Below, one piece after another: positions 1 to 64,000 of a stretch of DNA of 64,000 nucleotides. This DNA comes from Halodesulfurarchaeum sp. HSR-GB (lineage in GTDB: Archaea > Halobacteriota > Halobacteria > Halobacteriales > Halobacteriaceae). Positions within the stretch are counted from its first letter, which is position 1, and each line of letters opens with the position of its first letter. The position numbers were made by a program, and so were the translations under genes. Where the stretch lies: NCBI RefSeq assembly GCF_031432215.1, contig NZ_JAVKGN010000001.1, positions 558,001 to 622,000 on the forward strand. The letters are read 5' to 3'. Below the pieces are notes generated by a model that was not told the origin of the DNA, did not search any database, and saw nothing but the letters and a program-made list of their open reading frames with translations.

Positions 1-323
1 AACTCGATGAGACCATCTTCACGAAAAGCGCCCTCATGGTCGGGTTCGGGGAAACAGAAGCCGAGGTCACCGACGCGATGGACGATCTGCGAGGCGCGGC
101 CGTCGATTTGCTCACCATCGGACAGTACCTGCGGCCCTCCGCCGACCACCCGGAAGTCCAGGAGTACGTTCCACCCGAGCAGTTCGAGGCCTACCGCGAG
201 TACGGCGAGGCCCAGGGATTCGAATACGTCGCTGCGGCTCCGACCGTCCGGTCCTCCTATCGGGCCGGTGAACTCTGGGTCGAGAACGCCCTCGACGACG
301 GGGTCGAACCCGATCGCCTCTAG
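1..323 (+). CDS. lipA: Lipoyl synthase, C-terminal part (5' end outside window)
   Basis: C-terminal ~107 residues of a radical SAM lipoyl synthase, which inserts two sulfurs into octanoyl groups on lipoyl-dependent enzymes. The reading frame is open from base 3. The visible KSALMVGFGE, LTIGQYLRPS and the final SSYRAGE segments are typical of the LipA C-terminus. The radical SAM cysteines lie upstream of the window. The stop codon overlaps the convergent lipoate ligase gene by 4 bp, so the two lipoate genes meet tail to tail. The identification rests on family resemblance of the tail only, but these segments are distinctive. Confidence 0.9.
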   Translation, partial: LDETIFTKSALMVGFGETEAEVTDAMDDLRGAAVDLLTIGQYLRPSADHPEVQEYVPPEQFEAYREYGEAQGFEYVAAAPTVRSSYRAGELWVENALDDGVEPDRL

Positions 324-1075
324 CCGTCGCGGTTCCAGGCGTCGGTCCGGTACTTCTCCTCAGCCAGCCTCTCGGCCCGGTCCAGTTCCGCTGCGTGATA
401 GTCGTCGACTCGATAGTTTCGGCCGGCGGTAAACGCCTCGATCATCGCCGATCGAAGGTCAGCCATCGAGGCGTCGCTCACCGAGCTAACGGTGGCGACC
501 CGGTTTCGGGCGGCCTCGATAGCCTTGTCTGATAGTTTCGCCTCGTCGACGGACAGGGCCGTGAACATCTCATCGGGGTCGAGATCATAGAGGAGTGTTC
601 CGTGCTGGAGCAACACGCCGTTTCGGCGGGTCTGAGCGTTCCCCGAGAGCTTCCGACCGTCGTACTCGATGTCGTTGATCGGCGCGAAGTCGGCATCGAT
701 GCCCAGGCGGTCGAACCCGTCGAGGACCCGCTCGCAGATCTCCCGGTAGCTCGCCTCGATGTCCGCCGAATAGTTCTCTTCGGGGGCGATCACGGAGTAG
801 GTGAGCTCCCCGGCCGGGTCGTGGTAGACCGCCCCGCCCCCAGTTCGACGACGGACGTAGTCGATGTCGGCCGACTCGCAGGCCTCGATATCCACCTCAC
901 GTTCCAGGGACTGGAAGTAGCCGATGCTGACGGCAGCGGGTTCCCAGCGGTAGAACCTGATAACCGGATCCGCACCCTCGGCGACCCGCTCCTGGATCGC
1001 CTGATCGAGTGCCATGTTACTCGCCGCGTCGAACTGGCCCTCCGGAACGAGTCGCCAGGTCACGGGCCACCACAT
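320..1075 (-). CDS. lplA: Lipoate-protein ligase A family protein
   Basis: About 251 residues of the BPL/LplA catalytic fold, which attaches lipoate (or octanoate) to the lysine of E2 and GcvH domains. Visible signatures are FDAASNMALDQAI near the N-terminus, the RRRTGGGAVYHD loop (about residues 77-88) and the KLSGNAQ segment that binds lipoyl-AMP. I start at the ATG just before WWPVTWRL; a TTG eight codons upstream is possible. It converges on lipA, so salvage or transfer and sulfur insertion are encoded together. From sequence alone a true lipoate ligase cannot be separated from an octanoyltransferase of the same fold. Confidence 0.88.
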   Translation of the reverse strand: MWWPVTWRLVPEGQFDAASNMALDQAIQERVAEGADPVIRFYRWEPAAVSIGYFQSLEREVDIEACESADIDYVRRRTGGGAVYHDPAGELTYSVIAPEENYSADIEASYREICERVLDGFDRLGIDADFAPINDIEYDGRKLSGNAQTRRNGVLLQHGTLLYDLDPDEMFTALSVDEAKLSDKAIEAARNRVATVSSVSDASMADLRSAMIEAFTAGRNYRVDDYHAAELDRAERLAEEKYRTDAWNRDG

Positions 1076-1168
1076 CCCCGGTCCGCCCTGCGCCTGCAAA
1101 CCATGGACGGGCTCGTGCTGGAAGCCGAAAAAGGATAGCGATCCTCGGGATATCGGGCTCGCACCGAA

Positions 1169-1636
1169 ATGTCGAACTTGCTGGCCGTCACAGTAAGATC
1201 GATGGCGGAGCGAGAAGACGGGCTCAAAGCCGCGATGGCTGGAGCGGTGCTGGGGATGGGAAAGGCCCTTCCGATCATTCTCAGCGTCGTTTTCCTGTTG
1301 GGACTGTTCCGGACGTTCGTCTCGCCGGCGCAGCTTCAGGCAGTCTTCATCGGGTCCGGTGGGCTCGATATTCTCCTCGGCACCGTTTCGGGGAGCCTCT
1401 CGACGGGGAACGCCGTGACGAGTTACGTCATCGGCGGGGAGCTACTGTCGGACGGTGTTCGACTCGAGGCCGTTACCGCCTTCCTCGTCGCCTGGGTCAC
1501 CGTCGGTCTGGTTCAACTCCCCGCAGAGGCGGCGTTGTTGGGTCGCCGCTTCGCACTGGTTCGGAACGCGACGAGCGCCCTGAGCGCGATTCTGGTGGCC
1601 ATCGTAACCGTTCGACTCGTGGGGGGTTTCGCGTGA
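1169..1636 (+). CDS. Small permease-like membrane protein, first half of a pair
   Basis: A 155-residue hydrophobic protein with about four predicted membrane segments and a conserved-looking glycine/serine loop (GSLSTGNAVTSYVIGGEL, about residues 75-92). Its last codon overlaps the GTG start of the next gene (GTGA), which encodes a second hydrophobic protein with a matching loop. I read the pair as two half-transporters resembling the COG0701 permease group. The family assignment is an inference from loop pattern and pairing; the substrate is unknown. Confidence 0.55.
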   Translation: MSNLLAVTVRSMAEREDGLKAAMAGAVLGMGKALPIILSVVFLLGLFRTFVSPAQLQAVFIGSGGLDILLGTVSGSLSTGNAVTSYVIGGELLSDGVRLEAVTAFLVAWVTVGLVQLPAEAALLGRRFALVRNATSALSAILVAIVTVRLVGGFA

Positions 1637-2154
1637 GCGATTCATCCGGGAGTCCCGGAACGGTTTCGGCCCGACCCAGTGGGATCTACGCCCTCATCGC
1701 CGTTAGCTTGCTCTATCTTTTCAGTTTCAGCTTCGACCCCGCCGGGACACGGGCGGCACTCGATCAGAGTCTGGCCATCCTCGGTCGGATCGCCCCGGTG
1801 CTGGTCGGGGTGACTGTCCTCGTCGGACTGAGCAAGTACGCTCTCGGACCGCAGGTCGTCGCTCGGTACGTCGGCGCCGAATCGGGCTGGCTGGGCTATC
1901 TACTCGCTGCCCTTGGCGGCTTGCTCAGCCACGGCCCGGTCTACGCCTGGTATGCGCTGCTTCGGGATTTCCAAGCGGAGGGCATGCGAAACGGGCTGAT
2001 CGCCGTGTTCCTCTACAACCGGGCGATCAAACTCCCGCTGCTCCCGCTCTTTCTCGTCTACTTCGAGGTCGAATTTGCCGTCGTGCTCGGGACCGTAATG
2101 ATCGTCGTCTCGGCCGGCCAGGGGTTCGTCGTCGATCGCCTGGTTCCGAATTAG
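1633..2154 (+). CDS. Small permease-like membrane protein, second half of a pair
   Basis: A 173-residue membrane protein with about five hydrophobic segments, starting at a GTG that overlaps the stop of the previous gene. This strongly suggests translational coupling and a heteromeric transporter. It carries GGLLSHGPVYAWYALL (about residues 92-107) and LYNRAIKLPLLPL (about 121-133). The two glycine loops of the two proteins look like counterparts of the two repeats of a COG0701-type permease. The gene ends 4 bp inside the convergent radical SAM gene. The substrate is not predictable. Confidence 0.55.
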   Translation: MSDSSGSPGTVSARPSGIYALIAVSLLYLFSFSFDPAGTRAALDQSLAILGRIAPVLVGVTVLVGLSKYALGPQVVARYVGAESGWLGYLLAALGGLLSHGPVYAWYALLRDFQAEGMRNGLIAVFLYNRAIKLPLLPLFLVYFEVEFAVVLGTVMIVVSAGQGFVVDRLVPN

Positions 2155-3095
2155 TGCCGGTCGGGGCTGATGGGGCGCACGTAGAAGGTTTCCTGGTCGT
2201 ACTCGAGTTCGATCAGTTCGCCCGCATCGAGGAGGTCCTCGACAACTGACCAGTCGGCGTCCTCCCGGTCCAGCAATGCCGACACCTGGGAGGCCCGCAT
2301 GGGGTGGACCGCCGTCACGCCCAGCAGGTCGGTCCGGGGATCGCCCGTGCTGGCAAAGCTATCCCCCTCCGCACCGATCAAATACTCCACGTCATCGACG
2401 TACTCGGTGAAGGTCCGATAGGCCCGGGTAACTTCGGCTTCGTCGGGTGGCTCCACCCACTCCTCGTCGGGCGGGCGGGTGGGGACAGCCACGAAAGCGG
2501 TGTCAGGGGCGATTTCGCCGACGAGTTTCGCAGTCGGTTCGACTGCGGCCCCGTCGTTGACCCCGGCGACGAGCATCGTTTCGGTCGTCAACGTGCCCTC
2601 GAAGTCACGAGCGAATCGCACTATACCGTCACGGACCGCCTCGAAGTCGACCGCCCCGTGGGGGCGATCGACCTGCGTCCAGACCTCGTGGTCGGCGGCG
2701 TCGACCTTGACCGAGAGCCAGTCGGCCCGGGCGAGGTCCGCACGGACCGATTCCAGTCGGAGGAGCGACCCGTTGGTGATGACTGCGACGTCCACGGGAA
2801 AGCGTTGCAATCGGTCGATCGTCTCGCCAAGGTTGACATCCAGGGTCGGCTCCCCGTCGGGGACAAAGGTGACGTAGTCGACCGTCTCCTCTGGCCCGAG
2901 CGCCGCGAGTCGGTCCTCGATCGCCGACTCGATTTCCGCGGGGTCGAAAAACGCCTGGCGGTCCGTCTCGGGGTTGGTGGTCGACCCGAGTTGACAGTAC
3001 ACACAGGCGTAGGTGCAGGTCGTGGGCGGGACGTTGTTGATGCCGAGACTCTGTCCGAGTCGACGTGACGGAACGGGGCCGTATGCGAGTTCCAT
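2151..3095 (-). CDS. Radical SAM protein with C-terminal winged-helix-like domain
   Basis: A 314-residue radical SAM enzyme. The N-terminus reads MELAYGPVPSRRLGQSLGI followed by CTYACVYCQLG, the CxxxCxxC site that binds the 4Fe-4S/SAM cluster. A TIM-barrel-like stretch follows with PDGEPTLD and an ITNGS strand. The last ~60 residues (MRASQVSALLDREDADWSVV) look like a small helical winged domain. It resembles the COG0731 group of uncharacterised Fe-S oxidoreductases. I chose the ATG before ELAYGP because family members begin there; upstream in-frame starts exist (to 3170) but add an unlikely sequence. The reaction is unknown. Confidence 0.8.
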   Translation of the reverse strand: MELAYGPVPSRRLGQSLGINNVPPTTCTYACVYCQLGSTTNPETDRQAFFDPAEIESAIEDRLAALGPEETVDYVTFVPDGEPTLDVNLGETIDRLQRFPVDVAVITNGSLLRLESVRADLARADWLSVKVDAADHEVWTQVDRPHGAVDFEAVRDGIVRFARDFEGTLTTETMLVAGVNDGAAVEPTAKLVGEIAPDTAFVAVPTRPPDEEWVEPPDEAEVTRAYRTFTEYVDDVEYLIGAEGDSFASTGDPRTDLLGVTAVHPMRASQVSALLDREDADWSVVEDLLDAGELIELEYDQETFYVRPISPDRH

Positions 3096-3185
3096 GGGAC
3101 ACTGGACCCATAGCAGGTCCACGACCGACCGTAGGGGATTGGAAGCCATTGGTGTGACGGTCGTTCCCACGACCGTCCCACGAGC

Positions 3186-4364
3186 TCAAAACGCGTTCTG
3201 AACGATCTCCAGGGCCTTCTCGCGGTCCGCCCAGGGGACGAAGGCCGCGACGGAGGTGGCACTCGTGATCACGTCGACCAGGTTGATGTGAGCCCCGGCC
3301 AGCGGGCCGACGATGTCCTGAACGACGCCGGGTTGGTCCGGGAACTCGGTCCCCAGGACCCGGATGACGGCAATGTCCTCGGTGACGGTGACACTGGAGA
3401 GGGTGTTGGTCTTGAGGATCTTGTCGTGCAGGACGTTTTCGGCGGTGTCGGCGACGTCCGCCCCGACGTAGAACGTGATGGAGTCCATGCCCGAGGCCAC
3501 CGCGTCGACGTTGATGTCGGCCTCGTAGAGCGCCCCCGAGAGCGTGTGGAGAATCCCCGGACTGGTTCGAATCGAGCGGCCGGCGACGGTGAGACAGGCC
3601 AGTGGTTCCTCGCGCATGTCGACCATATGCTCGAACTTGCCCTCGATGGTGGTCCCCCCGGAGAGGATGTCCCGGTGCTGGTAGTGGATGACCCGGACGG
3701 TCAGGTCCTCGTCCTTGTAGCTGAGCGCGCTCGGAGCGACGACCTCGGCCCCCCGGAACGAGAGGTTTCGGAGTTCGTCGACGGTGATCTCCCCGACGTT
3801 CTGGGCCCCCTCGACGACGTTCGGGTCGCCGGTCATGACCCCTTCGACGTCGGTAACGATGACCACCTGGTCGGCGTCCATGTACTGGCCGAGCATGATG
3901 GCCGTCGTGTCGCTCCCACCGCGGCCGAGCGTGGTCATGTTGCCCTCGGGGTCCTCCGCGAGGAATCCCGTGATTATCGGAACGACATCCCCGAGTTTCT
4001 CCGAGAGGGCCTGGGCTCGCCGGCGGGTCTCCTCGGGGAGGACCTCGCCCAGTTCGTTCGTGACGACCGGCCAGTCGGGGTGTCCCGGTTCGACGAAGAC
4101 ACTGTCGATCCCCCGGGCAGTGAGCGCGGCCTTGAGGAGCCGAACGCTGGTTCGTTCCCCCATCGAGACGATCTCGGCTTCGTCCCGGTCAGTCGCCTCG
4201 AACTCGATCGCGTCGAGAAGTTCGTCGGTCGTATCACCCATCGCACTCGCGACGACCGCGATCTCGTGGCCCGCCTCGGCCACCTCCGCAATAGAATCCG
4301 CTGCCCGGTCGATGCGCTCGCCGCTGCCCAGACTCGTCCCGCCAAACTTGGTGACTACCCGCAT
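3186..4364 (-). CDS. lysC: Aspartate kinase
   Basis: 392 residues. It phosphorylates aspartate, the first step towards threonine, methionine and possibly lysine. KFGGTS at residues 6-11 is the kinase signature; GRGGSDTTA (about 147-155) and VTDVEGVMTGDP lie in the active site. The last third holds two ACT domains (SPGILHTLSGALYEADINV and DQPGVVQDIVGPLAGAHINL regions), so feedback control by an amino acid is expected. It is single-function, not fused to homoserine dehydrogenase. The pathway enzymes metX and thrC are 22-24 kb away in this window. Confidence 0.95.
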   Translation of the reverse strand: MRVVTKFGGTSLGSGERIDRAADSIAEVAEAGHEIAVVASAMGDTTDELLDAIEFEATDRDEAEIVSMGERTSVRLLKAALTARGIDSVFVEPGHPDWPVVTNELGEVLPEETRRRAQALSEKLGDVVPIITGFLAEDPEGNMTTLGRGGSDTTAIMLGQYMDADQVVIVTDVEGVMTGDPNVVEGAQNVGEITVDELRNLSFRGAEVVAPSALSYKDEDLTVRVIHYQHRDILSGGTTIEGKFEHMVDMREEPLACLTVAGRSIRTSPGILHTLSGALYEADINVDAVASGMDSITFYVGADVADTAENVLHDKILKTNTLSSVTVTEDIAVIRVLGTEFPDQPGVVQDIVGPLAGAHINLVDVITSATSVAAFVPWADREKALEIVQNAF

Positions 4365-4484
4365 ACCAGATGCCTCCGTGCCGTGGTAGAGAGGTGCATA
4401 GGCTGGGGTAACGGGTGGGTAATCATAACTGTGTCCTTCCTGCGCCGCCGGATTGGCCCCCGTTCGTACCGGAAAGCGCGGGCC

Positions 4485-6020
4485 TCAGGCGAACTTCCGC
4501 ACGGTCACGTCGAGGGTGTCCAGATCGAGGATCGGCGCGGTCCCCACGTCGGGGGAGATGTTGACGCTCCGCTGGAAGGCGGTCTGCCCCTGGAAACAGC
4601 CGGAGTTCACCAGTCGGACGTCGTTGTAGGCTCCGACACCGAGTTTGTGAACGTGGCCCGAGTGGACCACGTCCGGGATGTCTTCGATGACGAGATAGTC
4701 CTGCTTCTCCGGGGCGATCCGGTTTTTGCCACCGTACTTCGGGGCGACGTGACGCTTCTTCAGCAGTTGGGCCATGGCCTGATCCGGCTGGTCGTAACTG
4801 ACCTCCGGCATGGGGAGCTCCGCGACGAGTTCGTCCAGCGAGACGCCGTGATAGAGCAGGATCGAGACCCCCTCCAGGGTGACTGTCGAAGGGTTGCTGT
4901 AGATGTGGGCGTCGTGAGCCGACATGATCTCCCGCAGTTCGGGCTCGAAGGCCGGCTGTGGTTCTGCCAGTCGCACCGCGTCGTGGTTGCCGGGCACCAT
5001 GACGATCTCCATGTCCCCGGGGACGGCCTTGAGTCGCTCCGAGAAGGCCTCGTACTGCTCGTAGATGTCGATGATGTCGAGTTCCTCATCCTGGTCGGGG
5101 TAGACCCCCACGCCCTCGACCATGTCACCGGCGATCAATAGGTACTCGACGGAATCGGCCGCAGGTGAGTGCAGCCAGTCGGCGAAATCCGTCCAGGCTC
5201 CGTCGAGGAACTCCTGGCTCCCGACGTGAAGGTCACTCACCAGGGCGGCCTGAACGTGTCTGTCGGCGGTCGACGGTTCGAACGTCAGGGGAACGTCGGG
5301 GAAGAAGAGGTCATCGACGAAGAGGATCCCGCCATCGTCGGAGAGAGTTCCCTGGACCGCGATGACCTCGTCGAGGAGGAGTTCCTCGACCGCCGTCGCG
5401 AACTCCCGGTCTTTCATCACCAGGGCCGGGAAGGTTCCGTTCGTGTCCTCGAGTTCGACGAGCCAGTGCCCGTTTCGAGTCGAGCGGATGTCGGTCACCA
5501 GCCCGATGAGCGCGCCCTCCGAGCCCCCGGGCATCGATTCGAGGGCGTCGGTCGGGCGGTGTTTGACCCGTCCGCGGAGCATGGCCGAGAGCCGTTCGTA
5601 GCGGTCCCGAAACACGGACACGAAGTCCTCGTACTCGCCGGTTCCAGTACTCTCACCGGTCATATCCCCGTGGACGATCGGTTCGGCCGGGTCCCGTGGC
5701 GATCGATCCGACGCCGCCTGATCGGCCTGTTCGACCCCCTTCACTTCAGCTGCGGACTCGGACGCATTCGGGTGGTTCGTGTTTGTTTCCCCTCCACCTG
5801 AAACAGTGGTGTCGTCGGCCCGTGGGGTGGTCCCGTTCAGGACCTCGCGGACCTCCCCGGCGGTGATGGTCACCGCCTCGGACTCGATCTGGTCGAGGAG
5901 GGTCTCGACGGCACGGTCCGGGTCCGGAGCGCCGGCTAACAGCGTGACGGCTTCGCGGTCGGCGTTGTAACCGGCCGCAGTGAGCTGTTTCACGATCCGG
6001 ACGGGCGACGCACGCGGCAC
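4485..6020 (-). CDS. polD1: DNA polymerase D small subunit (DP1, exonuclease)
   Basis: About 511 residues from the GTG before PRASPVRIVKQL. The N-terminus is a short helical domain, followed by an acidic low-complexity linker (about 75-125), an OB-fold region, and a calcineurin-like phosphoesterase domain in the C-terminal half. Metal-binding motifs are visible in order: SDLHVGS, AGDMVEG, VPGNHDA, YHGVS and SGHVHKLG, consistent with active 3'-5' proofreading. It partners the large PolD subunit, which is not in the window. Longer ATG starts exist in the same frame (to 6242), but they would overlap the divergent signal peptidase gene and do not look like protein. Confidence 0.92.
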   Translation of the reverse strand: MPRASPVRIVKQLTAAGYNADREAVTLLAGAPDPDRAVETLLDQIESEAVTITAGEVREVLNGTTPRADDTTVSGGGETNTNHPNASESAAEVKGVEQADQAASDRSPRDPAEPIVHGDMTGESTGTGEYEDFVSVFRDRYERLSAMLRGRVKHRPTDALESMPGGSEGALIGLVTDIRSTRNGHWLVELEDTNGTFPALVMKDREFATAVEELLLDEVIAVQGTLSDDGGILFVDDLFFPDVPLTFEPSTADRHVQAALVSDLHVGSQEFLDGAWTDFADWLHSPAADSVEYLLIAGDMVEGVGVYPDQDEELDIIDIYEQYEAFSERLKAVPGDMEIVMVPGNHDAVRLAEPQPAFEPELREIMSAHDAHIYSNPSTVTLEGVSILLYHGVSLDELVAELPMPEVSYDQPDQAMAQLLKKRHVAPKYGGKNRIAPEKQDYLVIEDIPDVVHSGHVHKLGVGAYNDVRLVNSGCFQGQTAFQRSVNISPDVGTAPILDLDTLDVTVRKFA

Positions 6021-6115
6021 GCAGCAAAGGAGGGGGACTTGCCCCAAAAGCATAGCGACTGCCCACGCCGTGGGGCATGGGAAGGTTGAAACCACAAACC
6101 GCTGTACATCGGGCC

Positions 6116-6946
6116 ATGGGTCGTGACGAGGGGACACAAGACACCGACTGGGACGGGGGGCCCGAGGATGGGGGTCGTTCCGACACCCACCGCCCAGGCG
6201 GGCCCCCAGGTCCTCACCCCCAGGACACCCGCCCAGATCCACGTTCCAGCCCCCGAGCGGCGCTTACCTGGCTCGGGACGACAGACCACAGTACTGTGCA
6301 GTTCCTGCGCGAGATCGTCGTCAGTCTGCTGATCGTGGTTGCCGTTGGATTCATCCTCTTCGCGATCAGCGGCGTGTGGCCACCCCTCGTCGCCGTCGAG
6401 AGCGACAGCATGGAGCCACACCTCCAGAAGGGCGATCTCGTGCTCGTGATGGACGAAAACCGGTTCGAGCCGGCATTCGCCGTCGGAGACACGGGCGTCG
6501 TCACGGCTGAGGTCGGGGCCGAAAACGATTACCGCCGGTTCGGCGGGCCTGGTGACGTGATCGTCTATCGCCCCTCCGGTTCGGCCGCCGCGACACCGAT
6601 CATCCACCGTGCGCACCTCTACGTCGATGACCGCGAGAACTGGTACGATCGGGCCGACCCGGACGTGGTCGACGCCAGTTCGTGTGAGGATCTGACCGCC
6701 TGCCCGGCCCCACACGCCGGGTTCATCACGAAAGGCGACAACCCGGTGACCAACGACTACTACGATCAGACCAGGGGCATCAGTACCGTCGTCGAGCCCG
6801 AGTGGGTCAAGGGACGGGCCGTCGTCCGGATTCCCTGGGTGGGCTGGATCCGACTCGTCGCCTCGGACCTGGAGCTGCCGGGGCTCTCTGCGACGCTCTT
6901 TGCCGGTGGCACAATCGGAGTTCACCAGGGTTCTCAATTGGCGTAA
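6116..6946 (+). CDS. sec11: Type I signal peptidase (S26 family)
   Basis: About 276 residues. A disordered Pro/Gly/Asp-rich N-terminal tail of ~60 residues precedes a membrane helix (EIVVSLLIVVAVGFILFA), then the catalytic serine motif ESDSMEPHLQKGD. The basic residue position carries IIHRA, and GDNPVTNDYYDQ forms the conserved last box. Archaeal enzymes use Ser-His-Asp rather than the bacterial Ser-Lys dyad, which fits IIHR here. It cleaves Sec and Tat signal peptides outside the membrane. I start at MGRDEG; an in-frame ATG 13 codons earlier is possible. It is divergent from polD1. Confidence 0.88.
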   Translation: MGRDEGTQDTDWDGGPEDGGRSDTHRPGGPPGPHPQDTRPDPRSSPRAALTWLGTTDHSTVQFLREIVVSLLIVVAVGFILFAISGVWPPLVAVESDSMEPHLQKGDLVLVMDENRFEPAFAVGDTGVVTAEVGAENDYRRFGGPGDVIVYRPSGSAAATPIIHRAHLYVDDRENWYDRADPDVVDASSCEDLTACPAPHAGFITKGDNPVTNDYYDQTRGISTVVEPEWVKGRAVVRIPWVGWIRLVASDLELPGLSATLFAGGTIGVHQGSQLA

Positions 6947-7209
6947 AGCGAGTAGAGGATCACGCCAAAGCCGATCACGGCGAGGGCGCTCTCGACCGTG
7001 ATCGCCCACTCGCGGGTCATGACGAGGAACGTGTCGACGACCCCACCCAGCAGGGCCCCGAGCGTGACGATGCCGAACCCGACCGAGAGCAACTTGAGGG
7101 GGCGGGCCTGGGTCCGGTTGTAGGCCCGGAACGCATAGAAGGTGATGAGTCCACCCAGCAGCAGCGAGGCGCTTTTCAGGAGCACGGTGAGTCCCATCGG
7201 GTCGATCAT
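6934..7209 (-). CDS. Small haloarchaeal membrane protein (DUF7521-like)
   Basis: 91 residues with three hydrophobic segments and a basic AYNRTQARPLK loop after the first. The start codon overlaps the stop of the upstream HTH gene (ATGA), so the two are translationally coupled. This HTH plus three-helix membrane protein pairing recurs in haloarchaea, and I infer the DUF7521 family from it. The function is unknown; a membrane signal sensed together with the regulator is a reasonable guess. The 3' end overlaps the convergent signal peptidase gene by 13 bp. Confidence 0.7.
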   Translation of the reverse strand: MIDPMGLTVLLKSASLLLGGLITFYAFRAYNRTQARPLKLLSVGFGIVTLGALLGGVVDTFLVMTREWAITVESALAVIGFGVILYSLYAN

Positions 7210-7583
7210 GTCTCGCGACGCACCTCCGCCCAGAGGGTTTCAAGCCGTTCGTCCGTCGACTCGGGTTGGCGCTGGATCGCGACCTCGATGTCGTGGTCCT
7301 CGTCGAGCCCGATCTGGACCCGTTCGAAGGCGACCTCGTACTGGGTCGTGTGGTGTCCATCCGACTGGATCACGGTCCGTTCGGAGAGCAACGAGGCCTC
7401 GGTGAGAATATCCAGTTTCCGGTAGGTCGTCGAGAGCGGCAGATCGCAGTTCTCGGAGAGCTCCTTTGCCGTTCGCGGATCGTCCAGATGCTCGATGATC
7501 CGGCGGCAGTCGCTGTCCTCGAGGGCGGCGAACACGGCCTGGGAATCGGGCGTGTCGACATCCCTCAGCGGACCAGCTACCAT
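7206..7583 (-). CDS. Winged-helix transcription regulator (ArsR-like)
   Basis: 125 residues. The N-terminal half reads as a winged helix-turn-helix: FAALEDSDCRRIIEHL, then RTAKELSENCDLPLSTTYRKLDIL as helices 2-3. The C-terminal half is a short beta-rich segment (HHTTQYEVAFERVQIGL). No metal-binding cysteine pair is evident, so this is not a classical metal sensor. I start at the ATG; a TTG one codon upstream is in frame. It forms an operon with the membrane protein downstream. The target is unknown, and self-regulation would be usual. Confidence 0.8.
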   Translation of the reverse strand: MVAGPLRDVDTPDSQAVFAALEDSDCRRIIEHLDDPRTAKELSENCDLPLSTTYRKLDILTEASLLSERTVIQSDGHHTTQYEVAFERVQIGLDEDHDIEVAIQRQPESTDERLETLWAEVRRET

Positions 7584-7713
7584 CAATAAAAGGGTGGTGC
7601 CGTGAACCTAATAACTCCGTCGGCTGTCCGGTTCGCGGAACAATTCTGGTCGGTCGTCCCGACTCACGGCCGTTACTGGAAGATTTCTCGACCCGGAAAA
7701 TGGGGGCTACCGG

Positions 7714-9198
7714 TCAGTTGTGATCGCCATCGAAACGCGCCTGGAGGAACGGAGAGACATCCCCCACGTCGCCGATGCGGGAGTCCGCCTGCAGGACCGT
7801 CTCGGTCTCGTCGACCGGGACCGAGAGGCTGATCTCCTTGGTCCGGCCGTAGCGACCCTTGCTCACCACGACCGCGTTGACGATCCCGAGCATGTCGAGT
7901 TCGCTGATGAGGTCGGTGACCCGGCGCTGGGTCAACACGTCGGCGTCGATTTCGGTGCAGAGCCGTTTGTAGATGTTGTAGACCTCGCCGGTGTTGATGT
8001 TCCGCACCCCGTGTTTCTCGTGGAGGACGATGGCATAGAGGACGAGTTTCGACTGTGTGGGCAGGGTCCGGACGACCTCGACGACCCGATCGAGTTCGAT
8101 CTTGTCCTGGGCCTTCCGGACGTGTTCCTCGGTGACCTGCTCGGCCTGTTCGCGTTCGGCAAGTTCGCCCGCCGTCCGGAGCAGATCGAGGGCACGTCGG
8201 GCGTCGCCGTGTTCCTGGGCGGCAAACGCCGCACAGAGGGGAATCACGTCCTCGGAGAGGGCGTCGTCCTTGAATGAGACGTCCGCCCGGTGGGTCAGAA
8301 TGTCCCGGAGCTGGTTGGCGTCGTAGGGCGGGAAGACGATCTCCTCCTCGCCCAGACTGGACTTGACCCGCGGGTCGAGGAAGTCAGTGAACTTCAGATC
8401 GTTCGAGATGCCGATGATCGAGACCCGGGAGTTCTCCAGTTCCGAGTTCATCCGGGAGAGATTGTAGAGGACGTCGTCCCCGCTTTTCTCGACGAGTTTG
8501 TCGATCTCGTCAAGCATGATGACCGCGACCCGCTCGACGTAGTCCACGGCCTCGAAGAACGTCGAGTACACCCGGTCGGTTGGCCACCCGGTCATCGGAA
8601 CCGGTTCCATCTCGGCCAGATCGGCTTCGAGTCGATCGATCTCGGCCTGGAGATCGCCGAGCGAATCGTAGTTCGAGTCCGCGAGGATGTCAGAATCCAC
8701 CCGGGCACGCTCGTGGAGGTCCTCCAGATCGGTCAGCCGGTCCTCGACGTAGGCCTGGTTGCGTTCGATGAACGTGTTCGCGAGCTGCGCCAGGACCCGG
8801 TACTGGGTGTCGGTCACCTCACAGTTGATATACTCGACTCGACAGGGGACGTCGTACTTCTCGGAGGTCGCCTCGAGTTCCTGGCTGACGAACTTCGCGC
8901 TCGCGGTCTTCCCGGTCCCAGTCTTCCCGTAGATGAGAATGTTCGAGGGCGTCTCCCCGCGGAGCGCGGCGACGAGGATCGTCGCCATCTTGTTGATCTG
9001 GTCGGTCCGGTGTGGCAGTTCGTGTGGCGTATAGGAGGGGCGGAGGACCTCCTTGTTCTCGAAGATGGGCTTGCCCGAGAGGAGATCGTCGAAGAGTCCC
9101 TGGTCGGTCTCGGACTCGTCTTCGAGGACCTCGTCGAGATCCACCTCGAAGTCTCGTTCCGCCCCGTGTGTTTCCGATGTGTGGCCTTCCTCTTCCAT
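7714..9198 (-). CDS. orc1: Orc1/Cdc6 replication initiator
   Basis: 494 residues, AAA+ initiator that binds origin recognition boxes and loads MCM. After an acidic N-terminal tail of ~60 residues come PHRTDQINKM, Walker A IYGKTGTGKTASA (about 88-100) and Walker B AVIMLDEIDKL (about 227-237). Sensor 1 follows (IIGISNDLKFTD), then the arginine-rich HGDARRALDLL sensor 2. The last ~120 residues are the winged-helix DNA-binding domain. It has an insertion of ~60 charged residues between strands after Walker A, common in haloarchaeal Orc proteins. It sits next to, and transcribes away from, a non-coding region with ORBs, so it is very likely the cognate initiator. Confidence 0.95.
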   Translation of the reverse strand: MEEEGHTSETHGAERDFEVDLDEVLEDESETDQGLFDDLLSGKPIFENKEVLRPSYTPHELPHRTDQINKMATILVAALRGETPSNILIYGKTGTGKTASAKFVSQELEATSEKYDVPCRVEYINCEVTDTQYRVLAQLANTFIERNQAYVEDRLTDLEDLHERARVDSDILADSNYDSLGDLQAEIDRLEADLAEMEPVPMTGWPTDRVYSTFFEAVDYVERVAVIMLDEIDKLVEKSGDDVLYNLSRMNSELENSRVSIIGISNDLKFTDFLDPRVKSSLGEEEIVFPPYDANQLRDILTHRADVSFKDDALSEDVIPLCAAFAAQEHGDARRALDLLRTAGELAEREQAEQVTEEHVRKAQDKIELDRVVEVVRTLPTQSKLVLYAIVLHEKHGVRNINTGEVYNIYKRLCTEIDADVLTQRRVTDLISELDMLGIVNAVVVSKGRYGRTKEISLSVPVDETETVLQADSRIGDVGDVSPFLQARFDGDHN

Positions 9199-9510
9199 GT
9201 GTCATGTCCCCCGGTTCGAGTGGGACAGCGGAGGATACCGGGTGGAAACGCATTGCAGCGCCCCGCTCCGGGCAATTAGAGGGGCCACACCAGGTACCTC
9301 CCCGTCCAGTTGATGCAGATGAAATCACGGATCTGGGACGGACAAAAAGGTATCGGTCCACCGGATCAGAACGGGAGCGAAACCGATCGGGTTTACCGAC
9401 GACTGAGCGGGCGGTGAAACGGATTGTTCGACAGCAGATCAGTTGCAAAAACAATATTTTCAGGATATGGAGGGCTTAACGACTGGGATGGGGCGCGATT
9501 TCTCCCTAGC

Positions 9511-9534
9511 CCCCCACCCCTTCGTTTCGTGTGG
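9511..9534 (-). repeat. Origin recognition box 1
   Basis: On the minus strand it reads CCACACGAAACGAA then GGGGTGGGGG, matching the archaeal ORB pattern of a dyad, GAAACGAA and a G-string. It agrees with the copy at 9717-9740 at 21 of 24 positions and lies in inverted orientation to it. The G-string points outward, away from the AT-rich core. Confidence 0.88.
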
Positions 9535-9539
9535 AGCGA

Positions 9540-9551
9540 CGAAACAGGGTG
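9540..9551 (+). repeat. Short ORB-like element
   Basis: CGAAACAGGGTG, plus strand, directly inside ORB 1. A counterpart (CGAAAACAGCGTG) lies at 9700-9712 on the minus strand directly inside ORB 2. Both point into the core, making the origin symmetrical. Read as mini-ORBs by inference. Confidence 0.5.
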
Positions 9552-9575
9552 AGTGTCCCCCGCTACTGAACTAGG

Positions 9576-9670
9576 GAAGATTTATGGTGGTGATGTGAAA
9601 ACAGTATCCGTAAACCAGTAAAGAAAACAGCCTATACTATTCTCGTTTACTGATAAACTAAGTTATCCAA
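9576..9670. other. AT-rich core, probable duplex unwinding element
   Basis: A clearly AT-rich stretch within a GC-rich chromosome, between the two ORBs. It contains a perfect 7-bp inverted repeat, CAGTAAA at 9616-9622 and TTTACTG at 9646-9652. Its position between inverted ORBs fits the site of first strand opening. Confidence 0.75.
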
Positions 9671-9699
9671 GAGGAGAATCGCGTTTCTGAACCCGTCAC

Positions 9700-9712
9700 C
9701 ACGCTGTTTTCG
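9700..9712 (-). repeat. Short ORB-like element
   Basis: Minus-strand CGAAAACAGCGTG, the mirror counterpart of the element at 9540-9551, directly inside ORB 2. Confidence 0.5.
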
Positions 9713-9716
9713 CGTT

Positions 9717-9740
9717 CCACGCGAAACAATGGGGTGGGGG
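9717..9740 (+). repeat. Origin recognition box 2
   Basis: Plus strand CCACGCGAAACAAT then GGGGTGGGGG, 21 of 24 identical to ORB 1 in inverted orientation 182 bp away. The G-string continues as AGGGG after the box. Confidence 0.88.
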
Positions 9741-9896
9741 AGGGGCACTGTCCTGTCCAGTCCCATTTTCGATATGTTGTTGAAACGATGTCTAAATCAC
9801 GGAAACTAGTCACATAGTCTCAAATCTCACCGATACGGCCGGAGATCCACCGAAAAGAATCGCGACTGCTTCCCCGAAGCTATGCCTTTCGCCTCC

Positions 9897-9948
9897 GTTC
9901 CAGTCGAAATCATCGGGTTGGTGCCAACCGCTCTGTTTCAACTGGAAC
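9897..9948. repeat. 52-bp inverted repeat with ORB-like arms
   Basis: Arms begin and end with GTTCCAGT / ACTGGAAC, have GAAA / TTTC inside, and meet at GGTTGG-TG-CCAACC. Each arm follows the general ORB order (TTCCA, GAAA, G-rich end), but here the G-rich ends face each other, the opposite of the main ORB pair. It lies ~125 bp before oapA. Possible binding site for another Orc paralogue or a regulator. Confidence 0.65.
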
Positions 9949-10072
9949 TGCCTGGCACGGACTGCTGATCCGGACCAGTCGCCCGCTCTGCCTGTAGACT
10001 TAAGGCGTTACAGCCTGCACGGGTAGACGTGTCCGGAGATTTCAAGCCCCGGGACGCACAAGGTGGGTCATA

Positions 10073-10717
10073 ATGGGACTGCTCGGAAGCCTACGAAACA
10101 GCATCTCTCGGGTCGCGGACGCCTTCTTCGAGAGCAATGGGGAACCGAAACGTATCGGCATCTACGGGCCGCCGAACGCGGGGAAGACGACACTCGCGAA
10201 CCGAATCGCCAGGGACTGGACCGGTGACGCCATCGGACCGGAATCACAGATCCCCCACGAGACGCGGCGGGCCCGTCGCAAAGAGAACGTCGAGATCGAA
10301 CGCAACGGACAGACGGTGACGATCGACATCGTCGACACGCCGGGCGTGACGACGAAGGTCGATTACACCGAGTTCCTCGATCACGACATCGAGAAAGACG
10401 AGGCTGTGCGGCGCTCCCGGGAGGCGACCGAGGGGGTCGCGGAGGCGATGCACTGGCTTCGGGAGGACGTCGACGGCGTGATTTACGTCCTGGACTCGGC
10501 GGAGGATCCGTTCACCCAGGTGAACACGATGCTGATCGGAATCATCGAGTCCCGGGATCTCCCGGTCCTGATCTTCGCGAACAAGATCGACCTCGATGAG
10601 GCCCAGATCAGCCGTATCGAGAACGCTTTCCCCCAGCACGAAACGGTGCCGCTCTCGGCGCTGGAGGGGGACAACATGGACGAAGTGTACGACAAGATCG
10701 CGGCGTACTTCGGGTGA
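10073..10717 (+). CDS. oapA: Origin-associated GTPase OapA (Era-like)
   Basis: 214 residues, a small Ras/Era-type GTPase. G1 is YGPPNAGKTTLANRI (about 24-38), G3 is DTPGV (about 88-92), and G4 is NKID (about 167-170). An SAL motif (LSALEGDN) serves as G5. In haloarchaea this gene sits beside orc1 and the origin with two partners, an arrangement described as oapABC; the order here is the same. An AAGGTGG stretch eight bases before the ATG could serve as a ribosome binding site. The exact role in replication is not established. Confidence 0.88.
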   Translation: MGLLGSLRNSISRVADAFFESNGEPKRIGIYGPPNAGKTTLANRIARDWTGDAIGPESQIPHETRRARRKENVEIERNGQTVTIDIVDTPGVTTKVDYTEFLDHDIEKDEAVRRSREATEGVAEAMHWLREDVDGVIYVLDSAEDPFTQVNTMLIGIIESRDLPVLIFANKIDLDEAQISRIENAFPQHETVPLSALEGDNMDEVYDKIAAYFG

Positions 10718-10721
10718 TAGT

Positions 10722-11111
10722 ATGGCAGGAATCGAACACGAGACGGCGGACGGGGTCCAGATCGAGCTGATCTCCGGGCAGCGCATGCGCGATAAGACCT
10801 CGATGGAGAAGATCCGGATGATCCTCGATGACGTGCGTGACGGGAACATCGTCATCCTCGAGGAGGGCCTCACCCCGGACGAGGAGTCCAAACTCATCGA
10901 AGTCACGATGACCGAGATCAATCCGGATGACTTCTCGGGCATCGAGATCGAGAGTTTCCCACAGTCGGCGGCGGGCAGCGGGAACTTCCTCTCCCGGCTG
11001 ATCGGCGGCCAATCCTCGAACGCCAAACTCACAGTTATTGGCCCGGCCAATCAGATTCACTCGCTGCAGAAAGACGAGACGCTCATTCGTGCACTCATCT
11101 CGGGGCGATAG
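10722..11111 (+). CDS. oapB: Origin-associated protein OapB (DUF2073)
   Basis: 129 residues, starting five bases after the oapA stop. Recognisable DUF2073 features are GVQIELISGQRM near the N-terminus and the EKIRMILDDVRDGNIVILEEGL helix-strand. The C-terminal half contains a basic loop and KLTVIGPANQIHSLQKDE. It is soluble with no catalytic motif seen. Tight packing between oapA and oapC indicates a single operon leading away from the origin. Function unknown beyond its association with origins. Confidence 0.85.
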   Translation: MAGIEHETADGVQIELISGQRMRDKTSMEKIRMILDDVRDGNIVILEEGLTPDEESKLIEVTMTEINPDDFSGIEIESFPQSAAGSGNFLSRLIGGQSSNAKLTVIGPANQIHSLQKDETLIRALISGR

Positions 11112-11114
11112 CCG

Positions 11115-11786
11115 ATGCCCCACCAGTGTACGAACTGCTCGGCGACGTTCCCGGACGGCTCAAAGGAGATGCTCTCGGGCTGTCCTCACTGTGGTGGCAA
11201 CACCTTCCAGTACATCCCGGAGGGGGCCAGTCCAGCGGAGACTTCCACAGCCGAGGAACCACCGGATCCGCCCCTCTCGGATGATTCGGTCACCGGGCGG
11301 ATGGGTCGTGCGGCCAAGACTGTCAAGGAGTACGTCGGTGACGCCGGCTCGGAGCCCGAGCCGGACGAATCGGCCGACGACGCCGAGGTCGTCGCCGAAG
11401 AGACGGCAACCGAGGACCCGTCTTCCGAAGATCGAGCACAGGCCTCCGCCCGAGGTGATGTCGCCGATCTCTCCGAGCTTCCCTCGAAAACTGCCTCAGC
11501 GGGGTCGGCTGGCGGGTCGACTGCACCTCCCGCCGAGGAGGAATCGGCAGGCGAAACCCTGCCCGAAAGTGGGCGCGTGGTCGACGAACCCGATTCCGCG
11601 GCCGACACCGACCTGGAGACCCTTCGCGAGGAACTCAACGACCAGTTCGAGAGCATCCGGATCGTCGAGCCGGGACAGTACGAACTGAACCTGATGGAAC
11701 TCTACGATCGGGAGGAACACATCGTCGCGCTCCGCGAAGACGGCAAGTACATGATCGAAGTCCCAGAGACCTGGCGGGACGACTGA
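11115..11786 (+). CDS. oapC: Origin-associated zinc-ribbon protein OapC
   Basis: 223 residues, three bases after oapB. The N-terminus is a zinc ribbon with CTNCSATF and CPHCGG (four cysteines within residues 5-30). A long acidic, Ser/Glu/Asp/Ala-rich disordered stretch follows (about 40-170). The C-terminal ~50 residues form a compact domain (IRIVEPGQYELNLMELYDRE, then HIVALREDGKYMIEVP). This layout matches the third member of the haloarchaeal origin-adjacent cluster. The function is unknown, but the ribbon suggests nucleic acid or protein binding. Confidence 0.85.
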   Translation: MPHQCTNCSATFPDGSKEMLSGCPHCGGNTFQYIPEGASPAETSTAEEPPDPPLSDDSVTGRMGRAAKTVKEYVGDAGSEPEPDESADDAEVVAEETATEDPSSEDRAQASARGDVADLSELPSKTASAGSAGGSTAPPAEEESAGETLPESGRVVDEPDSAADTDLETLREELNDQFESIRIVEPGQYELNLMELYDREEHIVALREDGKYMIEVPETWRDD

Positions 11787-11805
11787 ACTTTTCGGCGAGA
11801 GTGCC

Positions 11806-12384
11806 CTAGAATTGCGTTTGCATCTGGCCGTCCGCACCGAGTTCGATCACCGCGTTACAGGCCCGTTCGAATCGATCGAGGGCGGTGTTCTCGTGAACTT
11901 CCGGCGAGACGTGAAAGAGCCCGACGGCGTCGTTTTCGGCCACTAACTCGCTTAGCTGGGCGAGCGCGCTGGCTGCGGCGTCCTCGCCCGCGTAGTAGGC
12001 CAACTCCGAGATCGAGTCGAAGCTAAGCCGACCCCTGGACTGATTCTCGGCCAGGAAATCTTCGACGGCGTCGACGATCCCCGCTACGTCGTCCGGGGCG
12101 GAGACGTAGTGGACCCCCTGCTGGCGTCGGCGAGAGTATCCTCGATCGATGCTGAGCGTGTCCAGGATTCCCGTTCGATCGGGATCGACGCCGTAATGGG
12201 ACAGCTTTTCGGCCACTTCGCGGGCCGTGGTTCGGGTCGAGACGACAAAGGCCCGCTCGGAACCGGGGCGCAGAAACCCGGTGTCGATCGGGTCCGTCCC
12301 GCCGATGCTGGGATGTTTGAGGAGGATCGACGTCCCGGCCGCCACGGTCTCTGGAGCCCCGTCGATCGCGAGATCATAGGCCAT
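11806..12384 (-). CDS. Haloarchaeal RecA/KaiC-fold-like protein without Walker A
   Basis: 192 residues. The order of elements resembles a RAD55/KaiC-type ATPase: an N-terminal strand and loop where a P-loop should be (TSILLKHPSIGGTDP), then RAFVVSTRTTAREVAEKLSHYG, an RLSFDSISELAYY strand with an Asp at the Walker B place, and VGLFHVSPEVHENTALDRFE near the end. No GxxxxGKT is present, so ATP hydrolysis is doubtful. Similar proteins in haloarchaea are annotated HTR-like or DUF7504-type; I infer that group but not a function. It is divergent from the methyltransferase gene. Confidence 0.6.
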   Translation of the reverse strand: MAYDLAIDGAPETVAAGTSILLKHPSIGGTDPIDTGFLRPGSERAFVVSTRTTAREVAEKLSHYGVDPDRTGILDTLSIDRGYSRRRQQGVHYVSAPDDVAGIVDAVEDFLAENQSRGRLSFDSISELAYYAGEDAAASALAQLSELVAENDAVGLFHVSPEVHENTALDRFERACNAVIELGADGQMQTQF

Positions 12385-12482
12385 ACCGGAGCAACCCGGT
12401 CACGGGGCATAAGCACAGGGGCTCCCGGAGCGGTTTTCACGGTGGCGCGTGTGCCTTCGAACATGACTGCGGGAGGGTCTCC

Positions 12483-13160
12483 ATGAGCATTCGAGAAGCG
12501 TTCGACGCCTGGGCCCAGGAGGGCAAAGACCGCGGGATGGAGGAACGACACTGGCACACGGCCAAACACGCCCTCGCCCGGATGCCCATCGAGGAAGGGG
12601 ATACCGTCCTGGACCTGGGGACCGGCAGTGGGTATGCCCTCCGGGCGCTTCGGGAGCGTTCGATCGCTCGCGGCTACGGCCTGGACGCCGCCCCGGAGAT
12701 GGTCGCAAACGCCAAGTCCTACACCGAGGACGACGCCATCGCTTTTCTCCGAAGTGACTTCCAGGCCCTTCCCTTTGCCGAGAACTCGATCGATCACGCC
12801 TTCTCGATGGAGGCGATCTACTACGCCGACGATCCGGTCGAAGTCCTGTCCGAACTCCGCCGGGTCCTTTCCCCCGGTGGGACTGTCTACTGTGCGGTGG
12901 ATTACTACGAGGAGAACGTCCACTCACACGAGTGGCAGGAGTACATCGAGATCCCGATGACCCGCTGGAGCCGCGAGGAGTACCGCGAGGCGTTCAGGGA
13001 GGCCGGGCTGTACGTCGCCGAACAGGACAACATTCCGGACCGCGAGGTCGAGATCCCGCCGGCCGATGCGTTCCCTACCGAATCCTTCGAGACTCGCGAG
13101 GCCATGGTCGAACGGTATCACACCTACGGCACGCTCCTTACAGTCGGTGTCGCACCCTAA
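12483..13160 (+). CDS. Class I SAM-dependent methyltransferase
   Basis: 225 residues with the Rossmann-type SAM-binding domain. Motif I is VLDLGTGSGYALRAL (about 42-56), followed by GYGLDAAPEMV, FLRSDFQALPF and the post-motif DHAFSMEAIYYADD. The C-terminal ~80 residues likely shape the substrate pocket and include YEENVHSHEWQEYIEIPM. It resembles UbiE/arsenite-type small-molecule methyltransferases, but nothing fixes the substrate. It stands alone between two minus-strand units. Confidence 0.8.
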   Translation: MSIREAFDAWAQEGKDRGMEERHWHTAKHALARMPIEEGDTVLDLGTGSGYALRALRERSIARGYGLDAAPEMVANAKSYTEDDAIAFLRSDFQALPFAENSIDHAFSMEAIYYADDPVEVLSELRRVLSPGGTVYCAVDYYEENVHSHEWQEYIEIPMTRWSREEYREAFREAGLYVAEQDNIPDREVEIPPADAFPTESFETREAMVERYHTYGTLLTVGVAP

Positions 13161-13177
13161 ACGACCGATTCGGCCCA

Positions 13178-14197
13178 TCACGTCGCCGGCAAGACCGTGA
13201 CGGCAGACCGCGAGAATCCAACGGTAACGATCCCCTCGGCCGGCCGGTCGCTCTCGACGACCAGTTCTCGGCCCGCAAAGTCACAGTGAAGGGTATACCC
13301 CGTGCCGTGGAACGCCACCCGCTCGACCTCGACTTCGAGTTCGTTGTCGTCCGTGCCTAGATGCAACGCAGTCGGCCTGACGGCAAGGACATCTCCAGTT
13401 GAAACAGGGGGCCCGACCTGAAACTGTTCTCCACCCTCGATCGTGATGGCGTCGCCGTCGACCCGCTGTGCCTCGAAGAGGTTGTTCTCGCCCACGAACG
13501 AGGCGACGAATCGATTCACGGGTTGCCCGTAGACCGTCTCCGGCCGGCCGACCTGTTCGATCCGACCAGCCCGCATCACCGCGAGGCGATCACTCATCGA
13601 GAGCGCCTCCGACTGGTCATGAGTAACGTATACCGTGGTAATCCCGAGCTCGGATTGGATCGCCGCGACCGTCTTCCGGAGTCGGTCCCGGAGACTGGCA
13701 TCGAGGGCGCTCATCGGTTCGTCGAGCAACAGCAGGTCGGGTCCCGGTGCGAGCGCCCTGGCGAGGGCGACCCGCTGTTGTTGGCCCCCGGAGAGGGTCT
13801 CGGGGTCCCGATCGCCCAGTCCGCCCAGATCGACCAGTTCGAGCAAGTCCGCGACTCGCTTTTCCCTTGTGCTGCCACCGGGTGGGTCGTGGAACTTGAG
13901 GCCGTAAGCGACGTTCTCGGCGACTGTTCGGTGCTCGAACAGCGAGACGTTCTGGAAGACGATCCCGACGTTTCGATCCTCCGGTGGGATTTCGGCCATC
14001 GACTGGCCGTCGAACCGGACCGTGCCCGCCGAGGGCTCGGTCAGGCCAGCGAGGATTCGCAGGGTCGTGGTTTTCCCACAGCCAGAGGGCCCGACGAGCG
14101 TAAAGAACTCCCCATCGTCGATCGAGAGCGAGACGTCTTCGAGGGCGAGTTCGTCCCCGAATCGCTTGCTGACTCCCGTGAGTTCGACGCGCGTCAT
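13178..14197 (-). CDS. thiQ: ABC transporter ATP-binding protein (thiamine-type importer)
   Basis: 339 residues. Walker A is VGPSGCGKTTT (about 34-44), the signature is LSGGQQQRVALARALA (about 130-145), and Walker B is LLLLDEPMSALD, followed by the YVTHDQSEALSM H-loop. A C-terminal TOBE-like regulatory domain begins near residue 240. The ATG overlaps the stop of the permease gene (ATGA), so I prefer it to the ATG four codons upstream. Together with the permease and binding protein it forms a complete importer; the binding protein's resemblance suggests thiamine. Confidence 0.82.
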   Translation of the reverse strand: MTRVELTGVSKRFGDELALEDVSLSIDDGEFFTLVGPSGCGKTTTLRILAGLTEPSAGTVRFDGQSMAEIPPEDRNVGIVFQNVSLFEHRTVAENVAYGLKFHDPPGGSTREKRVADLLELVDLGGLGDRDPETLSGGQQQRVALARALAPGPDLLLLDEPMSALDASLRDRLRKTVAAIQSELGITTVYVTHDQSEALSMSDRLAVMRAGRIEQVGRPETVYGQPVNRFVASFVGENNLFEAQRVDGDAITIEGGEQFQVGPPVSTGDVLAVRPTALHLGTDDNELEVEVERVAFHGTGYTLHCDFAGRELVVESDRPAEGIVTVGFSRSAVTVLPAT

Positions 14198-15978
14198 GGC
14201 TCCCACCATCCCCCGACGCGATCGATGACGACGAAGCTGATCGCCGTGATCCCGAGTAATACCGTCCCCATGGCCGTCGCCGGGCCGAGGGTCCGATTCC
14301 CGAGGTAGCGCTCGACGGCGACGGGCATCGTGTAACTCGAACTCCCCTCGGCCAATATGATCGTCGAGTCGAACTCGCCGACGCTGATCGCGTAGGCCAG
14401 TGCGGCCCCGGCGACGATCCCCGGGATGACCAGCGGGAGTTCAACGTCGAACCGGGCTCGGGCGCGGGAGGCCCCGAGCACCCGGGCCGTCTCCACGACT
14501 CGGTGATCGACTCGCTGGAGCATGGGAGAAACCGTTCTGGTGACAAAGGGGTAGGCAGCGACGGCGTGGGCGGCCACGATCGCGACCGGCCCGGTCACGG
14601 TGATCCGGTGGCCGAACAGCTCGGTTCCAAACACGAGTCCCTGTAACAGGCCGAGGCCGAGGACGATCCCGCTCACCGCGAGGGGAGCCATCAGCAGCGT
14701 CCCAAGCACGCGGCTCCCGGGGAAACGGGAATCTTCGAGGATTGCCACCGTCACACCCATCGGAACTGCGAGGCCGAGAGCGGCTAGCCCAAACAAGAGC
14801 GAGTTGCGGATCGCCGGCAGCGGCCTGACCTGGTAGCTCGCGCCGGTCGCCTGGCGTTCGAGGAGAAAGGCGTAGTGATCGAGCGTGAGCCCGCCTGGTC
14901 CGGTCAGGCTCTCGAGGACCATACTCAGGATCGGCCCGAGGAAGACGATCGTCACGACGAGCCCGTATCCAAGCAAGCCGAGGCGGCGGGGATCCCGGAG
15001 CGAGCCGAAGAGCGGTTTTCGGTTCGGTCCCCGGCCGAGCCCGCGCTGGCCGCTCTCGTAGCGAAGCGCGGCGTAGGTCAGCGAGAGGGTGATCACCGTC
15101 TCGACCACGGCCAGGCCGGCGGCCTGGGCGAGTTCGAGTTGCTGGACGCGGGCGTACAGCCAGACCTCCACCGTGGCGAGTTCGAGCCCACCCAGTGCCA
15201 GCACGATGGGGAAGGACATGAACGTAAAGAGGAAAGTCAGAAGCGCTCCGGCCAGGATCGCGGGACCCAACTGGGGCAGTGTCACATCGAGAAAAGCACG
15301 AATCGGCCCGGCCCCCAGCCCGCGGGCCGTCTCGATCTTCGATCGGTCCAGCCCCGCCCACGCGGCCCCCACGATCCGGGTCACGAGCGGCGCGTTGTAG
15401 AAGGCGTGGGCGAGGACGACGAGTTGGAGGGTGTACATGACTGACACCGACTCCAGCCCAACCCACCCGAGGAAACCGTTCAGCACCCCCTGGTCCCCGA
15501 ACATCGCGACGAAACCGATTGCCACCATGATCGAGGGGAGGACGAAGGGCAACATTGTGAGCGACCGAACCGTCTCCCGGCCCGGAAAGTCGTACTGCGC
15601 GAGGAGATACGCCCCCGGGAGCCCGAGAGCGAGACTCGCGAGTGTCGACAGCAGCGCCTGATAGACCGTGAAGCCGATCAGCCCGAAGTCGACGGCTGGA
15701 AACCCGGCTCGCATCCAGTCCAGCACGCCACCTGGCACGGCCGAGGGGTCCGTGAGCCCACTCGCCGCACCGAGGTAGAACTCCGAGCCCAGAACCGCGA
15801 GCACCGGGTTCGTTCCCTCGACCGACCCGAAAAGCCCGTTCGCGAGGACCGTCCCGACCGGGTAGTAGAAAAGCACCACCAGGACGAGTGCGGTCAGGGC
15901 AGCGGTTCCCTGGAGTGCGTACTCCCCGGTCCAGTACTGCAGCCGAGCGATCCGGTCACCACCTCGCTTGGGCTTCAT
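14194..15978 (-). CDS. thiP: ABC transporter permease, fused double type (ThiP-like)
   Basis: About 594 residues with ~12 membrane helices in two halves. Each half carries an EAA-type loop: ETARGLGAGPIRAFLDVTLPQLGP in the first, and ETARVLGASRARARFDVELPLVIPG in the second (quoted regions are approximate). This is the architecture of ThiP/SfuB permeases, in which one chain forms both membrane halves. The start chosen is the ATG two bases after the binding-protein stop; an overlapping upstream start is possible. It is the middle gene of a three-gene importer operon. Confidence 0.85.
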   Translation of the reverse strand: MKPKRGGDRIARLQYWTGEYALQGTAALTALVLVVLFYYPVGTVLANGLFGSVEGTNPVLAVLGSEFYLGAASGLTDPSAVPGGVLDWMRAGFPAVDFGLIGFTVYQALLSTLASLALGLPGAYLLAQYDFPGRETVRSLTMLPFVLPSIMVAIGFVAMFGDQGVLNGFLGWVGLESVSVMYTLQLVVLAHAFYNAPLVTRIVGAAWAGLDRSKIETARGLGAGPIRAFLDVTLPQLGPAILAGALLTFLFTFMSFPIVLALGGLELATVEVWLYARVQQLELAQAAGLAVVETVITLSLTYAALRYESGQRGLGRGPNRKPLFGSLRDPRRLGLLGYGLVVTIVFLGPILSMVLESLTGPGGLTLDHYAFLLERQATGASYQVRPLPAIRNSLLFGLAALGLAVPMGVTVAILEDSRFPGSRVLGTLLMAPLAVSGIVLGLGLLQGLVFGTELFGHRITVTGPVAIVAAHAVAAYPFVTRTVSPMLQRVDHRVVETARVLGASRARARFDVELPLVIPGIVAGAALAYAISVGEFDSTIILAEGSSSYTMPVAVERYLGNRTLGPATAMGTVLLGITAISFVVIDRVGGWWEP

Positions 15979-15980
15979 AC

Positions 15981-17084
15981 TCACCCGCTCGCGATCTGTT
16001 CGGCCCACGCCGAGACCCAGTCGTCGATCGATCCGGCGAGTTCGTCGTAGGTGTGGGTCACCGTCTCCGGCGGGCGGTGAGCGTACTCCGTGAAGCTCTC
16101 GGGCGGGTCGGCGGTCGTGGTGGCCGGGAAGGCGACGTTTCGGACCGCGATCTCGGACTGCGTTCGTGGTTCGAGCATGAACTCGAGGAAGGCCGTGGCC
16201 AATTCGGGCTTCGCGGCGTCGGCAAAGCGAGCCATTCCCTCGGGGACGGCATACCCCTGGTCGTTCAGGAAGGCGATCTGGTGGCGCTGCATGTCCCTGT
16301 CGTTGCGGTGGGCATAGACCTGATCGGTCGAGTAGGAGACCACGACGGGCCGCTCCGCATTCGAGTAGGCGGTATAGGACCCATTCCAGTCTCCCAGGAT
16401 CCGCGCCCCGTTGTCCACCAGGGCCTGCCAGTAATCGAGGTAGTTCGCTTCGCCCCGGTTCGCGATCGTCCAGAGGAGGAAGGCCCGCCCCGGGTCACTC
16501 GTCTGGGCGTTCTGCAGGAGCAGCGTGTCTTCGAACTCCGGATCGATCAGATCCTCGAAGGTCCGGGGCTCGTCAATCTCGCCCGCGTCGTAGACCAGAC
16601 TGATGTATCCCGTGTCGAAGGGGACGGCGCGGCCGGCCGGATCGAATCGTAGCTCCTCGATGACGCTGTCGTCGTTCGAGAGCGTGTCGGCCGACACCGG
16701 TTCGAAGAGTTCGGTCTCGCCTAGCTCGTCGTCCGCGCGGACCAGGTCGTCGGCGTTGAGCCCGACGTACACGTCCGCTTCGACGCCGTCACCGTACTGG
16801 GCCTGCTGGATGAAGTGGTTGAGCCCCGAGTTCGGCGTCTGCCACTCGATCGTGGCGTCGGGATACGCCGATTCGAAGGCCTCCTTGATCCATGCCCCCG
16901 GGCTCACACTCGGGGCGTCGACGAACGGTTCGTAGGTCGCGACGCGGAGCGTGCCGGCGAGTTCGTCGGTCCCGCCGCTCGTGCCCGTGGTGGTTCCCCG
17001 GCCATCGGCATCGGGACCGGCACAACCAGCCAGGCCGGCGATGCCCGCTGCACCCACGCGTTTGACGAACGTCCGCCGTTTCAT
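15981..17084 (-). CDS. thiB: Thiamine-type ABC substrate-binding lipoprotein
   Basis: 367 residues. The N-terminus MKRRTFVKRVGAAGIAGLAGC is a twin-arginine-like signal with a lipobox ending in the cysteine at about residue 21, so it is expected to be exported folded and anchored by lipid. A Thr/Gly-rich linker follows, then the binding domain starting LRVATYEPFVDAPSVSPG. DVYVGLNADDLVRAD, VPFDTGYISLVYD and VVVSYSTDQVYAHRND match the ThiB (TbpA) family, which binds thiamine and its phosphates. A perfect inverted repeat sits directly before the ATG. The ligand is inferred from the family. Confidence 0.82.
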   Translation of the reverse strand: MKRRTFVKRVGAAGIAGLAGCAGPDADGRGTTTGTSGGTDELAGTLRVATYEPFVDAPSVSPGAWIKEAFESAYPDATIEWQTPNSGLNHFIQQAQYGDGVEADVYVGLNADDLVRADDELGETELFEPVSADTLSNDDSVIEELRFDPAGRAVPFDTGYISLVYDAGEIDEPRTFEDLIDPEFEDTLLLQNAQTSDPGRAFLLWTIANRGEANYLDYWQALVDNGARILGDWNGSYTAYSNAERPVVVSYSTDQVYAHRNDRDMQRHQIAFLNDQGYAVPEGMARFADAAKPELATAFLEFMLEPRTQSEIAVRNVAFPATTTADPPESFTEYAHRPPETVTHTYDELAGSIDDWVSAWAEQIASG

Positions 17085-17085
17085 T

Positions 17086-17105
17086 ACCTGGTTGTTTTAC
17101 CAGGT
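17086..17105. promoter_or_regulatory. Perfect inverted repeat before the thiamine importer operon
   Basis: ACCTGGT, six bases TGTTTT, ACCAGGT, starting one base upstream of the thiB ATG. Its place over the transcript start or 5' leader fits an operator. The binding protein is not identified. Confidence 0.5.
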
Positions 17106-17135
17106 GGTACAAAAGGGACACGGTGCGGTTGCCCC

Positions 17136-18107
17136 TCAAAACACCATCTCGGCCTGGAAGACGTAGACGAGACCGGTGAGGACGCCGATACTGAGCACGG
17201 TCGTGACGAAGATCACGGTACTCAGGTACTCGGCCGGGTCGATCTCGTCGGGGCCGACATCGGGGCTGTACTCGATGAGTAGCGCAAGGGGCACCGTGGC
17301 GGCCGGCGTCGCGCTCTCGATGACGAACGTGCGGGCGACGGTGAGGTTTTCGAAGCCGAGCACCAGGGCGATTGCGAACGCCACGAGCGGCGCCACGCCG
17401 AGTTTGAGAACGGTCGGCGTGACCGTCTTCGAGAGTGCCTGGATGTCCGTCTCCGCGAGTTTCATCCCCACGATGAGGAGCATGAGCGGGATGGACGCGT
17501 CGCCGACCATCTGAATCGTCTCCATGATCGCCCCCGCGGTCGCGCCGCCATCGGTCGGCAGCACGCCGACCGCCCTGAACAGGACGGCGAGGATCACGGC
17601 ATAAATGAGTGGCAGTCGAAAGATCTCGCGGACGGACTCGCGAGGGTCCCGGTCGGTCCCGCGGGAGGCGATGTAGACCCCGAGGGTGTAGACGACGACG
17701 TTCTGGACGGTGAGATAGAGAACCGCCGTCGTGCGACCGATCTTTCCGAACGCGAACTCGGAGAGGGGAATGCCGATGAACCCGGAGTTCGGGAACGCGC
17801 TCGCCAGGATCAACGCCCCCAGCAGGGCCTCGGAGGTCCCGAGGAACCGACCGACAGCACCGGCGATCACCACCATGATGGCCGCGTAGCCGACGACCCC
17901 CGCGGTCAGTTTCAGGACCTCGCCCCCGCCAAGCGGGGTGGTGGCGATGCTGTGAAACGCCAGGGCCGGAATCATGATGTAGAGGCCGACGGTGTTCACC
18001 GGGTCGATGTCGACGTCATAGACACGCGCGAAGAGATAGCCCACGACGGCGACGGCGATAATCGGCATCACCGCTGTCGTGAACGCGCCACTCAAACTCG
18101 TCGGCAT
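17136..18107 (-). CDS. AEC family transporter (auxin efflux carrier type)
   Basis: 323 residues with ten predicted membrane helices in two five-helix halves. Typical segments are VVGYLFARVYDVD, ILASAFPNSGFIGIPLSEFAFG (helix 4 with the conserved Asn/Gly) and IESATPAATVPLALLIEYSPD near the end (helix 9 with the conserved Pro). Members export or exchange small organic anions; plant PIN-like and bacterial malonate/malate carriers belong here. The substrate is unknown. A TATAAAG on the minus strand at 18239-18245 lies ~130 nt upstream, so a structured leader is possible. Confidence 0.85.
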   Translation of the reverse strand: MPTSLSGAFTTAVMPIIAVAVVGYLFARVYDVDIDPVNTVGLYIMIPALAFHSIATTPLGGGEVLKLTAGVVGYAAIMVVIAGAVGRFLGTSEALLGALILASAFPNSGFIGIPLSEFAFGKIGRTTAVLYLTVQNVVVYTLGVYIASRGTDRDPRESVREIFRLPLIYAVILAVLFRAVGVLPTDGGATAGAIMETIQMVGDASIPLMLLIVGMKLAETDIQALSKTVTPTVLKLGVAPLVAFAIALVLGFENLTVARTFVIESATPAATVPLALLIEYSPDVGPDEIDPAEYLSTVIFVTTVLSIGVLTGLVYVFQAEMVF

Positions 18108-18484
18108 GCGATCATCGACAGTGAGGGACCTCCCACATCAATAGTTGACGAACCGGCTCCGGGGATCGATCGAGTGCACCGACGGACGGATCGGTCCATA
18201 GAACGGTCGCCACTGAAAGCCGCCGCCACGCTGCGTAGCTTTATACACGAAGACCGGTCCATGGCGTCTCATGTGACCGCTCGCTCGGCCACGGGCCGAA
18301 AATAGCGGGGCGTCTCCGTCCCTTCGGGTGCCCAAAAACGGACCCCGGCCGCCGGAATTCCGGCGGCGTGACACACCGTGGTCGTGACTCGCTGGTGTCA
18401 CCTGTTCGCCACCAGTCTCGTTTGGCCGCGCCGGGCACTTCCGCATGGGCTGGACGTAAGTTCCTCGACGGCTAGATTCGAACA
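18108..18484. other. 377-bp gap with TATA box and four abutting hairpins
   Basis: Between the AEC gene and uvrB. A TATA-like TTTATA at 18240-18245 (readable on either strand) is followed on the plus strand by four stem-loops in tandem: 18286-18298 (CGGCC/GGCCG), 18307-18346 (GGGG..TCCGT/ACGGACCCC), 18348-18367 (perfect 20-bp palindrome, half GCCGCCGGAA) and 18368-18401 (GTGACAC/GTGTCAC). No credible ORF occupies the interval. It may be a structured RNA or a uvrB leader. Confidence 0.55.
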
Positions 18485-20548
<2,064 letters not shown>

Positions 20549-20572
20549 CTGTGTGACGGGAGACCATCCCGT

Positions 20573-20896
20573 ATGATCGTCGTCCAGAACCGCTTCGAGA
20601 TCGCCCCGGGCTACGAGGATGAGTTCGTCGAACGCTTCAGCGAGCGTCGCGGCGAGGTCGAGTCCCAGCCGGGCTTTCGGCACTTCCAACTACTCAGTCC
20701 CGCCACCGAGGACACCGGGACCTTCGTCTCGATGAGCTACTGGGATTCGCTCTCGGACTACCAGGCCTGGACCGAGAGCGAGGCGTTCGAGCGAGCCCAC
20801 GACCGGGACGCCCCACGGGAGATGTTCGAGAGCCACCCCACCCTGGAGATCCACGAGGTCGAACTCGAAGCGGGCCAGTTCACAACCGACGCCTGA
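20573..20896 (+). CDS. ABM-domain protein (antibiotic biosynthesis monooxygenase fold)
   Basis: 107 residues forming one dimeric alpha-beta barrel domain: [21 protein letters not shown], a [10 protein letters not shown] strand, [14 protein letters not shown] and a C-terminal strand. It resembles IsdG/ABM small oxygenases and heme-binding relatives. An asparagine near residue 6 and a tryptophan near 49 are in places used by IsdG-type heme degraders, but the evidence is weak. The gene follows uvrB by 24 bp and overlaps the end of convergent uvrC by 17 bp. Confidence 0.75.
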
Positions 20897-22613
20897 GCTG
20901 GGCCGCCGTCTCGGCCCCGATGCCGGGCACCGCCAGCAACTCGGCTTCGGAGGCCGCCCGGATGCCCTCGACGCTGCCGAAGCGCCTGAAGAGCCGCTTG
21001 CGCCGGGCCGGCCCGATCCCCTCGACGGACTCCAGGACCGTCGAAACGTCGTCCCGCAGCGTCTGGTGGTACTGCACGGCAAAACGATGGGCCTCGTCGC
21101 GAACGCGCTGGAGGAGGTGCAGATGGGTCGCGTCGTGATCCCAGTCGAACTGTCGATCGGGCGTGTGAACGATCTCCTCGGCCTTCGCGAGTGAGACGAC
21201 CGGGACCGACCAGCCAGCAGCCTCGATCGCCGCCTGGGCCGCGTCGAGTTGGCCCCGCCCTCCGTCGATGACCAACAGGTCCGGATCGGGTCGCTCGTCC
21301 CGTCCCGCAAGCGCGCGCTCGGCCCGCCAGGTGAGCAACGCTTCCATGTTCGCGTAGTCGTCGTTGCGCTCGGGGAGTTTCTTCCGTCGGTAGTCCGTTT
21401 TCGCCGGCTGGCCGTCGACGAAGACGACGTCGCTGCCAACGACCTCGCGACCGTCCGCGTGACTCACGTCGAAGCCCTCGATCCGCCGCGGCGGGTCGAT
21501 CCCCAGCGTGTCCCCCAGGGCTCGCGCCGCACCGTCCCGGTCCGGGCCCTGATGGGCGTTTTTCATCGCGAGGTCGATCAGCCGCGACTCCCGGCCCGCC
21601 CCGGGGACCCGAAGCTCGACCCCCTCGGCTTCCAGCCAGGCCCGTAGGTCGTCGCTTTCGGGCGGTTCGGGCAGCAACAGCGTGTCGGGGAGCTCCCGTT
21701 CGGCGTAGAACTGGGCCACGAAGGCAGCCAGGATGGCCGGTACGCCATCGCCCCGCGCCGGGGTCTGCACGCGGTGTCGGTCCCGATCGACTAGCTTGCC
21801 GCCCTCGCTGTGGAGTCGGGCCACCGTCGCGCCGTCCCCTTCGACGGCGACACCGAGCACGTCGACGATCCTGGAGCCACCAGTGTCGATGACGGCGTCC
21901 CCGCCAGTTCCGTGGAAGGCCTGGACGACGTCGAGCCGATCCCGAAGGTGGGCCGCCCGCTCGAAGGCCTGTTCGTCGGCCGCCGTTTCCATCTCTTCCC
22001 GGAGTGGCTCGGCCAGCGCCCCGGTTTCACCGTCGAAAAACCGCGTCGCTAGCTCGACGCGGTCCGCGTAGGCCGCCGCGTCGATCTCCCCGGTGCAGGG
22101 GGCCGCACACAGGCCCATGTCGTGATCGAGACAGGGCCGGTCGCGGTTCTGAAACTTGTGGTCCGAACAGCCCCGAAGCCTCGCGACTTCGCGGATGGCC
22201 TTCCGCACCGTTTCGAGTTGTCCCTTGTCGGTATAGGGCCCGTAGGCGGTCGCGCCGGGGTCCGGATCGCGAGTGATCTCGATCCGCGGGAAGGGGTGAT
22301 CGGTCAACTGGACGAGCGGATAGGACTTGTCGTCTTTCAGCCGGACGTTGTACCGGGGCTGGTGGCGCTTGATGAGGTTCGCTTCGAGCAACAGCGCCTG
22401 GGTCTCGGTGTCGGTTACCGCCACGTCGATGGACGCCGCGCGGCGAACCATCTCCCGGACCCGCTCGCTGCGGGGATCGGCGTAGGATCGAACCCGGTCC
22501 CGCAGGTCCACGGCCTTCCCCACGTAGAGCACCCGGTCGCCGTCGAGGAACTGGTAGACGCCGGGTTCGCGGGACAGCGTCGCCGCCCGCTCGCGAACCG
22601 CCCCGGTCTGCAT
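20880..22613 (-). CDS. uvrC: Excinuclease ABC subunit C
   Basis: 577 residues. It makes both incisions in nucleotide excision repair. The N-terminal GIY-YIG nuclease reads [17 protein letters not shown] (about 19-35). A cysteine cluster ([25 protein letters not shown]) follows, which in UvrC can hold an Fe-S cluster. The UVR domain is at about 210-235 and the RNase H-like domain includes [17 protein letters not shown] and [12 protein letters not shown]. Two helix-hairpin-helix motifs end the protein. It is convergent with uvrB and upstream of the ABM gene. Confidence 0.96.
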
Positions 22614-22621
22614 AGCCGGTC

Positions 22622-23229
22622 CTATCGGTTCGACGGATTTGAATCGACCGCTCCCGGGGGTCCGAGGGCCCGATCGAGGGCTTCGACCGCCCCATCTGGA
22701 ACCCCGGCCCCAGGTAGCTCGAACGCCTCCTCGCCGGCGACTTCGATTCGGATCGTCTCGGCCCGGGTGTGCCAGTACCAGCCCAGAAGCGCGAGACCGA
22801 CGACGAGTGCCCCCACCCCACCGACGAGCAGGAGATCATCGAGGAGCGCAAAGGCGGTGGTGAAAATTGAAAACAGGCCGCCGATCCAGTCGACGCCGAC
22901 CTGGCCGGCGCTTTCCCCCACCGAGACCGGGCCCAGCACCCCCTCGAAATCGAGCAGCCAGCCGGCGACGGCGAGGACGAACCCGACGAGAAGCCACTTT
23001 GCGCTCGTGAGTAGAAAACGCGTGGCCCCGCCCGCCGACTTCGAGATGCTCCTGACGTTCGGGCGCTCGAAGGGTTGGAAATTCGAGCCCTCGTCGTCCG
23101 GGGTGAACACCAGCACGCGGTGGCTGGTCACGGAAATGGCACCCTCCCGGGTCGTGACGTGTTCTTCGATTTCCTCGCCGGCGTAGCAAAGCGCCTCGGG
23201 AGTGGCTTGCCAGCCCTGTTCGCCGGCCA

Positions 23230-23230
<1 letters not shown>
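22622..23230 (-). CDS. Haloarchaeal PH-like membrane protein
   Basis: 202 residues. The N-terminal ~60 residues resemble a bacterial-type PH domain (bPH): [30 protein letters not shown]. Two or three membrane helices follow ([34 protein letters not shown]), then a cytoplasmic tail with [13 protein letters not shown]. Its ATG overlaps the ligA stop (TGATG), so it is translated with the ligase. I see no enzymatic motif. The co-transcription with ligA may be incidental. Confidence 0.65.
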
Positions 23231-26354
<3,124 letters not shown>

Positions 26355-26448
26355 AATGTGTCGTACTAACCCGGGTCATGTGAACGTTTCCGGGCCAAAA
26401 CAGAGTGTCTCCAATAGCAACACTTACAAACGTCGGATTACGTAGGAG

Positions 26449-26455
26449 TAATATA
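26449..26455 (+). promoter_or_regulatory. TATA box of metX
   Basis: TAATATA, 27-33 nt upstream of the metX ATG at 26482, the spacing expected for a leaderless haloarchaeal transcript. This also favours the ATG over the GTG at 26473. Confidence 0.65.
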
Positions 26456-26481
26456 CCCGATTTGGAATATGCGTGCTAGAC

Positions 26482-27654
26482 ATGACAGATGAACACCCCA
26501 CCGCCGACGGCGGCCCGATCGTCGAGCCGACAAACCAGGTCTCCGTCGGGGCATTCGAGTTCGAGCGAGGCGGTCAGGTCGACCTCGACGTGGCCTACGA
26601 GACCTTCGGGGACCCGGCGGACCCGCCGGTGCTCGTCGCCCACGCGCTGACCGGCAGCCAGTATGTCACCGGGACCGGCCCCGAGGGAATCGACGGCCAG
26701 GCCGCTGGCTGGTGGAGCGACGTGGTCGGCCCCGGGCGGCCGGTGGACACCGAGAACTTCTTCGTCATCGTCGCGAACGTGCCCGGGTCCTGCTATGGCA
26801 CGACCGGGCCCGCCTCGATCGGGCCGGACGGCGAGCCCTACGGCCCGGATTTCCCGCCAGTCACCATCACCGACTGGGTGCGCGCCCAGGCACGCCTCCT
26901 CGACGAACTCGGCGTGGAGACGTTGTATGCCGTCGTCGGCGGGAGCGTCGGCGGGATGAACGCCATCGAGTGGGCCCGGACCTACCCCGAGCGGGTCGAG
27001 CGCATTGCGGCCATCGCGACGGCCCCGCGGGTCGACACCCAGAACCTGGCGCTGGATTCCATCGCCCGGCGGGCGATCACCCAGGACCCGGACTTCCAGG
27101 GCGGCGAGTACTACGGTAGCCCCGGCCCCACCGACGGCCTGGGGTTGGCCCGCCGCATCGGGCACGTCCAGTACCTCTCGAAGGACTCGATGGAGAACCG
27201 CTTCGGCCGTCGGGCGGCCGACCGGGTGATCGCGGGCGTCGCCGACCCGACCGCCGAGGCCTTCCCCTACCGGGACGTCGCCTCCTACCTCGATTACAAC
27301 GCGAGCACGTTCGTCGACCGCTTCGACGCGAACAGCTATCTCTACCTGCTGCGGGCGATGGACGAGTACGACCTGGCGGCCGGCCAGGGATCCGCTGCAG
27401 ATGCCGTCGCCGACTTCGACGGGTCGATCCTGGTCCTGAGCTACACCGGGGACTGGCAGTTCACGGTCGAACAGGGGCGGGAAATCGCCGCCGCCTTCGA
27501 GGCGGCGGGGGCCGAGGTCACCTTCGAGAAAATCGTCGACGACTACGGCCACGACGCGTTCCTCGCCCGGCCCGAGACTGTCACGGGGCCACTCGACTCG
27601 TTTCTTGACGGGCAGACGGTGAGCGATCCGAGCGAACTGCGGGTCTCTCCCTGA
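26482..27654 (+). CDS. metX: Homoserine O-acetyltransferase
   Basis: About 390 residues, alpha/beta hydrolase fold. It acetylates (or succinylates) homoserine for methionine synthesis. The oxyanion region is [11 protein letters not shown], the nucleophile elbow is [14 protein letters not shown] (about residue 157 Ser), and the acid and base are in LSYTGDWQF and DYGHDAFL near the end. Its length and the [12 protein letters not shown] loop match MetX. No O-acetylhomoserine sulfhydrylase gene adjoins, though the two are often neighbours in haloarchaea. Convergent with thrC, which competes for phosphorylated homoserine. Confidence 0.93.
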
Positions 27655-28908
27655 TCAGTTCCCGGCGGCGTCCAGCACGGCTTCGACGTCGTTCGGGACC
27701 GTCGTTGGGTCGTTTCCGGCGTCGGCTGCGGCGTCCGGGTCCTTGAGGAGGTGGCCGGTCGTCAGACAGACGACCTGCTCGTCGGCCGTGATCTCCCCCG
27801 CTTCCCGGAGTTTCCGCAGACCGGCCACCGAGGCCGCGCTGGCGGGTTCGACGCCGATCCCGTCCTGGGCCAACTCGCGCTGGGCCGCCGTGATCTCCTC
27901 GTCCTCGACTGCGACCGCGGTGCCGCCGGTCTGCCGGATGGCGGGGATGGCCTTCGGCGCGTTGACCGGTTCGCCGATCCGGATGGCCGTCGCGCGGGTC
28001 TCGACGTCCTCCCAGCGGGTAACCGAATCCCAGTCGTTCTCGATGGCCTCGACCATCGGAGCCGCGCCGGCGGCCTGCACGCCGGTGAGAACCGGCACTT
28101 CGTCTTCCTCGATCGCACCGGCCGCGACGAGTTCCCGGAAGGCCTTGTGGAGCGCAGCGGTGTTCCCGGCGTTCCCCACTGGGAGCACGATCCGGTCGGG
28201 GAGCGAGCCAGTCTGGTCCCGGAACTGCTCGATGATCTCCAGGCCGATCGTCTTCTGGCCCTCCAGCCGGAAGGGATTCAGCGAGTTGAGCAGGTACACC
28301 TCCCCCCGGTCGGCCAGCTCCGAGACGATGTCCAGACAGTCATCGAAGTTGCCCTCGACTTCGAGCATCGTCGCGCCGTGCAGGCTCGCCTGGGCGAGTT
28401 TGCCGGCCGCGACTTTGCCCTCGGGGAGCAAGACCAGGGTTTCCTTGTTCGCTCTGGCCCCGTAGGCCGAGAGCGCAGCGCTGGTGTTCCCGGTGCTGGC
28501 ACACGCCAGTCGCCCGACACCGATTCGCTCGGCGACTTTGACCCCCACCGTCATCCCACGGTCTTTGAAACTCCCGGTAGGGTTCATGCCTTCGTGTTTG
28601 ATCCGGAGGTCGGCCACGTCCACCGCGGCCTCGATTGAGGGGGCCTCGTAGAGCGGCGTGTTGCCCTCCTCGATTGTCACACCGTCGTCCACGGGCAGCG
28701 CGGGGGCGTATCGCCAGACGCCCTCGCCGGTAAAGGAATCGAAGTCGTGGTACTCGTCGTACCGGACTTCCAAAAGCGAGCCACAGGCGTCACACTCGTA
28801 GGTCGGTTCCTCGAAGGGCGCGTAGGTCTCCCCACACTCGATACACGCGAGCCAGACGCCGTCCTCGGCGACCTCGGGGACGGGGCCCGAAAGTGAAAGG
28901 TCTGTCAT
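27655..28908 (-). CDS. thrC: Threonine synthase
   Basis: 417 residues, PLP-dependent enzyme converting O-phosphohomoserine to threonine. An N-terminal zinc-ribbon-like segment (CIECGETYAPFEEPTYECDACG) is followed by EEGNTPLYEAPSI and the PLP lysine in GMNPTGSFKDRGM (about 105-117). ACASTGNTSAALSAYGAR is the phosphate-binding loop. The glycine-rich LPVGNAGNTAA lies further on. Length is normal. It starts 45 bp from the end of argX on the same strand, with no obvious promoter in between, so read-through from lysW-argX is possible. Confidence 0.95.
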   Translation of the reverse strand: MTDLSLSGPVPEVAEDGVWLACIECGETYAPFEEPTYECDACGSLLEVRYDEYHDFDSFTGEGVWRYAPALPVDDGVTIEEGNTPLYEAPSIEAAVDVADLRIKHEGMNPTGSFKDRGMTVGVKVAERIGVGRLACASTGNTSAALSAYGARANKETLVLLPEGKVAAGKLAQASLHGATMLEVEGNFDDCLDIVSELADRGEVYLLNSLNPFRLEGQKTIGLEIIEQFRDQTGSLPDRIVLPVGNAGNTAALHKAFRELVAAGAIEEDEVPVLTGVQAAGAAPMVEAIENDWDSVTRWEDVETRATAIRIGEPVNAPKAIPAIRQTGGTAVAVEDEEITAAQRELAQDGIGVEPASAASVAGLRKLREAGEITADEQVVCLTTGHLLKDPDAAADAGNDPTTVPNDVEAVLDAAGN

Positions 28909-28953
28909 CGGGCCAACCCAGACGGCCCCGATACAAATAGCACCCGAACTCCC

Positions 28954-29829
28954 CTAGACGGTGGCCGCGACGTCGTTCTCGCTTTTCGCGGCCTTCTCCT
29001 CCAGCCAGTCGACGACCTCGGCGACGATGTCCGTCTCGACCGCGTCGGCCAGGGCCTTGTACTCGACGGTGTGGTTGATCTCGTGGATCGTGTAGCCGTC
29101 CTCGGTCTCCATGAGGTCGACGCCGAGGAGGCCGCCGCCGACCGCGTCGCTGGCCCGCCGGACCAGGTCCTCGATCTCGGGGGTGATCTCCAGGACCTCG
29201 GTCTCGGCCCCGCGATGGGCGTTCGTGATCCAGTGATCGGCCGACCGGACCATCCCGGCGACCGGCTTGCCGTCCAGGGCGAGCACGCGGAGGTCACGGC
29301 CCGGCTTGTCGACGAACTCCTGGATGTAGAAGATCTTGTGCTCGTAGTGGCCCAGGGTCTCCTTGTGTTCGAGGATCGCCTCGGCGGCGTGTTCGTCCTC
29401 GATGCGGGCCATCAGCCGGCCCCAGGACCCCACGACGGGCTTGAGCACGACCGGGTAGCCAAAGTCCTCGATGGCCTCCAGGGCGGCCTCCCGCGTGAAC
29501 GCGACCCGGGTGTCCGGGGTCGGAATCCCGGCCTCCTCCAGGGCGAGACTGGTCTTGACCTTGTCCGAACAGGTGCTGGCCACGTCCGGCGGGTTCACGA
29601 TCGGGACGCCGTAGGACTCGAAAAACTCCGTGACGTACATCGACCGGCTGGTGGCGACACACCGGTCGACGACGATGTCGAGTTCCGCGGCGTCGACACT
29701 CGACCCGGAGAGGCCGAACTGCTGGTCCCGGACGTCGATCTTGACCACGTCGTGGCCGCGCTCGCGGAGCTCCTCCAGCAGGAGCTTCTCGTCCGTGCGG
29801 ATCCGCGAGTAGAGGAGGCCGACTTTCAC
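28954..29829 (-). CDS. argX: LysW-dependent ATP-grasp ligase (ArgX/LysX type)
   Basis: About 291 residues from a GTG three bases after the lysW stop. ATP-grasp enzyme that couples glutamate (or alpha-aminoadipate) to the C-terminal glutamate of LysW, protecting the amino group during arginine (or lysine) synthesis. N-terminus KVGLLYSRIRTDEKLL is typical; ATP-grasp motifs include PVVLKPVVGSWGRL, IFYIQEFVDKPGRDLR and GVDLMETEDGYTIHEINHTVEY. Because lysW is directly upstream and argGH are the next genes, arginine is the likely product, but the sequence does not prove substrate choice. Confidence 0.88.
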   Translation of the reverse strand: MKVGLLYSRIRTDEKLLLEELRERGHDVVKIDVRDQQFGLSGSSVDAAELDIVVDRCVATSRSMYVTEFFESYGVPIVNPPDVASTCSDKVKTSLALEEAGIPTPDTRVAFTREAALEAIEDFGYPVVLKPVVGSWGRLMARIEDEHAAEAILEHKETLGHYEHKIFYIQEFVDKPGRDLRVLALDGKPVAGMVRSADHWITNAHRGAETEVLEITPEIEDLVRRASDAVGGGLLGVDLMETEDGYTIHEINHTVEYKALADAVETDIVAEVVDWLEEKAAKSENDVAATV

Positions 29830-29831
29830 GT

Positions 29832-29996
29832 TTACTCCCCCCAGTCCTCGTCGAGCTCCGGGGCCCGTTCGAGAACCGGCGGGTTCTCCTCGACTACTTC
29901 GAGTTCGGTCCCGCAGGTCGAACAATCGACGATCTCTCCGACTTCGATCGAGTCGTGCAGGGTCACCTCGGCCCCGCATTCCGGGCAGACTGTCAT
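29832..29996 (-). CDS. lysW: Amino-group carrier protein LysW
   Basis: 54 residues, ending in EDWGE, the conserved C-terminus whose last glutamate is joined to the biosynthetic substrate. A zinc ribbon is formed by CPECG (residues 4-8) and CSTCG (about 26-30). The remainder is strongly acidic, giving a carrier surface recognised by the downstream enzymes. A CTTAAGG box lies 27-33 nt upstream of the ATG, so lysW-argX appears to have its own promoter separate from argGH. Very short but unambiguous. Confidence 0.93.
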   Translation of the reverse strand: MTVCPECGAEVTLHDSIEVGEIVDCSTCGTELEVVEENPPVLERAPELDEDWGE

Positions 29997-30022
29997 TGCA
30001 ATCTCCCGTAGGACACTGATTA

Positions 30023-30029
30023 CCTTAAG
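30023..30029 (-). promoter_or_regulatory. TATA-like box of lysW-argX
   Basis: Minus-strand CTTAAGG, 27-33 nt before the lysW ATG; spacing fits a leaderless transcript. A second AT-rich stretch (30045-30060) lies further upstream in the 189-bp gap after argH and may be an alternative promoter or part of the argH terminator. Confidence 0.55.
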
Positions 30030-30185
30030 CGTTCCGAACTTATCAACAATAATATACTATCTGCAGCCGCCGCTACGCACGCAAACGCCACCGTCGAACC
30101 GGAACTGCGATCCGGAGTATCGTATATTTGAAATGATGGGTGGGTGAACGGGTGGGTCACACCCGTCGACCAGGTGCTCGCACGT

Positions 30186-31676
30186 TCATCGGAAATCGAC
30201 CTCCATGCGTGCCTGTTCGGCGGCGTCGATGGCCGCCTGGCGTTTCGTCACGGCCCGCCGGTCGGCCTCGACGCCCGACCGGGCGTCCGCGAGTGCCTGT
30301 TCGACCTGTGATGGCGCGGGCCCGCCGCGGGAATCCCTGGCCGCAACACTCTCAGCGGGATCGAGTAGCGCCGTGAGTTCCTCGCGATCGACGAACTCCT
30401 CGAGTGGTGACCCGGTCGTCGCTTCGGTGGCCGCCGCGAGCGCCTCGATGGTGGCCGCGTCGTCCGGGGCTCCGTCGTCGATTTCGCCCGCCGATTCGAG
30501 TGTCTGGGCGGTCGTCGCGACGATTTCGTGGGCCGTGCGGAACGGGAGCCCGCTCATCGCCAGCCGATCGGCGATCCCCGTGGCCGTCGAGAACCCCTCG
30601 CCGGCCGCCTGTTCGAGGACCGCCTCGTTCCAGTCCAGGGTGCCAACCGCTCCGGCCGCGACTTCGGTCGCCTCCGTGACGGCCGCCACCGGCTCCCAGA
30701 CGTGGGGTGTGGCCCGCTGGAGGTCGCGGTTGTACGCCCGCGGGAGGCCGGCGATGGTCGTCATGAGCCCCTGCAGGGCCCCGGCGGCGTCCCCGGCGGT
30801 CGCCCGGACCAGCTCCAGGGAGTCGGGGTTTTTCTTCTGGGGCATGATCGAGGAGGTCGAGGCGTAATCGTCGTCCAGGGTGATGTACCCACGATTCGCG
30901 TAGAAGATCAGGTCCTCTGCGAGCCCCGAGAGGGTCACCGTGAGCCCGGCGATCGCGCTCAGGGCCTCCAGGAGGAAGTCCCGGCCGGCGACCGCATCGA
31001 GGCTGTTCTCAACGATCGAATCGAAGCCCAGGAGTTCGGCGGTCCGTTCCCGGTCCACGTCGAAGGGGGTCCCGGCCAGCGCCGCCGCACCCAGCGGCGA
31101 GCGGTTGGTCCGGTCGTAGGCATCGAGCAACCGTTCGGTGTCCCGGGCGGCCGCGCTCTCGTAGGAGGCCAGGTAGTGAGCGACCGTCGTCGGCTGGGCC
31201 GGCTGAAGGTGGGTGTACCCCGGCATGACGGTGTCCAGGTTGTCCCCGGCGACCGAGAGAAGCGTCTCGCGAAAGGCGATGACGGCATCGAGGGTCTCCA
31301 GCAGGTCGGCCCGGAGCTGAAAGCGCAGACAGCTCGCGACCTCGTCGTTGCGCGAGCGCCCGGTGTGCATCTTGCCGCCCTCGGGCCCGACGCGGTCGAT
31401 AACCGCAGTTTCGATGGCCTCGTGAACGTCCTCGCCATCGGGCAGCGCCTCGTGACCGGCCGCCTCGATCTCGTCGAGCGCGTCGAAGATCTCCCCGGCT
31501 GTTTCCTCGGGGATGATCCCCTGTTCGGCCAGCATGGTCACGTGGGCGCGGTCCACGGCCAGGTCGGCCGCGAAGATGTGGGCGTCTGCGGCCATCGAGG
31601 AGAGGAAGTCCCGGGCGGGCCCGCCGCTGTAGCGATCGCGGCGGACGACCGAACTGTCCGCGGTGTCCTCTGTCAT
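30186..31676 (-). CDS. argH: Argininosuccinate lyase
   Basis: About 496 residues, fumarase/ASL superfamily, last step of arginine synthesis. Visible features are DRYSGGPARDFLSSM at the N-terminus, HTGRSRNDEV (about 113-122), the TTVAHYL strand with the catalytic-region histidine, and the signature GSSIMPQKKNPD-like SSIMPQKKNPDSLE (about 275-288) with the catalytic serine loop. The ATG lies one base after the argG stop, so the two form an operon. The C-terminal ~100 residues are rich in Ala/Asp, as usual in halophiles. Confidence 0.94.
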   Translation of the reverse strand: MTEDTADSSVVRRDRYSGGPARDFLSSMAADAHIFAADLAVDRAHVTMLAEQGIIPEETAGEIFDALDEIEAAGHEALPDGEDVHEAIETAVIDRVGPEGGKMHTGRSRNDEVASCLRFQLRADLLETLDAVIAFRETLLSVAGDNLDTVMPGYTHLQPAQPTTVAHYLASYESAAARDTERLLDAYDRTNRSPLGAAALAGTPFDVDRERTAELLGFDSIVENSLDAVAGRDFLLEALSAIAGLTVTLSGLAEDLIFYANRGYITLDDDYASTSSIMPQKKNPDSLELVRATAGDAAGALQGLMTTIAGLPRAYNRDLQRATPHVWEPVAAVTEATEVAAGAVGTLDWNEAVLEQAAGEGFSTATGIADRLAMSGLPFRTAHEIVATTAQTLESAGEIDDGAPDDAATIEALAAATEATTGSPLEEFVDREELTALLDPAESVAARDSRGGPAPSQVEQALADARSGVEADRRAVTKRQAAIDAAEQARMEVDFR

Positions 31677-31677
31677 C

Positions 31678-32907
31678 TCAGGTGTCGGTCTCGATGTCGG
31701 CCGCGAAGTCCGAGACGTCCGTCGAGGCCTGGATCGTGGCCGCGAGGCGGTCCTGGAAGCCGTGGTACTTCGCGAAGCCGGTCGCGTCGCCCTGCTCGAT
31801 GTCGCCCATGACGGCCTGGGTGTTGAACGAGGCGGCGGCCTCGGAGTAGACCGCGTTGTCGCTCTCGCGGGCGACCGGGCGGGCCTGGCCGCCCTCGAAC
31901 TTGATCGTGACCGTGCCGGTGACCTCGGTCTGGGTGTCCTCGATGAACGCCTCCAGACTATCGACGAGCGGCGAGGCCAGCAGACCCTTGTAGGCCTTCT
32001 CGGCCCACGCGTCGTCGACGGTCTGCTTGAACTGGATCGTCTCGGCGGTGAAGACATACGACTCCAGGGCTTCGTGAGCGGCGAGTAACGTCGTCGCGGC
32101 GGGGTGCTCGTAGTTCTCCCGAACCTTTAGCCCGAGGATGCGGTCTTCCATCATGTCGGTCCGGCCGACGCCGTGGGCTCCGGCGACCTCGTTGAGCGTC
32201 GTGATGAGTTCGACCGGGTCCATCGCCTCGCCGTCGAGTGCGACTGGGACGCCCTGCTCGAACTCGATCTCGATCAGTTCGGTCTCGCCGGTCGGCTCCT
32301 CGGTCCACGCGTAGATGTCCTCGGGTGGGACATAGCCCGGGTCCTCCAGGTTGCCGCCCTCGATCGAGCGGCTCCAGAGGTTCGTGTCGATCGACCAGGT
32401 GCCGTCGTTGCCGCTGTCGACGGGCAGGCCCTTCTCCTCGGCGTACTCGATCTCCCACTCGCGGGTCAGGTCGAGTTCGCGGACGGGGGCGACCACGTCC
32501 ATGTCGGACTGGCGCCAGACGGCCTCGAAGCGGAGCTGGTCGTTGCCCTTGCCGGTGCAGCCGTGTGCGAGGCCCTCGGCCCCGATGTCCTCGGCGACCG
32601 CCTGGATCGTGGCGGCGATGACCGGGCGGGCCAGGGCCGTGCCCAGGGGATAGCCCTCGTAGGTGGCGTTTGCCTTGACGGCGTCCATGAGGAGGTCGCC
32701 GAAGGCCTCGGTGGCGTCGACGACGTAGTGCTCGACGTCGAGGGCCTCGGCGGTGGCTTTGGCCTCCTCGAACTCGGCTTCGGGCTGGCCGACGTCGACG
32801 GTGACGCCGACGACTTCGTCGTAGCCGTACTCTTCTTGCAGCAGCGGGACGGTGACGGTCGTGTCGAGCCCGCCCGAGAAGGCGAGCACGACGGTGTTCT
32901 GTGTCAT
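31678..32907 (-). CDS. argG: Argininosuccinate synthase
   Basis: 409 residues. It joins citrulline and aspartate using ATP. The P-loop is LAFSGGLDTTV (about 8-18), with AHGCTGKGNDQLRFE (about 115-129) and the SxxNLWSRS region DTNLWSRSIEGG. I start at MTQNTVV, the family start. The ATG follows an unusually long leader: a TATA-like TTCAAAT at 33131-33137 is ~225 nt upstream, with a short arginine-rich ORF, a hairpin, a palindrome and a CA-rich stretch between. First gene of argGH. Confidence 0.95.
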   Translation of the reverse strand: MTQNTVVLAFSGGLDTTVTVPLLQEEYGYDEVVGVTVDVGQPEAEFEEAKATAEALDVEHYVVDATEAFGDLLMDAVKANATYEGYPLGTALARPVIAATIQAVAEDIGAEGLAHGCTGKGNDQLRFEAVWRQSDMDVVAPVRELDLTREWEIEYAEEKGLPVDSGNDGTWSIDTNLWSRSIEGGNLEDPGYVPPEDIYAWTEEPTGETELIEIEFEQGVPVALDGEAMDPVELITTLNEVAGAHGVGRTDMMEDRILGLKVRENYEHPAATTLLAAHEALESYVFTAETIQFKQTVDDAWAEKAYKGLLASPLVDSLEAFIEDTQTEVTGTVTIKFEGGQARPVARESDNAVYSEAAASFNTQAVMGDIEQGDATGFAKYHGFQDRLAATIQASTDVSDFAADIETDT

Positions 32908-33014
32908 TGTGATGGTGGTGTGGTGTGGTGTGGTTCGACGATCACTGATCGACGGACGGTCCCCCGACAACTCGCGGGTGGCGACAGATCAGGACGGTGT
33001 GGATGATTCTGGGG

Positions 33015-33104
33015 TCAGCGAGACCCCGCTCGTCGTCGCGAGACGGAAAGAAGGGACCCCCGGGTACGGGCCTGCGAGCGACGCCGTGCGTGCGGGGGGT
33101 GCAT
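33015..33104 (-). CDS. Arginine-rich short ORF, candidate argG leader peptide
   Basis: 29 codons beginning MHPPHARRR, with ten arginines including a run of three CGA codons near the end. The ATG lies 27-33 nt from a TATA-like box, the position of a leaderless start. The stop codon lies inside a perfect 6-bp hairpin with a five-base loop. Caution: off-frame reading in GC-rich DNA yields arginine often, so composition alone proves little. Translation is not shown. Confidence 0.35.
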   Translation of the reverse strand: MHPPHARRRSQARTRGSLLSVSRRRAGSR

Positions 33105-33130
33105 CGTATGTCTCCATATCGAGTCGGGCT

Positions 33131-33137
33131 ATTTGAA
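33131..33137 (-). promoter_or_regulatory. TATA-like box upstream of argGH leader
   Basis: Minus-strand TTCAAAT followed by AGCCC; predicted start of transcription falls at about 33104, the ATG of the arginine-rich ORF. Best promoter candidate in the argG upstream region. Confidence 0.5.
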
Positions 33138-33180
33138 TCCTTCTCTTTTCGTGGCAGGCGATCACGCGCCGGTGGCCGGA

Positions 33181-33187
33181 TTTTTAA
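33181..33187 (+). promoter_or_regulatory. TATA box of the 63-residue membrane protein gene
   Basis: TTTTTAA, 25-31 nt upstream of the ATG at 33212, the usual haloarchaeal spacing for a leaderless mRNA. Confidence 0.65.
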
Positions 33188-33211
33188 GGCGGCTTCCCAT
33201 ATGCCCGCCCA

Positions 33212-33403
33212 ATGAATCAGTCCGGTCTCGACGCGATGACGGTCCTCAAGGTGCTGTTGGCGGTGGCCGCGATCGTCGTGGGATTCGTGATCCTGGGGGC
33301 GTTCGTTCGGATTCTCGGCCGGTTGATCTGGTTCTCGGTTGGAGTGCTGGTGCTGGCTGTCCTGGCGTTGCTCGCGCTCCGACTGCTCCGGGACCTCCTG
33401 TAG
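33212..33403 (+). CDS. Small two-helix membrane protein
   Basis: 63 residues with two closely spaced hydrophobic helices (VLLAVAAIVVGFVILGAFV and LIWFSVGVLVLAVLALLALRLL) separated by a short RILGR turn, and a basic C-terminus. A good TATA box supports its expression. Haloarchaeal relatives are conserved hypotheticals (DUF7554-like by my recollection). It precedes the RNA ligase-like gene by 23 bp and may be cotranscribed. Function unknown. Confidence 0.7.
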   Translation: MNQSGLDAMTVLKVLLAVAAIVVGFVILGAFVRILGRLIWFSVGVLVLAVLALLALRLLRDLL

Positions 33404-33426
33404 GCCGGCGAATTTTTACTCGACCC

Positions 33427-33957
33427 ATGCCTACGCCGACTGTGTACAGCGTCAACGTCCCGGTTCCGCCCGCCGTCCGGGATCTCGCCCGTGAGCTTCG
33501 ACCCGCGCTCACGTCCTTCGAGCGAATCCGGCCCGCCCGGAGCCGAACGCTCGTTCTCAAACGGCTCCCGGCGGCAAACCGGCGTGAATACCTGCGGGAC
33601 GCTCGCCGGGCCCGAGCGGCCCTCGACGGGGCGCCCGCCTTCGAGGCCGAAATCACGGGGCTCGATGTCTTTCGCGAGCCACCGACCGGGACCGCCCCGG
33701 TAGCCTATCTGGCCGTCGAGAGCCCCGGCCTCTTTCAGCTCCACCAGCGGCTCGTCGACGAATTCGGGGCGATCGAGGATCTGGAGGGCCCGGGGACGTA
33801 CACGCCCCACGTCACTCTGGCCCGTGACGGGCCCGCGACGGCTGCTGACTCCCTCCTCGAGCGTGAGATCGAGCCGGTCCGGTTCACCGTCGACACGCTC
33901 GAACTCTACGACAGCGGCCACAGCGAGCGAGTCGAGTCGATATCCCTGCCCGCCTGA
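33427..33957 (+). CDS. 2'-5' RNA ligase-like (2H phosphoesterase) protein
   Basis: 176 residues of the 2H phosphoesterase fold. The second catalytic motif is intact ([10 protein letters not shown], about 119-128), but the expected first HxT motif reads SRTLVLKRL (about 39-47) with arginine in the histidine position. The N-terminus VYSVNVPVPPAVRDLARELRP and the C-terminal strand FTVDTLELYDS fit the family. If the first histidine is truly lost, cyclic phosphodiesterase activity would be impaired. It converges on the helicase gene with no gap. A complete paralogue, thpR, lies at 48.2-48.8 kb. Confidence 0.75.
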   Translation: MPTPTVYSVNVPVPPAVRDLARELRPALTSFERIRPARSRTLVLKRLPAANRREYLRDARRARAALDGAPAFEAEITGLDVFREPPTGTAPVAYLAVESPGLFQLHQRLVDEFGAIEDLEGPGTYTPHVTLARDGPATAADSLLEREIEPVRFTVDTLELYDSGHSERVESISLPA

Positions 33958-36129
33958 TCAGGGCGTCGGCGGCCGTCCATTCCAGGCGTCCCGGTCCCGG
34001 AAGAAGTTCAACATCGCGTACTTCAGCTTGCTCGGCTCGACGTCGATCAGTTCGGCCCGTTCCTCGGGCGGGAAGTCGGGATTGACCGTGTAGTCCGGGA
34101 GCTGTGTCCGGGACGCTGGCGTGTAGCGGCGGTCGATGAGCGCCCGGACGCCGATATCGGAGGGCGATCGGATCACCCGCCCCAGTGCCTGTCGTGTCTT
34201 CCTGACCGTGGGAATTTCGACGGCGTAGCGCCAGCCGGCATCCGGCTCGCGGTCGCCGAACACCTCGTCGTAGGCGTCCTGGATGGCCTCGCTACGCTCG
34301 TCGAGGCGGGGATACGGGACGCCGACGACCGCGACCGACCGGGCGTCGTCGCCGTCGAAGCTAACCCCCTCCGCGAGCGTGCCCCAGAGGGAGGTGAACA
34401 GCACACCGTCCGTCCGCTCGACGAAGGACTGTCGCTTCTCCTCCACGGCGACCCCCGGCTCGTCGAGGAAGAGCGTGGCGTCGAGGGTCCCCGAGAGCCG
34501 GTCGTAGTACCGCTCGGCCTCGCCGTAACTGGGGAAGAAGAGCAGCGTGTTCCCGGGGGTGAACTGGACCACGTCCGAGAGGGTGTCCGTGAGGACTTCC
34601 TGGATGCCGGGATCGTCCCGTCGGCTGGCGAAAAGCGGCGGCACGTCGACCGCGAACGTCCGGCGGTTCTGCTCGGGGAAGGTCAGCCCGAAGGCGAGTT
34701 CGGCGGGGTCGGAGAGTCCGAGGACCTCCGAGAGCACGTCGAAGGGCCGCAGGGTCGCGCTCATCAGGACCGTCGCGTGAACCTCCTCGAAGAGCGTCTC
34801 GGTCACCTCACGGGGGATGCAGTTGAAAAGCTCCGCCCGGCCGTAGACCTCGTTCGTCGACTCGTCGCGTCTGATGCCGAGGGTCGGATACTGCCCGGTC
34901 TCGTCGCCCTCCTCCAGGTACCCCTCGATGAAGTCCGCCGCAGCGAGCGTCTGGGACTCCCGACGGGTCTCGGCGTCTCCCTCCCGGTAGGCCGTCTCGT
35001 ACTCCTCGTCCAGGGCCGTCCCGAGTTTCAGCGCCTCGTCCAGATCCGTGCTGATGCCGGGGCCGGTGTACCGGTCGAGGAACGCCCGTGTCAGATCGTC
35101 CCGGCCAGTCTCGTTCGCGACCGGCACGTCCTGCCAGGTGGACCCGACCCGCTCCCGGTCGCCGAACCCCAGATTCGCCTCGTAGGTCTCGATCAGGGCG
35201 TCCTGGAAGGGCTGGATAATTCGGAGCGCGGCGTCGGCCCGGGAGTCCTCGACATCCCCGGCCTCGTTTGCGGCCTCCGCCAGGGTGTTCTCGGTCAGCG
35301 TTCTGGTGGCGTGGTCCCGGGCGGCGTCCTCGACGTTGTGTGCCTCATCGAAGACCGCGATCACGTCCTCGGGGTCCCGGTCGAGCCACCGGAAGAACTG
35401 GCTGCGGATGACCGGATCGAGGAGGTGGTGATAGTTCGCCACGACCAACTCGACGCCGTCGAGGCCCTCTTTGAGGCGCTCGTAGCCACAGACTCCCTGC
35501 TGTTCGGCGTAGCTGTAGACCTCCGTCGGCGTGCGCACGTCGTCAAAGAGCCAGGAGACAAAGGCGTCCCCCGGCCGGGTCAGGTTCGTCCGGTAGTGCT
35601 CACAGGTGTTCGAGTCCTCCAGGTTCGCCCGCTGTTCTTCGAGCGCTTCGATCTCTTCGAGGACCGACTGGCGCTTCTCGGTCGCCGACTCCGAGCCGTC
35701 CTGGGCCTGATCGAGCAGCCGCCGTTCCTGATCTCGAAGTTCGTCGAGTTCTTCTTCGAGTTCGACCAGATCCCGGGTCGTGTCCCGCAGGACCTGACAC
35801 TCCTCGTAGCCCACGTCGATGTGACACATCGAGGACTTGCCCTTGAACACGGCACTCCGGATGGGCGTCTCGGCGTGGATCTCGCGGGCCTCCTCGACGA
35901 ACTGGTGCATCTGCTGGTGGACGTTCGTCGTGATGACGACGGTCTTGTCGTGTTCCCGCGCGTACGCGAGTGACGGTGCCAGGGCGGCGAGGGTCTTTCC
36001 GGTGCCCGGGGCTCCCTCGAAGAGCACGTCCCGGCCGACCTCGAGGGCGTCGGCGATGACGTCCATCGCCTCGGCCTGATTCGGGTAGGGCTCGGGCTTC
36101 GGGAAGAACCGTTCGTACTCGGCTGCCAC
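33958..36129 (-). CDS. XPD/Rad3-type Fe-S DNA helicase
   Basis: 723 residues, superfamily 2 helicase with GTG start. Walker A is FEGAPGTGKTLAALAP (about 38-53) and Walker B is VIAVFDEAHNVED. Between them four cysteines occur in SMCHID, YEECQV, NTCEHY and GVCGYE, the order expected for the 4Fe-4S domain, with a coiled-coil insertion (VELEEELDELRDQERRLLDQ). Later motifs include VLMSATL, LLFFPSYGEAERYY and QALGRVIRSPSD. Likely role is repair or unwinding of damaged DNA; archaeal XPD is the closest match. Confidence 0.9.
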   Translation of the reverse strand: MAAEYERFFPKPEPYPNQAEAMDVIADALEVGRDVLFEGAPGTGKTLAALAPSLAYAREHDKTVVITTNVHQQMHQFVEEAREIHAETPIRSAVFKGKSSMCHIDVGYEECQVLRDTTRDLVELEEELDELRDQERRLLDQAQDGSESATEKRQSVLEEIEALEEQRANLEDSNTCEHYRTNLTRPGDAFVSWLFDDVRTPTEVYSYAEQQGVCGYERLKEGLDGVELVVANYHHLLDPVIRSQFFRWLDRDPEDVIAVFDEAHNVEDAARDHATRTLTENTLAEAANEAGDVEDSRADAALRIIQPFQDALIETYEANLGFGDRERVGSTWQDVPVANETGRDDLTRAFLDRYTGPGISTDLDEALKLGTALDEEYETAYREGDAETRRESQTLAAADFIEGYLEEGDETGQYPTLGIRRDESTNEVYGRAELFNCIPREVTETLFEEVHATVLMSATLRPFDVLSEVLGLSDPAELAFGLTFPEQNRRTFAVDVPPLFASRRDDPGIQEVLTDTLSDVVQFTPGNTLLFFPSYGEAERYYDRLSGTLDATLFLDEPGVAVEEKRQSFVERTDGVLFTSLWGTLAEGVSFDGDDARSVAVVGVPYPRLDERSEAIQDAYDEVFGDREPDAGWRYAVEIPTVRKTRQALGRVIRSPSDIGVRALIDRRYTPASRTQLPDYTVNPDFPPEERAELIDVEPSKLKYAMLNFFRDRDAWNGRPPTP

Positions 36130-36216
36130 GTTCCCCAGTCACGCCCACTCCGGTATAAACCTCTTCCCACGGGAGTCGGTGGAAACCCTCAGGTGCCTGG
36201 CCCGCGGACCTCGTCC

Positions 36217-36759
36217 ATGATCGTGGTCGTCTCGGATACACATCGAAGCGAGCGCCCCGGGCTCACGGGCTCGCTTCGGGAGGCCGTCCGGAGCGCCGAC
36301 CGGGTGATTCACGCGGGGGACTTCACCACCGAGGCGGTGCTCGATGGCTTTCAGTCAGTTGCCTCCTCGCTCGTCGCCGTGGCCGGCAACCGGGACGAGC
36401 CAGGTGTCCAGGACCGGCTTCCCACGGCTCGCACGCTCACGATCGGGACGTTCACGGTCGCGGTGACCCACACCCAGCGTGGTGGCCAGACCGGCCTCAC
36501 ATATTTCGGGGCCGAGCGAGGTGCCGATCTGGTGATCTCCGGGCACACTCATCGACCGCATCTGCACACTGCGGACGGGCCAGTCCTGCTCAACCCGGGG
36601 AGCCACGCCGATCCCAGGGGCGGTGACCCGACCTACGCGACCCTCGCGAAGCGCGATGGCGATCTGGAGATCACGATCCGAGACACGACGGGGGCCGAAA
36701 AACGGTCGGTTCGGCTGGAGGGCCGAAAAGCGGGCGGGAACGGCACGAGGGGGCACTGA
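36217..36759 (+). CDS. YfcE/MJ0936-type metallophosphoesterase
   Basis: 180 residues. A calcineurin-like phosphodiesterase with all motifs: VVSDTH at 4-9, HAGDF (about 36-40), VAGNRDEP (about 60-67), VTHTQ (about 84-88) and SGHTHRPH (about 109-116). The terminal NPGSHADPRGG is the last conserved box. Two metal ions in the active site are expected. Such enzymes hydrolyse phosphodiesters with broad specificity; the natural substrate is unknown. I start at MIVVVSDTH. An inverted repeat (36760-36793) begins right after the stop codon. Confidence 0.85.
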   Translation: MIVVVSDTHRSERPGLTGSLREAVRSADRVIHAGDFTTEAVLDGFQSVASSLVAVAGNRDEPGVQDRLPTARTLTIGTFTVAVTHTQRGGQTGLTYFGAERGADLVISGHTHRPHLHTADGPVLLNPGSHADPRGGDPTYATLAKRDGDLEITIRDTTGAEKRSVRLEGRKAGGNGTRGH

Positions 36760-36793
36760 ACCCGGGCGGTGGGGAAACGGGTTCGCCCCGGGT
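36760..36793. repeat. Stem-loop directly after the phosphoesterase stop codon
   Basis: ACCCGGGCG (36760-36768) pairs with CGCCCCGGGT (36784-36793) with one bulged base, loop of 15. A second small inverted repeat, CTCAAA/TTTGAG, is at 36831-36848. Neither is followed by a T-run, so they are not classical terminators. Possibly an mRNA 3' end structure. Confidence 0.4.
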
Positions 36794-36892
36794 GACATGA
36801 GGGAGCCGTCCAAGAAATCCCCGGCGGAGCCTCAAACGCGTCTTTGAGTGTCCGACGAAACGGCTTTGTCCCTGCCCACCCCAGGTTCGAAC

Positions 36893-37024
36893 ATGGTCGA
36901 CGTTGGACCGATCTTCTACCTGATACTGGCCGCACTGCTCCTGTTTTTCTTCTTCATCTATCTCATGATCCGCCGCACCGTCCTGGGATTCAAGGAGGGC
37001 GTCGATCGAAGTCGGGACCGCTGA
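36893..37024 (+). CDS. Single-helix small membrane protein (43 aa)
   Basis: 43 residues: a short N-terminus MVDVGP, one strongly hydrophobic helix rich in Phe and Leu (about 7-27), and a basic-acidic tail ending RSRDR. The stop codon directly abuts the end of the convergent threonine aldolase gene. The hydrophobic pattern and ordered positive tail are not expected of a chance ORF in this GC-rich DNA. Similar tiny proteins are common haloarchaeal hypotheticals. Function unknown. Confidence 0.6.
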   Translation: MVDVGPIFYLILAALLLFFFFIYLMIRRTVLGFKEGVDRSRDR

Positions 37025-38038
37025 TCAGAACCGCGTCTGGACGGCCTCGATCGCCGCCTCGATGTCCGCGGCAGTCACGTCCCAGTGGGTGACAAAGCGG
37101 GCGGTGTAGGGGCCGAACTCGGAGGCCTGGACGCCTTCGTCCTCGATCGCTTCCAGGAACGCCGACGCGGTCACGTCGAGTCCGGCGGTGTCGGCGAGCA
37201 CGATGTTGGTCTCCGGCGGCGTCACCGCGAGCCCCTCGATTTCGTCGAGGCCGGCGGCGAGCGTCGTAGCGTTCTCGTGGTCCGTTTGCAGGTGGTCCCG
37301 GTTTTCGAGCGCGAGCAGGCCCGGCGCGGCGACCATCCCGGCCTGGCGCATCCCGCCGCCCAGGAGCTTTCGAATGCCGATGGCCTCCTCGATGAAGGCT
37401 TCTGACCCCGCGAGCATCGACCCGATCGGCGCGCCAAGCCCCTTCGAGAGACAGAACATCACCGAGTCGACGGGCTCGGTGTAGGCCGTCACGTCGACGT
37501 CGTTCGCCACGGCCGCGTTGAAGACCCGGGCCCCGTCGAGGTGGACGGGTACACCCAGGCCGTGGGCACTTTCGACCGTCTCGGCGAACGCGTCGGGATC
37601 GAGGGCCAGGCCGCCACGGGCGTTGTGCGTGTTCTCCAGGCTGAGCAGGCCAGTTTCGGGCCGGTGGAGGTCCCCCTCCAGATACGCCGCCTCGACCTGT
37701 TCGGGTGTCGGCAGTCCCCGCTCGGCGTCGATCGTCCGGATCTGGAGCGCGGAGTGCTGGGAATATCCGGCCCGCTCGTAACGGACGACGTGGCTCTCGC
37801 GGTCGGTGATGGCCTCCTGCCCACGCTCGGTGTGGACCCGGGCGGCGATCTGATTGCCCATCGTCCCGGACGGGACGAACAGCGCCGCCTCGGTCCCGGC
37901 GATCTCGGCGGCCCGGGCTTCGAGTTCCGTGACGGTCGGATCGTCTCCGTGGACGTCGTCGCCGACGGCAGCGTCGGCTGCGGCCTCGCGCATCTCGTCG
38001 CTTGGGCGGGTGACGGTATCACTTCGCAAGTCGATCAT
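37025..38038 (-). CDS. ltaE: Low-specificity L-threonine aldolase
   Basis: 337 residues, PLP-dependent fold type I. It cleaves threonine to glycine and acetaldehyde and acts on beta-hydroxy amino acids. MIDLRSDTVTRPSDEM at the start, VGDDVHGDDPTV (about 27-38), LENTHNARGG (about 134-143), HLDGARVFNAA (about 168-178) and FCLSKGLGAPIGS with the PLP lysine (about 198-210) are all typical. I start at MIDLRS; longer frames read upstream lack family resemblance. It could supply glycine. Confidence 0.92.
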   Translation of the reverse strand: MIDLRSDTVTRPSDEMREAAADAAVGDDVHGDDPTVTELEARAAEIAGTEAALFVPSGTMGNQIAARVHTERGQEAITDRESHVVRYERAGYSQHSALQIRTIDAERGLPTPEQVEAAYLEGDLHRPETGLLSLENTHNARGGLALDPDAFAETVESAHGLGVPVHLDGARVFNAAVANDVDVTAYTEPVDSVMFCLSKGLGAPIGSMLAGSEAFIEEAIGIRKLLGGGMRQAGMVAAPGLLALENRDHLQTDHENATTLAAGLDEIEGLAVTPPETNIVLADTAGLDVTASAFLEAIEDEGVQASEFGPYTARFVTHWDVTAADIEAAIEAVQTRF

Positions 38039-38155
38039 GCACAATGCTGGGCGGGCGGCCGTTAAACGAATGACGGTCCGCTCGCCGGCCCGTCCTGTGG
38101 TCATGTCACACGACCACATGAAACATTATCACACCCATCCGGCACCTCAATGAAC

Positions 38156-38162
38156 AAATATA
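38156..38162 (+). promoter_or_regulatory. TATA box of the OsmC-family gene
   Basis: AAATATA, 27-33 nt upstream of the ATG at 38189. The spacing supports that start over the earlier in-frame ATG at 38150, which lies upstream of the box. Confidence 0.65.
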
Positions 38163-38188
38163 GGGCATTCTGTCTCCAAAATGGGAGT

Positions 38189-38653
38189 ATGGCAGAAACA
38201 GACGCGAAAAGTGAACACACAGTTTCGTACTCGATCTCGGCCGAGAGCAAGACCGCGACGCACACGGTTATCGAGGCCCGGGACTTCGAGTTCTCCGTCG
38301 ACGAGCCGACCAACGTTGGTGGCACGAACGCCGGACCGAACCCCGTCGAGTACATGCTGGGGGCGCTTGCCGGCTGTCTGAACGTCGTTGGCCACACCGT
38401 GGCCGAGGAGATGGGTATCACCGTCCGGAACATCGCCGTCTCCATCGAGGGCGACCTCGATCCGCGGAAGTTCATGGGTCGGGCCGAGGAGCCACGCGCG
38501 GGGTATCAGGATGTGCGGGTCGACCTGACGGTCGACTCCCCGGCTGACGAGGCGACCCTGGCGGACTGGCTCGAAACCGTTGAATCGCGCTGCCCGGTCA
38601 GCGACAACTTCCAGAACCCGACTCCGGTCTCGCTTTCGGTCACGACCGAGTGA
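38189..38653 (+). CDS. OsmC family peroxiredoxin-like protein
   Basis: About 154 residues. Fold marked by FEFSVDEPTNVGGTNAGPNPVEYMLGALAGCLNVVGHTVAEEMG, which contains the first conserved cysteine in LAGCL (about 75). The second conserved cysteine is in VESRCPVSDNF (about 135). Two cysteines and the glutamate/arginine-rich surroundings fit Ohr/OsmC-type thiol peroxidases that reduce organic hydroperoxides. It is followed closely by a zinc-ribbon micro-protein. Role in oxidative stress is inferred from family. Confidence 0.88.
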   Translation: MAETDAKSEHTVSYSISAESKTATHTVIEARDFEFSVDEPTNVGGTNAGPNPVEYMLGALAGCLNVVGHTVAEEMGITVRNIAVSIEGDLDPRKFMGRAEEPRAGYQDVRVDLTVDSPADEATLADWLETVESRCPVSDNFQNPTPVSLSVTTE

Positions 38654-38697
38654 TCGCCGGGCAACCCTTGAAGGCCGTCCAGCCCATACGGCTTGCC

Positions 38698-38847
38698 GTG
38701 CCCGATATCGAGTGCCCGGAGTGTGACCGTGCGATCTCGATGCACGAACTCGAGACGAGAACCGTCGCGAAATCGGAGGGCTTCGAGACGTCCTATCGCT
38801 GCCCGTACTGTGGGGCGAACTTCGAAGACGTGTCGGACCTCCTGTAA
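38698..38847 (+). CDS. Zinc-ribbon micro-protein (49 aa)
   Basis: 49 residues from a GTG: CPECD (residues 6-10) and CPYCG (about 35-39) form two zinc knuckles, with a charged segment in between and an acidic end EDVSDLL. Similar CPxC zinc-finger micro-proteins are numerous in haloarchaea and some affect stress response, motility or biofilm. An in-frame GTG at 38650, overlapping the OsmC stop, is an alternative start. Function unknown. Confidence 0.75.
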   Translation: MPDIECPECDRAISMHELETRTVAKSEGFETSYRCPYCGANFEDVSDLL

Positions 38848-38864
38848 GTTATTTCTCCTTATGG

Positions 38865-38870
38865 TTTTAA
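38865..38870 (+). promoter_or_regulatory. TATA box of the amphi-Trp gene
   Basis: TTTTAA, 26-31 nt upstream of the ATG at 38896. Confidence 0.6.
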
Positions 38871-38895
38871 GCCCGAGCCGAGCGTAGGAGGTGGC

Positions 38896-39174
38896 ATGGG
38901 AGAACTCGAAACCGAAGCCGAGAAGACACGCAAGCAGATCGCCCTCTACCTGCGGGATCTCGCCGATCAGCTGGAGGCCGATGGCGCGGTCTGTCTGGAC
39001 CTCGGGGGAAAGGAGGTGGTGTTGAACCCGACCGATCCGGTCACCTTCAAGCTGGAGGGTGAGTCGGACTGGTCGGCGGGCGAGACGGAGGCCAAACAGA
39101 GTATCGAACTCGAACTGGTCTGGCGGACGCCGGCGACCACGCCCGAGGAGGGGGAACTGACGATCGAGGAGTAA
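38896..39174 (+). CDS. Amphi-Trp domain protein
   Basis: 92 residues. The N-terminal helix (ETEAEKTRKQIALYLRDLADQLEADG) and two amphipathic strands with regularly spaced aromatic residues (FKLEGESDW and LELVWRTP) match the small amphi-Trp domain known from haloarchaea and bacteria. The protein is acidic and soluble, with no catalytic residues recognised. It is monocistronic by appearance, with its own TATA box. Role unknown. Confidence 0.8.
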   Translation: MGELETEAEKTRKQIALYLRDLADQLEADGAVCLDLGGKEVVLNPTDPVTFKLEGESDWSAGETEAKQSIELELVWRTPATTPEEGELTIEE

Positions 39175-39224
39175 TCCGACCGGCCAGCTGAAAGATTGAT
39201 AGGCGGGTGGCCCATTCGCCCGCC

Positions 39225-39467
39225 ATGAACGAACTCGTCGCCGATTTCGCGGGCGAACTCGTCTCGTTGCTGGCGGTCGCGATCGGCTCAACGCTGTTTA
39301 CCGCCCTCGGCCTGCTGGGCGAACAGGCCGCGCTGTCGAACGTCATGGCCGGGAGCCTGGCTCTTGGGGCCTGGGAGCTCTTTATCGGTGCCTGGGCGCT
39401 GTTCGTCGGGGTGTACCTGCTCGGGATCAAACAACTCGTGCCGCGAGCTCGGGCGCTGCTCGCCTGA
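39225..39467 (+). CDS. Small two-helix membrane protein
   Basis: 80 residues with two hydrophobic segments (ELVSLLAVAIGSTLFTALGLLG and LALGAWELFIGAWALFVGVYLLGI) and a basic C-terminal tail (KQLVPRARALL). The start at MNELVAD is preferred over an ATG six codons earlier. No known motif. It lies between the amphi-Trp gene and the DUF998 gene, all on the plus strand but with gaps of 50-75 bp, so co-transcription is uncertain. Function unknown. Confidence 0.65.
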   Translation: MNELVADFAGELVSLLAVAIGSTLFTALGLLGEQAALSNVMAGSLALGAWELFIGAWALFVGVYLLGIKQLVPRARALLA

Positions 39468-39541
39468 TCGGCTCCGCTCGGTCTCCAGTTTCGGAGAATC
39501 GACCCGCTCCTTTACTGTCACTCCACTCATAGGTAGTGGGT

Positions 39542-40192
39542 ATGACAGCTGAGAATCACACGGGGCCGGTACCGACCCAGGGGATGTCCGCCCGCTCGCT
39601 CGCGGGGTTGGGGACCGCTCTCGCAGGAATCATCGCCTTCATGGGGATCATCACCGGCGAGGTGCTCTACCCGAACTACTCCACTCGCCAGGACATCAGC
39701 GACCTCGGTTCGACGCGCCCCCCGAACCCGGTCATCCACGAGCCGTCCGCGACGATTTTCAACTCCACGATGGTGATTTCGGGGCTCTGCCTGCTGGTCG
39801 CCGCGTACTTCGCGTATCGAGCGCTCGGCCGGGCGGATTTTCCGCTCTTGCTCGGCGTGTTCGGTCTCGGTGCGCTCGGAGTTGGTGTGTTTCCGGGGAA
39901 CGTCACTCCCTGGCACGGCCTCGCCGCCTTGCTCACCTTCTTCGCGGGTGGGGTGACGGCGATTTACTCGGTCCGAATCGTGGACCGGCCCTTCGCGGTG
40001 CTCTGTGGGCTCCTGGGTGGGATTTCCCTTACCATCCTCGTAAGTCTGATCGCGCTCGGGATCGCTGGCGTGCCCCATCCGCTGGATTTCCTCGGCTCCG
40101 GCGGCGTGGAGCGCTGGGTCGCCTATCCGCTCCTGCTCTGGGCGGTAGTCTTCGGTGGGTATCTGATGGGTGCGGATTCGACTGTGGGGTAG
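39542..40192 (+). CDS. DUF998 family membrane protein
   Basis: 216 residues with six predicted membrane helices. The pattern after helix 1, EVLYPNYSTRQDISDLGSTRPPNPVIHEPSATIFN, is characteristic of DUF998 (YSxxxxxISDLG and an extracellular PS-IFN stretch). GVGVFPGNVTPWHGLAALLTF follows in helix 4. No enzymatic role is known; it is a conserved integral membrane family. A direct repeat that may be an att site begins 17 bp beyond its stop codon. Confidence 0.82.
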   Translation: MTAENHTGPVPTQGMSARSLAGLGTALAGIIAFMGIITGEVLYPNYSTRQDISDLGSTRPPNPVIHEPSATIFNSTMVISGLCLLVAAYFAYRALGRADFPLLLGVFGLGALGVGVFPGNVTPWHGLAALLTFFAGGVTAIYSVRIVDRPFAVLCGLLGGISLTILVSLIALGIAGVPHPLDFLGSGGVERWVAYPLLLWAVVFGGYLMGADSTVG

Positions 40193-40208
40193 GGCTGGTG
40201 TCACTCCG

Positions 40209-40224
40209 CAGAAACGCGGGCACG
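40209..40224 (+). repeat. Direct repeat, candidate att site (distal copy)
   Basis: CAGAAACGCGGGCACG, 15 of 16 identical to CAGAAAAGCGGGCACG at 40978-40993, which includes the 3' acceptor end of the tRNA-Arg gene. The two copies enclose the Doc-like locus (about 0.75 kb), as expected if a small element integrated at the tRNA 3' end. Confidence 0.5.
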
Positions 40225-40234
40225 ACACCTCCTA

Positions 40235-40408
40235 TTATTCTTTTTCAAGGGCGTCGTAGATTTCACGGTGGGAATCGCGGTCTTGGGCAGCGACCCGGCG
40301 GACGAGTTCTCGGCGGATGTCGGCCATCACCTCGTCCAGGGGAGATGGGGATTCGGTCCCTTCCTCCGTTGCCATACTTCTTGATTCGTCACGGAAGCCG
40401 TTAATCAT
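40235..40408 (-). CDS. Small acidic protein, possible antitoxin partner
   Basis: 57 residues from an ATG whose codons overlap the toxin stop (ATGATTAA), or 46 from the ATG at 40375. The C-terminus DIRRELVRRVAAQDRDSHREIYDALEKE is one charged helix. Coupling to the Doc-like gene suggests they act together. The order here is toxin first, the reverse of classic phd-doc, and no Phd/AbrB DNA-binding domain is visible. It may bind and restrain the toxin, or be an unrelated passenger. Confidence 0.5.
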   Translation of the reverse strand: MINGFRDESRSMATEEGTESPSPLDEVMADIRRELVRRVAAQDRDSHREIYDALEKE

Positions 40409-40883
40409 TCGGGTCCGTCCCCGTGGATAATTCTTCAAGTCCATACTTGATGAGGTCTTCACGCCAATTCTCGATTGCGCCCGGCAGACCGAGGGATTCC
40501 GTGTGCGTTTCGAGATAGGTAATGGCCTCCTCCCTATCGATTGAAGTCTCGGCTTTGCCGAACTGCTTGAGAATTGTCCGAATCTCACTATCATATTTGA
40601 ACTGGTACCCATTCAGAAAATAAAAGACGACAGTGGTGTTGAGGGCCGTGCGCTTGTTGGCATCGACGAATGGGTAATTCGCCACGAGGAGTCGAAGCAG
40701 GTGATACGCCTTTTCGTGAATCGTCTCAGGCGCCCGTCCGAAACTTCCCTCTTCAATATAGTGAAGAGCAAACTCGATTTCCCCACGCTGTTGTACTCCC
40801 CGGGTCGTATCGGCGTACTCCGTAACAATTTCCTCGTGAATGGTGAGGATGTCCTCGACTGACGGATACCAGAAGTCAGTCAT
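40401..40883 (-). CDS. Doc/Fic-type toxin with altered Fic motif
   Basis: 160 residues of the death-on-curing family: FWYPSVEDILTIHEEIV at the start, RGEIEFALHYIEEGSFG, and the central helix with EKAYHLLRLLVAN. The Fic loop reads YPFVDANKRTALNT, where related Doc proteins have HPFxDGNKRTA; the catalytic histidine is therefore tyrosine. NKR, which holds the phosphate donor, is intact. Codon use and base composition are AT-richer than neighbours, consistent with transfer. Start at MTDFWYP; a longer frame to 40943 is unlikely. It may be an inactive remnant or act by binding only. Confidence 0.82.
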   Translation of the reverse strand: MTDFWYPSVEDILTIHEEIVTEYADTTRGVQQRGEIEFALHYIEEGSFGRAPETIHEKAYHLLRLLVANYPFVDANKRTALNTTVVFYFLNGYQFKYDSEIRTILKQFGKAETSIDREEAITYLETHTESLGLPGAIENWREDLIKYGLEELSTGTDPND

Positions 40884-40977
40884 CACCTCACTGGACAGAG
40901 CGGACGCGTGTAATCGTTCCGATGGGTGTATGCAATTGTTCAAATCCCGTGTGCCGCTTTCTTCGTCGCCTGCTCCT

Positions 40978-40993
40978 CAGAAAAGCGGGCACG
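40978..40993 (+). repeat. Direct repeat, candidate att site (tRNA copy)
   Basis: CAGAAAAGCGGGCACG; bases 40986-40993 are the tRNA-Arg discriminator and 3' acceptor strand. Near-identical copy at 40209-40224. Confidence 0.5.
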
Positions 40994-41090
40994 GTGGGAT
41001 TCGAACCCACGACCGTCGGATGTCTCCCCCACACAGCCAGGCTGCCCGGGTTAGAAGTCCGACGCTCTGTCCGGACTGAGCTACGTGCCC
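40986..41090 (-). tRNA. tRNA-Arg(TCT) with 30-nt intron
   Basis: Reads GGGCACG acceptor, GCTC/GAGC D stem, TCGGA/TCCGA anticodon stem, GTGGG TTCGAAT CCCAC T arm and CGTGCCC acceptor with G discriminator. The loop CTTCTA-A gives anticodon TCT, decoding AGA and AGG arginine codons. Thirty bases (41022-41051) interrupt the loop at the standard 37/38 site. CCA is not encoded. No other tRNA is seen in the window. Confidence 0.93.
41022..41051 (-). other. tRNA-Arg intron with bulge-helix-bulge
   Basis: The precursor can form bulge UAA, central helix CUUC/GGAG (C-G, U-A, U-G, C-G), and bulge ACA, flanked by the anticodon stem outside and CCC/GGG inside. Cleavage between the second and third base of each bulge removes exactly 30 nt and restores loop CUUCUAA. 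The intron interior folds as CAGC/GCUG. Confidence 0.85.
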
Positions 41091-41186
41091 TCGAACTCGC
41101 GTTCGGTGCCCGGCGTAATATGTGTTACACTCGCCACCCGGCCCGGAGCGGAACCAAAAAGACCCGGCCCCGTCTATCCCGGACCA

Positions 41187-42143
41187 ATGACTGTTATCGG
41201 GATCGTCGGCCTGCCGGGCAGCGGCAAGAGCGAAGCCGCGACGGTGGCCCGCGAACTCGGCCTGCCGGTGATCACCCTGGGGGATATCGTCCGCGCGGAG
41301 ACCGAACAGCGGGGACTTGACCCCAGTGCCGACCACGGCCAGGTGGCCCAGGCCCTCCGCGAGGAGGAGGGCCTGGCGGCCATCGCCGACCGCGCGCTGC
41401 CCGCGATTCGAGACGCTCGCCGGGATCACGACGCCGTGGTCGTCGACGGCATCCGGTCGGGTCACGAGGTCGAGCGCTTCGAAGACGCCTTCGGCGATGA
41501 CTTCCGACTGGTGGCGATCACCGCGCCGGACGAACTCCGCGCCGAACGCCTGGAGGTTCGCAACCGGGACTCCGGGGCCGAGTCGGGCGGGGAGACCCTC
41601 GCCGACCGGGACGAACGCGAACTCGGCTTCGGCATCCGGGAGGCGATGGATGGGGCCGATGTTACGATCGAGAACGACGCCTCGCTGTCGGCATTCCGGG
41701 ACGCCGCGAGCGCGGTCTTCGAGGAGGCCATCGAGGGCTTTGTCTCCCGGATCGAGGTGACCGTAGAGGCCCCCGTCAACGAGACCGAGGTCCCCGACCG
41801 GGTCGCCGAGGCCGTCGCCGAACTCTTCCCCGAAGCCGAAATCGAGGTGGCCGAGGACCGGGTGCGGGCGACCAGCCATCAGCTAACGCACTTCCGGGAG
41901 CGACTCTTCGAACAGCGGATCCTCGACACCGCCCGCCAGGAGTTCTTCGAGCGAGCCGGGCCACGCGGTTTTTCCTTCGAACTGAAAAAACAGGCCGCTC
42001 GCCAGGACGTGATCACCTTCTCGGTGGGGCGGCCGGACGAACTGGGCGCGATCGAAGTCGCGGTGACCGTCCACGAACCCGACGTGGAGGCCTTCATCGA
42101 TCACCTCGCGCCGGCGACAGAGGACGGGACCCCGCCGTCCTGA
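41187..42143 (+). CDS. P-loop nucleoside kinase-like domain fused to UPF0201
   Basis: 318 residues with two domains. Residues 1-185 are a dephospho-CoA kinase/adenylate kinase-like P-loop domain: IGIVGLPGSGKSEAA at 3-17, TLGDIVRAE, VVVDGIRSGHEVERF and a lid-like RNRDSGAES. From about 190 to 300 is the UPF0201 (COG1325) domain, an RNA-binding-like fold: VEAPVNETEVPDRVAEAV, then RATSHQLTHFRERLFEQRILDTAR. The two exist as separate proteins in other archaea. The combination suggests a nucleotide- or RNA-linked reaction, but none is known. Confidence 0.85.
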   Translation: MTVIGIVGLPGSGKSEAATVARELGLPVITLGDIVRAETEQRGLDPSADHGQVAQALREEEGLAAIADRALPAIRDARRDHDAVVVDGIRSGHEVERFEDAFGDDFRLVAITAPDELRAERLEVRNRDSGAESGGETLADRDERELGFGIREAMDGADVTIENDASLSAFRDAASAVFEEAIEGFVSRIEVTVEAPVNETEVPDRVAEAVAELFPEAEIEVAEDRVRATSHQLTHFRERLFEQRILDTARQEFFERAGPRGFSFELKKQAARQDVITFSVGRPDELGAIEVAVTVHEPDVEAFIDHLAPATEDGTPPS

Positions 42144-42713
42144 TCAGGTAAAGGCCGACACGGTGAGAAAGAGCATGACGACCCCGAACACGTCAGCGAG
42201 CACGGTGACCACCGGAATTACCACGTCGTCGGGGTCCAGGCCGGCCTGGTAGGCCCCGTAGGTCGTCAGCACGGTGGCGACGATCGCGACGGCAGCGAGG
42301 CCAGCCCCGCTGGTCGTCGAGATGAGGACCACGCGCCAGAGCGGGAGGACGACCCGTCCGGTCACGAGCGCGAGGATCCAGGCCCCGGCCCCGACGAGGG
42401 GAAAGAGCGTGAGTGCGAGGGCCACCGTCGCCAACGAGTGGCCACCCAACTGCTCGTCGCGGAAGCGAAAGGAGAGCGTGCCCAGGTGAAACGCCGTCGA
42501 GAGGCGCGAGGCGAGCAAACTGCCCAGGTTTCCGGCGGTTCCGATGGTGACCGGGACGAGGATCAAAAGCGAGGGATACTGGTAGAGCGCCTCCTCGAAG
42601 GTGGCAAGCAGCAGCCCGGAGCCAACCGCGACGGCGGTGAGCAGCGTGAGCGTCGGCAGGGTGGCCCGGGAGATCGACCGGAACGTCCAGTGGCTGCCTG
42701 GCTGGGACTGCAT
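42144..42713 (-). CDS. MgtE-like membrane domain protein, second of a pair
   Basis: 189 residues with about five helices. The start LPTLTLLTAVAVGSGLLLATFEEALYQYPSLLILVPVTIGTAGNLGSLLASRLSTAFHLG resembles the first two helices of the MgtE (SLC41) pore domain, including the polar TAGNLGS turn and ASRLS helix. The C-terminus GLDPDDVVIPVVTVLADVFGVVML is the conserved end of the domain. The ATG immediately abuts the stop of the upstream gene. With its partner it likely forms one divalent cation channel or exporter; the ion is not determined. Confidence 0.8.
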   Translation of the reverse strand: MQSQPGSHWTFRSISRATLPTLTLLTAVAVGSGLLLATFEEALYQYPSLLILVPVTIGTAGNLGSLLASRLSTAFHLGTLSFRFRDEQLGGHSLATVALALTLFPLVGAGAWILALVTGRVVLPLWRVVLISTTSGAGLAAVAIVATVLTTYGAYQAGLDPDDVVIPVVTVLADVFGVVMLFLTVSAFT

Positions 42714-43286
42714 CTAGACCCCCCCGACGACGATCCGGACCGCGAGCAACAGGAAGGCGATGCCGATGACGTCCCCTGTGGTCGTCACGAGCGGCCCCAC
42801 GAGCGTGTCGGGGTCGATCCCACGTCGGAAGCCCAGGAACATCACGGCGATGACGACGGCCGCGAGCGCGAGTCCGGAGAGAAACGCCGCGATGAGCGCG
42901 ATCGCCAGGAGTTCCCAGAGCGGGGCCACCCCCTGGCCCAGCGCGAGCATGGCCAGGACGGTGAGCACCGCGGCGAACCCACTCGCGAGCAGGTTGTTCG
43001 AGGAGGCTGCGGCGGTCGCCGCCTGCAGGCGCTTGTCGTCCACCTGCAGTTTGGGGCCAACAAGCCCCTGGTGGAGCCCGGAGGCGATCCGCGCGGCGAA
43101 GGCCCCGAAGACGTTCCCTCTGGTGGCCAGCAGGGCCGGAACGAGGACCAACAGACCGCGAGTCCGCTCCAGATCCGCCTCCATGCCCGTCAGCACGAGT
43201 CCGGCGAACAGGCCCCCGACGGCCGCCACCAGAAGCGGGCCGAGTGCCTCGCGGTAGGCTGATCGAGCCAGCGAGGCGACTGTCAT
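42714..43286 (-). CDS. MgtE-like membrane domain protein, first of a pair
   Basis: 190 residues from MTVASLARSAYREAL. It has five helices and the same marks as its partner: LLVLVPALLATRGNVFGAFAARIASGLHQG and a C-terminal GIDPDTLVGPLVTTTGDVIGIAFLLLA. Neither chain has the cytosolic N and CBS domains of bacterial MgtE that gate the pore by Mg2+, so regulation must differ. Paired half-size MgtE genes occur across haloarchaea. An ATG nine codons earlier is possible. Confidence 0.8.
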   Translation of the reverse strand: MTVASLARSAYREALGPLLVAAVGGLFAGLVLTGMEADLERTRGLLVLVPALLATRGNVFGAFAARIASGLHQGLVGPKLQVDDKRLQAATAAASSNNLLASGFAAVLTVLAMLALGQGVAPLWELLAIALIAAFLSGLALAAVVIAVMFLGFRRGIDPDTLVGPLVTTTGDVIGIAFLLLAVRIVVGGV

Positions 43287-43343
43287 CGTCGGTACCTCGT
43301 CCGCACCGGGCAAAAAGGGTCCGTCCGAACGCGACGAATGGCC

Positions 43344-44732
43344 TTATCCGAGCGGGCCCATGTCACCGAGGTCGCCGCCGGGCCCGCCACCGCCCTGCAT
43401 CTGTTTCATCATCCGCTCCATGTCCGCATCGCCCATGCCCTGGAACTGCTTGAGTGCCCGCTCCATCATCCGGTACTGCTCTAAGAGTTCGCGCACGTCG
43501 TCCACGTCGGTGCCGCTACCGGCCGCGATCCGTTTCATCCGGCTGGCACCGATCGACCGGGGGTTCTCCAGTTCGTCCTCGGTCATCGAGTCCATGATGA
43601 CCTCGAAGGTGCGCATGCGCTCCTGGGTCATGTCCATGGCCTCGTCCGGGAGTTGGTCCATCATCCCCCCACCGAGCCCGGGCACCATGTCCAGGACCTG
43701 GGAGAGCGGCCCCATCCGGTCGAGGGCCTTCATCTGGTGGCGCATGTCCTTGAGGGTGAAATCCCCCTCCAGCATGTCCTCGGGGTCCCAGTCCTCCTCT
43801 TCGGCCTCGGTCTCCTCCATGGCGCGCTCGACGCGCTCGGTGAGCTGCTTGAGGTCGCCCATCCCGAGGAGCCGGGAGATGAACCCGGAGGGCTCGAAGC
43901 GCTCGATGTCCTTGACCGTCTCGCCGGTCCCCAGGAAGGCGATCGTCGAGTCCGTCTCGTTGACGGCGGTCAGCGCCCCGCCACCCTTCGCCGTCCCGTC
44001 GAGCTTGGCGATGGCGACGCCGTCGATCCCGATGGCCTCGTCGAACCGCTGGGCCTGCTCTTTGGCCCCCTGGCCGATCGCGGCGTCGAGCACCAGCAGG
44101 TTGCGATCCGGTTCGACGGCGGCCGCGATGGCCTCGATCTCGCCGATGAGCCCCTCCTCCAGGGCGTGGCGACCGGCGGTGTCGACGATGCGAACGTCGG
44201 CTTCGGCCGTGGCTTCCATGCCGTCCCGGGCGATCTGGACCGGGTCGTCGGCGTCCGGATCGCCGTAGAAGTCGACTTCCGCGCGCTCGGCCATCTCCTT
44301 GCCCTGGTCGTAGGCTCCTGGGCGGAAGGTGTCGGTCTGGATGACCGCGGGCCGCAGCCCCTTCTTCGAGAACCACCAGGCCATCTTCGCGGCGGTGGTC
44401 GTCTTCCCCGACCCCTGGAGGCCGGCCAGGAGGATCGTCTGTTCTTCGAGGGGGACTTCGGTGGACTCGCCCACCAGCTCGACCAGCTCCTCGTAGACGA
44501 TCCGCAGGACGTGATCGCGGGCCGTGGTCCCGGCCGGCGGCTCCTCGTCCAGGGCGCGCTCGCGAATGGCGTCCGAGAGGTCCATCACCAGCCCCGTGTC
44601 CACGTCGGCCTGGAGCAGCGATCGCTGGATCTGGGTGACGACCTCGTCGACGTCCTCCTCGCTGATACGGGATTTCCCTCTGAGGTCGTCCAGCGTCGAC
44701 CTGAGCGAACTCCCGAGATCGTCGAGTACCAT
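43344..44732 (-). CDS. srp54: Signal recognition particle protein SRP54
   Basis: 462 residues, the GTPase that binds signal sequences and 7S RNA. N domain helices come first, then G1 [17 protein letters not shown] (about 106-122), [11 protein letters not shown]3 VDTAGR and G4 region [13 protein letters not shown]. The C-terminal M domain contains helices with [16 protein letters not shown] and [12 protein letters not shown], the RNA-binding segment, and a methionine/glutamine-rich tail. Length is standard. Its receptor ftsY is 1 kb away on the same strand, so co-translational targeting genes cluster here. Confidence 0.96.
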
Positions 44733-44828
44733 CTTGTTACCCGTAGTAGGCTCGCCGAGCGGTAAAGGTCTAACCGTGTGCCCACGGGGGAGGGGCCGAC
44801 TTATCCGGCTGTACGTCGAAGGCAGGGT

Positions 44829-45311
44829 GTGTCACAGACGCCGGTCTTCGTCACGCGCCCGCTGCTCGCGGTGCTGCTCGAACTGGCGGCCGACGCGAGC
44901 CCAGAATCGGTGACCGTCTCGCTCTCGGCCACTGCGGCCGCCGATTTGGATCCCCAGTCGGCCCCTGCGGAGCGAGCCAAAAGCGACGGGCCGGTTCGCC
45001 GACTTGACGATCTCGAGCCCGACACGCCGGTGTTCTCGGACTTTTACTTCCCCGACGTGGGCAACGCGTTGGAGTTCGTCTTCGGCGTCGATCTCGGGAC
45101 CCCGGCCGGGCAGACACAGGCCCGCTTTCTCTCCCATCCCGACGGGAACCCGGAGTTGAGCATGCGGGACGATCTGCACGCGACGGTGCTGGTGGCGGTG
45201 CCACCCTGGGAGCCGGCGAACGTCGTCGCCTTCGGTCGGAACGGGACGGAACGCTCGCTTGTCACCGTCGCGGCCGCGGCTCCCGAGACTGATTTCGACG
45301 CCGATTACTGA
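44829..45311 (+). CDS. Conserved hypothetical haloarchaeal protein
   Basis: 160 residues from a GTG 28 nt after a CTTATCC TATA-like box. Soluble, acidic, mixed alpha/beta. It starts [22 protein letters not shown], and a later block [21 protein letters not shown] with [32 protein letters not shown] looks conserved and loosely recalls MPN/JAMM-like or sensor folds, but no metal motif is complete. I cannot name a family. It is divergent from srp54 and overlaps the end of the following small gene by 7 bp. Confidence 0.65.
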
Positions 45312-45535
45312 TGGGTAAAGAGCATCGGCTTCTCCTCCGAGGTTCGGGAGACACAGATGTCCAGTGGCTCTGAGAGCTCCAGGCTCGTGCTCTCGCCGGT
45401 GACGATCACGAGGTCGGCGAAGGGTTCATCACACACCGGACAGGGGATCGAGGTGGTGTTCTGATAGCGCTTCATCGACTCGGTCTCCTCACGGGGCGTG
45501 AGGTAGCTGACGAGCTCGTCGTAGTCCTCGTCCAT
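45305..45535 (-). CDS. Small protein with zinc-knuckle-like cysteines
   Basis: 76 residues. CPVCDEP (about residues 32-38) gives one CxxC pair; a further single cysteine occurs in LDICVSR (about 60), so a full zinc site would need a partner or be atypical. The N-terminus is acidic (MDEDYDELVSYLTPREET), with a basic MKRYQ patch before the knuckle. It ends near FTHQ. Similar proteins in haloarchaea are annotated as hypothetical or 'flagella cluster' proteins (DUF7385-like by recollection). Function unknown. Confidence 0.6.
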   Translation of the reverse strand: MDEDYDELVSYLTPREETESMKRYQNTTSIPCPVCDEPFADLVIVTGESTSLELSEPLDICVSRTSEEKPMLFTHQ

Positions 45536-45576
45536 ACAGGCCCCTCGTGGCCGACCCCGAAAGCGTTTCGGCCCGA

Positions 45577-46587
45577 CTACTCGCCCAGCAACTCCTCGAC
45601 CACCGCTTCCGGGTCGAAGGCCTGCAGGTCGTCATAGCCCTGGCCGGTGCCCAAAAAGAGGATCGGCGCGCCAGTGACCTTCGCGATCGAGATGGCCGCG
45701 CCGCCGTGGGTGTCGGCGTCGGCCTTCGTGAGAATCGCCCCGTCGATGTTCGCGGCGTCGTCGAACTCGGCCGCGCGGTTGACCGCGTCCTGGCCGGCGA
45801 CGGCCTCGTCGACGAAGATGGTGAGGTCGGGTTCGACGACCCGGTCGATCTTCGAGAGCTGGCTCATCAGGTCGTCGCTCGTGTGCAGGCGACCGGCCGT
45901 GTCCCCGAGCACCACGTCGATGTCGTTGGCCGTGGCATACTCCACGGCGTCGTAGATCACGGCCGCGGGGTCGCCACCCTGTTCGTGGCTGATGAGCTCT
46001 CGATCCAGCCGGTCGGCGTGCACCTCGATCTGCTCGTTCGCGCCGGCGCGGTAGGTGTCCCCGTTCGCGAGCACCGAGGAGAACCCACGCGATTCGAGGT
46101 ACTTCGAGAGCTTCGCGATCGTCGTGGTCTTCCCGACGCCGTTGACGCCGGTGAAGACGATGACGACCGGTTTGTCCGCCACCGCCAGTCGCTCGACGAA
46201 GTCGAACTGCCCCACCGAAACAACATCCAGCAGGGCCTCGCGCAGGGCGTCCTCGATCAAAGACTCCGTGCTGTCGGTGATCGTCTTCTGCTCGCCGACG
46301 AGTTCGGCCTCGATGCCGTCGAGGATCTCCTCGGCGACGTCCATCTCCACGTCGTTTTCCAACAGTGCCATCTCGAGGTCCCAGAGCGGGCCCTCGAGGT
46401 CCTCGGCGTCGAGGATGACCTTGCCGGTCGCCAGTGATTTGGCTCGGTCAGTAAACGAGGGATCCGCCGACTCCTCGGCGGCTGCTTCGGGGGCCTCCGA
46501 ATCGGCCTGGGCGTCCGCTTGCTCCTCGGCGACGTCCGCGGCATCCTCCCGGAACGCGCCCAGCTTCTCCTTCAGCCCGTCGAACAT
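45577..46587 (-). CDS. ftsY: SRP receptor FtsY
   Basis: 336 residues, SRP-type GTPase at the membrane that receives SRP-ribosome complexes. It starts MFDGLKEKLGAF, followed by a very acidic A domain (about 15-55), an N domain, G1 FTGVNGVGKTTTIAKL (about 138-153), DTYRAGANEQ, G3 DTAGRLHTSD and G4 TKADADTHGG. No transmembrane helix, as usual. The ATG lies one base after the pfdA stop, making it the last gene of the rpl39e-rpl31e-tif6-pfdA-ftsY unit. Confidence 0.96.
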   Translation of the reverse strand: MFDGLKEKLGAFREDAADVAEEQADAQADSEAPEAAAEESADPSFTDRAKSLATGKVILDAEDLEGPLWDLEMALLENDVEMDVAEEILDGIEAELVGEQKTITDSTESLIEDALREALLDVVSVGQFDFVERLAVADKPVVIVFTGVNGVGKTTTIAKLSKYLESRGFSSVLANGDTYRAGANEQIEVHADRLDRELISHEQGGDPAAVIYDAVEYATANDIDVVLGDTAGRLHTSDDLMSQLSKIDRVVEPDLTIFVDEAVAGQDAVNRAAEFDDAANIDGAILTKADADTHGGAAISIAKVTGAPILFLGTGQGYDDLQAFDPEAVVEELLGE

Positions 46588-46588
46588 C

Positions 46589-47038
46589 CTACTCCTGCTG
46601 GTCGCCCTGCATCTGGGCCTGCTGCTGGAGCATCTGCTGTTGGGCCTGCTGGGCCTGCTGTTCGAGCTGTTGCTCCTGCTCGTCGAGTTCGGACTCCTCC
46701 TCCCGGAGCTCCTCGATGCGCTCGTCGAGCCGTTCCTTCTTGGTTTCGAGGGTTTCTGCGGCCTGCTCGCGGTCCTCGGTCGCCGCGAAGTTCGCCCCAA
46801 GCGAGACGACGATCTCGTCGGCGTCCTCGATCGTGGCGCGGACGAAGGCGTCCCCGCCCAGCGGGACGTGGACCGTCCCACCAGTTTCGAGCACGTCGAG
46901 GCCTTCGATGGCCTCGTCGATCTCGCCCTTCTCTTCTTCGAGTGATTCGACTTCCGCTTCGAGTTCTTCACGTCGCTCCTGCAGTGCCTCCATCTCCTGC
47001 TGAAGCGCCTGAAGCTGACCGCCGCCTCCCATACTCAT
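46589..47038 (-). CDS. pfdA: Prefoldin alpha subunit
   Basis: 149 residues. Two long coiled-coil helices (about 8-45 and 90-145) flank a beta-hairpin core with TGGTVHVPLGGDAFVRATIEDADEIVVSLGANF, exactly the prefoldin alpha layout. The C-terminus is very rich in glutamine (QQLEQQAQQAQQQMLQQQAQM), as in halophilic homologues. It captures unfolded proteins and hands them to the thermosome. An ATG two codons later is an alternative start. Conserved neighbourhood with tif6 and ftsY. Confidence 0.94.
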   Translation of the reverse strand: MSMGGGGQLQALQQEMEALQERREELEAEVESLEEEKGEIDEAIEGLDVLETGGTVHVPLGGDAFVRATIEDADEIVVSLGANFAATEDREQAAETLETKKERLDERIEELREEESELDEQEQQLEQQAQQAQQQMLQQQAQMQGDQQE

Positions 47039-47083
47039 GCTCGAAAAGGGGGTTTTGCGTCGGAAGTATCTTCCTACTCGGGA

Positions 47084-47752
47084 CTACGCGTCGATGTAGC
47101 CCAGCGCGTCCTCGATGCGGCCCAGTTCCGGGCCCGTGGTGTCCTGGCCGACCACGTATCCGGCCGCGTTGGCGACGAGGCCCGAGCCGACGAGCTGGCC
47201 GCCGTAATTGACCGTGCCCACATCCGCCGGCACCGAGAGGGCGGCTTCCACGGCATCGAGTTCCGCGTCGGTCGACTGTGGGTGACAGAGTACGCCGCGA
47301 TTTGTCGCCACGGCGGCGGTGCCAACCGTCGCGACGCCGCCGAGTTCGCCCCGTTCGACGGGTACCTCGAGGGTCGCTTCGACGATTTCGGCCGCCGCCG
47401 CTGGGAGTTCAGGGTGGATGTACGCACCGTGGTCGTTGGCGAGGATCACGTTCCCGGCGGCGTTGATCCGACCCGGGAGTCCTGCGACCGGGAGCCCCGT
47501 TTCCTCGGTGAGCCGGTCGCGCTCGCGCTCGGTCACGCGATCGCTGACGACGATGCCGTGTCGATTCGCCACGAGGAGCGTCCCGACGGTACCGGCCCCG
47601 TCGATCGTGGTCTCGATGACCGGCACTGCAAGCTCCTCGCGGACGGGGTCGATGATCTCCGCGTCGAGGTCCGGTCGCACGACGGCGAACTCGTCAGTCG
47701 CGGCCAGGTAGACCCCGACGTACGACGACCCGTAGAATGCAGTGCGAAGCAC
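47084..47752 (-). CDS. tif6: Translation initiation factor aIF6
   Basis: 222 residues from a GTG. aIF6 binds the large subunit and blocks premature joining. The protein has five pseudo-repeats of ~45 residues; visible repeat marks include [60 protein letters not shown] and [14 protein letters not shown]. It starts two bases after the rpl31e stop. No separate ribosomal protein LX/L18a gene lies in the 45-bp space to pfdA. Confidence 0.95.
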
Positions 47753-47754
47753 TC

Positions 47755-48036
47755 TCAGGACTCGGCGTGTTCGGCCTCGACCACCGCGCTACCTTCCTCC
47801 TCGAAGCGGGCCGCTCGGACGCGGACCTTGCTCGGCGGGTTGGCACGGCCACGGGCCCAGACGGCCTCGTTGATCGATGGGTCCAGCCGGACCGCGTCCG
47901 TCTCGACCTTGAAGTGGGTGGCGAGGTGTTCGCGCACGAAGGACATGGCCTTGTCCCCGCGCTCGCTCTTGGACGACGCGTTGACCTTGCGGAGGGGCAC
48001 CGTGACGATGCGCTCCTCGAAGTCGCTCGCGCTCAT
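47755..48036 (-). CDS. rpl31e: 50S ribosomal protein L31e
   Basis: 93 residues. [40 protein letters not shown] is a close match to archaeal/eukaryal L31e, with a basic first half contacting 23S rRNA near the exit tunnel and a more acidic end typical of halophiles. It starts one base after the rpl39e stop. Part of the rpl39e-rpl31e-tif6 operon. Confidence 0.95.
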
Positions 48037-48037
48037 G

Positions 48038-48190
48038 TTACTCGTCCGTGTCGCTTCGCCGCCAGTGGCGACGCTGCGGGTTGCGCTGGGTTTCCTGGTC
48101 GGTCTTCATGATGACCCAGGCCGGGACCCGGCTGTTCTGCCGGTCCAGCTTGGCCAGTCGCTTTTTCTTGGCCTTCGTCTTCTTGCTCAT
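48038..48190 (-). CDS. rpl39e: 50S ribosomal protein L39e
   Basis: 50 residues, extremely basic: [20 protein letters not shown], then [19 protein letters not shown] and a tail with [11 protein letters not shown]. The length and PAWVIMKT core are diagnostic for L39e, which threads through the peptide exit tunnel. It is the first gene of the operon with rpl31e and tif6. Confidence 0.95.
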
Positions 48191-48210
48191 GGTGGGCTGA
48201 GATACTGTCT

Positions 48211-48801
48211 CTACTCCTTAAAACGTTGTCCGTTTCCCGCCGCCCCGTCGAGGGCCACCCGCTCGACGGTCTCGTAGACTGGTCCCTCGCTGGTCAACCG
48301 GCTCTCGGTCAGGCTCACGGCTTCGACGGTCGTCGTCCCGATGGTCGGTTCTCGTTCGCTCACCAGCTGTTGGACCAGTTCCTTGCCACCGGCGTGTTTC
48401 ATCCGCGCCAGCGTGACGTGGGGCGTGAAATCGTGTGTTTCGGGCTCGAAGCCCAACTCGATTAGTCCCGCTTCGATCGGGGCCTGTAACGTGCGGAACT
48501 GCTCGGCTCCCTGGCCCACCCCGAGCCAGAGGACGCTGATGTACTCCATGGAGGGAAACACGCCCAACCCCTCGAACGTGGCCTCGAAGGGGGCCACGTC
48601 GGCCGCTTCGACGGCGGTTTCGAGCGCGGCGGTGATCTCTTCGACCCGGTCGGGATCGGTGTCCCCGAGGAACTTCAGGGTGACGTGGGCCTGCTCGGGG
48701 TCGGTGAAGTCGAGTCCGGAGGCCCCTTCGAAGGCCGCCTGGAGGGCGGCGATCGGCTCGGCGAAGGCCGCCGGCAGGTCGACGCTGACGAACAGTCGCA
48801 T
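48211..48801 (-). CDS. thpR: RNA 2',3'-cyclic phosphodiesterase ThpR
   Basis: 196 residues, 2H phosphoesterase with both catalytic motifs: HVTLKFLGD (about 41-49) and [10 protein letters not shown] (about 130-139). N-terminus [17 protein letters not shown] is the family start, which decides the ATG within a longer open frame. Such enzymes open 2',3'-cyclic phosphates on RNA ends and can join tRNA halves in reverse. A link to tRNA intron processing is conceivable but not shown. It stands alone after rpl39e on the same strand. Confidence 0.92.
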
Positions 48802-48855
48802 AGCGGCGTTTCGCGGGCCGGTGGCCTTAACCCTCCGTCTCTCATATCCGACGAC

Positions 48856-49593
48856 ATGACTGAGGACGACGAGCGACACGAGTTCTCTTCGGGGCAGGGA
48901 TTCGAGGAGCCCTACGAGGGCTTCGACCTGGACCCACCGGAACTCGACGTCGACGACCCCACCCAGGTCGACCCGGTAGACTCCCGGGCGCTCACGGACC
49001 TGCTCGATGACCGGAACATCGCCGCCGACGAGGTTGATGCCGATCAACTCATCGACGTCGGCATCGAGTACATGTCGATCAACCGCCACGAGCAGGCCGT
49101 CGAGACCTTCGAGCGGGCCGCCCGGTACGCCGAGGACGACACCCGCGAGGCAGAGGCCTGGGTCAGCAAAGGGATCGCCCACGGTGAACTCGAGGAGTGG
49201 GACGCCGCCGTCTCCGCCCATCGCGAGGCGTTGCACGTCGACGAGGACGGCGAGTTCGCCGCCCTGGCCCATACGAACCTGGCCTACGCGCTCTGGGAGC
49301 GCGGCGAGACCGAGCCCGCCTTCGAGCACGCCGAGGACGCCGTCAAGGCCGACCGACGGGTCCCGCAGGCGTGGTACAACCTCGGATTTATTCAGGTCGA
49401 GCAGGGTCGCCACGAGGACGCCCTGGAGTGTCTGGACAACGCGATCCGCCTGGGCTTTACCGAATCCGCCGTGTACGAGGAGAAGGCCCGGGCCCTCGAA
49501 GGCCTCGAACGCGACGAGGAGGCCGCCGAGATGCGCGAGACCGCAACGGAGATGCAGGAAGCCGAAGAGGAGCGCCTGGTCCAGCAGGAATGA
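48856..49593 (+). CDS. TPR-repeat protein
   Basis: 245 residues. An acidic disordered N-terminus (about 1-60) precedes four or five tetratricopeptide repeats; clear units are IDVGIEYMSINRHEQAVETFERA, AWVSKGIAHGELEEWDAAVSAH, AHTNLAYALWERGETEPAFEHAEDA and AWYNLGFIQVEQGRHEDALECLDNAI. Repeats mediate protein-protein contacts; partners are unknown. The stop overlaps the next gene's ATG (ATGA), so the DUF424 protein is translated together with it. Divergent from thpR. Confidence 0.9.
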   Translation: MTEDDERHEFSSGQGFEEPYEGFDLDPPELDVDDPTQVDPVDSRALTDLLDDRNIAADEVDADQLIDVGIEYMSINRHEQAVETFERAARYAEDDTREAEAWVSKGIAHGELEEWDAAVSAHREALHVDEDGEFAALAHTNLAYALWERGETEPAFEHAEDAVKADRRVPQAWYNLGFIQVEQGRHEDALECLDNAIRLGFTESAVYEEKARALEGLERDEEAAEMRETATEMQEAEEERLVQQE

Positions 49594-49880
49594 TCCTCTC
49601 GGAACGACGGACGGACCAGGGGCTGCTGGTCACGGTCTGTGACGCCGAGGTGCTGGGCGAGACCTTCGAGGACGGTTCGGTCTCCATCGAGGTCACCGAG
49701 GACTTCTACGGCGGTGAGCCAGTCGAGACCGAGACCGTCGTGGCGGCCCTCTCGCGGGCGACGATCGCGAACCTCGTCGGTCGGGAGTCAGTGGCCCTGG
49801 CCATCGAGGAGGGATTCGTCGACGAGGAGCGAGTCCTCGACGTGGGCGAGACCCGCCACGCCCAGTATCTCCGACTGTAG
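49590..49880 (+). CDS. DUF424 family protein
   Basis: 96 residues. DUF424 members are short archaeal proteins with an alpha-beta core: LLVTVCDAEVLGETFEDGSVSIEVTEDFYGGEP, then ATIANLVGRESVALAIEEGFVDEERVL. These segments are recognisable. Some relatives are linked to translation or RNA genes by neighbourhood, but no biochemical role is known. Translationally coupled to the TPR gene through the ATGA overlap; convergent and abutting with the next gene. Confidence 0.85.
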   Translation: MILSERRTDQGLLVTVCDAEVLGETFEDGSVSIEVTEDFYGGEPVETETVVAALSRATIANLVGRESVALAIEEGFVDEERVLDVGETRHAQYLRL

Positions 49881-50900
49881 CTAATCTAACCGGGCCCGCG
49901 CACCCAGGGTGAGTGAGACGCCGCCGCCCAAAAGCGTGGGCAGCCAGTAGGTCGCCGCCCGGTGGAGCAACACGGCGGCGGTCGCCAGGCCGCTGTCGAC
50001 CGGCGTCGTGGCCACCAAAAGCGCCACGAGTGTGGCCTCGATGCTCCCGAACCCGCCGGGGAGGGGCATGAAGCCGGCGAGTTTTCCGACCGGGATGACG
50101 ATCAACAGCGTCGCGAGTGGGACTGGGCCGCCCAGGCCCCACAGCGCGACCGCGAGTGCCCCGACCTCGAAGAGCCAGCCGGCACTCGAAAAGCCAAGCG
50201 CCGTGACGAGGGTCACCCGGTTCGACGCCACCCGGCCCAGATCGGCCCTGAACGCGACATAGCGCTTCCGGGCCGCCTGCAGGAACCGGGAGGCGGCCGC
50301 CGGGAGCGCCTCGCCGAGTCGGTGGAGACCCCGCTGAATCGGGGACTCGATCCGTTCGAGAATCGACCGCCGATACCGCAGTCCGATTCCGGCCAGGGCC
50401 GTGAGCAGGGCCGCAATCCCGAACACGGCCAGCACGACCTGAGTCAGCTTGCGGTTCGGCGAGAAGACGGTGACGGTCAAAACGGCGCCGAAGACCGCGA
50501 TCGAGATCGAGGTGAAAATGTGGGCCGCATCGACGGTCGCGATGGCCGCGAGCGCCGATTCGTAGCGCGTGTCGGTCACCCGGTTGATCACGTAGGCGGT
50601 TACTGGCTCGCCCCCCGCCTGACCGAACGGCGTGACGTTGTTCGCGAACATCGCCGAGGCGTACAGGGCGATCCCCTTGGGACGGCTGACGGACACGCCG
50701 AGAGATCCAAGGACCGTGCGAAGGGAGAGGCCCCAGGCGGCGACCTGCGCGAGCCCGAAGGCTGCGACCAGTCCGACCAGTTGGGGGTTCGCTGCCGAGA
50801 GGGCCTGTCCGATGCGTTCGATCCCGACGAAGGAGAGCAATACTCCCATCACCGCGAGCGAGCCGAGAAATCCGATGAACGCGACCTGCCGGCGTCTCAC
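49881..50900 (-). CDS. Flippase-like membrane protein (LPG synthase TM family)
   Basis: 339 residues from a GTG, with about eight membrane helices. The family pattern (UPF0104/AglD C-terminal type) is visible in ALYASAMFANNVTPFGQAGGEPVTAYVINR (about 79-108), a large AARKRYVAF basic loop, and GKLAGFMPLPGGFGSIEATLVALLVATTPV near the end. Such proteins move or act on lipid-linked groups. There is no glycosyltransferase domain here. The neighbouring sulfatase-like gene upstream might act on related surface material. Substrate unknown. Confidence 0.82.
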   Translation of the reverse strand: MRRRQVAFIGFLGSLAVMGVLLSFVGIERIGQALSAANPQLVGLVAAFGLAQVAAWGLSLRTVLGSLGVSVSRPKGIALYASAMFANNVTPFGQAGGEPVTAYVINRVTDTRYESALAAIATVDAAHIFTSISIAVFGAVLTVTVFSPNRKLTQVVLAVFGIAALLTALAGIGLRYRRSILERIESPIQRGLHRLGEALPAAASRFLQAARKRYVAFRADLGRVASNRVTLVTALGFSSAGWLFEVGALAVALWGLGGPVPLATLLIVIPVGKLAGFMPLPGGFGSIEATLVALLVATTPVDSGLATAAVLLHRAATYWLPTLLGGGVSLTLGARARLD

Positions 50901-50958
50901 ACTCGCTCACCACCGGAATCGAACCAGCCGGCGACCGCCCGCGGCCCCTCGATCGACA

Positions 50959-51834
50959 TCACTCCACGCGAAGCCAGGGGACCTCGATCAGTGGCGGGAT
51001 GTACGTCTCGATGTGATGCTCCCAGACGCCCTGCTCGCCGAAGGCCTCCCCGTGGTCGGCGGTCACGACGACCTCGCCGTCCAGTTCTTCGACGAGTTTC
51101 TCGACCTCCGCCAGGGCGAGTCGGAGGTTCCCCTCGTAGTACTCCCGGAGCGTGTCCTCGATGCCGCCGCTCACGAGGTCGGTGGCGCTCGCGGCGTCGA
51201 GTTCGACGAGCATCCCGAGTCGCTGGGCCAGTTCGCTGTCGCCCAGTTTCGGTTCGATCCAGCGCCGGAACCGTCCTCGCAGGGTCTCCGGGTCGGTCTC
51301 GCTTGCGTTGCCGCTCGCTGGCACGTCGTCGAAGCCGGCCTTGATCCGCTTCATCTTCCGGCCGGTCCCCTCCTGGATGAACGGGGCGTGGGGCTGGAGG
51401 TAGTGGACGACCAGGCGGCCGTCATACCCCTCGTTCAGATGTTTGCGAGCCGACTCGGTTACCGCTCCCGGCGTGACCGCACCGATGTCCTCGTCCCACT
51501 CCTCCTGCCAGAGGTCCACGATGGTGTCGATGTGCTCGGTGGCGGTCCACTCGTAGCCCGAGGAGGCCCCCCACTTGAGTTCGTTGAGCGGGATGCCCAG
51601 GCTGTTGATGAAGGGGTTCGCCGAGAGATAGGTCAACTCGTGGTTGCCGGTGAAGGTCTTGGTCGCCCATTCGGGCGTTGCAGAGCCCGGACTGCGGACT
51701 TTCGTCAGCTCGCCGTCCAGGTACTCCTCGTAGATCCGCTCGAAGGTGTCATAGCGGGCCGCGTCCAGCACGATGAGGTAGTCCCAGTCCGTTCCCACGA
51801 CGTCCTGTTCCGGGAGTGTGTCGAGTTCGCTCAT
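50959..51834 (-). CDS. Sulfatase/alkaline phosphatase-superfamily protein
   Basis: About 291 residues. Metal-binding marks of the alkaline phosphatase superfamily are present: YLIVLDAARYDTF (about 19-31) with the first Asp and possible nucleophile region, YLQPHAPFIQEG (His), and VVTADHGEAFGEQGVWEHH (DH motif) near the end. No CxPxR sulfatase signature is seen, so formylglycine is unlikely and a phosphohydrolase or phosphotransferase acting on cell-surface glycans or lipids is more plausible. No signal peptide. Start at MSELDTLPE inside a much longer open frame. Confidence 0.78.
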   Translation of the reverse strand: MSELDTLPEQDVVGTDWDYLIVLDAARYDTFERIYEEYLDGELTKVRSPGSATPEWATKTFTGNHELTYLSANPFINSLGIPLNELKWGASSGYEWTATEHIDTIVDLWQEEWDEDIGAVTPGAVTESARKHLNEGYDGRLVVHYLQPHAPFIQEGTGRKMKRIKAGFDDVPASGNASETDPETLRGRFRRWIEPKLGDSELAQRLGMLVELDAASATDLVSGGIEDTLREYYEGNLRLALAEVEKLVEELDGEVVVTADHGEAFGEQGVWEHHIETYIPPLIEVPWLRVE

Positions 51835-51957
51835 AGTAGTCTCAACGCGGCCTCGTTGGCCGAACTTCGCCACTCGGCGGGTAAAGTATTGTGATACGGG
51901 GATGTTCGCCCGAGCCCACCGGGAGACACTTGGGGATCGGTCCCCAATCGAGGCCCA

Positions 51958-53205
51958 ATGACGGCCACGGAGCACCAGGGACTTGACGTCGAGGCCGTGC
52001 GCGCGGACTTCCCGATCCTCTCCCGGACGGTCGGCGAGGACACGCCACTGGTCTATCTGGACAACGCGGCGACGACCCAGTCCCCCACCTCGGTCATCGA
52101 GGCGATGAACGAGTACTACCGGACGTACAACGCGAACGTCCATCGGGGCATCCACCAGCTCTCGATGGAGGCCTCGATCGAGTACGAGGAGGCCCACGAC
52201 CGGATCGCCCGCTTCATCGGGGCCGCGGGCCGCGAGGAGATCGTCTTCACGAAGAACACGACGGCGTCGATGAATCTGGCCGCCCAGGCCTGGGGTCGGG
52301 AACACCTCGAACCCGGGACCGCCGTGGTTCTCACGGAGATGGACCATCACGCCTCGCTGGTCCCCTGGACACAGATGGCCGAGCGGACCGGCGCGGAGGT
52401 CAGACACATCCCGATCGACGACCATGGGCGACTCGACCTGGAGCGGGCCGCCGAGTTGATCGACGACGACGTCGAGATGGTGAGTGTGCCCCACGTCTCG
52501 AACACGCTGGGTACGGTCAACCCGCTGTCCACGCTCGCGGATATGGCCCACGAGCACGACGCCCTGATCCTGGGCGATGGGGCCCAGGCCGTGCCGAACC
52601 GGCCGGTGGACGTGGCCGCCCTCGACGTGGATTTCTATGCCTTCTCCGGGCACAAGATGGCCGGCCCGACCGGCATCGGCGTGCTCTACGGCCGGGAGTC
52701 GTTGCTGGAGTCGATGGAGCCCTTCCAGTTCGGCGGCGGCATGATCGAGCGGGTCACCCTGGACGGGGCGACCTGGGCCGAACTGCCCTGGAAGTTCGAA
52801 GCCGGGACACCACCCATCGCCGAGGGGGTCGGGCTGGCCGAGGCGGCCGATTACCTGGATCACCTCGGGATGGACCGCGTGCAGGCCCACGAGGAGCAGC
52901 TCACCCAGTACGCCCACGAGCGGCTGGCGGAACGGGACGACGTGACGGTGTATGGGCCGCCGCCTGGTGAGGACCGTGGCGGGCTCGTCTCGTTCACCCT
53001 CGATGGGGTCCACCCACACGACCTCTCCTCGATCCTGAACGAGGCCGGCGTGGCCGTTCGGGCCGGCGACCACTGTACGCAACCACTGCATGACTGTCTC
53101 GGCATTCCCGCCTCGGCCCGGGCTTCCTTTTATGTCTACAACACCACCGAGGAGGTCGACGTGCTCCTTGAGGGTCTGGACACGGCCCGGGAACTGTTCG
53201 CGTAG
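51958..53205 (+). CDS. sufS: Cysteine desulfurase, SufS type
   Basis: 415 residues, PLP enzyme that removes sulfur from cysteine and donates it as persulfide. Marks are VYLDNAATTQSP at about 29-40, NVHRGIHQLS, FTKNTTASMNLAA, GDGAQAVPNRPVDV, DFYAFSGHKMAGPTGIGVLYG with the PLP lysine (about 233), and RAGDHCTQPLHDCLGI (about 370-385) with the persulfide cysteine. The length fits group II. Followed 52 bp downstream by sufU, its usual acceptor. Confidence 0.94.
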   Translation: MTATEHQGLDVEAVRADFPILSRTVGEDTPLVYLDNAATTQSPTSVIEAMNEYYRTYNANVHRGIHQLSMEASIEYEEAHDRIARFIGAAGREEIVFTKNTTASMNLAAQAWGREHLEPGTAVVLTEMDHHASLVPWTQMAERTGAEVRHIPIDDHGRLDLERAAELIDDDVEMVSVPHVSNTLGTVNPLSTLADMAHEHDALILGDGAQAVPNRPVDVAALDVDFYAFSGHKMAGPTGIGVLYGRESLLESMEPFQFGGGMIERVTLDGATWAELPWKFEAGTPPIAEGVGLAEAADYLDHLGMDRVQAHEEQLTQYAHERLAERDDVTVYGPPPGEDRGGLVSFTLDGVHPHDLSSILNEAGVAVRAGDHCTQPLHDCLGIPASARASFYVYNTTEEVDVLLEGLDTARELFA

Positions 53206-53257
53206 ATTCGGCCCTCCGTAGCACCCTTGTACCCCGCTCGCCTACTCCCGTGTAATC

Positions 53258-53677
53258 ATGAGTATGGGATCGGACATGTACCGCCAGCAGATCCTGGATC
53301 ACTACAAGAACCCCCGCAACTACGGCGAACTCGACTCCCCGACCTTCAGTCACCGGGGGTACAACCCCTCCTGTGGGGACGAGATCGAGTTCGACGTCGA
53401 ACTCGCCGCGGACGGCGAGACCATCGAGGCGGCGACCTTCCACGGTGAGGGCTGTGCCATCAGCCAGGCCGCGGCGAGCATGCTCGGGGAGCGACTGCCG
53501 GGGATGACGCTCGCGGACGTCGAGGCGATGGATCGGGACGACATGACCGAGATGCTCGGCGGGGACATCAGCCCCATGCGGATCAAGTGTGCGGTGCTCG
53601 CGGAGAAAGTCGTCCAGGACGGTATCGAGATCTATCGCGGCGAGCGCGACCCGGAAACGACCGAAATCTCGGAGTAA
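53258..53677 (+). CDS. sufU: SufU-type Fe-S assembly / sulfur acceptor protein
   Basis: 139 residues. YRQQILDHYKNPRNYGEL at the N-terminus, NPSCGDEIEF with the first cysteine (about 37-46), GEGCAISQAAASML with the second (about 67-80) and RIKCAVLAEKV with the third (about 110-120). Three conserved cysteines and an aspartate after the first are the IscU/SufU set. It takes sulfur from SufS for cluster building. Start at MSMGSD; the ATG two codons later is possible. Confidence 0.93.
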   Translation: MSMGSDMYRQQILDHYKNPRNYGELDSPTFSHRGYNPSCGDEIEFDVELAADGETIEAATFHGEGCAISQAAASMLGERLPGMTLADVEAMDRDDMTEMLGGDISPMRIKCAVLAEKVVQDGIEIYRGERDPETTEISE

Positions 53678-53681
53678 GAGC

Positions 53682-54104
53682 CTAGGACTGCTCGTAGGCG
53701 TCGGCGCGGCGGTCGATCTGTCGACCGAGCGCGCCGAGGAAGGCCATCAGGAATCCGAGTCCCCGCTGGACGTCCTCGTCACGCATTTTCCGCATCGCGC
53801 CCATCATGCCGACCTTCTCGGGATCCTCGAAGGTGTCGGCCTCGTCCATCGCGTCCATCATGGCCTGGAGCGTGCGAATCGTGTTCGTCTGACTCGCGCT
53901 CCCGGCGACCAGGCCTAGGTCGTTCGCCAGCCCGGCGACCTCGACGACCATCTCGTCGTCGAGGGCGTCGGCCAGAAGCGAGATGGCCGTGGCCGCCTCG
54001 GTGAGGTCATCGAGTGTTCCGTCCTGCTGGAGTTCGACCATCGCGTCGGCCGCCTCCTGAATCGCTTCGGACTCGGCTTCGAGTTCGTCCATGTCGTCTC
54101 CCAT
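53682..54104 (-). CDS. DUF1641 family protein
   Basis: 140 residues, all-helical. DUF1641 is seen in LLADALDDEMVVEVAGLANDLGLVAGSAS and the C-terminal segment MRDEDVQRGLGFLMAFLGALGRQI. It is the last gene of a minus-strand group DsrE-TusA-SQR-like-DUF1641 and starts directly after the oxidoreductase stop. In bacteria, DUF1641 genes also accompany such flavoproteins or formate dehydrogenase genes. It may be a small subunit that docks the oxidoreductase; the function is not known. Confidence 0.85.
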   Translation of the reverse strand: MGDDMDELEAESEAIQEAADAMVELQQDGTLDDLTEAATAISLLADALDDEMVVEVAGLANDLGLVAGSASQTNTIRTLQAMMDAMDEADTFEDPEKVGMMGAMRKMRDEDVQRGLGFLMAFLGALGRQIDRRADAYEQS

Positions 54105-55244
54105 TTACATCACCCCTCTGGCGGTGAGCCAGTAGGCCTCGTTGTATCCCAGTTTCGACCAGTGGAGGAAGCGGTTCTCGTCCCGCACCACGGGCTCGCG
54201 GTCGTACGCGAACTCGATGAAGGTGCCCTCCTCCGTGCCGGCCTCGATGAAACAGATCGTCTTGCCGTCGAAGGTGGCGGTGGGGACCTGTCCGCGGACC
54301 TCACTCGCGATCCGGGAGACCAGCGTGCCGGACGCGTAGTGGGCCACGCTGCCGGCCTTGCTGGTCGGGAGGTTGGTTACGTCGCCGATGCCATAGACGT
54401 CCTCGGCGTGGTCGGATTCGAGGGTGTGACGGTCGACTTCCATCCACTCCTCGCCGAGACCGGCGTCCTGCACGAGCGAGGACGCGGTGAACTCGGGGAC
54501 CCCGACCATGAGGTCGAAGTCCAGTTCCTTGCCCTCGAGGGTCTCGATCGTGCCGTCCTCGACGCTGTCGACGTTGAAGAACGTCTCCGAGTCGATGTCA
54601 CGCTCCTCGAAGCGTGGCACCATCCACTCCGCCGTGGGGCGAACCCCGTGGAGGCGCTGGATGGGGTAGGTGTACGTGATGTCGATGTCCTCGCGGACGC
54701 CGCGTTCCCGGAACCACTGGTCGACGATCATGGGGAACTCCACCGGCGCCGCCGGACAGACGTGTGGCGTGCCGATGACCGAGAGGACGAGATGCCCCTC
54801 GTCGAAGTTCGCCAGGGCCGTCCGGAGGTCCTCGGCGGCCTCAGGGCCGTAGAAGTGATGGCCCGGCTCGCCGTCCCCGAGCCCGGGTGTCTCCTCGGGC
54901 TGGGGGATCGCGCCGGTCGCCATCACGAGGTAGTCATACTCGAGTTCGGACCCGGCGGCCGTCGCGATGGACTTGCCGTCCGTGTCGATCTCGGTGACGT
55001 GTTCGTAGACCAGGTTCACCCGGTGGTCGACCAGGTCGACCAGCGGTCGGCTAGCGTCCTCGAGGGTCGCCTCCCCGAACGGCACGTACAGATACAGCGG
55101 CTTGTAGATGTGGTTCGGGTTGTCACTGACGATCGTGATCTCGACCTCGTTGGCCTCGACTTCCGGTTCGAGCTTCTCGGCCAGGCGGTTCGCGGTGATC
55201 GTGCCACCGCTCCCGCCCCCGACGATGACGATTCGCGCCGTCAT
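54105..55244 (-). CDS. Sulfide:quinone oxidoreductase-like flavoprotein
   Basis: 379 residues, FAD/NAD-linked fold. The FAD-binding IVIVGGGSGGTITANRLAE is at residues 5-23, and the second GD motif is VYGIGDVTNLPTSKAG (about 288-303). Only a few cysteines: one in GTPHVCPAAPVEF (about 163) and one in GKTICFIEAG (about 330), the places of the two redox-active cysteines of SQR. NPNHIYKPLYLYVPFG is typical of the family. No membrane helix; C-terminal amphipathic region could attach to the membrane. Likely oxidises sulfide or a protein-bound persulfide supplied by TusA/DsrE. Confidence 0.85.
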   Translation of the reverse strand: MTARIVIVGGGSGGTITANRLAEKLEPEVEANEVEITIVSDNPNHIYKPLYLYVPFGEATLEDASRPLVDLVDHRVNLVYEHVTEIDTDGKSIATAAGSELEYDYLVMATGAIPQPEETPGLGDGEPGHHFYGPEAAEDLRTALANFDEGHLVLSVIGTPHVCPAAPVEFPMIVDQWFRERGVREDIDITYTYPIQRLHGVRPTAEWMVPRFEERDIDSETFFNVDSVEDGTIETLEGKELDFDLMVGVPEFTASSLVQDAGLGEEWMEVDRHTLESDHAEDVYGIGDVTNLPTSKAGSVAHYASGTLVSRIASEVRGQVPTATFDGKTICFIEAGTEEGTFIEFAYDREPVVRDENRFLHWSKLGYNEAYWLTARGVM

Positions 55245-55245
55245 A

Positions 55246-55485
55246 TCAGGTCTTTTTCACGTAGATCGTGTAGTACTCCCCGTTATCGTCGATGTCGAGG
55301 AGTTCGTGGTTCGCCTCTTCGACCCATTCGGGGACGTCGTTCTTCGAGCCCTCGTCGCCGGTCAGCAGGGCCACGACTGTGCCCTCCTCGACGTCTTTGA
55401 TCTTGCCGATCAGGTCCATGAGGGGGCCCGGGCAGGCCGAGCCGCGTGCGTCTACCGTTTCGTCAGCTTCGATGGATTCGCTCAT
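55246..55485 (-). CDS. tusA: TusA-family sulfur carrier protein
   Basis: 79 residues. The conserved CPGPLMDLIGKIKDV motif (cysteine at about residue 18) carries persulfide. The strand VVALLTGDEGSKNDVPEWVEEANHEL completes the IF3-like fold. It starts 15 bp after the dsrE stop; the gap is the CA-rich ACAACACAACACAACA on the coding strand. Gene order with a DsrE protein and an SQR-like enzyme indicates sulfur trafficking rather than only tRNA thiolation. Confidence 0.93.
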   Translation of the reverse strand: MSESIEADETVDARGSACPGPLMDLIGKIKDVEEGTVVALLTGDEGSKNDVPEWVEEANHELLDIDDNGEYYTIYVKKT

Positions 55486-55500
55486 TGTTGTGTTGTGTTG

Positions 55501-55899
55501 TTAGACGAAGATGATCTGTTTGTCTTGTGCGCGATTCAGGAAGCCGGAGACGCCCAGCGTGTCGTCAAAGACGTCGACGTAATCGTCGAGGTCGTTGCCG
55601 AGCACGTCCATGGCCATCTCACAGGCGTACACCGAGAGCGGGCCGATGGCCTTTGCCTTCTCCAGCTGCTCGGTGAAAAGCGGGCTCTGCTGGTCCTCGG
55701 CCGCCAGCATCGCTTCGGCGACCCGACCGCCTTCGAAGTCCAGGTTCTCGACCGTGTCCTTCTCGAAGGCGTTGAGTCCGTTCATCGTCACGAACACCTC
55801 GACGGGGACATCGGAGGAGGCAGCGACGCTTCCGATCATACTCACTGCCTGTACTCGCTCGAACTCCTCGGAGGCGAGGACGATTGCATAGCCGGTCAT
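55501..55899 (-). CDS. DsrE-family sulfur transfer protein
   Basis: 132 residues. DsrE-like fold with YAIVLASEEFERVQAVSMIGSVAASSDVPVEVFVTMNGL at the N-terminus and PLSVYACEMAMDVLG (cysteine at about 94) in the position of the persulfide cysteine of DsrE2-type proteins. Only one cysteine is present. The protein probably passes sulfur to or from TusA. First gene of the four-gene group; a TATA-like GATATAC on the minus strand near 55995-56003 would give a leader of ~70 nt. Confidence 0.85.
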   Translation of the reverse strand: MTGYAIVLASEEFERVQAVSMIGSVAASSDVPVEVFVTMNGLNAFEKDTVENLDFEGGRVAEAMLAAEDQQSPLFTEQLEKAKAIGPLSVYACEMAMDVLGNDLDDYVDVFDDTLGVSGFLNRAQDKQIIFV

Positions 55900-56049
55900 T
55901 CTGTTTTCACCACAGAGACCCTACGGGTGCGAGTGTAGTAATGCATTTTCATTCCAACATTGTAGGAACCCCCCGGCCATAGAGAAACCCTTTAGTATAT
56001 CAAAACGGGTTGCCCGCCCGGAGCGAACTCGAAAACGGAGAAAACGGCG

Positions 56050-57084
56050 TTATTCGGGCTTGAGGCCCCCGTCTTCCACACGCATCACGGCCTCGCCGTC
56101 CGCGAGGTTTGGTGCGTCGACGAGTCGGACGATGCGTTTGTCCCCTTTTGACTTCCGGAGGTAGATCCGGAACGTGGAGGTGTGTCCCAGGATGTTACCG
56201 CCGATCGGCTTGGTCGGGTCACCGAAGAAGGCGTCGGGATTCGACTGAACCTGGTTGGTCACAAGGACGGCAGTATTGTAGAGATCCCCGATCCGCATCA
56301 GGTCGTGCAGGTGTTTGTTGAGCTTCTGCTGGCGGTCCGCGAGTTCTCCGCGACCGACGTATTCGGCCCGGAAGTGGGCGGTGAGCGAGTCCACGTTGAG
56401 CAGCCGAACCGGCCACTCGCTGTCCTCGGCCTCGGAGGCGACCTCCTTTGCCTTCTCGGCCAGCAGGATCTGGTGGTTGGAGTTGAAGGCCTTCGCGACG
56501 TGGATCTTGTCGAGGATGTCCTCGACTAATTCCTCCATCGCCGCCTCGTCGTCCGGTCCGCCCTCGATCTCGCGCTGTTCCATCGTCGCCTCGAGGGTGT
56601 CATCGGGCAGCCCCCGAACCATGTCGTCGATCCGCTCGGGGCGGAAGGTGTCCTCGCTGTCGATGAAGATCGCGCTGCCCGCGAGCCCCCCGTGTTCCTC
56701 GGGGAGCTGGACGTTCACGGAGAGCTGGTGGGTGATCTGGGACTTCCCGGACCCGAACTCGCCGTAAACCTCGGTGATGGACTGGGTCTCGCTGCCCCCA
56801 CCCAGGAGCTCGTCTACTTCATCGACCATCCAGGAGAGCTTCCCGATTTGCTCGCGGCGTTCGAGAACGTCACTCCCGGTCTCGAAACCACCCACGTCGG
56901 CCTCCTCGCGGGCCGCGTTGATGATGTCCGCCGCCGTCGACTCGCCCACGTCGGCCGTATTCGACAGTTCGCCCGGGGAGGCGACCGCGAGTCCCTGGTA
57001 GGACTCGAACCCGGCGTCCTTGAGTTTGTCAGCTGTCGCCGGCCCGACTCCTGGCAGCTCCTCGAGATCCGCGTCACTTGCCAT
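56050..57084 (-). CDS. radA: DNA repair and recombination protein RadA
   Basis: 344 residues, the archaeal Rad51/RecA recombinase. The N-terminal helix-hairpin-helix domain reads [24 protein letters not shown]. Walker A is [11 protein letters not shown] (about 105-115) and Walker B is [15 protein letters not shown]. Loop L2 region follows with [28 protein letters not shown]. No intein, in contrast to some haloarchaea. The TATA box at about 57109-57116 lies 25-32 nt before the ATG. Confidence 0.97.
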
Positions 57085-57108
57085 GCTCTTGGATTGCTCG
57101 GCCCGGGG

Positions 57109-57116
57109 GATAAACC
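57109..57116 (-). promoter_or_regulatory. TATA box of radA
   Basis: Minus-strand GTTTATCC, 25-32 nt upstream of the radA ATG; typical leaderless spacing. The rest of the 127-bp gap up to 57211 holds nothing else I recognise. Confidence 0.6.
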
Positions 57117-57211
57117 CTCGTAAACACCAAAGTGAAAGTGAAATCGCCCGAGGGAAGTGTGACAGATCGAACCAAACGGGAACGTTTATCGGGAAAGAAC
57201 GGGTCGGCCGG

Positions 57212-57808
57212 TCACTCCCAGGGATGGGCCCCCCGCCGGTCGGGCCAGAGTGGATACCAGTACTGGGTGTCTTCCTCCACGTCGAGTTCCTCGTCCATCA
57301 CCGACTGGAGTTTGACCTCGCGGGCGTCGTCCCGCGAGGACGGGCCGCTGGGCACGAAGGGGTAAAACGAGCCACGACGGAAGGAGTAGATCCAGTACAC
57401 GTCCTGGTCACCTGATTGGGGCTCGAAGTGAAAGACGGCGGCGAGGAGTCGGTCGCCGTAGCCCCGGTCGGCGAGCGTGTCGGCGGCCACGTAGATGTCG
57501 GCGACGAGTTCCTCGAAGCCGTCGCGGGTCGCCACGGCCCAGGTGTACCCGTGGTCGTCCTCGTGAACACTCGACCAGCCCGATCCCTCCAGGACGGCTT
57601 CGACGTCCCGCAGCGCGCCCTGGAAGTCCGTCGAGTCCATCGCCGAGAAGACCAGGCCGGCGGTGTCGCCGGGGTCATAATCCAGGTCGACGGTCATCGT
57701 GACCGAGGCCGCACTCAACTGGAAGAGATCGTCCGGGTCGGCGTCCCGGGTGGCATCCGCCTCGGCCTGGCTCCCGAAGAGCCGCCGAAATCTATCGAAC
57801 AGGCCCAT
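57212..57808 (-). CDS. pspAB: PspA-associated protein PspAB
   Basis: 198 residues. It begins [14 protein letters not shown], an amphipathic start, followed by a soluble domain: [36 protein letters not shown], the [22 protein letters not shown] strand-helix and [16 protein letters not shown]. PspAB is known next to HtpX in haloarchaea and actinobacteria, and the same pair occurs here with one base between. No pspA gene is in the window. Envelope stress role is inferred from the pairing. Confidence 0.82.
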
Positions 57809-57809
57809 C

Positions 57810-58691
57810 TCAGGCCGTCTCCAGTTCCCGTTCGAGTTCGCGCAGCCGTTCGACCCGGTTCTCGGTGCTGGGGTGGGTGCTGAAGAGTTTGCCGACGATC
57901 CCGGCCTTGATCGGGATGATGAAAAAGGCGTTCATCTCGGCCTCGTCCCGGAGATCCTCCTTGGGAACCCGATCGATCCGGGTGTCTATTTTCAGCAACG
58001 CCGAGGCGAGTTTCGACGGCTTGCCGCTGATCATCGCGGCCCCGCGATCCGCCGCGTACTCGCGATATCGCGAGAGAGCCCGGATCAAAAGGAAGGAGAT
58101 GATCCAGACCACGATGGACACGGCGATCGCCACGAAGACCGGGGCTCCCCCGCCCTGTCGGTTCCGGCCGCCGGCGAACAGCCACCCCCAGCGAACGACG
58201 ATAAAGGCCATCGTCGAGAGGAACGAGGCGATCGTCATCACGGCCATATCGCGGTTCTTGATGTGGGAGAGTTCGTGAGCGAGGACTCCCTCTAGCTCGT
58301 CCTCGTCGAGGGTCTGCATGATCCCCGTCGTCACCGCGACGGCGGCGTGGTTCTTCGAGCGGCCGGTCGCGAAGGCGTTTGGCACCTGGGAGTCGACGAC
58401 GGCCACTTTGGGCTTTGGCAGGTCTGCCTGCTGTGAGAGCCGCGAGATCGTGGCGTGTAGCTGTGGGTACTCCTCCTGGGTGACCTCTTTTGCGCCCATG
58501 CTCCAGAGGGTGAGTTTGTCGCTGAAGAACCACTGGACCAGCGAGAACCCGCCGAAGAAGAGCAACATCATGGTCGCGCCGCCGCCCAGATAGGCGGTGA
58601 TCACGCCGGCGAAGACGATGTAGAGGGCAAACAGGAGGAACATCGTCACTCCCATTCGCAATCGCAGTCCCCAGTCCGATTTCCACTCCAT
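57810..58691 (-). CDS. htpX: HtpX-type membrane zinc metalloprotease
   Basis: 293 residues, M48 peptidase. Two N-terminal membrane helices (about 13-55), then VPNAFATGRSKNHAAVAVTTGI and the zinc site VLAHELSHIKNRDMAVM (HExxH, about 137-153). Two more helices follow, then SRYREYAADRGAAMISG with the third ligand glutamate. It removes damaged membrane proteins at the cytoplasmic face. Start at MEWKSDW; an earlier in-frame ATG at 58760 is less likely. In operon with pspAB. Confidence 0.93.
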   Translation of the reverse strand: MEWKSDWGLRLRMGVTMFLLFALYIVFAGVITAYLGGGATMMLLFFGGFSLVQWFFSDKLTLWSMGAKEVTQEEYPQLHATISRLSQQADLPKPKVAVVDSQVPNAFATGRSKNHAAVAVTTGIMQTLDEDELEGVLAHELSHIKNRDMAVMTIASFLSTMAFIVVRWGWLFAGGRNRQGGGAPVFVAIAVSIVVWIISFLLIRALSRYREYAADRGAAMISGKPSKLASALLKIDTRIDRVPKEDLRDEAEMNAFFIIPIKAGIVGKLFSTHPSTENRVERLRELERELETA

Positions 58692-58745
58692 GTGATCGGT
58701 GTTTGCACATCGAGGTAGAAACCCCTTCCGGCCCATCGCGGGCCA

Positions 58746-58751
58746 CTTAAC
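58746..58751 (+). promoter_or_regulatory. TATA-like box of nmd3
   Basis: CTTAAC, 26-31 nt upstream of the ATG at 58777. Confidence 0.5.
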
Positions 58752-58776
58752 AGCCTCCACGGCCTACCCCGGGCCA

Positions 58777-59871
58777 ATGACGACCGAGTCCGGGGTCTTC
58801 TGTCCCCGCTGTGGTTCGCCCGTCGACCCCGAGCAGGCTGCGGCCTCGGAGCGCGGGCTCTGTACGGACTGCTATCTCGAAGACTTCGATCTCCTCTCGG
58901 CCCCCGAAACCGTCGAAGTGACCGTCTGTGCCCGATGTGGGGCGGTCAAGCGCGGCGAGAAGTGGGTCGACGTGGGCGCGCGTGACCTCACTGACGTGGC
59001 GATCGAGGAGGCCACGGCGGCCGTCTCGGTCCATCGGGACGCCGAGGACGTCTCCTGGACGGTCGAGCCCGAACAGATCGACCGCAACACCATCGTGCTG
59101 CACGCGACCTTCACGGGCGTGGTGCGCGGCCGCGAACTCACCGTCGAGCGACCGATCCGGGTCGCGATCGGCCGGGGCACCTGTCGCCGGTGTGGGCGCA
59201 TCGCGGGCAACTCCTATGCGAGCATCGTCCAGGTCCGGGCGAGTGGCCGCACCCCTCGATCTGAGGAAGCCGACCGGGCCGTGGAACTGGCCCACGAGAT
59301 CACGACCGAGATGGCCGAGGGCGGCGACCGCGAGGCCTTCGTCACGGAAGTCAACGACTCGGGACACGGTCCGAACATCAAACTCTCGACCACCAAACTC
59401 GGGCGGCGGGTGGCCACGAAACTCCGCGAGGAGTTCGGCGGCTCGATTTCCGACTCCGAGACCCTGGTGACCGAGGACGGCGACGGCAACGAGGTCTACC
59501 GCGTCACCTACGCCGTGCGACTGCCGGCCTTCCGGCCCGGGGACGTCATCACGGTGCCCGAGGCCACCGGCCCGGTGCTGGTCCAGGGCGTGCGGGGCAA
59601 CCTCAAGGGAGTGGAACTGGGGAGTGGGGAGCCATACGAAATTGCCTTCGACGACGGTCGAGTGCCCGACGCCCAACTGGTGGGCAACCGCGAGGACGCC
59701 GCCGAGACGACGGTCGTGGCCGTGCTCGACGAACATGCGGTCCAGGTGCTCGATCCCGCGACCGCCGAGACTCGAACTGTCTCTCGTCCGTCGTACTTCG
59801 ACGCCGACGCCGCAACCGTCTCCGTGATTCGCATTGACGGTGACCTCTATGTCCTCCCCGACAATGAGTAA
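58777..59871 (+). CDS. nmd3: Nmd3-like ribosome-associated protein
   Basis: 364 residues. The N-terminal zinc domains have CPRCGSPV, CTDCYLED, CARCGAVKRG and CRRCGRIAG, the tandem CxxC set typical for NMD3. The middle contains ITTEMAEGGDREAFVTEVNDSGHGPNIKLSTTKLGRRVATKLREEFGG, and an OB-like/eIF5A-like domain ends the protein. In eukaryotes NMD3 exports 60S subunits; the archaeal role in large-subunit maturation is presumed. Stop overlaps the trm5 start by 8 bp. Confidence 0.92.
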   Translation: MTTESGVFCPRCGSPVDPEQAAASERGLCTDCYLEDFDLLSAPETVEVTVCARCGAVKRGEKWVDVGARDLTDVAIEEATAAVSVHRDAEDVSWTVEPEQIDRNTIVLHATFTGVVRGRELTVERPIRVAIGRGTCRRCGRIAGNSYASIVQVRASGRTPRSEEADRAVELAHEITTEMAEGGDREAFVTEVNDSGHGPNIKLSTTKLGRRVATKLREEFGGSISDSETLVTEDGDGNEVYRVTYAVRLPAFRPGDVITVPEATGPVLVQGVRGNLKGVELGSGEPYEIAFDDGRVPDAQLVGNREDAAETTVVAVLDEHAVQVLDPATAETRTVSRPSYFDADAATVSVIRIDGDLYVLPDNE

Positions 59872-60883
59872 TCTCGCCGCAGTCGTCGCGAAACCGGACG
59901 TCGAGGTCGCCATCGCCTCGCTGCAGGAGGAAGGCATTCACGACGAGAGCCGTCGCCTGGTGGAACAGGACGACGAGACGGTTGCGATCCCGATCACCGA
60001 TCCCCCGGCTGCCACCCGGGTCCGGGACGTGATCGAACAGGTCGATCCGGAGCCCCGAGCGCCGGATCTCCCGACCCTGCTCGAAGCGCGTGGGTTCTCG
60101 CCCGCGGAGATCGAGGCGGCGCCGAGTTCCTGGGCGGTTATCGGCGACGTGATCCTCGTCCAGTTCGGGGAGTGTGAGCGTCGCGAGGCCGTGGCCGAGG
60201 CGCTTCTGGAGCTCCATCGCGGCGCGGACACCGTCCTCCACCGGGCGGGGATCGCGGGCGAGAAACGCGAGCCCACAGTCGAAGTCGTGGCCGGGTCGGG
60301 CGACACCGAGACCGTCCACACCGAACACGGGACGAAGTACGCCCTGGATCTCGCTCGGGTGATGTTCGCGCCCGGGAACAAGACCGAACGGGCTCGCATG
60401 GGGGAGGTCGTCGAGGCGGGCGAACGCGTCCTCGACATGTTTGCGGGCATCGGCTACTTCTCGCTCCCGATGGCCCGGGCCGGTGCGCAGGTCACGGCCG
60501 TCGAGAAGAACCCCACGGCCTTCCAGTACCTCTCGGAGAACGCCCGGCTCAACGACGTGACAGACCGATTGGAACTCATACTGGGGGATTGTCGCGAGGT
60601 CGTGTCCGTTCGCGCCGAGGCGGGCGAACAGTACGACCGAATCGTGATGGGCTACTACGACGCCTCCGAGTACCTCGACCCGGCCATGGCAGTTCTGGCA
60701 CCCGGCGGAACAGTTCACATGCACGAGGCCACCCCCGACGCCCTGCTCTGGGATCGCCCGGTCGAACGCCTGGAAGCCGCCGCCGAGACAGCCGGCCGAA
60801 CCGTGCTCGACATCGACCGGAGGCGGGTCAAAACTCACAGCGAGGGCGTCACCCACGTCGTGCTCGACGCCACGATCGAGTGA
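59864..60883 (+). CDS. trm5: tRNA (guanine37-N1)-methyltransferase Trm5
   Basis: About 339 residues. It methylates G37 beside the anticodon, protecting the reading frame. An N-terminal D1 domain (about 1-55) and linker are followed by the SAM site LDMFAGIGYFSLPMARAG (about 197-214) and VTAVEKNPTAFQYLSENARLND. The conserved NPP-equivalent is MGYYDASEYLDPA, with PGGTVHMHEAT further on. Its ATG overlaps the nmd3 end; starts five or ten codons earlier exist. Translation-linked neighbours suit the role. Confidence 0.92.
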   Translation: MSNLAAVVAKPDVEVAIASLQEEGIHDESRRLVEQDDETVAIPITDPPAATRVRDVIEQVDPEPRAPDLPTLLEARGFSPAEIEAAPSSWAVIGDVILVQFGECERREAVAEALLELHRGADTVLHRAGIAGEKREPTVEVVAGSGDTETVHTEHGTKYALDLARVMFAPGNKTERARMGEVVEAGERVLDMFAGIGYFSLPMARAGAQVTAVEKNPTAFQYLSENARLNDVTDRLELILGDCREVVSVRAEAGEQYDRIVMGYYDASEYLDPAMAVLAPGGTVHMHEATPDALLWDRPVERLEAAAETAGRTVLDIDRRRVKTHSEGVTHVVLDATIE

Positions 60884-60953
60884 CGGGAGCCTGTGTTCGA
60901 CGGCCCGGTGGGGACAGGGAAACGGCTAACTCGCTCCAGGAGTAGCACTTCGT

Positions 60954-61037
60954 ATGGACCGCGAACAACTCATGGCACTGTTTCTGGTCATACTGATGCT
61001 CGGCTCCGTCCTGGCCTACGGCGTCTCGTTCTTCTGA
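60954..61037 (+). CDS. Tiny membrane peptide (27 aa)
   Basis: 27 residues: MDREQLM then a continuous hydrophobic helix ending in YGVSFF. It lies 70 bp after trm5 and ends one base before the convergent zinc-ribbon gene. The clean hydrophobic pattern and tight fit between genes favour a real product, and I recall similar short haloarchaeal peptides beginning MDREQL, but this is not verified. Function unknown. Confidence 0.5.
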   Translation: MDREQLMALFLVILMLGSVLAYGVSFF

Positions 61038-61038
61038 G

Positions 61039-61245
61039 CTACGTCGAGTCGTCGAGTGCCTCGACGTCGGCCGCCGTCGCTTCCTCGGGCAGGGCCTCGA
61101 TGCAGTCAAAACAGAGCAGGTGCTCGGACCCGTCGGGTAGTTCCAGGGTCATGCCGCTCGTGTGAGTCGGCTCCGTCGACCAGATGTTCGCGATGCCGCC
61201 GGCGACGGATATCTCGACGCCACACCCATCACACGTCTGGGTCAT
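61039..61245 (-). CDS. Zinc-ribbon small protein
   Basis: 68 residues: CDGCG at residues 5-9 and CFDC at about 45-48 make a four-cysteine zinc site around a GMTLELPDGSEHLL strand pair, followed by an acidic helix (ALPEEATAADVEALDDS). Conserved haloarchaeal hypotheticals of this pattern are common (DUF7561-like by recollection). Start at MTQTCDG within a longer open frame. Function unknown. Confidence 0.72.
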   Translation of the reverse strand: MTQTCDGCGVEISVAGGIANIWSTEPTHTSGMTLELPDGSEHLLCFDCIEALPEEATAADVEALDDST

Positions 61246-61285
61246 GCCCGGACCTGGGGCCCGAACGGGAAAACGCTGGGGACGA

Positions 61286-61459
61286 TCACTCGTCGCTGAT
61301 CTCGTGGAACTGATCGAGCAGCGCCTCGGCGGACTCCCCCGAGTCGAACTCGACCGAGCCGTGATAGTTCGACCGGGTGTCCGCCTCCGAGAGGTCGACG
61401 GTCGAGTTCTTCCGCTCACGCCGCTCGTGCTCCTGCTCGTCGTACGCACCTAGTGACAT
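61286..61459 (-). CDS. DUF5786 family protein
   Basis: 57 residues: MSLGAYDEQEHERRERKNS, then an acidic part with YHGSVEFDSGESAEALLDQF and a short terminal EISDE. The opening MSxGAYDExEHERRE and the DSGxSxEALLDxF stretch are those of the haloarchaeal DUF5786 family. Soluble, highly charged, no catalytic motif. Start chosen at the ATG before SLGAYDE. Divergent from the PHP phosphoesterase gene. Confidence 0.85.
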   Translation of the reverse strand: MSLGAYDEQEHERRERKNSTVDLSEADTRSNYHGSVEFDSGESAEALLDQFHEISDE

Positions 61460-61555
61460 GGGAAGTGTACCCACAACTTGTGTGGGTGTGGTTATCAATG
61501 TATCGGCGATTTCCGCCGGCGAAAGGCGTATGCACTCGCCCGTTCCCGGTTCGGT

Positions 61556-62350
61556 ATGGTCTATGCGGATCTCCACGTCCACACCGAGAACTCCGATGGC
61601 ACCCTCTCCATCGAGGCGGTGCCGCGGGCCGCCAGGGCTGGGTCCGTGGCTGTGGTGGGCGTGACCGACCACGATCGGCCCCATCCCGCCCTCGAGGCTC
61701 CGGTCGTCGAGCGCGACGGCGTGACCATCGTGCACGGCATCGAGTTGCGGGTCGAGACCCCGACCCAGCGGATCGATCTGCTGGGCTATGGCCTCGACCC
61801 GACGCCGGAACTCCGGGCTGAGACCGAGCGGTTGGCCCGGAATCGCCGTGAGCGGGCCCACGAGATCGTGGATTGCCTGGAGGCCGAGTTGGGCTGCAGC
61901 CTCGAGCTCGAAATCGACGGCCGAACCGGTCGCCCACACATCGCCCGGGCGGTGGTCGAACACCCGGAGACGGACTACGAGGCGGTCGAGGGGGTGTTCC
62001 AGGAACTGATCGGGACCGACCGCCCCTGTTTCGTTCCGCGGGCGATCCCGGATTTCGACCGGGGCGTCGAACTCCTCTCGGGGGCCGCGGACCTGCTCAG
62101 CCTGGCCCACCCGTTTCGGTACGCCGACCCGGCCGCCGCGCTCGCCCGCTGTGGCCCGCTCGATGCGGTCGAACGGTACTATCCCTACGGGCGTGACGTG
62201 GTGGACCAGTCGCTGCTCGAATCGGCTATCGAGGAACACGACCTGCTGGTGACTGGCGGGAGCGACGCCCACGGCACCGAACTCGGGGCAGCCGGCCTCG
62301 ATCGGCCGGACTACGAATCCATCGCGGCCCGGATTTCGCCCGAGCCGTGA
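61556..62350 (+). CDS. PHP-domain metal-dependent phosphoesterase
   Basis: 264 residues. The PHP metal-binding set is complete: DLHVHTENSDG at 5-15, VGVTDHDRP (about 38-46), GIELRVE (about 62-68), HIARAVVEHPE region, LSLAHPFRYADP (about 181-192) and GGSDAHGTELG near the end. Proteins of this type hydrolyse phosphate from nucleotides or RNA ends, such as 3',5'-nucleoside bisphosphates. Start at MVYADLH, which matches the family N-terminus. Confidence 0.88.
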   Translation: MVYADLHVHTENSDGTLSIEAVPRAARAGSVAVVGVTDHDRPHPALEAPVVERDGVTIVHGIELRVETPTQRIDLLGYGLDPTPELRAETERLARNRRERAHEIVDCLEAELGCSLELEIDGRTGRPHIARAVVEHPETDYEAVEGVFQELIGTDRPCFVPRAIPDFDRGVELLSGAADLLSLAHPFRYADPAAALARCGPLDAVERYYPYGRDVVDQSLLESAIEEHDLLVTGGSDAHGTELGAAGLDRPDYESIAARISPEP

Positions 62351-62382
62351 GGTTCAGGGTGCTCGGGCCGTTTGAGTCTCGT

Positions 62383-62544
62383 ATGGAGTGTCACTACTGT
62401 GGGCGCACCGCCGACGTCACCGTCGAATCCGACGGTGTCCGGGTCGGACTCTGTGAGGACCACTTCAAGGAACGGCTCGAGGAACTCTCCGAGTCGTCGG
62501 CGTTCGAGGACCTCCAGGACGAACTCGATATCGACCGCGCCTAG
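62383..62544 (+). CDS. Small zinc-knuckle protein (DUF6757-like)
   Basis: 53 residues: [28 protein letters not shown] gives a C-x2-C ... C-x2-H zinc site; the remaining ~25 residues are an acidic helix ([22 protein letters not shown]). The start at MECHYCG is preferred over an upstream start overlapping the PHP gene end. The family name is from recollection. It converges on alaS with a 4-bp overlap. Confidence 0.72.
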
Positions 62545-64000
62545 TTGGCTTCGGCCCGTGACTGCAGGAGTTCGGGCACTGCCTCCAGGGCCTCGTCCAG
62601 CGCGTCGACGTTCGGCCCGCCGCCCTGTGCGAAGTCAGCCGGGCCACCCCCGCCGCCGCCGACTCGACTGGCGAGTTCGGAGACGACCGCACCGGCATTG
62701 ACCGGGGCGCCGTCCGGTGCGGCGACGACGAACTGCGCCCCGTCGACGCCGCTTGCGACCACCGCTATCGTGCCGTCCTCGGCGAGGGCGTTGGCCGTCG
62801 CCCGGAGTTCGTCCATGTCCACGTCCAGGCGTTTGATCACGGCCTCCCAGTCCCCGACCGAGACCCGTTCGCCGCTCTCGGCTCCGGCGGCCCGGGCCTC
62901 TGCGAGTTGTTCTTTCAGGTGTTCGATCTGCTTGCCGCGTTCCTTCCACTCCTCGAAGAAGCGTTCGGCAGTCGCCGGCACGTCGGCCGGCGAGACGTCG
63001 AAGGTTGCTGCAGCCGCCAGGAGATCCCGCTCCATCGACTCGACGTGCTCGATCGCAGCCTCGCCGGCGGCGAAGGTGAGTCGCTCGACCCCGTCCTGTA
63101 CCCGTTCGGTCGAGAGGATCTTGATCGCGCCGATCTCGCCCGTGCGAGCGACGTGGGTCCCGCCACAGGCCTGTACGTCCTCGCCGACGTGGATCAGGCG
63201 GATGTTCTGCCCGGCCGGAATGCCACCCTGGTAGAGGTCGAAGCCGTAGGTCTCCTCGGCTTCGTGGCGGTCCGGCCACTCCTGATGGACGTGGAGGTCC
63301 TCCATCACGGTCCGGTTCGCCCGCCGCTCGATCTCCTCGATCGTCTCCCGGTCCAGTCGCTCGAAGTGCCGAATGTCGATTCGCGAGGAATCCGTGCCCT
63401 TCTGGGCTCCGGCCTGTCGGACGTGATCGCCCAGGACCGACCGGGCGGCGTCGATGACCACGTGGGTGGCGGTGTGATGGCGCATTAAGCGTCGCCGGCG
63501 CTCCACGTCGATCTGGCCGGTCACGAACTCGCCCTTGCCGGGGTTGTCGTCCGTGTGGTGGCGGATCACGCCGTCCTCGATCTGCACGTCACGGACATCG
63601 ACACTGGTTTCGCCGGTCGAGAGGGTTCCATGGTCGGCCGGCTGGCCCCCGCCTTCGGGGTAGAACATGGTCTGATCCAGGACCACGTCGTAGCCGTCCT
63701 CGCGCTCGAAGACGTCGAGGACGATGGCCTCGAACTCGGTCCGGTACTGGTCGTCGTAGTAGAGCCGTTCGGTTTCGGGCAAATCGCCAAACCGCGAATC
63801 GCGGGTCTCCTGGGCCGTCTCCCCGCCCTCCTTGTCGTGTCGCTCGGCGACGAGACCGTAGAAGTTATCGGGGGTCTCGACCGCGACGCCGTACTCGGCG
63901 GCGATCTCCTCGACCATGTCCGGCTGGATGCCATGCGAGTCATAGAGCTCCACGAGGGCCGCCTCGGGGATCGGCGTGCCGGACTCGGCGTGGTCCTCGG
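62541..64000 (-). CDS. alaS: Alanyl-tRNA synthetase, C-terminal part (5' end outside window)
   Basis: The last ~486 residues; the frame continues past base 64000, so the catalytic domain is mostly missing. Editing-domain zinc ligands are visible: [14 protein letters not shown] (HxxxH) and [16 protein letters not shown] (CxxxH). The tail holds a coiled helix and a DHHA1-like C-Ala domain with [15 protein letters not shown], a loop typical of AlaS. The preceding beta-rich segment [15 protein letters not shown] is also diagnostic. It charges tRNA-Ala and edits Ser/Gly mistakes. Confidence 0.96.

Follow-up and report, generated by a model that had tools for sequence, protein, structure and literature searches.

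Does the short, arginine-rich open reading frame (ORF) that precedes argG in Halodesulfurarchaeum sp. HSR-GB act as a leader peptide in the control of arginine synthesis, or is it one more product of GC-rich DNA read out of frame? The former had been raised as a hypothesis in a sequence-only reading of the window, by which we mean the whole stretch of 64,000 nucleotides analysed here. According to a 2014 survey of an archaeal transcriptome, regulation by attenuators or riboswitches in vivo had no direct experimental backing in Archaea (PMC4247193). Our own literature search retrieved no report of an archaeal leader-peptide attenuator, with the proviso that its coverage was incomplete (all supplements and the majority of subscription journals fell beyond it) and that novelty is thus not proven. 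The comparisons described below reveal, by sequence criteria, an arginine leader ORF that is conserved across most of an archaeal class and that, in its two copies, is very probably an attenuator. A class-wide, easily recognised leader in genetically tractable organisms makes archaeal amino-acid attenuation directly testable, and it also opens archaeal transcription-translation coupling to direct test. Natrinema gari J7-2, for example, can be edited with an established genome-editing system (PMC10433800), and the leader is present in other Natrinema species among the relatives.

All the elements of the unit are on the minus strand. The putative leader promoter, P1, is marked by the TATA-like box TTCAAATA (33130..33137), found where it had been noted ahead of the ORF (33137-33130) and starting 33 nt upstream of the ATG (33104); because of this distance, the P1 transcript is predicted to begin at or very near the ATG, i.e., to be leaderless. 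The ORF itself, ORF1 (33015..33104), encodes in 29 codons the putative leader peptide MHPPHARRRSQARTRGSLLSVSRRRAGSR, and it contains the expected CGA-CGA-CGA run (Arg23-25; 33030..33038), the proposed arginine-sensing codons, while the ten arginines originally attributed to the peptide are in fact nine. The run is part of a segment, A (33026..33045), complementary to a downstream segment, D (32958..32978), its partner in a predicted closed structure. A perfect hairpin, HP1 (GGGGTC-TCGCT-GACCCC; 33011..33027), does hold the stop codon of ORF1, as had been read from the letters, with the TGA (33017-33015) straddling the loop and the 3' arm. From HP1 the gap to the argG ATG (32907) is about 103 nt, the last part of which is a CA-rich run, also correctly noted before, that has no Shine-Dalgarno-like sequence and leads into the start codon (32905..32933). 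A 13-nt palindrome, CGATCAGTGATCG (32951-32939), is present as described, but it is not retained in the third member of the window's genus and for that reason is probably incidental; we rejected it as a key element. The first gene after ORF1 is argG (31678..32907), encoding argininosuccinate synthase, 57-100% identical to the argG products of relatives, and it is followed by argH (30186..31685; the start is estimated, and the listed ORF is longer), which, from its product sequence, we take to encode argininosuccinate lyase.

As to whether this layout is maintained, about 140 argG upstream regions were gathered, nearly all from Halobacteria, and two comparisons were made. When ORFs were picked by TATA spacing and an ATG only, the stop codon was found to carry a GC-rich hairpin (5 bp or more) in 63 of the 84 leaders of non-redundant relatives, versus 4.6% of shuffled sequences. 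When the hairpin was located first and the ATG was then assigned by TATA spacing, 81 non-redundant leaders resulted, none of which has a stop in the ATG frame earlier than HP1. The in-frame stop is within HP1 in 67 of them and beyond it in the other 14 (no more than 3 nt after it in 10, further on in four), compared to 65 earlier stops in frame +1 and to only 0 and 4 stops landing in HP1 in frames +1 and +2, respectively. The distance from the start of the TATA-like box to the ATG is 28-34 nt in these 81 relatives, with a mode of 31, a spacing of 28-35 having been a selection criterion. The hairpin arms co-vary between clades (GGGGTC/GACCCC, GGGCC/GGCCC, GGCCC/GGGCC, CGGGC/GCCCG), differing in sequence while retaining complementarity, and, as these hairpins were found by complementarity, the comparison with shuffles rather than the list of arms is the real test. 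The codon phase of HP1 varies as well, and its loops range from 3 to 9 nt, yet the in-frame stop tracks the hairpin, in leaders of 21 to 76 codons whose tails stay arginine-rich throughout. Conservation of the ORF and of its arginine codons in relatives had been suggested as a check on the leader hypothesis, and the ORF, the start-TATA spacing, the arginine run and the stop within a hairpin are indeed shared by the majority of families in the class, in support of leader-peptide control.

The arginine codons themselves present a second line of evidence. The last 10 codons contain 4.33 arginines on average versus 1.60 in shuffles (84 non-redundant leaders), and arginine accounts for 50% of the final codons in the ORF frame versus 20% and 10% in the other two frames, which answers the earlier caution that off-frame GC-rich DNA might be the source of these arginines. 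CGA makes up 236 of the 364 arginine codons in the tails (65%), while its share of arginine codons is 9.4% in nine genes of the window (0 of 12 in argG) and 17% by rough whole-chromosome gene calls, and three in-frame CGA codons in a row occur just twice in the approximately 568,000 codons of the roughly predicted genes of this chromosome. The number of arginines per tail ranges from 2 to 11 and their spacing is variable, one leader (L099) carrying 11 in succession. The peptide body has a pN/pS of 0.99 between close relatives (56 pairs, not independent), a value that by itself is also compatible with non-coding DNA, the case for coding being made by the frame, the stop position and the arginine codons. 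Selection has kept the start spacing, the open frame, the arginine run and the hairpin, with the body drifting freely, and because of this drift it seems to be the act of translating ORF1, rather than its product, that matters. As far as sequence comparison goes, such a codon pattern is the mark of a leader in which the codons are what counts, and we consider it likely, with some confidence, that ORF1 serves as the leader peptide in an arginine attenuator acting through the position of the ribosome.

Of the alternatives, the one that fares best, although we regard it as doubtful, is arrest by the nascent peptide, in which the arginine-rich tail (RRRPG or PRRRA, followed by the stop) would itself stall the ribosome, either when arginine is abundant, as with the fungal arginine attenuator peptide, or constitutively, owing to its positive charge and proline, and the stalled ribosome would shut down argG. 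The tail does recur, as R-R-(R)-P/A-G/A-x-stop, and a hairpin just past the decoding site could reinforce a stall. However, the P-G/A portion is encoded by the hairpin arm itself, the arginines vary in number (2 to 11) and in spacing, the peptide body drifts, and the predominance of the rare CGA codons is a better fit to sensing at the level of codons.

Less probable still is the possibility that structure alone is at work, i.e., that HP1 and its flanks constitute an RNA or DNA element (a protein-binding site, a processing signal or a pause/termination signal), with the ORF a by-product of a conserved CGACGACGA-hairpin sequence. The strong conservation of the DNA motif itself would agree with this, as would the pN/pS of about 1 and the second promoter-like box found near argG in several clades (below). 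What is difficult to reconcile with it is that the frame set by the TATA-spaced ATG stays open over 21-76 otherwise unconserved codons, without one early stop in the 81 leaders, while frame +1 is usually closed, and that wherever the hairpin shifts relative to the codons, the in-frame stop follows. That ORF1 encodes a small arginine-rich protein acting in trans is very improbable: the promoter-ORF unit is conserved, but the peptide is not conserved beyond its tail, varies between 21 and 76 residues, shows a pN/pS of about 1 and is always positioned before argG in the genomes read. A functionless ORF arising by chance, for which the richness of off-frame haloarchaeal DNA in arginine codons might have spoken, is refuted by the class-wide conservation of frame, stop and hairpin, far above shuffles and other frames.

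The attenuator reading also gains from a second copy. In some relatives, weak covariance-model matches were noted 1.6 kb downstream of argG, and these led to another arginine-rich mini-leader, ORF2 (MNVRAPGRRV; 30157..30189, minus strand), at the junction of argH and lysW, recurring in other Halobacteria. Its ATG overlaps the argH stop (ATGA in the window; TATGTCTGA and GTGTCTGA in relatives), and its TGA is in the loop of a hairpin, ACGGGTG-TGACC-CACCCGT (30148..30166). Mini-ORFs of this type begin on the argH stop codon, encode arginines and then enter a hairpin, typically CCCC-N4-GGGG, other examples being MSEPRADPPSPPRRRARLRRSPPGDVHI (L035) and LPERRRPPRGA (L051, with a TTG start), and ORF2 appears to be entered via coupling from the argH stop. 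While the evidence comes from fewer sequences than for ORF1, a CCCC-N3-5-GGGG hairpin is present in 17 of 25 non-redundant argH-lysW junctions versus 0.2 expected, and arginine accounts for 43% of the codons preceding it in frame versus 21% and 3% in the other frames (20 scored cases); the pattern is missing at some junctions (L044, L049 and L050). Downstream are a TATA-like box, GCTTAAGG (30023..30030), probably a separate lysW promoter, with the same box in relatives, the gene for a lysW-type carrier protein (MTVCPECGAEVTLHD...DEDWGE; 29832..29996), and argX, which starts at 29829 (28954-29829), all on the minus strand; a threonine-synthase-like gene is found behind these two (27655-28908). 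In a number of junctions (L033, L035-L043, L051 and others), an AT-rich conserved sequence (AACATATGAAATCAGACAT, CAGAATTATGATAC) that resembles an operator or a binding site follows the ORF2 hairpin and precedes the lysW promoter.

How might such a leader operate? We infer that P1 is transcribed and ORF1 translated, the mRNA beginning at or beside the start codon so that ribosomes would load straight onto its 5' end and would meet the run of rare CGA codons a few nucleotides ahead of HP1, which contains the stop. With ample Arg-tRNA, a ribosome would pass the run, terminate within HP1 and depart, after which the RNA would close (HP1, plus the A:D helix in the window's family), resulting in low argG expression. 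With arginine scarce, and taking the simplest sign of the response, the ribosome would instead pause on the CGA codons, its footprint lying over segment A and the 5' arm of HP1, the closed structure would be blocked, and argGH would be expressed. A ribosome covers approximately 12 nt past the codon being read (a bacterial figure; PMC4833913), and thus one positioned on any of the three CGA codons would cover A (33045-33026) together with the 5' arm of HP1, wholly or in part. ORF2 would be the second such device, placed before lysW-argX and entered by ribosomes finishing argH. The output step could be factor-dependent termination, argG translation or the stability of the mRNA. Intrinsic termination is unlikely in the window because there is no U-run between HP1 and argG (33010-32908, minus strand), the longest T-run being 2.

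The A:D duplex would contribute to this scheme in one family. In the window its energy is -29.4 kcal/mol (z = -3.5), and in the window's family the mean z is -2.4, with p of 0.05 or less in 17 of 25 cases and with own A:D pairs stronger than cross pairs formed with the D segments of relatives (p = 0.0006). The three other large families that were tested lack the pairing, and it is weak in L004, a member of the window's own genus. A universal A:D mechanism was therefore rejected, leaving the arginine run and the stop hairpin as the only part shared by the class. An extra hairpin in the 5' half of ORF1 is visible in many leaders, but in most families it exceeds shuffles only mildly (mean z between about -1 and -1.5; one family reaches -2.9, and the window itself has +0.3) and was dropped as a general part. 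It is strong in L011, L081 and L103 (z from -2 to -3.7) and weaker elsewhere, and in some clades it may be part of the switch.

A further variable is the number of promoters. No promoter-like box is found near the argG ATG in the window's family, while in several other families a second TATA-like box is positioned about 28 nt before argG. In L037, L066 and L119, for example, this is a second conserved AT-rich block, TATA-like GAATTTAAG, with a conserved element, GGTTAGCGnnCGCTCT or CTATAGGCATCTCT, ahead of it, probably a second promoter and possibly a regulated one. This suggests a second, leaderless argG transcript in many clades, in which case the leader would act on the upstream transcript only and could govern only part of argG expression.

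As proposed, the haloarchaeal leader operates in the manner of bacterial leader-peptide attenuation, and it differs from each of the known systems compared here. The attenuators of the trpL/hisL type have a run of cognate codons in a translated leader on which the ribosome stalls when the amino acid runs short, mutually exclusive hairpins, one of them blocked by that ribosome, and an intrinsic terminator with a U-run before the first structural gene. A cognate run closely preceding the stop, a hairpin enclosing that stop and the cognate operon downstream are found here too, the arginine run preceding argG in most of the class, as is, in one family, predicted alternative pairing of the codon segment. 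In contrast, the alternative pairing is not general, the start is predicted to be leaderless, a second copy resides inside the gene cluster, and no U-run terminator separates the leader from argG, for which reason we rejected assignment to the trpL type. In the fungal arginine attenuator peptide (the CPA1/arg-2 uORF), it is a conserved sequence that acts, stalling the ribosome at high arginine; that uORF is also ahead of an arginine-synthesis gene, but here the peptide body is unconserved (pN/pS 0.99) and the arginine codons are conserved, and with no conserved peptide this membership was rejected as well. We know of no bacterial amino-acid attenuator with a leaderless start, nor of one with a second copy coupled to the argH stop. 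The closest resemblance is to Salmonella orf34-speF, in which pausing of translation at two arginine codons alters the folding of the leader RNA without an intrinsic terminator; that leader is bacterial and Shine-Dalgarno-led, its target is ornithine decarboxylase, and Rho and RNase G take part in its action (PMC6386406). Both have a short upstream ORF with consecutive arginine codons and lack an intrinsic terminator in the leader, and arginine sensing by pausing, a property of the Salmonella system, is what we propose here; the haloarchaeal leader differs in being archaeal, predicted leaderless, located before arginine biosynthesis genes, with its stop inside the hairpin and an unrelated peptide. 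The conserved core peptide of the speF/orf34 family (DUF2618), found upstream of ornithine decarboxylase, is HIRRTxHIMM (PMC6386406); by inspection, the haloarchaeal peptides lack this core, and the downstream gene is argG, so they do not belong to that family. Bacterial leader ORFs overlapping palindromes have been proposed to serve reinitiation, at 10-11 bp from the gene and with an effect not tied to one amino acid (PMC4833913). These share with our leaders the palindrome over the stop and, for ORF2, the apparent entry by coupling from the argH stop, but differ in the 10-11 bp distance and in having no amino-acid specificity. Taken as a whole, our proposal is one of leader-peptide attenuation in Halobacteria, in which a leaderless ORF with a run of rare CGA codons is read against a stop-codon hairpin. 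Its two copies (one at argG, the other at lysW-argX and coupled to the argH stop) would control arginine synthesis with no intrinsic terminator involved and through an output step that is probably archaea-specific. This proposal seems to us probable, if a shade less so than the assignment of ORF1 itself.

A covariance model built on the arginine run, the hairpin and the flank recovers the argG-upstream site in almost all complete Halobacteria genomes, where it mostly ranks as the best match, and in 120 genomes from the phylum it gave no match at E<=0.01 outside Halobacteria. Secondary matches are mostly weak and probably due to chance (that in L265, for example, is within a long coding frame). 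The element is absent at argG loci of methanogens and other non-haloarchaeal species (L054-L060 and L062) and upstream of argG in three deep or divergent lineages (L123, L141 and L142), and the latter absence may date the origin of the leader within the class. Searches of the window region and four relatives against the covariance models of Rfam 15 produced no match at the gathering score, including riboswitch, T-box and leader models, and a plasmid collection gave no match. In the 1.97-Mb main chromosome, to which scanning was confined, no other short ORF with a leaderless start was seen to pair a cognate run with a GC hairpin over its stop, and by these criteria the leader is therefore specific to arginine. 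The argC-argB-argD-argE genes are located apart from the argG cluster (G000 C1, about 1931577-1935581), and argC is preceded by a 17-codon ORF, MRTDIPRIATATVGGTV (about 1935580-1935632, minus strand), that is not arginine-rich and whose stop overlaps the argC start (ATGA).

A small divergent ORF of about 63 amino acids, hydrophobic, is encoded on the plus strand at 33213-33404 (MNQSGLDAMTVLKVLLAVAAIVVGF...), preceded by a TATA-like TTTTTAAGG, and a similar sequence is present in both genus-mates, one of them being the Halodesulfurarchaeum of locus L032.
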